From Ricordea florida (taxonomy: Eukaryota > Cnidaria > Anthozoa > Corallimorpharia > Ricordeidae), in contig OX453285.1 in assembly GCA_949710005.1 (NCBI GenBank), positions 26,447,002-26,511,001 of the forward strand: 64,000 nucleotides of DNA. Reading direction: 5' to 3'. Below the pieces are notes generated by a model. That model worked only from the letters and a program-made list of their open reading frames with translations, was not told where the DNA came from and searched no databases. The position numbers and the translations under genes are program-made. Shown one piece after another: positions 1 through 64,000 of this stretch. Numbering within the stretch: position 1 is the first letter of the stretch; each line of letters starts with the position of its first letter.

Positions 1-2417
1 TGGTAATTCAAGTTGCAAAGCGGTCTTCATAATAAAACCTTTTTTTTCATGTTCATAGACCTCGCCTTCCAGTTTAGCCAATAAACTTGACAAAAAAGCA
101 AAACTTGACCAATCTTTTCTCAATTCGGACTTCACACTCGTTCAATAACAGCGATCTTTTTGTTGGAAAGCAGCTGAAGGATAAATTTTTCTCCGTCCGT
201 TTCTTTACTGATGAATATTGCTCTAACGGAATATTAAACGCTGCATCTACATGTCGAACTTCTGCACTTTTAAAGCTGAAAAATTGCTTTCGTTGTTGTT
301 GTTGTTGTTGTTTTGAAGGTGAAAGTCAGGTGTACTGTTTTTCGTGTTACCGAAACAGTCCGTCTTTTTACGTATAAGGTGACCAACGAAAATATAAACA
401 GATGCACAAGCTCAGTTGAGTGGTGCCATCTGCTGCATCAGTAATAACTACAGGAAAAAAGAAGATTTCCAACCTTGATAAACTAATCTTAATCTATGCT
501 AAATTGTTTCCAGCAGTCATGAAATAATGCGATTTCCTTACAAATCCCAGTTACAAATGTACTACAAAGAGTCTCGACTTGTTCTCAAAAAGAAAATATA
601 ATTTGGAGAAAGATTAACTACGAAATAAATGATTTAATCTTAAGTAAAAGCACATGAATGATTGCGCAAGTGTAGAAACAACTAGAAATAACTTCCAAGT
701 AAAGGGCACTAGGCCGGCATACAGGCGCCATTAACACTCAACAGTGATGGGAAACAATTTGCACTGTTAGCTGGCTGTGGTCATACATTACGTGCTCAAA
801 AACAAAAAAAAATATTGTGTGCTGTTTAGAATAAATAAATTGTGCAGTAGATGGGCACGCACTCGTCGTCTGCACCGGAGAGGCGACAAAAGTTCCTCCC
901 TTCTAAATGAACATAAGCAGATTGATAAAGCGGAACCATAAAGACTTCGTCAAACTTGAGAAACCCAGAAAGCTGCCAGGTTGGTGAAGAGTGCTACACT
1001 CTGCCACAGTGCTAAACAATTCAATGGAGTATTGCAAACACTTGGCGTAAGAGCGCCAAACGCAAACAAATCACAAACAAAGCTGAAGCAAATGGAGGAG
1101 GAATTCCGGCTTGAGTCAGATCACCAGTAAAGTCAATTTAGAGTGCTATTTGTTTAGAGTATTCTCAGTATTTATATCAGACATGTGGTTCTTCGACGCA
1201 TTGAAATATTTATAGGGCTCGTTAATGGTTTCCTAAAGTTTATCATTATTATTATTCCTGTCACAATTTAACTAACATTCCTCACTGAGATATCCACGCG
1301 ATTTACAAGTCCATCTCCTTTCAATGGTGTTATACCATGGCGATTGTTGCTTGCAGGACATCAAAACGTTTCGGACTCGAAAATCGATTGGTAAAAATAG
1401 GAAGAATTAATTCGACAAAGACTGTGTTCTTTTTTATTATGCAAAGAGAAGAGTCTTACCATCTTGCACACTTTGATGGAAAGCAAAGTCTTTGTTCCTG
1501 TAATTCAGTATAAATTATTATGTATTAAATCACTCGTACGTTTTACTGTCTTTCGAGACGCACACCGGAACTAGCTAGGGGGGTCCTGGGGTGCCCGTGA
1601 CGCCCCCCCCCTTTGTGAGACTAAATTAGAGTAATTTATGTTACGTGGAACTTAATTCATCTATGCAGCTATTTTGTAAGCTTGCCTCACTGAAAAAATT
1701 CACCTTTAGTAAAACACTGCGTGGATGTCGACATAACAATCTATTAAGTACCCTGGATGTGACACAGTGTGACCCCCCCCCCCCTCCCTTGAAAAATCCT
1801 AGATACCCTCCTGGTTTCTGGAAAAACAATTTCAATGCCAATTTGATCACAGCCAAGCAACCTGCAGTTTGGAAACAAAGACGTTTTTCTCCTCAAACCT
1901 TGGCCGTACCTTGGGACTTTCTTCTCTTAAAGGCAATTTAAAAGCGCAGGTTTGTAGAATGAGTGTATCGTAGTTAAAGGAAAAGCATCATACTTTAACG
2001 ACTGGTTCTTCGGGCCCGCAAAGTCAGTGATTGATACATAATGATAATTGATTCGTTAAGCCTTGCATGAATCCCAATCACTTTCTGGCCAGAGAATAGA
2101 CCCGCAGTTCCAACGCCCTTCAGAACGGACGAAATTCTAGAACTCTTTGCATCACGAACTAAGAACTGCTCCTACCATACAAGAAACGTTTTCAACAGAG
2201 ATCAGAAATAAGCTAACCTCAATAGGTTGGTCATGTAACCAGTAATATAACGGTTTAGTTGGTTGTAGATTATTCCTTCGTTTAGTACTCAGCAAGCGAG
2301 TTAACGTTCCTCATTTCAAAATCTGGGAGGATTCAAAGACTCCGTCAACAAACAAGCAACTGAAGTTTCGCTTATTGAACGCGTGAAAATTGAACGGAGT
2401 ACTTTCTACAGTTAGTT
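1..2417. other. No gene recognised
   Basis: AT-rich DNA. C-runs at 1602-1612 and 1773-1786 with G-runs near 1577 suggest an old G/C-run MITE. Short open frames here have no recognisable features. Confidence 0.4.
292..313. repeat. GTT trinucleotide microsatellite
   Basis: Seven GTT units in a row. Confidence 0.9.
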
Positions 2418-2572
2418 ATGGTTATCAGCAGATTGATGTCCAGACGATTACAGAAATTTACCGTTAGTTTCTGGGATTGTCGTAAAATAAGCTTTTCACT
2501 GTGGGGCAAGCTGAAGTGTGAACGACCGCGCGATATTACTTCCTTGTTCAGTCATTTCAGGAGCCCCTTACC
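2418..2572 (+). other. Possible orphan 5' coding exon
   Basis: ATG at 2418 opens a basic frame (MVISRLMSRRLQKFT) of about 52 codons, running to a good donor context, CCAG|GTAATT. No downstream exon was found. It may be chance. Confidence 0.15.
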
Positions 2573-3080
2573 AGGTAATTTAATGTTCAGTTTAACTAAT
2601 CACTATGCACTATAATTTCTAAACCCAGATGAATCGCTAATAGACAGTAGGATGGGCTAGTGAATCTTTCTTTGCCAGCCTTGGGATATTTGACAGCGAT
2701 GTGCAGCCCGGGGTGGGGAAATTTGGTTGCATTTGACTGGAATGATTTGCCCACCCCATGCCCTGACTCCCCCCCCGCCGGCTTAACATTGATAGGTGCA
2801 TTAAGCAGTTGCAAAGATGAGACCTGAAAAAATTCAGTCTTCAACGAGATTCGAATTCATGACCTCTGGTTATTTTGATACTTTTGTTTGATACTAAAAG
2901 ATTGCAAACAACGACAAATTGACTGCAGAAACAAGGAGCCCAGAAAGAATGAATTTCGGAACATGAAGTGAAAACCTTATTAAAAAGCTGGTTATCAACA
3001 AGAAATTTGCGACAACTACGCTCAATCAGGAAGAATCCCAGTAACGCCTAAAAGTACGTTTAGCATAAAGGACGGTTTTC

Positions 3081-3218
3081 GAAAATTCGCTAAGATTTCC
3101 GCACAGGTCCCTTCTTCATTATGCATTCTGTAATATTTGCACGTGCATTACACCAGACAAGACAGCTTCAGCATGCATAATGAAGTAGGGACCTGTGCGG
3201 AAATCTTGCCGAAAATTC
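3081..3218. repeat. Inverted repeat, about 45-bp arms
   Basis: AAGATTTCCGCACAGGTCCC at 3092 pairs with GGGACCTGTGCGGAAATCTT at 3188. Arms are 3081-3125 and 3174-3218. Confidence 0.9.
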
Positions 3219-4593
3219 TTTGGCATACTCAGAAAAAGAAATGCGATTTAGGCTCCCAATATGAGTCGTATCAACGACCCTCTGACAACTAATCAGAACG
3301 TTCTACCGCTTATTTTGTAATGACCATTGAATCGTAAGATTTTAAAACTCCATATTTCTCGGCATGTAATCGGCTCCCCCATCTCACATCCTGAAATAAA
3401 TCCTATATTTCATTCGTATTTCGTAATTTACTTAGCGAATTAGAAAGGAACACGCTTCGCGATAGGCATCGAATCCATGACCCTCCAACTGATAACTACA
3501 GGTAGTTTACATGTTCTCTACTGAACAATTGGCGGACTCGTGGGATGCCAGGTCATACAACTACGTTCATTACAATAATCCTGCAAAATGATATAATTTG
3601 GTATTTTCTGGAAATATCACACCCCAATGACGTCAATCCCTGACAAAAACTGAAAATCGAATGATAATCCACAGAAATAATAACAATGAATGGTTCAATA
3701 GAGGGATTTTGACTGGCGTCTATGACAAATTAAAACTAAACACCGAAGACTTAGAAGACAACCTTGCAATGATTATGCTTTTCAGTCATGTACAGGTGGT
3801 AGAAGTGATTAAAGCACTGATTTTTTCTCATAAACTGATCGAGTTTGCGAAAATTCTCTATAAAAAGCATTGAAGATAGCCTTGTTTGGGCGTACCAGCG
3901 TGAACAGGGCTCACCACTATGTTTTTCTTTTGTATACAAGTAATCCCTCCCTGGAGGCATTAAGGTAGAATACAAACAAACAGAAGCTGGGTTCGTCAGC
4001 TTTTTGTACTCCAAGAGTACTTCTCACTTTATCGATATGATTACAGACCGAAGGAGCTTTTGTTTAAGACAACGTCAAACAGCCAAGTTTAGAACCAGCT
4101 CTTGTAAACCAAAGGAGGAGAAGGGTCGAGCTGACAGGAAATATCTGAATACAGTAAAGGAACAGGCATCTGACAATCAAGGTAACGGATAAACTTGTGT
4201 GTAACAATTTTCATGTCTTTACGGCGTACCAAATGCGGGTCGATCGATTTCTTTTTCCCCAAGTAGATTTTGCCCTTAAAGGAGGTCCTTAAAGCATATC
4301 GAATCGTCAAACCGAACACGAAATACGTGCGCAAAACACTTTGTCTTTAATCAACTGGACGATAATGAGTTGGATTGACCATTCCAAAGACTTGATAACA
4401 GAAACAAACTATATTTCTGACGAAATAAACCGAGTCCTTTTTCTTTTCGAGTTCTCCGAAACTTAAACGAAAAACAGAAATAATAAAAGAAAACAGAAAA
4501 AAAACTTGTTAAATTTGATGACCAAAATGTAAATTCTCTTTGGTCGCGTCATCATTACGTCAACAGCTCGTGTTAATTCTGTGTTTCTATCAA

Positions 4594-4808
4594 GTTTTAG
4601 TATAAATCTACTTGCACTCTATCACAAATGCCGCGCTCTGATTGGAAACGCTATCCACTATCTATTCTGTGATAGATAGTGAGTAGCGTAATGGCGGCCG
4701 CTTCTTCACGTTTTCGAAGTGTCCGTGAAGAAGATTTAGACAGTTTACTGGTCGAGGCTGTTCCAGAAAAGACAAAGTTTTGAACGACTAGTAGATTTAT
4801 ACTAAAAC
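4594..4808. mobile_element. MITE, AGTATAAATC family, unfilled copy
   Basis: The TIRs GTTTTAGTATAAATCTACTTG (4594) and its complement (4788-4808) bound a 215-bp element with CGCTCTGATTGG and GTGAAGAAGAT. It continues right into half of a hairpin. Relatives are at 22.5 and 45-46 kb. Confidence 0.8.
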
Positions 4809-4873
4809 AATTAGATTATTCGCTCTCGATTTCTCTGCGTGATAGTTGACTCGGGCTGCGCCCTCGTCAAAAC

Positions 4874-5893
4874 ATCTCTCTCCTTGCCAACGTGATATAG
4901 CATAAAATTCAACGTGCAGTTTTTGACGAACCTTTTGTCTTTACAAAACATAAAAAAACTTTTTTGGGGTACTGCTATTTTTTCCCCATAATCACCATTC
5001 CAAAACCGCATTTTTGACAAGCTCATTTAACCTTTACAGGGCCTTTAAGGCAAGGTATCGACATTCACTATAGAAGGTAGATTGTCATTATCCTTCTCGT
5101 TATACAACATCTCCGAAGAGCTCAATGAAACAAAAATGCTCTTAAAACTATGAAGACGAGTCGAGAATTTAGTCTGTGTCCTGACGTATTTGCCAAATTA
5201 TAGGATTGGCGAATGGTAAATGCGACACTTTGCGAGACGGCGAGACTAGCGTAATTTTCAGTTCTTTGCGAGCCCGAGACATTTTGACTTTTTAGATTGC
5301 GACACCGAGACTTCAATAGTGGTTTGAGTGCGAGACTCTTTCGTATAAAAATCGAGACTGCGAGACCATTGAAATTCGACTAAAACTTTTGCAAGACCCA
5401 GAGGTGAAGGACCATTCGCCACCCGTAATTATCGACAGCGAAACTAAGGTGCTTCAGACTTGCGACCGTTCTTTCCAGAAATTTACACTCACAATTGGGT
5501 AGTGTATATTGTAAGATAACAAACCCTCAAAAGCCCTTACCGTTTAATATCATATACTGTCTTGCAATAACAAAATAAGAGTTCAGGGCCTGCGCGTGTC
5601 GTCTTCACAGTTTTAAGAGCATTTTTGTTTCATTGAGCTTTTTGGAGATGTTGTATAACGAGAAGGATAATGACGATATATCTCTTTATAATTTATTTAT
5701 TGAATGTCGATACCTTGCCTTAAAGGCCTTGTAAAGGTTAAATGGGATTGTCAAAAATGCGGTTTTGGAATAGCGATTATGGGAAAAAAATAGCAGTACC
5801 CCAAAATGTTTTTTTATGTTTTGTAAAGACAAAAGGTTCGACAAAAACTGCACGTTAAAATTTATGCTACATCACGTTGGCAAGGAGAGAGAT
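4874..5893. mobile_element. Long inverted-repeat element, about 285-bp arms
   Basis: The arms 4874-5158 and 5600-5893 are complementary with moderate divergence (ATCTCTCTCCTTGCCAACGT at the left). The right arm has an extra AT-rich insertion near 5678-5705. The centre is a separate GCGAGAC-rich segment. No transposase is present. Confidence 0.88.
5190..5440. repeat. GCGAGAC-rich segment nested in the inverted-repeat element
   Basis: GCGAGAC, CCGAGAC and TCGAGAC words recur about ten times. The segment is bounded by ATTGGCGAATGGT and its partner ACCATTCGCCA, so it is probably a second, nested element. Confidence 0.65.
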
Positions 5894-6374
5894 TTTTTCT
5901 CAAATTATAAACATATTTTAAGTGCTAAAAACGTATACAGCCCTCTTTGTCAATTGATTGATAACCAGTCAATCAAATTGATTGACACTTGTACCCTGCA
6001 ATCACTAAGGATGCATCAGTAAATGGACACTCTTTCATTACAGTAGGTCGAATACTGTCGATCTGAGAGCTTAAAAAATGATATCATTTTTAGCAAAAAT
6101 CTGGTAAAATCAGAGGGGGGTGGCCTATCCCCCCACAGAGCCAACCAGGGCTGGAACCAATTTGGATTTGTGAGTTTCTTCATAGACTCTTAAAACTGGC
6201 AAAGTTTCATTCAAATCAGTGAGATGGCATGTAGCACGCCTGCCTGCACTTAGGGACTCACTCTTAACTACCAATTGTGCAAAAGCATAAATATAACAGT
6301 AATCCACGTAAATATAAAACGAAGATGGTCAAACAGACAGCACCATGGTACGGCACTTTTGAAAAGCTGTCAAA

Positions 6375-7110
6375 AATGGTAAAGGTTATAACAACAATGT
6401 ACAGTAAAACAAACAGTAGTAAAGTACAGAATTGTTCAGTTGCTTTCAAAAAAATGATGATCACACTGCATGGTTTGATCCACAAATGAAAAAGATAGAA
6501 CCACACTGTATAGTAAAACAAACAGTACCACAGTACAGTACTGTTCAGTAGCTTTACAAAGAATGCTCACACTGCATGGTTTGATTCACAGATGAAAAAG
6601 TTAGAATCACACTTTATAGTAAAACAAACAGTACCGCAGGACAGTACTGTTCAGTAGCTTTACAAAGAATGGTCACACTGCATGGTTTGATCCACAGATG
6701 AAAAAGTTAGAACCACACTGTATAGTAAAACAAACAGTACCACAGTACAGTACTGTTCAGTAGCTTTACAAAGAATGGTCACACTGCATGGTTTGATCCA
6801 CAGATAAAAAAGATAGAACCACACTGTATAGTAAAACAAACAGTACCACAGTACAGTACTGTTCAGTAGTTTTACAAAGAATGGTCACACTGCATGGTTT
6901 GATCCACAGATGAAAAAGATAGAACCACACTGTACAGTAAAACAAACAGTACCACAGTACAGTACTGCTCAGTAGTTTTACAAAGAATGGTCACACTGCA
7001 TGGTTTGATCCACAGATGAAAAAGATAGAACCACACTGTACAGTAAAACAAACAGTACCACAGTACAGTACTGCTCAGTAGCTTTACAAAGAATGGTCAC
7101 ACTGCATGGT
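6375..7110 (+). repeat. 106-bp tandem repeat, about 7 units (array 1)
   Basis: The CACAGATGAAAAAG landmark recurs at 6481, 6587, 6693, 6799, 6905 and 7011, exactly 106 bp apart. Each unit contains CACAGTACAGTACTGT (a near-palindrome), CACACTGCATGG and CACACTGTATAG. The first unit, from 6375, is degenerate. Confidence 0.95.
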
Positions 7111-7514
7111 TTTCTCTACAAATTTGATTTAGTATAAGGCTGCATATTTAAATACAGCTTATGTGGCAGCATGCATGTACGTCATCTCAACACTGCAGTC
7201 CTGTATAATTTTTGTGGGTAATATTGGCCGCATGACTGAAACATATTGTTTTGTCTACTTCTCCAGTCAATGTAGATAACAATACTACTTATTACAACTT
7301 GATGGATGATTCAATTGAATCCATCATTGCAAGAAATCAACAGAGACCGTTTTTAGTCCCAAAATGTAGTTATTCGAAAATTGCGGTGGACAATCAGCAT
7401 AGGTTGATGCGGAAATAATGAATGTAACCCGACATTTCAAGCTTGACGTAAAATACAATTTGGTATGTTCTACTCGTTCTGTGAAGAGGCGCCGTTCATC
7501 CCATTGAAGACTTC

Positions 7515-8180
7515 ACTGGTTTATAGTCAACTGGACTGGTTTATAGTCGACTGGACTGGCTTATAGTCGACTGGACTGGCTTATAGTCGACTGGACTGGC
7601 TTATAGTCGACTGGACTGGCTTATAGTCGACTGGACTGGCTTATAGTCGACTGGACTAACTTATAGTCGACTGGACTGGCTTATAGTCGACTGGACTGGC
7701 TTATAGTCGACTGGACTGGCTTATAGTCGACTAGACTGGCTTATAGTCGACTGGACTGGCTTATAGTCGACTGGACTGGCTTATAGTCGACTGGACTGGC
7801 TTATAGTCGACTGGACTGGCTTATAGTCGACTGGACTAACTTATAGTCGACTGGACTGGCTTATAGTCGACTGGACTGGCTTATAGTCGACTGGACTGGC
7901 TTATAGTCGACTGGACTGGCTTATAGTCGACTGGACTGGCTTATAGTCGACTGGACTGGCTTATAGTCGCTTGGACTGGCTTATAGTCGACTGGACTGGC
8001 TCATAGTCGACTGGACTGGCTCATAGTCGACTGGACTGGCTCATAGTCGACTGGACTGGCTCATAGTCGACTGGACTGGCTTATAGTCGACTGGACGGGC
8101 TTATAGTCGACTTGACTGGCTTATAGTCGACTTGACTGGCTTATAGTCGACTTGACTGGCTTATATCGACTTGAAAGGCT
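7515..8180. repeat. 20-bp minisatellite, about 33 units
   Basis: The unit GGCTTATAGTCGACTGGACT repeats in perfect 20-bp register, three per 60 bases. It contains the palindrome GTCGAC. Variant units cluster: AACTTATAG occurs twice, 180 bp apart; TCATAGTCGA occurs in four consecutive units; the last units carry CTTGACT. This pattern points to local block duplication. Confidence 0.97.
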
Positions 8181-9572
8181 CATCTTTCGCACACAATAGT
8201 TATCAACTGATATAGTTCATTTAATGGGAAACTGGTTTCAATCTTTACCCTGTTCAGAAAAAAATGCACCACCTGCGAAGAACGAACTGCCCTCTTCTGT
8301 GACTGCCAAAACAAATAGTCTAATATCCTGATGTTCCTACCGAGTTGGCGAGTTAAATGACATAAAAAAATCGTTTCTCTACCGATTCATTTTCATGAAG
8401 TTTATCAAAGAACAAAAGCCGCCACTTAATCAAAGTGGCGGCAAAGTGAAGTCTTAAAGGTAAAGCTTTCATGAAAAAAAAAACTTTTAAAAAAGCTTTC
8501 ACTTGAAAATTTAAACTTGAATCTGTATTGAACAGGAGCTGGACGTAATGCCTATATACTTGCTATTTAGTATTTCATCTGCCGTACATAAAGAACCAAT
8601 CAAGCTGTCCAAAAAAAAGAAATTCCAGATATCTGATGCTTAACTGAAAACAACATAAAATATTCATGTTTGATATAAGAACTAAACAAAAGTTTCCGTA
8701 TCTGCTGTTTAATTAAGCAATAAACCGCAGTTTCTATGGGTTTATTGCTGCTTTTATAAACTTAAAATAAAAACAGAATGTTTCTCTTTTCTATGGGTTT
8801 ATCGGCACAATAACGCATACGTTTTCGACCAATCAGCATGCGCGTAGTATCCGAGTTACTTTATAAACCTTTCGATAGCCATTCTACACGGTTAATTCAC
8901 CGACGCTGAGCTGGACTTAAGATAATTCTAGATCTGACCACAAAAGCATGCAGCTACAAATAGAAATATTACCCTGACCTTATGAATACTAAAAAGGTTC
9001 TACAACGAAAATGTCTGCAACAATATCAGCATATTCCTTTTATTCATGGGCGATTTAAACAAAAGATATAGTTGTAATTAACCTTGAATTTTGTTACTCT
9101 TTTAGGACACAAAAAGGAATGATTTACATCTGCCAGTTTGTTCACAAGACTTGCTAATTTGTAGCAATTTTCTCATTTTCAACACAGCTACTACAGACAT
9201 ATGCCTATCAAATACATTGAGTCGCTGAAAGAAAAAAATACGGGTGCTTTTAGAAGTCTGGGGTAAAATATTAATGCGTTCCCGTAGAAAGTTCCTTGTT
9301 GTTAAAGATGATCAAAAAAGCCACTATTAAAAGTGCTAATGGGTCTGTAATATGCGCTTTGCGGCAGATCCCGCTCACCTGCCTTAGTGGCCACAGATAA
9401 CTGAAGACGATCGACAACGTCTGCGTTACAGCAAGGATAGGCGACAAAACTCACAAGCAAGAGCTGAAGGATCCGAGCCGATCTAAATAGGCGAGTTACA
9501 GAGATACTTTACTATTTTTAATGCCGCGATTTATGCACCAAGCAGCGGCATCAAACTGTTCGGTTTACATTT
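8181..9572. other. No gene recognised
   Basis: Only short hairpins were seen, such as GCCGCCACTTAATC/AAAGTGGCGGC at 8418-8442 and AGCAATAAACC/GGGTTTATTGCT at 8715-8752. Confidence 0.4.
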
Positions 9573-9790
9573 AGAGACGGACCATTACAAAAAAAACCGG
9601 AGGAGGGGAGGGGAGGGTGACAATTCCCAAAAAAAAAATCCTGCAAGGGAAATTAGCCTGAAAAAAAATCCTTGCAAGCGATGGCACCTACAGACTAGTG
9701 GGCTTCAAATAAAAAAAAAGATTCATGCACCGAACATCCCCCCCCCACACACACACACACACACACTGTTTTTCCTAATGGTCCGTTCCT
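9573..9790. mobile_element. MITE, diverged AGGGACGGACCATT relative
   Basis: The ends are AGAGACGGACCATTAC and CTAATGGTCCGTTCCT, with A-tract modules within and a CA microsatellite (9746-9766). Confidence 0.8.
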
Positions 9791-10828
9791 TAGCATTTCA
9801 GCTTATTAAAGAGAAACATACAGTTTCTCCACACAAAACTCACTTTACGTTAGACGTAGTAGTACATTTGATCACCTTATACTGTGCCAGGGTACACAAG
9901 GCCCGTTTTGAGCTTTTCAGTAACCACCTTGACAGGGTTTTAGTTTCAACTGCGTAGTGCAATGAAACTGCTGACGAACGTAGAATTCCGTTAAGGCGCT
10001 GAAAACCTTTGCTTTGGCATCTACATTTCATCTCGATTACCGATGTTGAAAATTTAGATTTTGGCTCGATCAATAATGAAAGATAAGATCCAGTCGAACA
10101 GAGGCCTTATTTGAACAGATTAAGCGGGCACAAATTGGTTTTACTAGGACTACTAGGGCGTCATAACTAAGTCCGCTTCTCTAGTTTAACGAGTTCGCTA
10201 TTCATTCCTCAGTTAAGCAGTCTGACGAGTCACCGAATTCAGCGACCAAACCACCCGTGTGTGAAGTAATTCGCTCTTTAGTTTATTTTTAGTTAACAAT
10301 TTCAATGTTTGGCTTTTTAGATGAGAATAGGAGTCTTTTCAACGCTAGTTACTCTGCTAAAACAGTATGATAATCGTTCCGCCTGACAACTTTTGTCCCA
10401 GTGAGACCTTTTTGAGTGACATGTTGCCGCAACTTGAATAACGACAAATGACAAACTCGTCAAGCTCAAATATCATTTGCACTCAATTATAGCGATTTTT
10501 TTGAGTCGCAACTATGATTGGCAGTTAAACCCTAACAGCGACCTTTAATCATTGCTTTGACCAGACATCTATAGCTACCTTCTGTTTTTCTAGCGATGGC
10601 TGCAGCGCCGCACTAAATACTTAGCGAAATGCTAGTATATAAAGATGTCTATGGCTGAAGTTTGCCGCCAACGCAAATGTGTCTTACAAGTCGACACTAC
10701 AAGTGTGAGTGGAAGGTGGCCGTTAACGAGAGCTTGCGTAGTCAGAAATTTGCAAATGGTGTTCGAAAATATAAACGGAAGAGTATGAAGACGATAAACA
10801 AACGCTGCAATATGACAGTGTGTAGCCA

Positions 10829-12114
10829 CAACCTCGTTCCCAGGGTCCTCTCTCTACCTCAAGAAAGTACCCTGGTTGCGGCTGGTCACGTTACTGCTAG
10901 ATTTTTGCAGATTCCAGAGATATGATGGAAGGGAGGGGCTGGAAAGTTAAAGTTTGTCTCGGCGCTGAACTTGCTTACTGTGCACATTAGGGAGTGGAAT
11001 TTGCAGCCCTCCTGTTGTGGATCGGCAAAAATCACAGCGAAGGCATTGACAAATTCGATATAGGAGTTCATTGTGTTCATTGTTCGGCTAAAAGGTTAGC
11101 TCTGCATGTAGCTGAATTTTCGCCGTCGATAGTTGAACGGTCTTTAGAATTTGTGGCAGTGAAAAAATCTGGCAAATAACTTGGAAATGACGACCACCAC
11201 AACAAGTGGACCGCGCGGTGAATTTAATTTCTTTCATTCGGCGAAATCATAACGAAGGTATTTACTCGATCCGTTAGAGTTAAATACGTCGTATGTTCGC
11301 CTACAAACGGGTAGTTTTGATCGTGATTGAATTTCTCTCATCGAAAGTTTGACGGTCATCCCATTCTCTTGCGGCGAAAACATTTTACGAAGAACTTGAC
11401 ATCAACAACATCTGCGCGCTGAATATTATAGCTTGATTTAGCTTAAGCTTTTAAAGCTTATATTTTTCGATCGGCAAAATCACAACGGCGGCATTGATGC
11501 ATTCGTTTGGAGTTTGATACGTCCAGTGTTTGGCCAAGAGACGAACTGAATTTGATCGAGTTCATCCAATCGAAAGTTTGGTCATTCGATCCTCTTGCAG
11601 TGAAATATTCTATGAAGAACTTGACAACAACGACATCGGCCGCGCGTTTGCAAAATCCAACGGCTTTCGTTTCAAAGCTGCCTAGCAGTAAGTCCAATTT
11701 TCGGTCGAGAGACTAGCTTTTCATTAAATTGAATGCAACCCATCGAAAATTTGTCGACGGTTATTAATTCTAGTTCTGTGAAAAACTGATCAAAAATAAT
11801 CCGAAGCAGGCTGTTGACGGTTAATTTAAGAAATAGTGAAAAATAAGCAAACGTTCCTCTCAATCAAGATCTCATACTTATAGAAGTTCAGATAGAAACG
11901 AAGCACCAGTCAGGCAGGATCTCTGACAAATAACTTGCTTAATTTTTAAAATAACGTCTGTAAGGCAGCGCAACCTTCACCTCCAAGAACAGCGTTGACA
12001 AAATTAAGTTGAGGACCACCCTCTGTGCGGCTTTGGTTGGAATGCATAGACACGTGACCAGCCGCAACCAGGGTACTTTCTCGAGGTAGAGAGAGGACCC
12101 TGGGAACGAGGTTG
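10829..12114. mobile_element. Non-autonomous Mutator-like element, 63-bp TIRs
   Basis: Terminal inverted repeats at 10829-10891 and 12052-12114 match at 62 of 63 positions (CAACCTCGTTCCCAGGGTCC). A perfect 10-bp direct repeat, TGTGTAGCCA, flanks both ends (10819-10828, 12115-12124). Its length fits the 9-10 bp duplications of MuDR-type transposases. The interior codes for nothing. It consists of about four diverged repeats of 220-230 bp (GATCGGCAAAAATCACA at 11019, again at about 11470). Confidence 0.85.
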
Positions 12115-13027
12115 TGTGTAGCCAGTGACAGTTGCCTTAGCAACATGAATATGCTGACAGACCAATCACTGATCAGAAGCATCAAAAACAAAAGCGTCCG
12201 ACGGAAATCAGTTTCTTTTACCTGCTCTCTGTCAATACAAGTGCGAACCGGGCAACTGCTGAAATGTTTTTATCAATAGTCATTTCCTGTTTCATTTGAA
12301 TAACCTAGAAATAACGTCACTTTTCTTTAAGCCACTCGCAAACGAATCTCAACCAAAAATATAAGTAAATTACACAACCGACTTTGTCGCATTATCATTC
12401 CCTTGTTGATTTAAATGAAACTTGACACCCAAAGTCCGCCACAGTCATTTGCATTATCAACAGCACACTCGTTTTGATGTCGCCAACACTTCGTTCTGAC
12501 AAAGGGTTAACGCTCGAGACCAGTACCCCTTAAATCTTACAGTTGCAAAAGTTGCTTTATCAACTCGTGTGATAGGCTCGATTACCAGCCGCTGCTTCGG
12601 GAAATGAGCCCGCGTTCACCCCCGAAGAGATTCTTCTCGGGGAGGATACTCCGGACCCACTCTGCCCACTCCGAGTGAGCGGCGGAAATAGAGCCTACTC
12701 GTTTGATGAACCGTTTCTTGGGTGTGTGTGTGTCGCCAACGCGTGTTTGTTTTCTAACAAGTCAGTAAGGTCCACGAGAAATATATATTACCTCAACTCA
12801 CTCATATTCAGCCTCTTCTTCCTCAGTACGCATTTAAATCTGCGTCAAGCCAGTTTACCATGTACAGCGATGCTCTTTAGTAGGACCATGCACACTATGT
12901 AGGTTCACCTTTTTTATTTGTGCTGGTTTCCATGTTTATAATTGCTTTTCTCCGTGATGTACACGTATGATCTGATAATGGACCAGGGTTTAATCACGTA
13001 ACAAGAATTAGGACACATCAACTCGAT

Positions 13028-13432
13028 CAGCAATCTCGGCATTTTGATGAATCTAATTGGCTCACTGTCTCGTGATATTCAACATAAGTATACAACAACC
13101 CAGCAATCTCGGCATTTTGAGTAATCTGATTGGCTCACTGTCTCATGATATTCAACATAAGTATACAACAACCCAGCAATGTCGGCATTTTGAGTAATCT
13201 GATTGGCTCACTGTCTCATGATATTCAACATTAGTATACAACAACCCAGCAATCTCGGCATTTTCAGTAATCTGATTGGCTCACTGTCTCGTGATATTCA
13301 ACATAAGTATACAACAACCCAGCAATCTCGGCATTTTGAGTAATCTGATTGGCTCACTGTCTCATGATATTCAACATAAGTATACAACAACCCAGCAATA
13401 TCGGCATTTTGAGTAATCTGATTGGCTCAGTA
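13028..13432. repeat. 73-bp minisatellite, 5.5 units
   Basis: CAGCAATCTCGGCATTTTGA recurs at 13028, 13101, 13174, 13247, 13320 and 13393 with an exact 73-bp period. Each unit contains the CCAAT-box-like TGATTGGCTCA. The AT-rich flank ends in AATAAAGATTATC, which resembles a LINE tail. Confidence 0.95.
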
Positions 13433-13926
13433 TCTAAGGACATTCAGCACTATTCACTTCACTCGTGGAAAGCAGCTTTCATTATTTTATATTGTAATAA
13501 TATTGTATTTTATATTTCTCATTTTATATTGCAAACAGTTCGCCATGACTGTACATTTTTAAAAATTGTAATGTAGATTTTTTAGCTGATGAATTTTCCG
13601 CGGATAAATAAAGATTATCTATCATTATCTTCGATATCAGAGAATGATTGTTAAATGTAGACATTTTTAGTTCCATGATATTAGCGACAGAATGATCATG
13701 AATTCTCTCTTGTTAAGACTGAGTTATCTTATGGACAAAAGCGTGTGCAATTTACCCAAGATAAAATTTAAATAGCATTGACGAATTGGAAGGGTGTAGA
13801 CCACTCTGATTACGACAGGAGATTATAATGTCCTTAGTTCTGGAGTTTTGGTTGAAATGGAAGTGAAATTCGCCAACAGATTTGAAATATGATCACAAGC
13901 GCGCGGTTATAACACAGCAATCTAGA

Positions 13927-14215
13927 CCAAAACATCAAACTGTATGGTAGATCCACAGATTTAAAACGTTAGAACCACACTGTATGGCAAAACAAAGTAC
14001 CACAGTACAGTTCTGTTCAGCAGCTTTCGGGAGAGTGATCACACTGCATGGTTTGATGCACACACGAAAAAGTTAAAACCACACTGTATAGTGAAACAAA
14101 CAGTACCACAGTACAGTACTGTTCCGTAGCTTTCTAAAGAATGTTCACAATGCATGGTTTGATTCACAGATGGAAAAAGTTATAACCAGACTGTATAGGA
14201 AACTAAATAATGATA
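13927..14215 (+). repeat. 106-bp family, about 2.7 diverged units
   Basis: This has the same landmarks as the 6.4-kb array (CACACTGCATGGTTTGAT, ACAGTACCACAGTACAG) with more substitutions. Confidence 0.9.
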
Positions 14216-16106
14216 GGAGGGACAAACGTCTGAACAAGAATTTCCTATTCTAGAAGAATCTGATCAAACAAATGATCACAAATAAGACCTTATTTTCTGA
14301 CAGACAGATTATCGGCTTAAACGGAGAACTCATTATTTTCAAAACATGGTTCCTGATACAAATGAGTATAAGTTGCATATTCCGCCCATGCAAACTAATG
14401 ATCTGGAATAACCCATAGAAAAGCACGGAATGCCGACAATTCCAAAGCCGAGAGCTTTTAATTGGATACCTACAGGTATAAAAAATTTGAGCGCGGTCAG
14501 TTAAGTAAATAGTCACTGAGAACGGATGACGCACAGCACACTGATCTCAATTTAACGAATTCAAGTTAATGCTACTAAGTTCACACAGGTTAGTATGGTT
14601 ACTGAGTGCGAGATGACACATTTTGGACTTCAGTCATAATGTTTAATTGCACCTCGGTAGTCTAAACATTTCATATGCAAATATTCTAAGGGAGGAGATT
14701 TGAATCACACAAGCAAAGTTATTTAAAAGTGCCAGTGCGAATTGTATGATAGTTTGTGAAGTTTGTCCATCTATAGTTGGCGACAATGTGTCATTCTGAA
14801 AACACTGATAAATAACGGAACTTCAATCAGCTTACTTGAGACGGTTCAAACGAAACAGTTCGTTTCTCATAATACTTATTAATTCTCTGTCGCCAGGGGC
14901 GTAATAGGAAACAAAAATTTGCAATCAAACTGCCAAGCTCTTAAGATTATACTAATTAATTAAAGACAATGCTGATACACCAATCTCGTAAGAGTTATCA
15001 TTTCTAATAAACTCGATGCCTCGGGGAAAAGACGGACACTGCGATGTGATTTTTAGGTTGGCACATAACAAACTGTTGCCTCTATTTAAATGAAAGTTTT
15101 CGTCACGAGATAGAAAAGTAGAAATCTGAAACCCCACTGTAAGAAGAAACAAACAGCAACAGAATACACACTACAGTAAAATGTAGTAATGCAGAATTCC
15201 TTTTCCGATGCAAGGCGTGCGATTTTTAACCTGCCAATGAGTCGACCGATAAATGTCGTAATTCACCGCAAGGTAAGTTTGTGACTTGCAAAAGATTCCA
15301 AAGGTCTGAAGTGAATCTAACTCGACACTTTGACCGTTCGCTCTTTTAGAAGAACTTATTTAATACAAAAGAGTTTTTTTTTGACGACAAGCCGCTGAGA
15401 CTGTGGGGTGGGGTGGGTCCCGGTCTACAATCAGGCCAAACACCTGACCCTACCATGCTGGGGACCATGTTTTACACGCTGCTGCACTGCACATCTTTTT
15501 CCAAGATGTTTCAAATCTAGAAACACTTGATCATTAAACGTTGTAAACCAAGTCGATACGAAAGTTACTCAAAGAGTCCTAATTCCCCGCGAAAAAATGT
15601 CACAAAATGACTAGCTCCAGATTGGACTGAGAGCTCAGGGGCCGGTTGTTTGAAGCAGAGTTAAGGTGACCCAGGTTTAGAGCGAAATTTAAATGCAGAT
15701 ATAAGAGCTTAAAAAGCACATTCAGTATACTTTTTTTAATACAAATTTGATGATTGCATGCTCTGACAAAAATTGAGAATGTTACCGGAGAAAGTTCTTT
15801 TCAACAAAAGGAAAAGAATCCCAGGTTAAAATCGAACCATGGCTAAGCGCCAATCAGCCTTCGAACAACCGCCCCCCCCCCCCGGCGTTCGTTAGGACAT
15901 TGTAACGTTATGGCAAGATCATGATGCGTTTGAATCCCATTCAAGCCCGAATTTGTTTTTATTTTAGGCGATATCTTTGTAACTGCTATGATCTTTCACT
16001 CGTTAAATCTTTCTTCCGCAGTTCAAAGATATGAATTCCATATATTCACATTTAAATGTTACAGACGTTAGACCGATAAGTGGATCGTTTTTTTATGTGT
16101 GTGTGT
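14216..16106. other. No gene recognised
   Basis: AT-rich DNA with a C-run at 15872-15882 and a GTGTGTGTG stretch near 16097. No TIR pair or exon was convincing. Confidence 0.4.
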
Positions 16107-16618
16107 AAAAATACCACCTCTGCTGAAACTATAATGCGTGCGGCCTTACTCCTCAAGTAACAAGGAGCAAGTGCATGGTAGTCTAGCTTAAGGGACCGTT
16201 CACGTTTTAAGGGATAGGGGGGGCTGGTGGGATTTGGGGCAGTGTCAGTGGGAAATTGAGCGACCCCCCCTTAGCTTGCCAATTTTTTCACATGACTCCC
16301 CCTCAAAAGGAATTTTTGTTGGGATGACCCCCCCCTTGGCCACCTCGAAAAGATGTTTATATTTCGTGAATAAAGCAAGAGAATTTCTCTTCAATTTATG
16401 AAAACTTCATACCACTTTTTTTCGCTTTTTTTTCGCTTGAGCCCCCTTTTTCTTAATTTTTTTTGGGGTGCCCCCCCTTTGAAGCCATTTTTTTTCGCGT
16501 GGCCCCCCCCTCAAATCCCACCAGCCCCCCCCTATAAAATACCACCTATGCTGAAACTATAGTGCGTGCGGCCTTACTCCTCATGTAACAAGGAGCAGGT
16601 GCATGGTAGTCTAGCATA
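16107..16618. repeat. 83-bp direct repeat flanking a MITE
   Basis: AAAATACCACCT(C/A)TGCTG and the following 70 bp occur at 16107-16190 and 16536-16618 with about five differences. The spacing is 429 bp. Confidence 0.9.
16220..16533. mobile_element. C/G-rich MITE
   Basis: ATAGGGGGGGCTGGTGGGAT at the left pairs with ATCCCACCAGCCCCCCCCTA at the right. The interior is C-runs alternating with T-runs. It lies between the two copies of a direct repeat (16107-16190 and 16536-16618). Confidence 0.8.
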
Positions 16619-17606
16619 AAACAAATGTTATTCCAAAACGAAACAAATCTGTTTACTTTTGCTAAAAAGAAATTGATCTGGGTTTGTGTCCACTGTTGAA
16701 TTTACATGTCTATTACGACCTTGATAAAAATGACAGTGCCACAGAGAATTCATTTCAGAGGGTCATATTTTGTGAAAGCCTCATTTTTAACAGTTTAGCC
16801 CAGTTGATCACTTAAACAATACGAAATTAAGTTTTCTTCTATTTTATCTGATTTTGGGCTTCTCGAACTTGAATTAGATTTTTCATTTTTCAATGTCTGC
16901 CATGATGTTACCTGATATGTAGTTTTTACTTACGACGCTGGGCAGTCAATGGATGTGTTTCCTTTCGTCTATCCATTTTAGTCGGGACGCATTTCACTGT
17001 ATATTAAAGGTTTACTTGGTAATGGCCCCGGCGTTTATTCAAAATGAACATAACATTTCCGGAGAAAAAAAGTTGTAAATCGTTTAAATCAGTCTTTTAC
17101 CCAAAAAAGTTCAAATAAAGATAGTGTGTGGAATATCTTGTTAAACCTATTTCGTGTACGTAGATTTCAAAAAATAACTGAAATGCCAAAAACGAATTCT
17201 GTTCAAAATTTATCAATCTACCCCATTAAAGTGCCTGTGGTATAGGTGTAAAAGAAAACGCAAGCCAGAATTTTCTTCAAATGAAATGCAAATTGCTACT
17301 TGCAACATCCACCTGGGGTCAGCTGAAACAATATCCATTCATGCGATACCATTAGACGGTGTATTCAATTGGTATATCCTACTCACGAATGTTTACTACA
17401 AATGACAATTTAATAACGCTTTCGTTTATATCAGGAAGAAAGCCGGTGACAGAACATAAAAAAAGGCGCTTTTACCAGAAGAGAGATGAGTGACTGATGC
17501 AGATTGGTCAGAGCCGACGCTTCGTTTGTCTGGTTCAGTAAAATCGGCCGCTACGTGAGGGGGAAGATTTTGTTCAGAGCGCAAGTCTCAGTGTGCAGTG
17601 ATAAAG
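16619..17606 (+). promoter_or_regulatory. Upstream region of the first GPCR gene
   Basis: AT-rich DNA, apparently repeat-poor for this window. An inverted CCAAT (ATTGG) lies at 17502. No TATA box could be assigned. Confidence 0.25.
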
Positions 17607-18620
17607 ATGACGGAGCATCAGAACCAAACAGGAGTGAATGCAAGTATGAAGCAGAATCAGTTTGGTAGTGGTATTGATAATGATACCATCCCAGCTATTG
17701 TGATGTCGGTTTTCATCATCCTGGTCAATAGCTGTGTAATACTACTCATCAGCTGTTGTTCGTACTTAAAGACAACAAGCAACCTTATCCTCGCCAGCTT
17801 AGCGGTATCTGACTTTCTCATGGGACTGGTTGGTATACCGCTAGTTGTGGCCTGCAGTTCGACGTTCATATCACCCATTTGTGTGAGCACTGCGACATTC
17901 CTTCAAGTTATCTCCCTCTCTACAGTCGGACACATCACTTTAATGACTTGCGATCGCTTTATCTACATCCAATGGGCTTTGCGATACCGTGAGATCATGA
18001 CTCGTGCTCGAGTTGTGATAGTACTATGCGTGATCTGGTTTGTCAGCTGTGTGGATTCACTGGTGCGACTCCGTTGGACAGTCAGCGTGCAAATTGAAAA
18101 TGCCAAAAAACACCTTGAGCGACAGAAAAAAAACGAAATGATCTATTTCTCGTTCAACTTCGTTGCGTTTTTTCTCGTACCTCTCGTGATCATGATCATT
18201 CTGGACGCGCACATGTTATTAGTGCTTCGGCGACAGTGCAATCGAATTCGACGGGAAAACTTGCCCGCCGCCTTTATCAAACACGAGAACAAACTCCAAA
18301 AGCGGCAAAAACGGGCGGTTTGCACATGCATCTTGCTCCTTGCTCTCTACATAATGTTCTGGTTACCCTACTTTATACTGGAGTTCGCCCAGCATGCCAC
18401 AGAAGACCCACTAGGACTGTCACTCGAAGTCAGTCTTACCATCTATTACCTCAGGTTTTGCACGTCTCTTGTCAACCCGATTATTTACACTCTGAGAAAG
18501 CACGACTTGAGAAGGGCCATAAAAGGCATCGTAAGGTCCAAAGCGTGTTCCTGTCTGCCACATATGGGCTTGGAAAACGGAACAGAGCACGTTCCTCTGA
18601 GCAGTCGAACAGCAGTGTAA
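17607..18620 (+). CDS. Class A (rhodopsin-like) GPCR, intronless
   Basis: This single-exon receptor has 337 aa. The first in-frame ATG is 17607; the frame is also open through a GTG nine bases earlier. Sequons N6-Q-T and N11-A-S mark an extracellular N-terminus. Seven hydrophobic segments carry family landmarks: N41 in TM1, D69 in TM2 (LASLAVSDF), D116-R117-F118 in place of DRY at the end of TM3, W144 in TM4, P192 in TM5, FWLPY at 251-255 in TM6 and NPIIY at 290-294 in TM7. A Cys cluster at 313-316 may be palmitoylated. The third loop is short and basic. The ligand is not identifiable; it resembles the large orphan amine/adenosine/melanocortin-like receptor sets of cnidarians. Repeats flank it on both sides. 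Confidence 0.92.
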   Translation: MTEHQNQTGVNASMKQNQFGSGIDNDTIPAIVMSVFIILVNSCVILLISCCSYLKTTSNLILASLAVSDFLMGLVGIPLVVACSSTFISPICVSTATFLQVISLSTVGHITLMTCDRFIYIQWALRYREIMTRARVVIVLCVIWFVSCVDSLVRLRWTVSVQIENAKKHLERQKKNEMIYFSFNFVAFFLVPLVIMIILDAHMLLVLRRQCNRIRRENLPAAFIKHENKLQKRQKRAVCTCILLLALYIMFWLPYFILEFAQHATEDPLGLSLEVSLTIYYLRFCTSLVNPIIYTLRKHDLRRAIKGIVRSKACSCLPHMGLENGTEHVPLSSRTAV

Positions 18621-18949
18621 AAAAAGATCACCTATGCAGTCGGTGTTCTCTCATTACTTGACATGTGCGAAGCACAGTAAAAGGGATTTGTGCCAAAGAC
18701 CCTCAATTTGTGGTGTAGAACACAAAACATTTCAGCGTCACTCAGCGCTAGTGACTGATATAAGGAATATAAATAAGCATATTACCCTGCTCAGGTTTTC
18801 TTTATATTTGCGCCCCTTTTCACCCAACTGTTGGAAAAACGCTTAAATGCCCACTCGGGGGCGTCGAAAAGTTGCTAGTAACAAAATGTCGGGGAATAAA
18901 TACAGAACAAACGAGATTAACAACGAATGCCCACATGGGGTCTTTTTAA

Positions 18950-19262
18950 CCACAGATGAAGAAGTTAGAGCCATACAGTATGTAGGAGTGTTAGAGATGC
19001 AATGAAAACCAAAAGGTAAACAGTACAGTACTGTTCAATACTTCTCCAAATGATAGTCACACTGCATGGTTTGAACCAAAGATGAAAAAGATAGAACCAC
19101 ACTGTATAGTAAAACAAACAGTACCACAGTAAAGTACTGTTCAGTAGCTTTACAAAGAATGGTCACACTGTATGGTTTGATCCACAGATGAAAAAGTTAA
19201 AAACCAAAAGTGTGTAATAAAACAAACAGCACCACAGTTTGTTGTTTTGTAGTTTTCCAAAC
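18950..19262 (+). repeat. 106-bp family, about 3 diverged units
   Basis: The landmarks CACTGCATGGTTTGA, GAACCACACTGTATAG and GTACTGTTCAGTAGC are present. The array sits 330 bp after the first GPCR stop. Confidence 0.9.
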
Positions 19263-22121
19263 AGAAAACAAAAATATGATTCCATACATTGGTGAAAAAT
19301 CTAAGCTAAAAGAGCAAACACTACCCGGTATCATAATTGTACTCAGTTATTACTAGCTTATAGCTCGTTTACATAGTTGACTCGTATTTCAGTTATAGCA
19401 GCTGAATGTCAAGGTAGTTGATTAACATGTCTGTTAAGCACTGAATACTCATTTGCAAAGGAAAATTCTTGTTCAAAAACGAAGTATTATCATGGGTTAT
19501 TCTTCACCATACGTTTAACACGTTGGGGCTGTTAGCTGCTTTAATAAGAATTACAAAGTAATTAAAAGCGATGGTTTTCCAAAGATTAGAAGACGAGTAT
19601 TTACTGTCGATTCAGATTATCATAACAGGTCACCCACGTAGAAACCTAAGCAACTAGACAGTAGTCGCGATATTTGGTATTATGTCAAGGTTTTAAATCC
19701 GGCGAATACATTTATTTGGTAAAAGGACCGCCAAATGTCAAAATAACGCATAAAACGAGCTCTATTTCCGACATTATCATCAGCTAGCTATTAATAATAC
19801 AAGCCTTCACATTCTGGTATGCGTATAAAAACAGGCGTTAACAATAAATTTACTTTTGGCATAAATTAAAAAATTGGCATAGGTGAGTCGACTGAATAAA
19901 TGTTCGGCAGCCTTGACGAGATATGAAACCCAAATAAAACGAGAAAAAAGCTTTCACCGCTCTAACATATTACGCTGTCGGAAAAAGCCCGAAAAGTTTT
20001 GAGTTTTTAACGAAACGCGTGTCTGGGCCATATACGAAGTTTGTCGGAACCGGTTTATATAAGCGATCAACCATCACCTAATCAATAACTACATGAATCA
20101 CGTCACAGGTTATTTCACAAATCACGTCACGGACTGCTTCGCGAGTCATGTCACGGATTATTTCACGAATCACGTCACGCATTACCTCACCCGAAGGAAT
20201 ACTGTCATAACCAAGGGTAGAGGTTAGCAGGTTACTTTTTACTTGTGTTGAGGTAGGAAAGGGGAATAGGGTAGGGGTAGGGGTGAAATTGCAACGAAAC
20301 GTTTCGATTCAGTAACAATATCAGTGCCATTATCGTCGCTATTATCATTATCACTGACTACCAATAGTATGACCACTATCATTACTATTATTACAATGGA
20401 TCATATCAGTGATCAGCAATTTTGCAATATGCGAGGCTTGTTCTAATTTAAGGTTTCCGTTTCTTTAAGGTACTTATTTGAGTTCCTCGTGTATTTGTTT
20501 TGCCTCGCCACGACTAACTTTTCAGCTATTTGTGGGGAAAACTTCTCTAACTTCTGTATTTAAAGACAAATAAAGTTGTTATCGCCGTTGTCGTCGTGGC
20601 GCTGTACGGTACTTTTCGCCAGGCGCTAAGCTACCCAACGAATGGTTACACTATGTGGTTTCACTGTTAGAAATTTTAAACGTTAAATAACTCAGAATTC
20701 GACAAGAGCAGTTTTAGTTTCGGTAAGGTAAATGTAATAGTTCAAAGATCTATGTCATGATACACAGCCATAAAGCCTGGTATTCCATGATTGAGGGAAC
20801 AGTTATTGTGAAATGAAAGAAATAACGCCAAAGGCAAGGTCACGATAATAGAGACCTTAAGATACCCCGATTCCTGTGTACGGGTACGGCGCCATGTTTG
20901 ACCATATAAGTGTCCGGAATGGACGGCTCTAATATAAAACAGTACTGGATATTATTAACTGTCAAAATTCAGGATTTGCCTAGATTTTGCCTGTAGTATA
21001 GGGAGGGATTTTGGGAGTTTAGTCTAGGATAGGGTAGCAAAATTCAGCTGAACTGGGTCGAGTATAGGCGAAGGGTTCCAGGGCCCCAGCAGCATACCAC
21101 CAAAAATTCCTAAAGTACCCCACTCCCCCCCCCCCCCAGGGGTTGGAACCGACGAATGGCGAAGAAATATTCGTGGTCGAAAATCTTTTATTATGTAGAC
21201 AAATTTTGTGAACCTTCAAGTTTTTCTAGCCAAAAAAGGAAAGTATGTTTTGAAAGGACATTTTTCAGAAATGTTGAGCTTATATTTTCTATTTTCTCAG
21301 CCCTATGCATGTGTAGTCCTGGTAACTTAACTTGCCGCCGCTTATCACGTGTACGGCTACCGGTAACTTAACCGTACCGATACACCGGAATTGGGGAATA
21401 TTAAGGTTTCTAATAATGTAAGATATTGAGGTTGATAATAACATTATCAAGACTTCCGTCTGTGTTATCGGACCCTTGCTGTGTCTTTGTATGCATGATG
21501 AAGGAGACCTCCGGGTTGATACTTCCCGGTGTCAAAACACGTACCTTTATGAATGATGACAATGTTAGATGCTCTCCTTTGTCGTTCGGTTAAGGGCGAA
21601 GTCTGTGATTTCTGTGAAGGGAGAAAGCAAACAGCAATGTCTTTGAATACGTTGCTCGGATTTAAAAATAAGCATGAACCAAAGGAGACGTTTTTTTGGG
21701 ATAAACAAGGGCATTTGCAAGCTCATAATCGTCGTCTATGGACATATTATTAATCTCTCAAGGAGAGCAATATCGTCAGGCATTATGTTTTTAGCACAAA
21801 GCAGTAAACAAATGCAATGGACCTTATTCGGCCAGACAGGTAGACATATTCATGCTTGTATGCACCTTTTTAATGAACAAGACAAAGGGTCAAATCTCCT
21901 GAGTATCATCACATGATCTGAATTAGGAAAACAAAATGTACAAGCGAATAGAGTCTATTGCCAGTTGTCAACATTCCAATATTCGTTGGCTTGGAGGTAA
22001 TAATACGTTTTGCATTTGAAAAAGGAAAAAGCCTTGTTTGGAACTCAATTTGTTTGGTTTTTAAATGAAATGAGAGCGAAATTCGACTTTAAGGGAGGGT
22101 CGGTGACAACCATTAGAGTAA
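19263..22121. other. No gene recognised
   Basis: It contains the CACGTCACG minisatellite, ATT/ATC-rich low-complexity DNA (20320-20400) and a C-run at 21126-21138. A short frame at 21553 has VCDFCEGRKQ but not a full zinc-finger pattern. Confidence 0.4.
20097..20190. repeat. Short minisatellite, CACGTCACG motif
   Basis: AATCACGTCAC(A/G)G..ATTTCAC recurs about four times in diverged 22-31 bp units. Confidence 0.7.
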
Positions 22122-22350
22122 AGGATGGACCATAACAGGGGAGGGGGGTGGGCAATTATGAAAAAAAAGGTTCCTGCACTGCAAAAGTATAGAAAAAAAT
22201 TCATGCACAGTGGGCCAATGGGAAAAAAGGTGCTAAAAAGCCCAAGGTCCTAAAAAAAACTTTTGCACAGCCCAAAGGGAAAACAATTCTTGACGTGAGA
22301 AAATTGCCCAACCACCCCCCCCCCCCCACCTTCCTGAAAAAATTCATCCT
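22122..22350. mobile_element. MITE, distant relative of the AGGGACGGACCATT family
   Basis: It has AGGATGGACCATAAC at the left, a G-run, TGCACTGCAAAAG-type modules separated by A-tracts, a C-run, and AATTCATCCTT at the right. Confidence 0.7.
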
Positions 22351-22500
22351 TAATTCAGTTAATACACCAGTTAGGTGGAGGCAGGGTTGTATATTCTGGG
22401 TATGAGGGTTACTAACCAGTGCTCAACTATACGAGCACCAAAAGCTGAAGAAGACATTTACTGAAAGCCACACCACGGACAAAACTGATGAATATTGTGA

Positions 22501-22700
22501 ATTAGTATAAATACTCAGGTGATTATACAAAATCGCGCGCTCTGATTGGTGCGCTATCTCGGATTATCAGCCGACAATGACCTCGACGAACAAAATGGCT
22601 GCCAGTCCTTCGCGCGCTTTTGATGAAATAAACTTTTTTCGTGTTGTACAATGCTTTTTCTTTTCTCTTTTTGAAATAATCACCTTTGTATTTATACTAA
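22501..22700. mobile_element. MITE, AGTATAAATC family, third copy
   Basis: AGTATAAATAC at the left and GTATTTATACTAAAAC at the right, with GCGCTCTGATTGG and a segment resembling AAAATGGC within. Confidence 0.65.
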
Positions 22701-22805
22701 AACAATTATTCGCCTCAGGCTCAGTGATTATCGGTGAATATTCACCTCGACTTCGTCTTGGTGAATATTCACCGATAATCACTGAGCCTGAAGCGAATAA
22801 TTGTT
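22701..22805. repeat. Near-perfect 46-bp-arm hairpin
   Basis: The arms 22701-22746 and 22760-22805 pair at 45 of 46 positions around a 13-nt loop. The arm includes CAGTGATTATCGGTGAATAT. It directly abuts the MITE at 22.5 kb. Confidence 0.95.
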
Positions 22806-22837
22806 AAATGTTGCGAGACAACACAAAATCAACAAAC

Positions 22838-22900
22838 CTGCTCTTTAATTTTCCAAAGAATAGTCACACTGCATGCTCGATTCCATAGATTGTTAAAATA
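22838..22900 (+). repeat. 106-bp family fragment
   Basis: Only TTTTCCAAAGAATAGTCACA, CTGCATG and a decayed CATAGATTG remain. Confidence 0.6.
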
Positions 22901-23690
22901 GAACTACGCGTTGAACATTTTTCTGTAGCTTTTCATGCAACGAATAGCAATATGGCAACAATAAATACTCTCCGCCTACGATAAATGAAAAACGAAGAAT
23001 CATATTGACAAAAAATGAAAACCGGAATCTTATAGGTAGGGTTCATCCGGGAAGGGAATAATGAAAATTGAAATTATTTTAAAACACGAGTGATGTCCAC
23101 GAGTATTTTGCTATTTTCTGCTCTGTCATTGTTTTTTCTTTTCGCCTTTTGTTTGGACGAAAATCAGTCCACATTGCTCTCATGTTGATTCCATCGATTG
23201 ATTTAAAGCTCCCATATTTAATTAATTTCTTCAGGTCTGACCCTGCAGCACTGATTGATTGTCTTTCTCGTGGAAATGAGCTCAAAAAAAACTATTCATA
23301 ACCAGGTGCTGCATCCGTTTCAGAAACACTTGGAAATGTCAGAAAGCTGTAAATATTAAGCCACAGTTGGTTGAAACAGAGTATCAGTCATCATTGATAA
23401 TTCATATGCCCTCATCAACGGCCTTCATCGTGATGCAATTATATGTACCCAGCTTGAAGTTTCGACTCCGAGGAAAACATTAAGGGAGGCAAAACTGAAC
23501 TTCTTTTGGTCAGTATAACCAAGTGAGCTGCGACACACTTTTTAGAGTCACTTGTAACACGCCCTGTTCATTGGACGTTCTTTGGAAGTAGGGCAGTTGC
23601 ATTGAGGAGAGAAATTTTAAAGCTAAACACAGCACGACAAAAAGTTTAAAGTCTATTTTGCAAGTGTAGCGCAAAGAAATCGGAATTGCC

Positions 23691-24668
23691 ATGGGTACGC
23701 CTCACAACGAAACGTTTCAACACTGTCTCTTCCTAACGTACTACGAAACGAATAAAACTTCACTGCTCGTGGGAATATCAATTACATTGTCGGTATGGAA
23801 TGTTGTGCTATTGGTTGTTACCATGATTGCAAACGGATTGGTGTGCAGTGCAATCTTAAGGAACCGCGAGTTGAGAACAACATGGAACACTTTGATTGCA
23901 CTGCTATCGGCAAGTGATTTCCTTGTAGGTGTTGTTGTACAACCAATGTACCTACTCCGCCGATTGTTAGAACTACAGGGTCAGTACGTATGTTGGGTGG
24001 TGTTAACATACCGCGTTCTGTGGCACTTGTCAATCGGAACATCTTTTCTAATCCTTTGTTTCCTAGCTTGTGAGCGTTACATAGCAGTGTTTTTCCCCTT
24101 CAAGTATAAAAAGCTCGTGACTATTTCGCGCATTTTGAATTTTACAGGATTTTTTACCGCGTCATGGACCATTTTCGTTATTTCCCGCTTTCTTGGACTC
24201 GGATCTGGAAAATATTACGCGGCGGCAACTTCATTCATCGTCATATTCGTAAGCTTCATAGTTTTCGCTCATGTTCGTATTTTCAAACTTGCACGGCGTC
24301 ATCAGTCGCGTATTAGTACCTTGGAAACGTGTGCTAAAGACATCAAGGAGCGGAAACTTACCAAGACAACCGCTTATATAGTGAGCTCCGTATTAGCGTG
24401 TTATACGCCACTTCTAGTCTCGATTGTCGTGGTACAGTTTTTTGATAAACATGTTTTTCAGGACTACGTATTTCCAGTAACCGATTGCATGGTATTTAGC
24501 AACTCGTCATTAAACCCAATGATTTACTGTTGGCGAAATGCCGAACTCAGACGATGTATTGCAAAACTACTAAAAATCAGAGGCACTGAAGAACTACAGC
24601 TTAAAAGCAATACTGCCGAAGGTCGTGCTGGAAAAATTATCGTCCATTCAGACAATGCTGAATGGTAG
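23691..24668 (+). CDS. Class A (rhodopsin-like) GPCR, intronless
   Basis: This single-exon receptor has 325 aa, with the start in a near-ideal GCCATGG context. Sequons are at N6 (NET) and N21 (NKT). Landmarks are N48 in TM1, D76 in TM2 (SASDFLVG), C101 before TM3, E128-R129-Y130 (intact ERY), W159 in TM4, CYTP at 237-240 in TM6 where most family members have CWxP, and NPMIY at 275-279 in TM7. A basic helix 8 follows (RNAELRR). The tail is short. It lies about 5 kb downstream of the other intronless receptor on the same strand but is not a recent duplicate, because the loops and TM6 differ. The ligand is unknown. The missing toggle Trp in TM6 is unusual. Confidence 0.92.
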   Translation: MGTPHNETFQHCLFLTYYETNKTSLLVGISITLSVWNVVLLVVTMIANGLVCSAILRNRELRTTWNTLIALLSASDFLVGVVVQPMYLLRRLLELQGQYVCWVVLTYRVLWHLSIGTSFLILCFLACERYIAVFFPFKYKKLVTISRILNFTGFFTASWTIFVISRFLGLGSGKYYAAATSFIVIFVSFIVFAHVRIFKLARRHQSRISTLETCAKDIKERKLTKTTAYIVSSVLACYTPLLVSIVVVQFFDKHVFQDYVFPVTDCMVFSNSSLNPMIYCWRNAELRRCIAKLLKIRGTEELQLKSNTAEGRAGKIIVHSDNAEW

Positions 24669-24936
24669 ACGGTTGGATCGGAGACAAATAATTATACAAT
24701 GCAATCTCTTCAATAATAAAAGAAAAAGTCGTTTTCCATTCGTCTTTACATTACGAAATATTGACAAGTTGAATTAAAAGTATCCACATAGGTCTACACT
24801 GCGATTCCTTTTCATAAATCGTTCTTTTTAGTTAGGATATATAATGTTATAATTCCAGATTTGACCTGTTCAGTATCGCCGACGCAATTTTTACCTATTA
24901 CGACTTGAAAAACGGACAGGCTGGAATGGGAATATT

Positions 24937-25345
24937 ATTAATAGGGAATCCATCAGGAAATTAAATTTTCTGTTGACAAAAACCTTGTACCAGAATAATT
25001 TAAACAATCTCGACTTCTTTTCTAGACTTTTCAAGGGCTATAGATATGATGAGTTATCTTCAGTAATAACCAAAGACAATTTCTCATGGGATTCAGGGAA
25101 AATAAATGTCCAAAAACAAATTAAATTCTGAAAATTTTATGTGAAAGATGCCATTTTGTGAAATTTGGCATTTATATTCTCGGGCTCAGCCATAATAAAT
25201 TTTCTTTGGTGTTATTACAGACGACCAATTATATCTATAGCCCTCGAAAAACGTAAACAAGAATGCGAGATTGTTTTAATTATACTGGCACAAGGTTTTT
25301 GTCCACTGAAAACTCAATTTCCTGAAGGATTCCCTCTTAAAATTT
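24937..25345. mobile_element. Foldback element, about 110-bp arms
   Basis: AATCTCGACTTC...GGGCTATAGATAT in 24950-25051 pairs with ATCTATAGCCCTCG...GCGAGATTG in 25227-25345. The outer ends share GGGAATCC and GGATTCCC. Confidence 0.8.
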
Positions 25346-26029
25346 CATTGTTTTGTAGCAGCAAAACAGATATGGCTGTTTTTGTCTTAAAACTGGCAAA
25401 AGAAAGATACGTGGTAGAATTAATTTAATTTCCAAAAAAACTGATAGAACTGTACCATTGAATGACTGTTTTTTTTTATCTTAGTGAAAGAAAGACCAAT
25501 GTGAATATCCGTTACAGCTGCCTCGAATTCGTGGGGGTAACGAAGGTGATATTATTCCGAAAATAAAGAAAACATGATCAATGCCGGTATCTGGGCAACT
25601 GTGCACCCATGACCTGTTGTGACTTGCATTTTTATGCATAACTGTAGAGTTGAGCTCTGGATTCTGTTCACAGTAAAAAATAATAAAACAAAGAGGTATT
25701 TTCTACAATTGCGTTTAATGATGGCAAAAAAAAAGGAAACACTCGGACAGGAAAAACCACTTCGCGATAAAACTAAACTCTCTGTGCTTTTAAAACCGCT
25801 TGGACAATTTCGAAATGTCACGTGTGGTATAGTATTGCCTAATACCACTACAACCAAGTCAAGCTCTTACTTATACTAAAACACAAAAAAAGTATTGAAA
25901 CAGTTGTGCATGGTCTTTGGCATGGATGAATTATTTAGCGAATGAAAATAGATTAGTTTTTAAAAAAACCGGTGTTGTGTCGGTCGGAAATCACGTAGGG
26001 TGCGAATGCTAATGGAGCTAATGCTGGCC

Positions 26030-26099
26030 TCATCTACACGAGCAATTTTTCCTTGACAAGTTTTCCTCGACAAGATGATAAAATTGCTCGTGCAGATGA
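26030..26099. repeat. 70-bp hairpin
   Basis: TCATCTACACGAGCAATTTT pairs with AAAATTGCTCGTGCAGATGA. Confidence 0.85.
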
Positions 26100-26164
26100 C
26101 ACTTTAATCTTAGGGTGGTACAACTTACATTATCAGATCGTCCGATAAACCATTTTCTTTTTGT

Positions 26165-26355
26165 ACAGTCGAACCTCACTGTATCTCGAGCTCGGTTATC
26201 TTGAATTCCTCGCTATCTTGAACACAAACTCATTTCCCTTATCTTGTTTTTTTCAGTCATATATGTACCATCGTTTATCTCAAACCCCGCTATCTCGAAC
26301 CATTTTGCCTTTCCCTTCAGAGTTCGGCGATCGAGATAGCGCGGTTCCACTATAT
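26165..26355. mobile_element. Pogo/Tigger-like MITE, diverged
   Basis: CAGTCGAACCTCACTGTATC at the left and GAGATAGCGCGGTTCCACTA at the right. ATCTCGA and ATCTTGA words fill the interior. Confidence 0.7.
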
Positions 26356-26599
26356 ATAGCGATTGCCTTGGTCTGACACTACTATACTAGGTCATTGGCC
26401 CAAGAAAAAACCAAAAGCACTCACGACTAGCTCAGGTGACTCACTAATAAATCTTGTTTCATTTATTGGTCCAGTACCATTAGGGGTACAATGGAAACTC
26501 TTGTGGTGTTTGTTTTGGTTTCAACCCACAAAGATGGACACTAATAATTTGAATCCTTAAAGATATGACTAGCAATCCCCCCACTTTTATACATTACCA

Positions 26600-26690
26600 T
26601 ACGTTACTTACGGTACGATATGTTACGTCGCGTTACGTTACGTTACGTCGTGTTACGTTACGATGTTACGTCACGTTGTGTTATGTTACC
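26600..26690. repeat. GTTACG simple repeat
   Basis: GTTACGTCGC, GTTACGTTAC and related words tile the segment. It abuts the MITE at 26.7 kb. Confidence 0.8.
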
Positions 26691-26710
26691 TTAGGCTTTT
26701 TTATCATCCT

Positions 26711-26960
26711 AATGGAAGAACCATTTTATTTATTTTTTTTTTTTTTTGGGGGGGGGGGGAGTTGGGCAATTTTGATTTGTTAATATCTTTTTTCCCTTTG
26801 GGCTGTGCAAGAATCTTTTTCTTTTTTATTGCACCTTGGCCTTTTTAGCACCTTTGTTTCCCTTGGCCACTGTGCACGATTTTTTTTCTATACTTTGGCT
26901 GTGCAGGAATTTTTTTTGGTAATTGCCCCACCCCCCTTAAAAATGAAATGGTCCATCCCT
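26711..26960. mobile_element. MITE, inverted relative of the 22.1-kb copy
   Basis: The modules GTGCAAGAATC and TTTTTAGCACCTTTG are the complements of those at 22.1 kb. The right end is AATGGTCCATCCCT. The left end is unclear because it abuts a GTTACG repeat. Confidence 0.7.
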
Positions 26961-29281
26961 AAATGTTTGACTCTTCAGAAAACACATTTGTGCCCAATCA
27001 GGAAGGTTTTCCTACTGTAACATATTAACGATACAAGACACACCAGTATTTGCAGCACTGTTGCAAGAAGAAATACCTTGAAATTCAACCAATTTGACCA
27101 TTTTTTCTTAAAACTTCTCGGTTGTATTTATTGCACATTATGAAAGCAAAAACGATATCTACAAAGCTTGCTAGAATTTGGGGAGACACTGAAAAATTTT
27201 ATCCTCATGAACGAAGAACAAAATTAGAGCCGACGTCATGACACAAATGTTATAATTAAAGCGAAAACAAAAAATATTTCTCTATTTCGACAAAATTGTT
27301 TCAGTGTTTTAAAACGTTCCAGTAAAAGATGACGTTTTACATTTACACTCTTTTCTCTCACCTGTACGAGTGGCGCCTGTTTTCCTGCGTTGTTTTTCAT
27401 TTATCTATCAGACACGACCTTGTTGTTGCCAAGGAAAGGAAGCGGAAGGATTAGCAAGTAAAAGTTCAAAATTCCGGCTAAACTAACTGCAAAACCAACG
27501 TTTTAGTTTTGACTTAATTTTTCACTGAAGTCAAAAAATCAATGGAAGGGAGAGAAACGTTTGCATCAAAAAGGGAAAACAAATAATCACAAACCAACGT
27601 TCTTTAAAAATGGCGAAAACACTCCCACGAGACTGTATATTCACGAGCTCAGAAACAACTTTTTGCTTCTGCCGACAATGACCGTCACTTCCTGAGCGGA
27701 ATAAAATGTTTCCCCAGAAATTTCTGCATCAGTTTCGGCGTTTAGTACTTTCACCGGAACCAAACATTTTAATTTAAGATTCAACAGAACCCGATTTAAA
27801 TAAATGCGACAAAATGACAAGCGAAAATACGGTATACGTATTCAAAGCAACTCAAAAGGGTATTATTTAAAGCTTTGCATTAATTGAAAGCTGGCAAAGT
27901 TAATGAAGGAAGCGTAAGGGACATTTATCACCTACCTCGTGCATTTTAGGTGACTACAGCTTTCGTCTTGGATTTCACAGCTCGGCAACAGCTCGCGGAA
28001 AGTCCGAAGTCTGCTGTAGTGACTGACAAAACTATTTGTTTACGTTTTCGAATTTCCTCGCAAGTCATTTGTTGCACAATTATTCGACGAAGTTCTTAAT
28101 ACGAATTCCTTTTAAACTACCAAAAGTTTGAAAAGAAAAAAGGTGAAGAGAAAGTGTATTAAAAGCGAATGGCAGTGCCGGCCTTGTACTTCCTAGCATG
28201 CACACGTTTGGCAAATCCCAAGGGGAGGTTTCTCAACTAATCAAAATGTTCACGGGGGGTACAGCACCAATCATTTGACTAGGAGAGGGTGGTAGGTAAT
28301 TTCAGAAAGAGGAAAAAATTTCCTGCTGACCCGAGGCGAAAGTATATATTGCAAAGTATTTTATCTAAATAAAAACTTAAGAAAAAATCAAACACATGTG
28401 TGCCGTTGGAAAAGGTTCTTGCCACGACCAAGTCAAATACTTGTACTGTTAGTCCTCTTTCGGTAGGACTTTCTCAAGGTGGGTTTCCAACGTACCTCCG
28501 TTAACATCAACATTGTATAAATCGACGCCTCACCAAACTATATTTTAACACAAAAACAAACGCGTTCACACAACAGCATTCAAAGAAAACTTTTAATTCA
28601 ACAATTGCATCAATAATTTTCACAAAAGCTGTTTTGGCATTTGAGCGAAGGGCGTTACTACTCGAAGAAAGGGCGGGATCGAAACTAGCTACATTGTAAA
28701 ATGTACGGCAATTAGAAAGTATTAAAACGTTTTACAGCTGTTTTGCTGAAAGTTTAATCCTTTTCCAGTCCTAACTGGACAAGGAATTTTACATTTGAGT
28801 GAGGATTCGAATTTGAACGGCAGTTACTTTGCGTCCTATTGCCTTATACTAAATTCCTTTTTACACAGAAAATTTATTTATTTCCCATTGCATTAAGTTG
28901 TATTCATGCATCAGTACCTCGAATTAGTTTTTGACAAGCTAAATACCTTGATACTTATATGTGTTCTTGTGATTTGAATTCTTAGTGTCTTATTAAATTG
29001 AAAATAATAACGATGATAGTTAAAAATTAATCTCAGCAGTCGAGATGAATAGTGGTTTTCTGGTTTGGCATTTTGAACGTGGAACTATTCCAGTTTTATT
29101 GATTTTAAGCAATGGAAAATTATATAATAAAGAAAAAGTTGAAATATCGACTCGATGTTTGTACAAGTCTAGTACGTGCTTGAGAATGGATGTCCGAACT
29201 TTCGCGGTTTGTTTACATCAAAAGTCACGTGACACTACACTTGAAATGTAGCGCCTAAACGGTGAATTGTTACATTCATAA
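26961..29281. other. No gene recognised
   Basis: About 2.3 kb with neither recognisable repeats nor exons on either strand. It is the longest quiet stretch in the window. Confidence 0.4.
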
Positions 29282-29422
29282 TAATATACATGCAAAAATT
29301 TCAGCATGCTCATTGGCTGAGAGCACGTCAATTAATCCCAAACAGTGCAGAAAATTGAAATTGAGTGCAAAAAGTTGAAATTGAGTGCAGAAAGCTGAAA
29401 TTAAATTTTTGCATGTATATTA
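29282..29422. repeat. Inverted repeat enclosing a 20-bp triplication
   Basis: TAATATACATGCAAAAATTT and its complement bound the segment. Inside, GTGCAGAAAGCTGAAATT-type units occur three times. Confidence 0.8.
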
Positions 29423-29430
29423 TTAACAAG

Positions 29431-29574
29431 TAATCACATGATTTGTCTCGTGCAATTTGGGATAAATCAGCACTCGTAAATTTTTCAAAGACTACAAATT
29501 GCACTCGCCCGTTAGCCTTTGAAAAATTTACTCGTGCTGATTTATCCCAAATTGCACTCGAAATCATGTGATTA
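29431..29574. mobile_element. Foldback MITE, about 58-bp arms
   Basis: TAATCACATGATTT at the left is mirrored by AAATCATGTGATTA at the right. The arms continue through GGGATAAATCAGCACTCGTA and its complement with few mismatches. It lies downstream of the GalT/HIT-like stop. Confidence 0.9.
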
Positions 29575-29784
29575 CCTATACTTATTTCAAACAAGCGTAA
29601 CATCAAACTATGTCTGATGTACTTTGCCTTTTTATAAACAGAATAAACGATGTACGTCAGAAAATGAGGAGCACCGTGTATACAGCGTCTTCCACACTTT
29701 CCAACTCTGTAACTCATCTCACAAAATGTCCCCCTTGGAAGTGATTGTTCACCAATGGGCATTCTAATTACAGGGTGTTAACTT

Positions 29785-32700
29785 CTATCGAGCTCCATGT
29801 TGACTCCGACGTCGTATAGAATCCTTGATCTTGCCAATTACCATATACGGATCTATATTCACGTTAACAGTCTGAAACAAAGGAACACGTGATCAGCACG
29901 TGTTTTAGATTGATTGGCTGATAAGTGATGCAGAACACGTCATGAACTTACCCCGAACAACTGAAGAGAGTCAATGTCTGCTCGAAGGCTGTAAAAGCAA
30001 AGAAAGAAAAGAAGCAAGATAAACTAATGAGACATTTTTGGTAGACTGTTCGCAATCTTCAACTTTTCTCTGTGATTGTCGGGATGGGCGTTATTTTTAA
30101 ATCAAATTCTTCTCGAATAAAGGAGGAAAGATGAGTCTCCAGTGCCGACAAAACAATAGAAGCCAACCCCACCCCCCTCCTCCTTAAAATCCATCCTTTA
30201 CAAAATCTCGATCTGAAATGTGGAGTGCGTTTCTTTGGTATGATCCGGATTTGGATTTGTGATCCGAGATCACACGGATCATAGCACATCAAAGGAACCG
30301 ATGAATCCTTCTCCAGAGTGGATTCACCGGTTCCTTTGATGTGCCATAAGGGACGGACCATTAGAAAAGTGATGGGGGGGGGGGGGAATTTTCAGCTTGC
30401 ACGATTTTTTTTTTTCGCTCACTGCTTGTGCAGGAATTTTTTTTTCAGGTGAACCCCTCTGCACGAATTTTTTTTACTACGCGTGAAAAAGTCACAATTG
30501 GACCTTCCTTCTGCATGAATTTTTTTTTTTTTTTACCTTCTTCTTTGCATGAATTTTTTTTCTTAGCATTTTCCGTTGCATGAATTTTTTTTTTGTTTTT
30601 TTTCCCCACCCCCCCCCCCCATCACTTTCCTAATGGTCCGTCCCTAAACTATGTAACAACGTGTAAAGAAGGCATAACATTAAACACACAGGAAGTTGGC
30701 TTACACTTCCGCTGCGCCACGGTACACAACTCTTATTAACGTTGGCAGGTCACTTCCATTGGGGGAGGGAACCTGTGGATAAACAAACTTGTTATATACA
30801 GTAGAACCCGCTATAACGAAGTGCCGCTGTACCGAAAAAAATGTTCGTTATAACGGGGTTCCACTGTAGCTGGCGTTTTTCCCACTACAACGCGCCCATT
30901 TATTGGCCAGTTCACAGTCATATGAAATCTAACAATGAAACGGTTTACTCCCAAATGCCATGAGCGGGCAAAATTGCGAAAACTATGACGTCAAACGGAA
31001 AACAGTTCATTGTTACCCGCGAAATGCTGACCGCTGTTGCACGTGATCAGAGCGTTTTTGTTTTGCTATATAACAAATCAGTTAAAGAGTGGCCCCTTAA
31101 GGAACAGTGAATTTTGTTTCCCTCGAATCCAATGCGGGATACAAAATTCACTGTTTCCCTAGGGACGAGTCCTTAAGTGTTAAATATTACTTGAGGTAAG
31201 GCAAAGTCAAAGGCACACACGAGCCACGAGGTCCACACAGCTAGGACTAATCCCTGTTTCCGTAGCATATAATGCACCAAGGAGTAAGTATCATCTCTCC
31301 TCTCCTCCCCCTCCCCCCCCTTAAACAGAATGGATTCCATCTGTACTCCTTGGTGGAGAAAGAGAGACAGTGTGCGGTTAACTTTCTCGTCTATGAAAAA
31401 CAACACCGCACCATCATCTACAATCCTGCCAAAAGCACTTAGGACTGTGACTAATGAAAATATGTTGAACATGAGCACTTTCAAAGATACCATGTGAAAA
31501 TTTCTCTTTACGCCCCCCTCTCTCAATGTGCGATGGTGTTTGATACACCGGAAATATTGCTGCGAGGGTTTGGATTAATATATCAAACACGAGAGACAGT
31601 GTTTCATCTCATATCAAACACCGACACGAGAGCTGAAAATGCGACGCGCATGAACGAAACAATGAAACTGCACGTACAAAATATAGTCTGGTAGATTTCT
31701 TTGCCGTCCTCTGCAAAACAACAACGTGAAATGATCATTTTTCAGGTTTTCTGGCTGACGCGAGTGCACAACGACAAAATTGCCGAGAGAAATCTGCAAT
31801 GAACTGTGAACGGATTAAGGCGGAAAAATCGGCGGTTTGAAAGGTTATGGAAAGGAAATAAAACAAGCCTGCCGCCATTGGTACAGGAGAAAAACAAATC
31901 CATTTTTTCGAACATGCCGTCTTTGGCGTCGTGGTCGTTCTTGCTTAAGCTCCCCATCCACAATACTAAGGGGGGGGGGAAGGAGAAAGGGTTAAGCTCC
32001 CCATCCACAATACTAAGGGGGGGGGGGGAGGAGAAAGGGTTAAGCTCCCCATCCACAATACTAAGGGGGGGAGAAAGGGTTAAGCTCCCCATCCACAATA
32101 CTGAGGGGGGGAGAAAGGGTTCAGCTCCCCATCCACAATACTGAGGGGGGGAGAAAGGGTTAAGCTCCCCATCCACAATACTGGGGGGGGGGGAGGGAGA
32201 AAGGGTTAAGCTCCCCATCCACAATACTGAGGGGGGGAGAAAGGGTTAAGCTCCCCATCCACAATACTGAGGGGGGGAGAGAAAGGGTTAAGCTCCCCAT
32301 CCACAATACTAAGGGGGGGGGGGGAAAGGGGAGCTGTATCAGTCAAGGTATTAAGATATGTCCACTGTCCGCAGGATTTATACCAAAATTGTAGGTTGGA
32401 ACCCCGGACACAGAGCACGCTAACCTCCACATTGTCTTACCTCCATCACTTGAATTAACAAGATGTTTGAGTCAAGCAACCTGAGCAGATCAGGACTTAC
32501 CAGCTTAGGAAACACCATCCCAGCACTGAGAGCATATAATCCCATGTCATCACGAAGCGCTAAAAACGTGAGATAAACAGCGCACTTAGTTAATGAGGAG
32601 GAAGTCCTTAACCCGAAGTCCGGATCTCTGTTATTTTGCATTGCCCATTGTCATTGGTTCCCTAATGGCCAATCACATTGGGTCTTATAATCACGACAGT

Positions 32701-35700
32701 GCGGCACCTCTGATTGATTGACAAACAATGCGAAAAATCTAGCAATGCCACGTACAGTTCAAATATACAATTTATCTCAATCAAAATCAGGTTATCGCCG
32801 CAATTATTTATCGAAACGAACTTACCTGCCACACAGAAGTACAGAAGGCGGAACAGATCTTTACACGGAGTATGACTGATTAGAATGATCTCATGGGAGG
32901 CAGAAGGAGTCTGAGAAAAAAAAAACTAATAAACGCCCATGTTTGAAAAGGGAGACCATTCTGTGGAAAGCTACTGAACTGTACTTTCGGGCGGTTCTGT
33001 TTGTTTTACTGTACAGTGTGGTTCTATCTTTTTCATCTGTGGATCAAACCATGCAGTGTGACCATTCTTTGCAAAGCTACTGAACAGTACTGTACTGTGG
33101 TACTGTTTGTTTTACTATACAGTGTGGTTCTAACTTTTTCATCTGTGGATCAAACCATGCAGTGTGACCATTCTTTGTAAAGCTACTGAACAGTACTGTA
33201 CTGTGGTACTGTTTGTTTTACTGTACAGTGTGGTTCTAACATTTTCATCTGTGGATCAAACCATGCAGTGTGACCATTCTTTTAAAAGCTACTAAACAGT
33301 TCTGTACTGTGGTACTGTTTATTTTACTATACAGTGTGGTTTCTACCTTTTTCATCTGTGGATCAAACTAGAAAGTGACTAAACAGCTCGTTCAAACGGT
33401 CCTACTTGTTTCAAACACAAACTGATACATCTAGTTTCACAAGCTTCGAAAAATGAACTAAGAATAGAAAGTGGTAGGGTTGTGGGATTCGGCGGTTACT
33501 GTAGACCTTCAGGGGTGTCTTCTGAAAAATCATTCCTATTCATTCGTATGTGCGTCGCTTATGTTATAACCAAAGGAAAGTAGATATCATGGTAGAGCTA
33601 ATAAAATGTACAATCAGAAGAAATATATTTTGTTAAGATTTGGTTTAATGGTAAGCGCGCAAGTCTTCAAACGCAAAATTGACAGTGTTTTGTGAGACTT
33701 TTTTGATATTCCTATTGGTTGCCGAGAAAATCTATTTTCAAGTTGGCGAATTGAATATCTGCCGATCTTCGTCACACGAGAGCGCGTAAAACGAGAAGTA
33801 TTTGGAATATCGCCTACTGATTGACATTGTGTAGTTTGTTTGGTCGTGCGTGCGAGCACGAAGGCAGCTAATTCAGTTTACCAAATAGTGTCAGTTTTAC
33901 GTTTGAAGGCTTGCGCGCGCGTACCATTAAATCAAACCTTAACAGAATATATTTCTTCTAATTCTAAATTTTACTATCTTACCATGATACATACATTTCT
34001 ATGGTTATAACATAAGCGACGCGCATACGAATGATTCTTTGGAAGACACCCCTGAAGGTCTACAGTAACCTTAATAAAAAGCCTTGACATTCATAATGTG
34101 GGAACCCAGAGCTCATCTGCTAGCTGCGCCATAATGAAGAGGCCTAACAAGACCGAAACAGCTGTCCATGGCTGCTGTCTTATGAGTTCTATTTTAATTT
34201 TTTTTTGGTAGCAACAGGGTTTTATCCCTTCTATCACTGTCGCCTAAGTGCGCATATGTGTGGCTTTAACATGCTCTTACTATATTTTGACTTCGTCATT
34301 CTTAGCCACATCCCACAACCCTACCATTTTTCATCACCTTGACATTCATAATGCGGGAACCCAGGAACAACAAGGTCTTATCCCTTCTACCACATATCCT
34401 TACTAATGTTTGACGTAGGTCTAAGAATGGACAACTCACCAAATAGGCCATAACACTGGCATTTCCAAACTGAGCTGCCAGGCCAAGCATGTTGTGAATC
34501 TGCAACAACAATATTACAATCACAGGCGTTCACAAGTTTACTTCATTAACAACTACCATAGCACGAACTCAGCAAAGAGAATTTACACATTGATCAATGT
34601 GTTACGCATTGCTCAATTTGTTACTCATTGATCAATGTGTAAATTCTCATTACAATATTGAACCATAACAGAAGCCATTACCTTCCTCAGATATAAGAGA
34701 GTTTATGACACTCACTACGGCGAATTGCTAGTTTGATCGTGGGAGCGAAAGGTCTCATTGTTCTCCTTCTTTAATGAAAAAATAAAAGCCTTACACGATA
34801 AAGAGTCGTGAAATAATTGTCGCCGTGATGGGATACGGCGTAGTGCACAGCTGCGGCGTGAAATCTGTTCCATCGTGCTGAAGAGCAAAGGAAAAAAGAG
34901 CAGTTTTAACATCACGGGCGTGCAACTAAATCCAGAGTGAATGCTCTGCTCAATCTATTAAGATATACACACTTCAATGAAGAAATCAAAATCTTGAAGT
35001 AAATATATGTAATAATAGAGTGTTAAAGTTAAAGTGTGTGTCTTCCACACGAACAAAGGACACGTAATCACCGTAATATGAATCTCTGGCCAAGGTCACG
35101 TGGAAGTGTGGATGTATCTGACTAGCGCTTGCTTTGGGCAGAGTATCCCAGTAAATGTGAGGAATGGTGTATTTCTTGTCCAATAAATGTGCTTCTTGAA
35201 ACCTAGTGATGAAAGCAGCGAATAATTTATAAATACGAGGAGAATTTAATATTTAGTCCCGTCGCTAATTCCCAGAGACACTGAAGAGTCACAGAGTTGG
35301 ACTGGGAACAAAAGCAGCTGCATTATACTTGATTACACTAAGACACGAGGTCCGACCTTTGACACTTAAGAATCAATTAATCAGTACGTTGAATTTAAGT
35401 AATGGTCCGGCTAACAAGCAGGCAGAAAAACAATAGCGCTCGGCAAAAGTGTCAGTTAATTTTGTGGTGCTAATATATTGGCGCATAGAGCAAAAGCCAA
35501 ATTTGGCCGAGAGACAGAAAAGAGAGATATGGAACAGACAAGGTCTAAAAATGAGGTTTTCTTAAATTTTTCCATTGTTTTTTTTTCGGGGTTTTTTTAG
35601 TATTAGCCAATGAGATGAGGCGATTTAAATGGAATTAACAATTAACTGTTCGCACTTTTTTAATGAGTTTTGCGGTACATCTGCCTACCTTTTAGCTGGA

Positions 35701-38700
35701 CCATTACTTAAAAGCAATGAAAAGGAACTATAATTGTCCCGTGGGGTTTCTCACAACTAACACGACATTGGAGGTGCGGTGGTCTGACAAAAATCTGACA
35801 ATTAAAACAAACGAAAACTTCAGTTTGGTAACGAACAAAGACTCCCTAACACAGGAAACCCAAGGTGATAATACATTCTTACCATTTTTGTGCCGTTTCC
35901 AAGGCATCGAGCAACTGAAACAACAAAAGAGGTTTATTGCAATAACTTGTACGGAACAACGTGTGAGAATAACACAGATGAGATCAAGTCAAGTTAACAG
36001 AGAAATTTTTTTTAATGGAAACTGTGACTTCAAAACAGCTGCTTTTAAACGTGTTTGAGGGTTTCACTACTAAGGGAAGGACCATTAGAAAAGTGATGGG
36101 GAGGGGGTGGGGAATTTTCAGCTTGCACGAATTTTTTTTCCGCTCACTGCTTGTGCAGGAATTTTTTTTTCAGGTGAACCCCTCTGCACGAATTTTTTTT
36201 ACTACGTGTGAAAAAGTCACAATTGGACCTTCCTTCTGCATGAACTTTTTTTACCTTCTTCTTTGCATGAATTTCTTTTCTTGGCATTTTCCCTTGCATG
36301 ATTTTTTTTTGTTTTTTTCCCCACCCCCCCCCCCCCATCACTTTTCTAATGGTCCGTCCCTAAGATCTAAGAAGTAATTCTCCTTACTGAAAGACGCCGT
36401 CACATGTTCTCCCCTGAGGTTACTCACCAGTGATCATCAAAAGTTCACAGCTATTCCACAAAGGAGTGCGATCTGGTTGGCCAATGTAGCATCAGACAGG
36501 TGTTCACTATTTTCTTAACCCTTTCCCTCCCAAAAGTGACCCATATACAACTTCTCCTCGACTTATCAATACATTAACAAGATGATAAGTGATGAGAATT
36601 GAAAAGGTTATCAACTCAAAGATATTGAATTGATCTAAAAATAAATTCTCCAGACTAACATGTAGGACAGTGTATAGCAGTCACTGAGGAGAATTTCTCT
36701 GTAGATCTTAGGCGTAAAAGGGCTAAGACGGCCTGACGACGGGATCCACACTATAAATTGCAAATGTAAACTTTACTTTACATGAGAGAAACAGACCTAA
36801 GAAATTATCGAACTACGACCAACAACCGCAATAGTCTCTTCTAAGCCAACCGCCAGCCGGTTAGCTCAGTTGATAGAGCAATGGACTACCGTGCGGGAGG
36901 TCGCGGGTTCAAACCCCTGCCGGACCAATACTCAGGGTCTTTAAATAACTGAGGAGAAAGTGCTGCCTTTGTTATGACATCTGCAGATGGTTCGACTTTC
37001 TGATCTTCTCAGATAAGGACGTTGAACCGTACGTCCCGTCTCAAAACCCTTGTTCATAATAACTTAGTGGGAAGTTAAAGAACCCACACATTGATCGTAG
37101 AGTAGGGGACGTAGTTCCCAGTGTTGTGGTCTGGCCTCTGGGTTGGCGCTTCACATAGGGATAACCTCATTGCGCCTTTCTCCCTTGGACAGAATTTTGC
37201 AAGAAAACTAAGTATGTTCTATGTTTTTAAACTCAGGGAAAATAAAGAAACCTTTCCTCGATCTTTCTCCCTCAGCTCACCGTTCGCTCGGGTTCCTAAT
37301 TCTATTGCGCTTTTCCTGGCAGTGAACGCCTCGACTGACAACGCACCCAGCCTTCAAATAACGAATTAAAATCAGCTCTCCTTAAACTAAAGAACAGCGC
37401 TCTCATCACTATATACTGTATGGTTTGATCCACAAATAAAAACGTTGGAACCGCACTGTATAGTAAAACAAACAATACCACAGTACAGTACTGTTCAATA
37501 GATTTACAAAGAATGGTCACACTGCATGGTTTGATCCACAGATGAAAAAGTTAGAACCACACTGTATAGTAAAACAAACAGTACCACATTACAGTGTTGT
37601 TCAGTAGCTTTACAAAGAATGGTCACACTGCATGGTTTGATCCACAGATGAACAAGTTAGAACCACACTGTATAGTAAAACAAACAGTACCACAGTACAG
37701 TACTGTTCAGTAGCTTTACAAAGAATGGTCACACTGCATGGTTTGATCCACAAATGAAAAAGATAGAACCACACTGCATAGTAAAACAAACAGTACCACA
37801 GTACAGTACTGTTCAGTAGCTTTCCAAAGAGTGGTCACACTGGGTTATATTAAATTGATAGTTAAACCTGAGAGTTCAATATGTAGAAGCTCATACGTTT
37901 ATTGGATTTATCAGCAAAATCCATAATTAAATTTCGTTTTCAAAGTCTGAGGCTCCTAGTGCTAATAACTCTCACACCAGTTATAATTCAGGTGAAGTGT
38001 TATATGACACAAGAAAATCTTTAACACCACTCAAACTCAAAGAGGTCCGCCTCGACGATTCTTTATTATAAAAGGTTACTAACACCGCCAATTTAAAACA
38101 ATTGGTTATTCGTTCTTGACGGTTACTTCCAATTTACAACACAATTTTAAAAAACTATTAATTTTCATACTCCTTGCGTAATATCGCAAGGAATTTGATA
38201 CTGTTACTGAATATTTTCAGATCGATTTGATCTAAAACTTTAAACTGTTGAAATCCTGTCAACGAAAGCACATTTGATTTTAAAATTAAAAATCGAGTTA
38301 ACACTAATAATTTGAATGGACCCATATAAATCTGTCATGCCTTCATCAAGCGGCAGATTAAAAGCTAAAACTTGAATCTTTAATTACGGGGTCCTCTAAA
38401 CGTATCACTTTAAGCAAGATCAAATTTAAGAATTGACCAATCAGAGACCAGAATGCGACCTTTCCTTAATGGTCTAACGTCCTCGTGTTAGAACAAAACA
38501 ATTAGGTTTTACCATTCGTTGGAAAGATACTTAACGGCACTTTCATAAAGAGCTACTGAGCTCGGAATATCATTTTAACTGAAAGGATTATTTCAAATGT
38601 TCTCCAAACTGCGGATATTTAGCATATTCAATTTGATTTACAAGGAATCTACTGCATTCACTTTGGGAAGGAGACGATTTCATTATTTGAACAATTTAGT

Positions 38701-41700
38701 CAGATGCTCTTACAATGTGCTTTTCATTCGTGTTATCATCGTATTCATCAATATTGACGGACCGAAGGCAAACAGTGGAAATGGTTTTTCGGTGATTCTT
38801 TCACAAACGACTGCGTTACCACAGTGACTAATAGTCAAAGTGGTGCCGCCAGCGCTTCACTGGATCCCCTGTCTAAACGTTTTAGTCAAACAGTGGTTTT
38901 TTGTGTAAAACCTCTTACTTCCACAGTACAGTCTGCAGTCAAACAACACTGATGGATCAAACATCTGACGCTTCACTCTCGGAATCAAGCCTTGACTACC
39001 TCTACTTTTCAACCCTTTCACTCTCAGAGTCAAACCTTGACTCATGCAAAAAAATTCAGTGACAAAAGAGTTGATAAATGTAAGTTGTTATTAAAATAAA
39101 AGGTGTGTTAGTGTTTCGAGCGTTAGCTCTTCGCTCTGACAAAGGACTGACGCTAGAAAAGTTATCTTCCCTTTTATCCTAAGGTGTTACAACTTACACT
39201 CATCTACGCATTTCAGATAGAGCCTTTTTCGTGTGTTCTAATTTCCAGTTCTTTAGCAATTGTAACTCCTTCATTAAGTCAAGCAATGGGGTTCTACTTT
39301 TCAACACTTGCATTCTCAGAGTCAAACTTTGGAGTTATACAGTGATTCTAATTCATTCTTTTTTTGCCTAAATCAACCGTGACCGCAACTATGGCGTTAT
39401 ACCCTATTAATGGGTATTGTTAGTATTTTAATACTTTCAAAATCGTATTTTTGAGAATATTTGAAGATGTAAACGAAAAAGTCGCCAGCAAGTAAAAAAG
39501 AAGTTAAGAAATAGTCAAATGTTTCAATGTAATGAGACTTAAAACGAACCCATAAATTTTTTTAAAACTACTTAGCTTTTTGACAAAACGCAAAACGTTC
39601 AATACAAAACGCTTTGTTAATTTCCTACTTGCCTAGAGGGTAGGTAATTTCATATAATATATCAGTAATTGGCAACACAACCCAGAAAATTAATTTCTCG
39701 ATAAATTCATAACAACATGCTGTGTTCGTTACAGCGAACACCTTCTGGACAAGGTCGCGTTCGAGAACGGCAGACATCGATTGACAATTGTGGCAACTCT
39801 CTAAGACATACAAACGGAACCTTCTAATTATTTAATCAGTGTCTTCGGGGTACACCGTTCTTTTACCTGTTAAGGCAAAAAACAAGCAAATAGATAATAC
39901 GAAACCCGCAATCCTCTGTATTAACACCTGCAAAGGACAACACAATTTGACGGAAAAAAATTAGCCTTAAAGCGAAATGGGAAACGCGATATGATAGCTA
40001 GAATTCATTGATATTCCATGGTAATATCATTCGCAAAACAAATGAATTATGCGGTTGACCAGTACATTGAGTAACATTATACAACAACGCCTACACCAAG
40101 CGACCTCCTGAGAATATTAAATCGCACTTTACGAGCCGATTGTGTTGCGAGTAAATACTTTCTACTGAATTTTGGAAAAGAGGAAAGTCCTACCGTCTGC
40201 TTACCCGAGGAGGCAAAGACTGGCGAACTTGGGATATACAGTGGCCCGAGAATAGTATTTTTCTCACTTGCCGCGCAGAAAATGCAAAATCGCATCCGAA
40301 CCCCGCAAGACAAACAGAACAACACAAAGACGGTGAATGTCATGTAAATTTGTCTGAACAGGTGAAGGGGGATCTGAACGCGAACTAGTCGTAGATTTCA
40401 TCAGACCGAAAAAAAAAAAACAATTAAAACAGAACAGGATAACGCTGCATGACAACAGCCACCAAGAAGGGGTTCGAGCGCGCGCATGAGAAAGCTGCAT
40501 CTGAAGGAATCAAGGAAATACTGGTTAATGATTTATCAGCTTTTTAAAATTTTCTAACCCACGCCACCTGAAAAGATACTTTCACTACAAGACTAACCAC
40601 AATACGCATTGCTTCAAGCCTTCAGAAAATCAGCAGAAATCGAGTCTTAGAAAAAGGTAGGTAGATTGCTGACTAGGTTATCGAAGCAAGCTTGGTATAC
40701 AAAAGATAGGAGTACGTCAAATATAACTACACAATACAACGTGTACATGCAATATCCGCCTAAACTGGCAAGTGAAAGACAGTTGTCTCGCTTCAAGTGA
40801 CTTCTATACTTAAGCGGGTTTTTGTGCGATAAATAAACAGGGTCTCGTCGCACTTTCCGGCAGCGGACAAAATAACTGTGAAACTGTTGAATCTCAAAAG
40901 AGAAATGACATCCCCAACAAACACGACCACACTCCCAGACGCGGGGCAAAACGACGGAGAGGCAATTCTAGGAACGGCGTTTTTTATATCAGGGACGTTT
41001 CTCGCCGTCGTCTGCCCGCTTACAATTCTTGCCAACGGTCTGCTATTGATCGCGATCTACAAAGACCCGTTTAAAACGTTTCGTACCCCAATGGCGTTTT
41101 TCCTGGTGGGTTTGGCTGTTACAGATCTCGTCACCGGCTTAATACCTGAACCTCTGGTCACAGTGTGCTACTTTCTACGCTACCGACACCACCCTAAACA
41201 GATTCATTGTGAAACAATGTTCAAAGTCGCTGGTATTGTGGCTGCCATCACCACAAATGCGTCCTTCTTCATTGTGATGGCCTTCACTGTGGCGCAGTAT
41301 GTGGCAGTAGCATTTCCACTCAAGTACAAACGCTTCATCAGTGTTAGAAAGACCATGATTTGCATTGCTCTCATTTGGGTGTACGCTTCGATGTTTGAAG
41401 TTTCACAAATGATGGGAATTCCGCAAGAGATTGTGGAGAAAATCGATCTTCATCTTCACTCTACTTTCACCCTTCTTCTCACTATTCTCACTTATGTGCT
41501 GCTTCAGAAAGCCTTCCGAAAGCAGATGGTAAAACGGTCCATTACTCTAGCTGAAACAAGCACAATGAGCTCCAGTCGCACACAGGACAGCACTCGAAGA
41601 CAAAAACGAAAGCCGATAATGGAAAAGAAATTCATCAGAATGAACCTTGTGCTTATAATTGTGCTGTTAGTGTGTTCACAGCCCAGCGCGCTTTTGTGGT

Positions 41701-44700
41701 ACATATTCTTGTACTCAGATGAAAAAACTCGAACAAGTCTGACTCTATTTAAATCTCGCATCATTGCTGACAACACGCTGTACCTTAAATTCCTGCTTGA
41801 TCCTTTTGTGTTCGCTTTGAGGCTTCCTAAGTATCGTACAGCTCTCAAAAAAGCGCTCTGTCGCAGTGGTTAGCCCGACATGGGAAAAACACAACACAAA
41901 CTATACAAAAACAGGAGTCATCTTAAAAAAGAATCACAATGGACGTTGAATGCGATAAAGATGGGAGCTCATTGCGTTAAGAATGAACATGCAATTGACA
42001 CTAATTCATGGTGTGAAAGTGTATAGGAAAATTACATCACCAATGTCATAAAACACTCAGTTCAACCGTTAGCTATGGCATTAATCAAACGGCCTCAAAG
42101 TGAAAACATTTCACGTTTTCAATATAGACGCCAAGTTATCAATGCTCATTAACATATAAAACGGATAATTAGGGGCATAAAAAGGCCGCTGAAAAATATG
42201 CTTTTAAGTTTAATTTACTGTAATTGATAAGTGGAGGAAAACCGCTTCTGTCACATGGAATGCCAGAAGTATGAAGTGCTATGAGCAATGGAACACACTA
42301 TAATACGCTGATTTATAGATTTAAAAATACGAGGTTTCCACTTTCGATCAGCAAGAAGACAGAAATACTAAACTGCACCGTTTTAACTCGTGCATATATG
42401 AAATAGTTAAAGGCAGACTGAATGTAGAACAAACAGTACCACAACACAGTATTGTTCAGTAGCTTTCCAGAAAATGGTCACACTGAATGGTTTGATCCAG
42501 AGATGAAAAGGTTAGAGCCACAATGTGGACATATAAGTAGCCCTTTGTAGTCTTAATTCCATTTACCAAGTACCGATAAAGAGAATGCGTTAGTACTGAT
42601 ATAAACACAGTTAGATACTTGTTGTTAAGACACTTATTGCGTAACTGATAGATATGCACTCTTGCAATACGACGAAAGACTGCTAACTACAGGTACTAAT
42701 AAAGTACAGTCGACACCCGCTAACTCGGACCAATTTTCGTTTCCCTTCAAGTCATTTTTACTCGGGCTTTCCAAGGAAAAAGCCGGAGTGAAAATTCCGG
42801 CTTCGTTTTTTTTTTTCGTTCTGTGGCAAATCGCAGTCAAGTCCTTAACATGCATGCGTGTGGTAAATCGCAGCTTAAAACTACTACACATGCTGTTTTC
42901 AGCTCTGTACAATGACACAGCTGAAAAACCTGCATCTCTGGCGTACCATGACAGAAAACAATTATGACAGGATAAACAAATAATTCCATAAAAAATACTA
43001 ATGCAGGCACAAAAAAAAAGTTTCTTTCCAACATAATGCCCGAGTGAACGCAAATATGCGTCTAGTCTATATAGTTTTATCATTGATAACTCGAACTCCC
43101 GATAACTCGTAACTTTTTCAATGTCTCTTGAAAGTTTGAGTTATCGGGAGACGACTGCACCAACAAACTGAATTACCTGTTCTTCATATATCTCAAGCGG
43201 GTTATGATGTTTCCAAATGACAAGTCCATGGAATTTCTCCACTTTAAAGGTATTAGAAACTGAAAACAGAGTCAACAGTTATAAACTTGAATGTATGAAA
43301 TGTCATGTCCCTAAACCGCGGAATCAAGATTTAACAGGTGAAGAATTATTGTCGTTATGTTTTTGTGGTTCTGGTATGTACATAAAGAGTAGATAGCTGT
43401 TCAAAAAAGGTTTTTTCGAATTCCACCGTGTTTTTACCCTGAAACCGTCGCTCACAGTTCCCACTTGAGCCACACCCACCGAACTTGACCGAGTAGTAAG
43501 GAGTATGGGTCTATTCTTGACTTGACGTCACAAACTGATTTGCATGCATGTTTATAAAGACTTAATGATATGCCAATCAGTTTGTGACGTTAAATCGAGT
43601 AGTATGTAGCTATCTACTTTAGCTATCTACCCTTTACCTGACTGACCTCATCTGTCCTTATGTTCCTAGGCGCCCTCTTAGGTCCGCTGACCAACTTCTG
43701 CTGGAGCAGCCAACGCACAAGCTCAAATCGATTGGATTGAGGGTTTTCTCAATATGCGCGCCTTATCTCTGGAATTCCCTTCCATTTGAGATTAAAAGCA
43801 GCGGATCTGTCCCTATTTTTAAAGTTAAGCTTAAAACCCATCTTTTTCGACACGCCTATGTTTAGACTTTTGACTTTTTTTATTCTTAGGTTCTCTATAT
43901 TACAATATTTAGTGTATTTAGAGTATTGTGTATTGATTATAATTTATTTGACACTGTAAAGCGCATTTGGGCTCTTAATCAATTAATTATGTTCATACCA
44001 GAACCACAAAAAAAAAAAACAGAAGGCGATATAGGCACTTTAAACAGTACAAATAGCGTCATAAGACCGTTGTTAAAATCTCTCGCTGCGATAAAACAAC
44101 TTTGGTTTTGTTAATACAAGCATATTCATAGGTAACACGAGGCAATCAGTTTGATATTGATCGCACACTGTTTTTTTTTTCAACTTAATTTTTAACGCAA
44201 ATTAAATCAAGGAATGCGTTTGGGTCTGTTTTGAGTTCAGGAATAGCGATTTGAAAAAAAAAAAAATTCTTACCTGTTACTGAATGTCGGGATTCTATAG
44301 ACCCGAATGGATCGCTAGCGGTCATACTGTAAAACGAATGAAACATTTCAAACAGAAAGAAAACGTATTACATCCAGGAGGCAAAATATCACCCTGGACA
44401 AAAACGGAGCTGGAACGTTGACGCTAAGAAAAAAACTGTCCAATAGCGGCTTGATTAAGAATAGTTACACAGCATGGTTTGAACTTAAAAGAAAGTTAGA
44501 ACCACACTGAATGGTAACAGTACTGTTCAGTAGCTTTACAAAGAATGGTCACATGCATGGTTTGATCCACAGACGAAAACGTTAGAACCACACTGTCTAC
44601 AGTAAAACAAACAGTACCATAGTACAGTGTTGTAATATATAAAGGGAAACTTACGTCTTATAATTACAAAAGTCACAATCTTCAGCAGACGTCTTGATTA

Positions 44701-47368
44701 TATCAGCAACACTAAAGAAGGAAAGTGTAAGAGTAAAGGGCTTATCGTCTTTTCTTACTGCCATTCAGTACCAATGACGAAATGGCTGCACCTCGAGCAT
44801 TTCTAGCTTCTTGAGTGCTTAGCAAACCTCCCAAGTGCGTCCATAACTACATGGTTGCACAGTTGCTGCGTTTACCATCTTTTTATAGCATAACACTTCC
44901 CAACTTCACAATGTGACGTCAGCATGCAACCCATGAGCAAATGCATCGCGCGTATTAGCCAATCAGAGCGCGCGCTTTCCAAAAGCTATGTTGTAATGAA
45001 CCAAGCAAAACATTAAGAAATAGAAAACATTTTGCGTGTGTCTATCGAGTTTAAGTATAAATATACTAGCGTTCTATCACAAATGCCGCGCTCTGATTGG
45101 TTACACTACCCACTATCTGTTCTGTGATAGATAGTGAGTAGCGTAGCAGAGTGCCCTTGCTAACAAAATGGCGACCGTTTCTTCACGTTTACGAAGTGTC
45201 CGTGAAGAAGATGGATCATGTATCTTATGGGGGGCCTCGACCGATATCTCGGTCGACACATCGACCGAGATATCGGTCGATGTGTTGACCGATACTCGAT
45301 CGATACTCGGTCGATACGTCGACCGACTCTCGATCGATACTCGACCGACACTCGGTCGACATACCACCGATATATCGGCCGACATATCGGCCGATATGTC
45401 TGACACACATGTCCGCCGCTATAGTTGATACTTCACCGATACTTTACCGATACTTCACCGATATCTCACCGATACTTTACCGATACTTCTTCGTCACGTC
45501 GCCGAGTGTATCATGCCAGTTTATTGTTTTTGTTGTAATTTACTATAAAAAAATAACACATTTAAGTGTCATAATTACGATTTAATTAGAATGCTTATCT
45601 ACTTCAACTTTTTACAGGCTGATTCAAGTCTTAAAATCTTGAAAAAATTTTGTTGCAATATAAAATTTTTTGTTTGAGTTTTTTAAGTCATTATTTCATT
45701 AATTTAGGGAAATGTTTCTCCATTTATAAACGTTTTAAGTAAATACAACGTCTACCAAAAGCAGAAAATAGAGACCGGAAAAATTAAAATATCTATTTTT
45801 ATTAAACAACTTGACTTTTCAATTAAGTTGATGGGAATAACCCAGTCTCTCATATTTTTCCTCTCTCGTGCTTTCTCTGTTGCTCTTGTAAATGACATAT
45901 CGGCCGATATGTCGATCGAGGAACTGTAAAACTTATCCGACAAAGATCGATAGTTTACCGACATGCGACCGATAGTTGGCCGATAACCGACCGACACTAT
46001 GGCGATCGATAGTAGCGGTCGACACTCAGATGACAATATCGGTGGTATGTCGACCGAGTGTCGGTCGAGTATCGATCGAGACTAGAAAAGACAAAGTTTT
46101 GAACGACTAGTAGATTTATACTAAAGCAGTAAGATTATTCGCTCTCGATTTCTATGCGAGATAGTTGACGAGGGCACAACTATCACGCGATAGAAATCTC
46201 GAGCTCATAATCTAATTGTTTAATAGAACCACGAGTGGAAGTAAGCGAGTATTTGGACAGCTTTTTTGAGTTCTCGCAAACTTTCACGAGTGTTTCTATA
46301 ACTCAATAGAAACACGAAGAAAATGTGTTCTATTTCTTGCAGTAAATACCCCAAAGCCCGTGACTACCACAACTTTTATGCATTTTCTAAATTTGTTTAT
46401 TCTTACTTACTATTTCTTAGTCTCTGGGGTTGCTTCTCCTCCAGCCCCAGGTCGCTTCCCCCGCAGAGGATTAAAAACAGTTGATTCTTGGGTGTAAAGG
46501 TTGTCTATCGTAGTAATATGCTGGAGTGCAATAATGACATTTAATGATTATTCTCTGAAATTGACGTGACTAGTGGGCCACTATTTACTGAACTGCAAAG
46601 GAGGGCAATGGACACCATCAGTGTGAAAATACAACAAGCTGGTATCATCTGCAACAAGTAACATCTCGGACAAGTCAGAGATACTAGGCAGGTCATTAAT
46701 GTCTAAAAGGAAAAGTAAAGGTTATAAAAAAGAGCCCTGGAGTAGACCACACTTAATACGGTGAAGACATGATGAGACATTGTTGTATTGTACAAATTCT
46801 TCAAAATCAGTTAGGTAACTTTTAATCCACTGCAAGGCAGTACCACGAAAGCTATAGTGCATGAGCTCTTGAAAAAGGACATTGTGATTTAAGGGACGGA
46901 CCATTAGAAAAGTGATGGGGGGGGGGGGCGGGGGATGGGGAATAAAACAAAAAAAAATGCATGCAAGGGAAAATGCCAAGAAAAAAAATTCATGCAAAGG
47001 TAAAAAAAAATTCATGCAGAAGGAAGGTCCAATTGTGACTTTTTCACACGTAGTTAAAAAAATTCGTGCAGAGGGGTTCACTGAAAAAAAAAGTCCTGCA
47101 CAGGCAGTGAGCGAAAAAAAAAAATTCGTGCAAGCTGAAAATTCCCCATCCCCCCCCCCCATCACTTTTCTAATGGTCCGTCCCTAATGCGCTAAATGCT
47201 TTGAACAGATCAAGTAAGACCCTAAGAGTAACTTCATTTTCATCAATTGAAGACGCTATTTTATTAGTGAGATGAGTAAGTGTATGGTATGTGGCATGGT
47301 TTTTTTTCTGAGTCCAAATTATCATCCTTATCCGAGAAGACTAGAAAGTCTAACCATTTACAGATGTC

Positions 47369-47402
<34 letters not shown>

Positions 47403-50400
47403 TAAGACCCTGAGTGTTGGTTCGGCCGGGCTTGAACCCGGAACCTCCCGCACGGTAGTCTGGTGCTCTACCAACCTGTGGTAACATTGAAAAACAATGC
47501 AATGGTGATGGACGCGTAAGAATCCGCTCCGGCAAGTTTGGCCACTTTTTCCATCAAAAATGCCTGATAAAGCCAACAAACGAGCAAGAGAAGGTAGTTC
47601 TAGCTCTACAAAGTCAGATGAGGCACACTCCGACATTACGTTAAAATCTATAATGGAGAAATTGGAGTGCATTCAAGAGTCATTAGATTCGAACTTTGCC
47701 GAAGCCATGAGTGAAATCAATAATTTACGAGTAGATGTAAATGCCCGGCTTTCGATCTTAAAGAGCACCACAGACGATTTAAAAACATCCTTGGATGCCG
47801 CCTGGGTAGAAATAGAAACCTTAAAACAACAGGATGAGCAAAATAGGCTTCAGTTAGCTGAATTTATGAAGGAGAATGCACAACTCCAAGCTGAAATGTC
47901 TGCTACTAAAGCGAGAGTGATAAAGCTAGATAATTATACTAGAAGAGAAAACATACGGCTTCTCAATGTCCCCGAAAACCAAGACGAAAATTGCAAGGAA
48001 ATCTTACGAGGGTTGATGGCCGCGGTCAAAATGGAAGGTGCGAACAAAGTTGAATTCCATGCAGTTCACCGTATTGGAAAACAAAGAGATGATGGAAAGC
48101 CTCGCCCAATTATTGCACGGTTTGTCAACCGCGAAACCAGAAATGACCTTTGGCATCGACGAAAGGGTCTTGCTAACTCTCCAAATCACCAACATGTCAT
48201 CCTGGTACCCGACTATGCTTACGAGACTGCGAAGGAGCAAAAGAAACTGTCAATTGCTTTACGAAACGCCAGAAGGATGAACCTTTCCCCAGCATATATC
48301 AAGAATGGACGGATCTTTGTTCAAGGAAATTCATTTTCAGCGGACAATATTCCGGAGTGCTTTCAGTGCGATAAAGCTGTTTCAATGGACACATAAATAT
48401 CCTTTACACTTATAGTAACTTTAGTGCTACCCATGAGTGTTACAATTTAAGTTATTTACGCTTTTTAACTAGAGCCAACCTATTGCCGATGACAACCTAT
48501 TGCTGATAGATATATCTTATGTGCCCTAAGTATGTTATTTTAACTGTCCTGTATCTTTGTTTATATTCTGGGTTGCTAAATTATTTTGATATTTTGTTTT
48601 GTGATGTTTCTCTTTGTGCTCTCTGTCTTTGTTTTCTCTGTTGTGTTTTTTTGTTTGATATTACGAGGTCGCCACTCCAGGTCCATCTCCAGCTTTTTGA
48701 ATCATGTCTTTCAATTCGTCAAATTTTTCCAAAGTAGATAATCTAGCGATATGTTCCTTGAATGTCAGGGGACTATCGAGCGAGGCTAAGAGAAGAGAAA
48801 CTTTTAATTGGTTAAGGTATAAAAAATACTCTGTTTATTTTTTGCAAGAAGTGCACAGTTCAAAAGAAACGGAAAATCTATGGTTAGCTGAATGGAGTTA
48901 TAGAGGTCTGTTCAGCAGCCTCTCAAGTTCCAGAGCTGGTGTTTCCATCTTGTTCAGTAACAATTTTTCTTTTGAGATACTAAAGTACTTTTCAGACCCT
49001 GACGGAAGATTCATTACAGTTGATATCAAAACAGAAGACAAAACTATAACCCCACAAAATATTTATGCGCCAAATAATGATGATCCGAACTTCTTTCAAA
49101 GTGCCTTTGATAACCTTTCCACTTTTGAATGTGAACATTTGGTCTTAGGAGGAGACTTTAATCTAGTACAAAATATTCAAAAAGATAAGAAAGGAGGAAA
49201 TTTTACCACTCATTTTAAATCATTAGAAGTAATTGAAATGTTCAAAGAAAATATGAATTTGACGGACATTTGGCGTGATCTTCATCCGCACTCTCAGCGT
49301 TTCACGTGGAGAAGAAATAAACCAGAAATTCACTGTAGATTAGACTTTTTTTTGATTAGTTCAAGCTTATCTACCGATGCACTTGAGACGGATATTCTAT
49401 CGGGCTTTAAAACTGATCACTCTCTTATTACGTTGTCTCTTGGCACTAAAACAAACCCCAGAGGACCAGGTTTCTGGAAGTTGAACTGCCACTTTCTAAA
49501 GGATCTTGAATATATTAATCTTATTAAGGAGACCATAAATGTAGTGTCAAATGATTACAAAGAAGACGAATCAGTAGACGCGGTGCTTTTATGGGATGTG
49601 ATGAAAATGCAAATAAGAGCAGCTTCGATTAAATATGCAAAACAACAAAAGGCAAAGCAAAAATGTACTGTGAAGGCCCTAGAGACTGAGATTTTAATGC
49701 TTGAATGTAAACTTGAAAATGACCTTTCCGAAGTTGAGAAGCGTGAAGTCCGCATGAAACTAGAGATTAAGAAACAAAGCTTAGAACAATGGATCAAATA
49801 CAAAACCCAGGGTTCGATTATCAGGTCCAGAATGCGTTGGTACAATGAAGGTGAGAAAAATACAAAGTATTTTTTTGAGTTGGAGAAAAGGCATTTTAAT
49901 AGTAAAACAATAAGAAATCTGAAAATCGATGACAACATTATTTTAAACACAGATGAAGAAATCTTAAATGAAGCGAAACGCTTTTATCAAGCACTATACG
50001 CGTCAAAAAATAGCTCTTTTCAAAACGTTTCTGGCGAAGACCTTTTTTTCCAAAAAGAGAACCATTGTACAATAAGTGATATTGAAAGAAAACTTTGTGA
50101 AGGTCTGCTAACGGCTGCTGAATGTCTGGAAAGCTTAAAAACTATGGAATCAAACAAAACACCTGGTACGGACGGAATTCCAGTTGAATTTTATAAAGTC
50201 TTTTGGAATGACATTAAGCCCTTTTTTCTCTCTGCTATTAATGCTTCCCATGCTAAAGGCCTTCTCTCCATATCACAGAGGAGAGGATTATTAACTTTGA
50301 TTCCAAAGAAAGATAAATCTCTATGTTACATAAAAAACTGGAGACCCATCTCGCTTTTAAATTGTGATTATAAAATCGCAGCAAAATCAATCGCTAACAG

Positions 50401-60487: not shown

Positions 60488-63400
60488 AATATTGATAATA
60501 TTACTATGTAGTCATTAGCATCGTTGTTATTGCTACTGTTAGGTATAATACGATCAGTCAGAGGTAAGAAAGTATCTCTGCCGTTTCAGCAACTTTTTGT
60601 CTTCAAGAAATGCAACACTTTGTTTGAACTGAGCTACCTACGCAGCATGTATATGTTGCAGGTTAAATTTGATTTTGATTTTGATTTTACCTAGGTTGGT
60701 TTGTAATTTCTTTGTGTCTGGTATTCATTATCATAAATATAGACAAAGAAATTACAAACCAACCTAGGTGAAGTTAAATTGATTTTACCTGAAATCAAAT
60801 TTAACCTGTATCAAAAGGTTGTTTTTTTCCTACTCAGGCATCATAACAAAAAAGGAAAGAAATGATTCCATCGACGAAAAACGCAATCAAACGACATCCT
60901 CGTCGGTCTGCTAATAGACCAACTGCTACTTACCAGCTTCTCTTTGATCTGCAGGAATAAATCTACGACTTCCACTTCCTGTTTACCACTTATCCACGAC
61001 ATAACATCCTGACAAAAAAACAAGACCGTCTTAAGTCCATCTATAGGTCACCTACATACCTCTTACTAACCGAGTTCGAGGTCCGTACTGTAAGTTACGG
61101 ACCGAGTTTTTTCCGCTCGGATTTATGGCCCAAGCGCGAAGCGCGCGGGCCATAAATCCGAACGGAAAAAACAAGGATCCATAACTTACAGTACGGACCG
61201 AGAAAACGAGGTTTGTAAGATATTTATTATATCTCAAATCAAGCTTTTGAATTAAGCGGGCCGTTCAGTAAAGTACGGCCCGCTAAATTGACCAATCACT
61301 GCGCGCGTCCTAACTGAAAGATATAATAAAGTATCATATCGTTGGTTATTTACAGTGTTATGGGTGGTTCTTGGTCTCTCATTTGTGGACGGTACGCAGT
61401 CTGCTACTGAACAGTACTGTACTGTGGGACTGTTTGTTTTACTATACAATGTGGTTCCAACTTTTTCATCTGTGGATCATTTATGCAGTGTGACCATTCT
61501 TTGTAAAGCTACTGAACGGTACTGTACTGTGGCAATGTTTGTTTTACTAGGGTTCCAACTAATCCGTCTGTGGACTGCGCGAAGTAGAATATTTACAAAA
61601 ATACATTTTTTCAATTATTTCAAAGGTTAATGCTCACAGCTTTCCCAAGAGTCTCAAGATGGAGAAGTTCTAGCTTCTGTCGAATCTCTTTTTGTCGATT
61701 TCGTAGCCAACCTTCGAAATTTGCACACTTAAAGAACTTCCTACAATGAAAGAACAACCAAAATTAATACGCGGTCATCATAAGTGCAAGAGTGTTTCTG
61801 ATTGGTTAGTTTGTACCTGTAGAGTCCGACCCAGTTTCCTTTGAGACGGGAAGTCAGCTGAGGACCAGAATGCTCCAGTGTCTTCAAAAACTCCTCTGCA
61901 TCAAAAGGCTTTAACCTTGGTGGATGCTGAAACAAGCAAAAAAACTTTGCCTCTTTCACTTATCAAAGTATGCATAAAGAGGTCACGACATTGTTTGGGA
62001 ATAACAAAGTTAAACTCGAATGATCCTGATAAATAATACAACCCTGCAGACTTCGTAAAACATGGTACTAGGAAACCTTTCACACTTGATAGGATATAAA
62101 CGTCTTCATGTTATGAACAAAATTTCCTAAGCCTCAGAATACAATATCCAAATTCACGGAGGAATTTCTTACTCTTCCATAACAGGCCTTCTTAAGACTG
62201 ACCCACTCTTCTGTGTTCCATCACCAGATCCAACACTCCTACAATGTCATGGTATGACCGTCCTCCAACCTTTACTAACGCATTGTTATTTATTCTAAGT
62301 TAGTACCTTCCAGGGTGAGATGTTCCTCTGAAGAGGCATCAAACTTGCAACATATCTCTCCTACACAGCAAAAATAAATTTAAGCGTACATGTATTCTAC
62401 AAGTAAAAGAAAACAAATAATAAAAAAAACTGCTCTAATATTCTCAGAACAATTAGCAGTTAACTCTTTCACTCACCTTCCCAAGATCTGACCAGCAATT
62501 CTCTTGAACAAGTGCAATACACTCTCTTATTTACCAGTTAAGAGAATTTGGTGTTAAATCAACTCATTAATCTCAGGTTGACCGTGTGCCCAATTCTCAC
62601 CGTCCATTTTCTTGGTATTGTATTGAGAAGATGTATTTTGATCACAACTGGGAGTGAAAGGGTTTAGCATATTTACATGAATCTAGATCACACAGTTCTA
62701 AGAATAGAAATAGAGTTGAATAATTTCATTATTATCACTTTCATTATTTCATTATTATTTAATTATTCTTCACCTACCAATGGAATCATGAAGCTCTGTG
62801 TTAGTTCCACCAAGTGTCGTCTTAAAATTGCATTCTACGATATGGAAACAGTATTGAGCAACTCATAAAATATATCATAATATATTTGGAGATTTAAATG
62901 AAGGCTCCATTAAAAATGGAGACTCTTAAGCTGGTAAACTGCCTTAACGAAGAAAGCTGAAAGCAACAATTACTTTAAAGTTAACAAATCGAATGTGGTT
63001 TAGCGTTGTCTGTATTCTTATTGACAACGAGTATGCGTTATCATAGTGGTCAAAATGTTGTGGACTCACGAGGCGCAGCATTTGATTTGTTTTTTTACCA
63101 AAATGGCAAAGTTAAAAAACGTCAAAGAAAATGTTTTTTTTTTCAGAGCGTGACCAAGCTCGTGACACAGAAAAGGCAAGCGTTGTATGTAAGTTTCTCG
63201 CAATCTGATTGGTTTATTCCTCAAAATGAGCATTTCTGATTGGCTATTGCTTTGCGTGACACATTGACACGAGTAGCGTTGTCTACACTCTTGTCGACAA
63301 CGGCAAATTAGCCGATCAGATTGCGAGATTAGTAGCAATTGTGGTAAAAAGTGAATTAGAAACCGATCTAAAGTTGTACCTGGACTTCAGGAGGCCGTTT

Positions 63401-63614
63401 TGGATGATTTCCCTAGAAGAGGAAAACAGACCAATAAAAGATGAATACCACACGCTGACAGTAAAATGATGGAAATATAGTAGTAAAGGGAACAACACAA
63501 GTCTACATGTGTTAACAATTAAAAATGAGGAATCAATTGGGGAACAAACCTTGCTCAGTCTTCTAAATATGAGTTTATCCTTTCCAAGCATTTGTTTGTA
63601 CTTTGTGTAGATTC
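60146..63614 (-). CDS. DENND6: DENN domain-containing protein 6, C-terminal exons (partial)
   Basis: Eight exons in transcript order: 63614-63550, 63412-63380, 62834-62778, 62360-62307, 61926-61817, 61740-61638, 61008-60934, 60268-60146 (stop TGA). All junctions are AG/GT and the phases agree, giving about 206 aa. The gene runs off the right edge, so the N-terminal DENN portion is missing. Recognisable blocks are IYTKYKQMLGKDK, ELTQSFMIPL, ERYVASLMPLQRNISPWK, LKGNWVGLYRKFF and VEVVDLFLQIKEKL. They match the C-terminal dDENN/uDENN-flanking part of DENND6A/B as I remember it. DENND6 is a guanine-nucleotide exchange factor for Rab14 in endosomal recycling. A or B paralogue status cannot be told; invertebrates usually have one. 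Confidence 0.85.
60403..60490. repeat. Compound ATT/CAT trinucleotide microsatellite
   Basis: Runs of ATT, then ATC, then ATT triplets lie in the last DENND6 intron, about 135 bp upstream of the last exon's acceptor. Confidence 0.92.
60658..60809. repeat. Long hairpin in the last DENND6 intron
   Basis: ACCTAGGTTGGTTTGTAATT at the left pairs with AATTACAAACCAACCTAGGT at the right. The outer AGGTTAAATTTGATTT also pairs. Confidence 0.9.
61065..61222. repeat. Long hairpin, GTCCGTACTGTAAGTTA
   Basis: The inner stem GCTCGGATTTATGGCCC closes on a GC-rich loop with AAGCGCGAAGCGCG. The outer GGTCCGTACTGTAAGTTA pairs with TAACTTACAGTACGGACC. Confidence 0.9.
61395..61556 (-). repeat. 106-bp family, about 1.5 units, reverse orientation
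   Basis: CTACTGAACAGTACTGTACT and TCATCTGTGGATCA match the reverse complement. It lies in a DENND6 intron. Confidence 0.88.
63002..63302. repeat. 28-bp direct repeat pair in a DENND6 intron
   Basis: AGCGTTGTCT(G/A)(T/C)A(T/C)TCTT followed by GACAACG occurs at 63002 and at 63275. CTCGCAATCTGATTGG and CAGATTGCGAG within also form an inverted pair. Confidence 0.65.
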
Positions 63615-63902
63615 CTAAGAGTGAGCATAGTTAGTACGATCAGAAGTTATATGCTTCTGGTACGATACACTAATAACTAGGTACTGGTGGTAAAAACCAG
63701 GTTGAAAATAAACATCAATAAAAAAACACCTAAAGGATACGCTGAGTTTAAATTTATGCGGAATGCCGAAGGCGAACGCGTTAAGGTTTCAGGAGAAATC
63801 ATTTTTTCATTGCTGTCACAAATTGGATTGTTTTTTCAACGTTTCTCGCACCGCGCGAGACGTGTTCGTGTGCTTACAACAAGAGAATAAGACATCATCT
63901 TC

Positions 63903-63975
63903 CTAGGTTTGAACTCGAGCCCTCGCGAAACATCAGATTGAAGGGCAAGTGCGCTACCACTGCGCCACCAAGGCA
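63903..63975 (-). mobile_element. tRNA-like sequence, probably a SINE head
   Basis: On the minus strand, TGGCGCAGTGGTAGCGC is a good A box and D arm, and GAGTTCAAACC is a B-box-like match 35 nt further on. The whole does not fold into a convincing cloverleaf, and an identity element set is lacking, so a SINE or tRNA pseudogene is more likely than a working tRNA. Confidence 0.45.
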
Positions 63976-64000
63976 TCTAGAATTCACGCGTGGCAAATTA

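Follow-up and report, generated by a model that had tools for sequence, protein, structure and literature searches.

Organization of the locus

The window, the whole stretch of 64,000 nucleotides that was analysed, lies on contig C14. Its content, with rhodopsin-like GPCR open frames, a BORCS6 stretch and a LINE encoding endonuclease and reverse transcriptase, is typical of an animal, perhaps a coral or another cnidarian. On its minus strand, a chain of 17 exons was rebuilt whose start codon is the ATG at 57330 and whose stop codon lies at 29785, the limits given for such a gene in an earlier note on this DNA. As in that note, all 16 junctions agreed in phase, and the frame persisted across a LINE, repeats and MITE-like copies, all of which are spanned by the chain. 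Two details differed: the chain was 1491 nt in length and encoded 496 aa plus the stop (497 codons), not exactly 494 codons, and minus-strand frames longer than 150 aa, said to be absent, were present inside the interval (153, 167 and 168 aa, measured from stop to stop). A second in-frame ATG was located at 57297, a start at which would give 11 codons fewer. Introns varied in size from 80 to 7262 nt.

Exons were sought on the minus strand by means of splice scores, open frames and reading of the possible peptides and sequence, and were chosen by eye, a resemblance to proteins of the GALT type serving as a guide; 16 were assembled first and exon 5 was added afterwards. Candidate sites were restricted to GT-AG, which is found at all junctions by construction. 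The weak splice sites were the donor of exon 2 and the acceptors of exons 3 and 4. The exons, with the evidence for each, and two open frames lying in the introns are as follows.

57031..57330, minus strand: exon 1; start codon(s) 57330 / 57297; donor CCT/gtaagt; RRPRR (16-20) and hydrophobic stretch (21-39)
54813..54919, minus strand: exon 2; phase 0 in; the least certain exon
53847..53931, minus strand: exon 3; phase 2 in; donor AAG/gtaagg
52964..53017, minus strand: exon 4; phase 0 in; splice sites and phase
48701..52498, plus strand: LINE ORF2 (endonuclease, reverse transcriptase) in intron 4; 1265-aa open frame
46411..46520, minus strand: exon 5; phase 0 in; 110 nt; FNPLRGKRPG stretch; GalT profile and splice ranking
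44655..44711, minus strand: exon 6; phase 2 in; CDFC pair; GalT profile comparison
44274..44326, minus strand: exon 7; phase 2 in; GalT profile comparison
43177..43259, minus strand: exon 8; phase 1 in; HGLVIWKHHNPL; GalT profile comparison
40911..41873, plus strand: rhodopsin-like GPCR open frame in intron 8, on the opposite strand; 7tm_1 E 8.9e-18
35883..35914, minus strand: exon 9; phase 0 in; paralog alignment
35072..35202, minus strand: exon 10; phase 2 in; triad SQIHPHFH; paralog alignment; tblastn with the paralog E 1e-4
34795..34877, minus strand: exon 11; phase 1 in; paralog alignment
34440..34499, minus strand: exon 12; phase 0 in; paralog alignment
32826..32910, minus strand: exon 13; phase 0 in; paralog alignment
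32501..32559, minus strand: exon 14; phase 1 in; paralog alignment
30705..30772, minus strand: exon 15; phase 0 in; paralog alignment
29952..29988, minus strand: exon 16; phase 2 in; paralog alignment
29785..29871, minus strand: exon 17; stop codon; paralog alignment extends to the VNxDP stretch

A gene of many exons lying among transposons is ordinary in animals. Thirteen of the 17 exons, 5-17, are supported by homology; as a whole, from exon 1 to exon 17, this gene is likely to be real.

A one-exon paralog covering exons 9-17

Searches of the same genome covered 538 Mb in 48 contigs. When the spliced exons 6-17 (277 aa) were used as the query, 12 matches were obtained, 10 of which were the window's own exons, the other two being on contigs C16 and C6. 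The match on C6 was an uninterrupted frame with an E value of 7.6e-20 and 30% identity over query residues 61-261 in the whole-genome search; it is situated at L014 3485-4156 (minus strand), and the sequence upstream of it is partly N. The match on C16 was dropped, having an E value of 0.98 and a stop in the genome search and 7.8e-5 against the 10-kb stretch alone without composition correction.

Comparison of the chain with the C6 paralog by BLASTP, without composition correction, gave 97.8 bits (E 5e-29), with 60 of 218 residues identical (28%). The alignment crossed the eight junctions of exons 9-17 with two gaps, one of 19 residues and one of three, and the triad was kept (IHPHFHV in the chain, HHGHSHM in the paralog). 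The 16 exons assembled first had been fixed before the paralog was discovered. Two sets of 1000 control chains were drawn, one on the plus strand and the other on the minus strand after masking of these 16 exons. The best of them reached 18.9 bits against the paralog, drawn peptides of 30 aa or less being omitted from the comparison; none of the 2000 had 17 exons, so this control addresses content and not length.

A single exon of the paralog corresponds to nine of the window gene, and the eight introns that separate these nine are absent from the paralog. A consensus acceptor precedes the paralog's coding block, the start of which shares the phase of exon 9 and lies within 2 codons of that exon. 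Exons 9-17 were accepted because the spliced product aligns colinearly with the paralog, and on this homology the gene is real over exons 9-17. With the paralog as the query, the genome search returned only the paralog itself and part of window exon 10 (E 0.47); two members are thus known in this genome.

Similarity to GALT

The peptide ASASQIHPHFH resembles the GALT active site, and a GalT alignment was therefore built from nine GalTs, namely that of E. coli and eight plasmid-encoded ones (from bacteria and one archaeon). The full chain aligned with this profile (hhalign) over 230 columns with a score of 38.0, an E value of 2.8e-4 and a probability of 41%, a comparison not wholly independent of the exon choice, since the likeness to GALT had guided the picking. 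The aligned region comprised residues 190-431, encoded by exons 5-14. Before exon 5 was added, 160 columns had aligned, with the triad already in register and a score of 26.3, and 60 column shuffles gave 20.5 or less. The trimmed chain (residues 184-496) scored 34.5 with a probability of 31%; 200 shuffles of the GalT columns reached at most 22.3 in this comparison, and among 100 shuffles of the query columns one gave 33.5 and the rest 20.6 or less. The E. coli GalT alone scored 28.8, again with the triad in register, and six unrelated targets (GPCRs, GalE, GalK, GalM and two LINE pieces) scored no higher than 14.1.

A published report states that in E. coli GalT His166 carries the uridylyl group and that zinc is held by C52, C55, H115 and H164, a site lacking in human GALT, in which not all of these ligands are conserved (PMC5081055). 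In our alignment, the CDFC of the chain was placed on C52/C55, H324-P-H326 on H164-P-H166, and KRP on R31-P32. At the zinc-ligand positions, C231, C234 and H324 were thus aligned, and H274 was one column off H115. The paralog has HGH at the HPH motif, and the triad in the form HxHxHxx is present in both proteins (HPHFHVT in the chain and HGHSHML in the paralog). The third triad position in GALT is Gln (Gln168 in E. coli, Gln188 in human), and Q168 was invariant in all nine GalTs aligned, whereas this residue is His in the chain (His328) and in the paralog. The similarity to GalT was continuous across the 7.3-kb intron 8, and on this ground exons 5-8 were joined to exons 9-17; it is very likely from these profile comparisons that they belong to the same gene.

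Searches of domain and sequence databases told against a GALT assignment. Neither the chain nor the paralog gave a significant Pfam match, and PF01087 and PF02744, the GALT families, were not found at E values up to 5 or 10. PF02744, the GALT C-terminal domain, matched four places in this genome, all on contig C2 and none at the window gene; the Pfam domain of the Leloir enzyme is encoded elsewhere in this genome. No match to PDB sequences was found for the chain at E values up to 10 and no NCBIfam match for exons 6-17. Three PDB matches of the paralog (galectin and DFF among them, E 0.08-0.2) and one of the profile (E 0.49) were judged to be due to chance. No relatives were detected in prokaryote contigs, viral contigs or plasmids, in searches that best reach close relatives, and no paper on such a gene was among those listed by literature searches. 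When the raw minus strand was scanned with Pfam as blocks of 5000 residues in three frames, with X at stops, all six blocks gave zero families at E values up to 5, a procedure in which short exons are missed. A gene of small exons, missed by frame length and by domain scans of raw DNA, was recoverable and could be proved within one genome by way of a compact paralog.

Because the Pfam search gave no GALT match and the third triad residue is His, the product is described as GALT-like and not as GALT. It has in common with GALT the 230-column profile alignment, HPH at the nucleophile site, the CxxC and the KRP stretch, and it differs in having His in place of Gln168 and in its apparent N-terminal membrane anchor and stem. 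The histidine-triad hydrolases of the HINT/FHIT type have an HxHxH triad, as has the window gene; compared with HINT and FHIT, the window gene encodes a longer domain with CxxC and gives no Pfam match. The GDP-sugar phosphorylases (GDPGP1/VTC2) perform GALT-related nucleotidyl chemistry; from these, the window gene differs by the membrane anchor and by the lack of a Pfam match. The HxHxH triad in both paralogs, where GALT has HxHxQ, makes it possible, although less likely than not, that the protein belongs to a different histidine-triad branch, as a nucleotide hydrolase or phosphorylase, and is not a relative of GALT. The RP stretch, CxxC and triad, however, align together with GalT over the 230 columns, GalT being the sole histidine-triad branch compared, and relationship to GALT is preferred here.

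Exon 5 and the proposed joining of exons 1-4

Exon 5 (46520-46411) was first spotted because it resembles the beginning of domains of the GALT type. It was then ranked within the 317 phase-fitting stretches that the minus strand offers from the LINE side to exon 6; with the chain lacking exon 5, these made a set of 318 entries. With a GalT-profile score of 34.6, it ranked first of the 318, as compared with 28.0 for the chain without exon 5, and its splice score ranked second of 317. Among the best 12 of the 318 entries, the alignment ran through the exon for 46520-46411 alone, those of the others starting at template residue 109 or 117. Of the 318 entries, 263 exceeded the chain without exon 5, and the runners-up, many of them lysine-rich or repeat-rich, scored 32 to 33; insertion of any sequence thus accounts for part of the rise in score, and exon 5 leads by a modest margin. 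If the other exons are as assembled, 494 codons would imply an exon 5 of 134 or 137 nt; this was rejected, the eight phase-fitting candidates having donor scores of 0.0 or less.

A query of exons 2-8 (183 aa) gave seven genome matches at E values up to 10, all of them the window's own, indicating that these exons are single-copy and not repeats. No homolog of exons 1-4 was found elsewhere in this genome. Pfam matches on exons 1-4 (GP41, E 0.12; Cmr1_like_C, E 0.14 and 0.17) were far below the cut-offs and were taken as chance.

Between exon 1 and exon 5, 318 phase-consistent routes were obtained, lying outside the LINE and using up to four exons above the splice thresholds. The chosen route through exons 2, 3 and 4 ranked fifth. 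In the best eight of these routes, exon 3 occurred six times and its donor in all eight, exon 4 five times and exon 2 twice. The frame of exon 5 contains no Met before its acceptor; an exon with an acceptor and no preceding in-frame Met needs an exon upstream. We infer from splice sites, phase and this absence of Met, and from these only, that exons 1-4 are joined to exon 5 across intron 4, which is 6.4 kb in length and carries the LINE.

The length and content of that intron, the lack of a homolog of exons 1-4 in this genome and the four routes scoring above the chosen one would also fit a locus with two genes, exons 5-17 having other 5′ exons and exon 1, with or without exons 2-4, being part of another transcript or non-coding. 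We regard this as rather unlikely, given that exon 5 demands some upstream exon and that exons 3 and 4 occur together in four of the best eight routes, with the exon 3 donor common to all of them.

Integrity of the gene and phase statistics

A 1-kb probe from the LINE gave at least 33 genome matches on many contigs, many at 97-98% identity, which suggests that the element moved recently. Exons buried among repeats that include such a LINE might belong to a decayed or unexpressed copy, but all 17 exons are open, with no stop or frameshift, and splice scores are fair to good at most junctions, so that a pseudogene seems improbable. One gene is the reading retained.

The earlier note had considered accidental agreement of all phases very unlikely. 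This was not borne out by a chain finder based on dynamic programming, applied to 20 Markov-1 nulls per intron cost: in-phase chains of 17 or more exons were found in 20, 19, 17 and none of the 20 at intron costs of 0, 2, 4 and 8 bits, respectively. The real minus strand outscored the nulls at every cost (64.5 bits versus at most 32.1 at cost 8), but the finder's best chain of 64.5 bits consists only in part of exons from the final chain. The final chain itself scored 33.6 bits at cost 8, barely over the best null, and splice and codon scores alone are therefore insufficient as proof. That the whole is an in-phase chain picked from noise, as random sequence so readily supplies at low intron cost, is refuted for exons 9-17 by the colinear paralog similarity over eight junctions, far above the control chains, and deserves almost no credence. 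A single gene running through transposons, as the note proposed, is the best reading, on homology and not on the argument from phase.

Predicted protein and proposed function

The N-terminus of the predicted product has a basic stretch, RRPRR, at residues 16-20, followed at residues 21-39 by the highest 19-residue hydropathy (1.9). By the positive-inside rule, a basic stretch before a hydrophobic run reads as a type II anchor. N-x-S/T sequons were present at residues 2, 119, 378 and 438. We consider it probable that the locus is one 17-exon gene whose 496-residue product has a putative type II anchor, a stem and a catalytic domain distantly related to GALT. The basic and hydrophobic stretches would form the N-terminal type II membrane anchor; a putative stem of about 150 residues would connect it to the catalytic domain of about 310 residues, which profile comparison would place in the histidine-triad superfamily as GALT-related. 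If the anchor reads as it looks, this domain would face the secretory lumen or the outside of the cell.

By analogy to GALT, H326, the middle His of the triad, may react with a nucleotide sugar or another nucleotide to give a covalent nucleotidyl-histidine intermediate, and C231, C234 and H324 may bind a stabilizing zinc. From the intermediate, the nucleotide would be handed to an acceptor such as water, phosphate or a sugar phosphate. GALT has Gln where the third triad residue here is His, and for this reason the acceptor chemistry probably differs from that of the Leloir enzyme; the triad together with the apparent membrane anchor suggests a reaction unlike that of the Leloir pathway. No histidine-triad nucleotidyl transferase is known to act inside the secretory pathway. 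A membrane-anchored, lumen-facing family of GALT fold with an HxHxH triad, unseen by Pfam and handling nucleotide sugars in the secretory pathway of this animal, is no more than a tentative proposal, with the odds against it. The results point to a GALT-like enzyme group unrecognised by Pfam, and this group is the part worth following.

Repeats and neighbouring coding sequences

The LINE as a whole occupies 47509-52498 (plus strand), with a 295-aa frame upstream of ORF2. Three MITE-like elements, each about 300 bp long and alike in their inverted ends, were located at 30340-30648, 36064-36363 and 46883-47187, all of them intronic. Two arrays of 106-bp units in opposite orientation, at 32949-33352 and 37438-37841, were 92% complementary over 404 nt; they lie on either side of exons 9-12, so that pairing between them in the pre-mRNA would be possible. 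Units related to these arrays were also observed at 42.4 and 44.5 kb. A G-rich 40-bp tandem repeat of about seven copies at 31945-32330, in intron 14, overlaps the 167-aa minus-strand frame. In addition to the GPCR frame in intron 8, two further GPCR frames are present in the window, at 17.6-18.6 and 23.7-24.7 kb. A BORCS6-like coding stretch at 57747-58382 (plus strand; PF10157, E 2.9e-35) is arranged head to head with exon 1 at a distance of about 0.4 kb.
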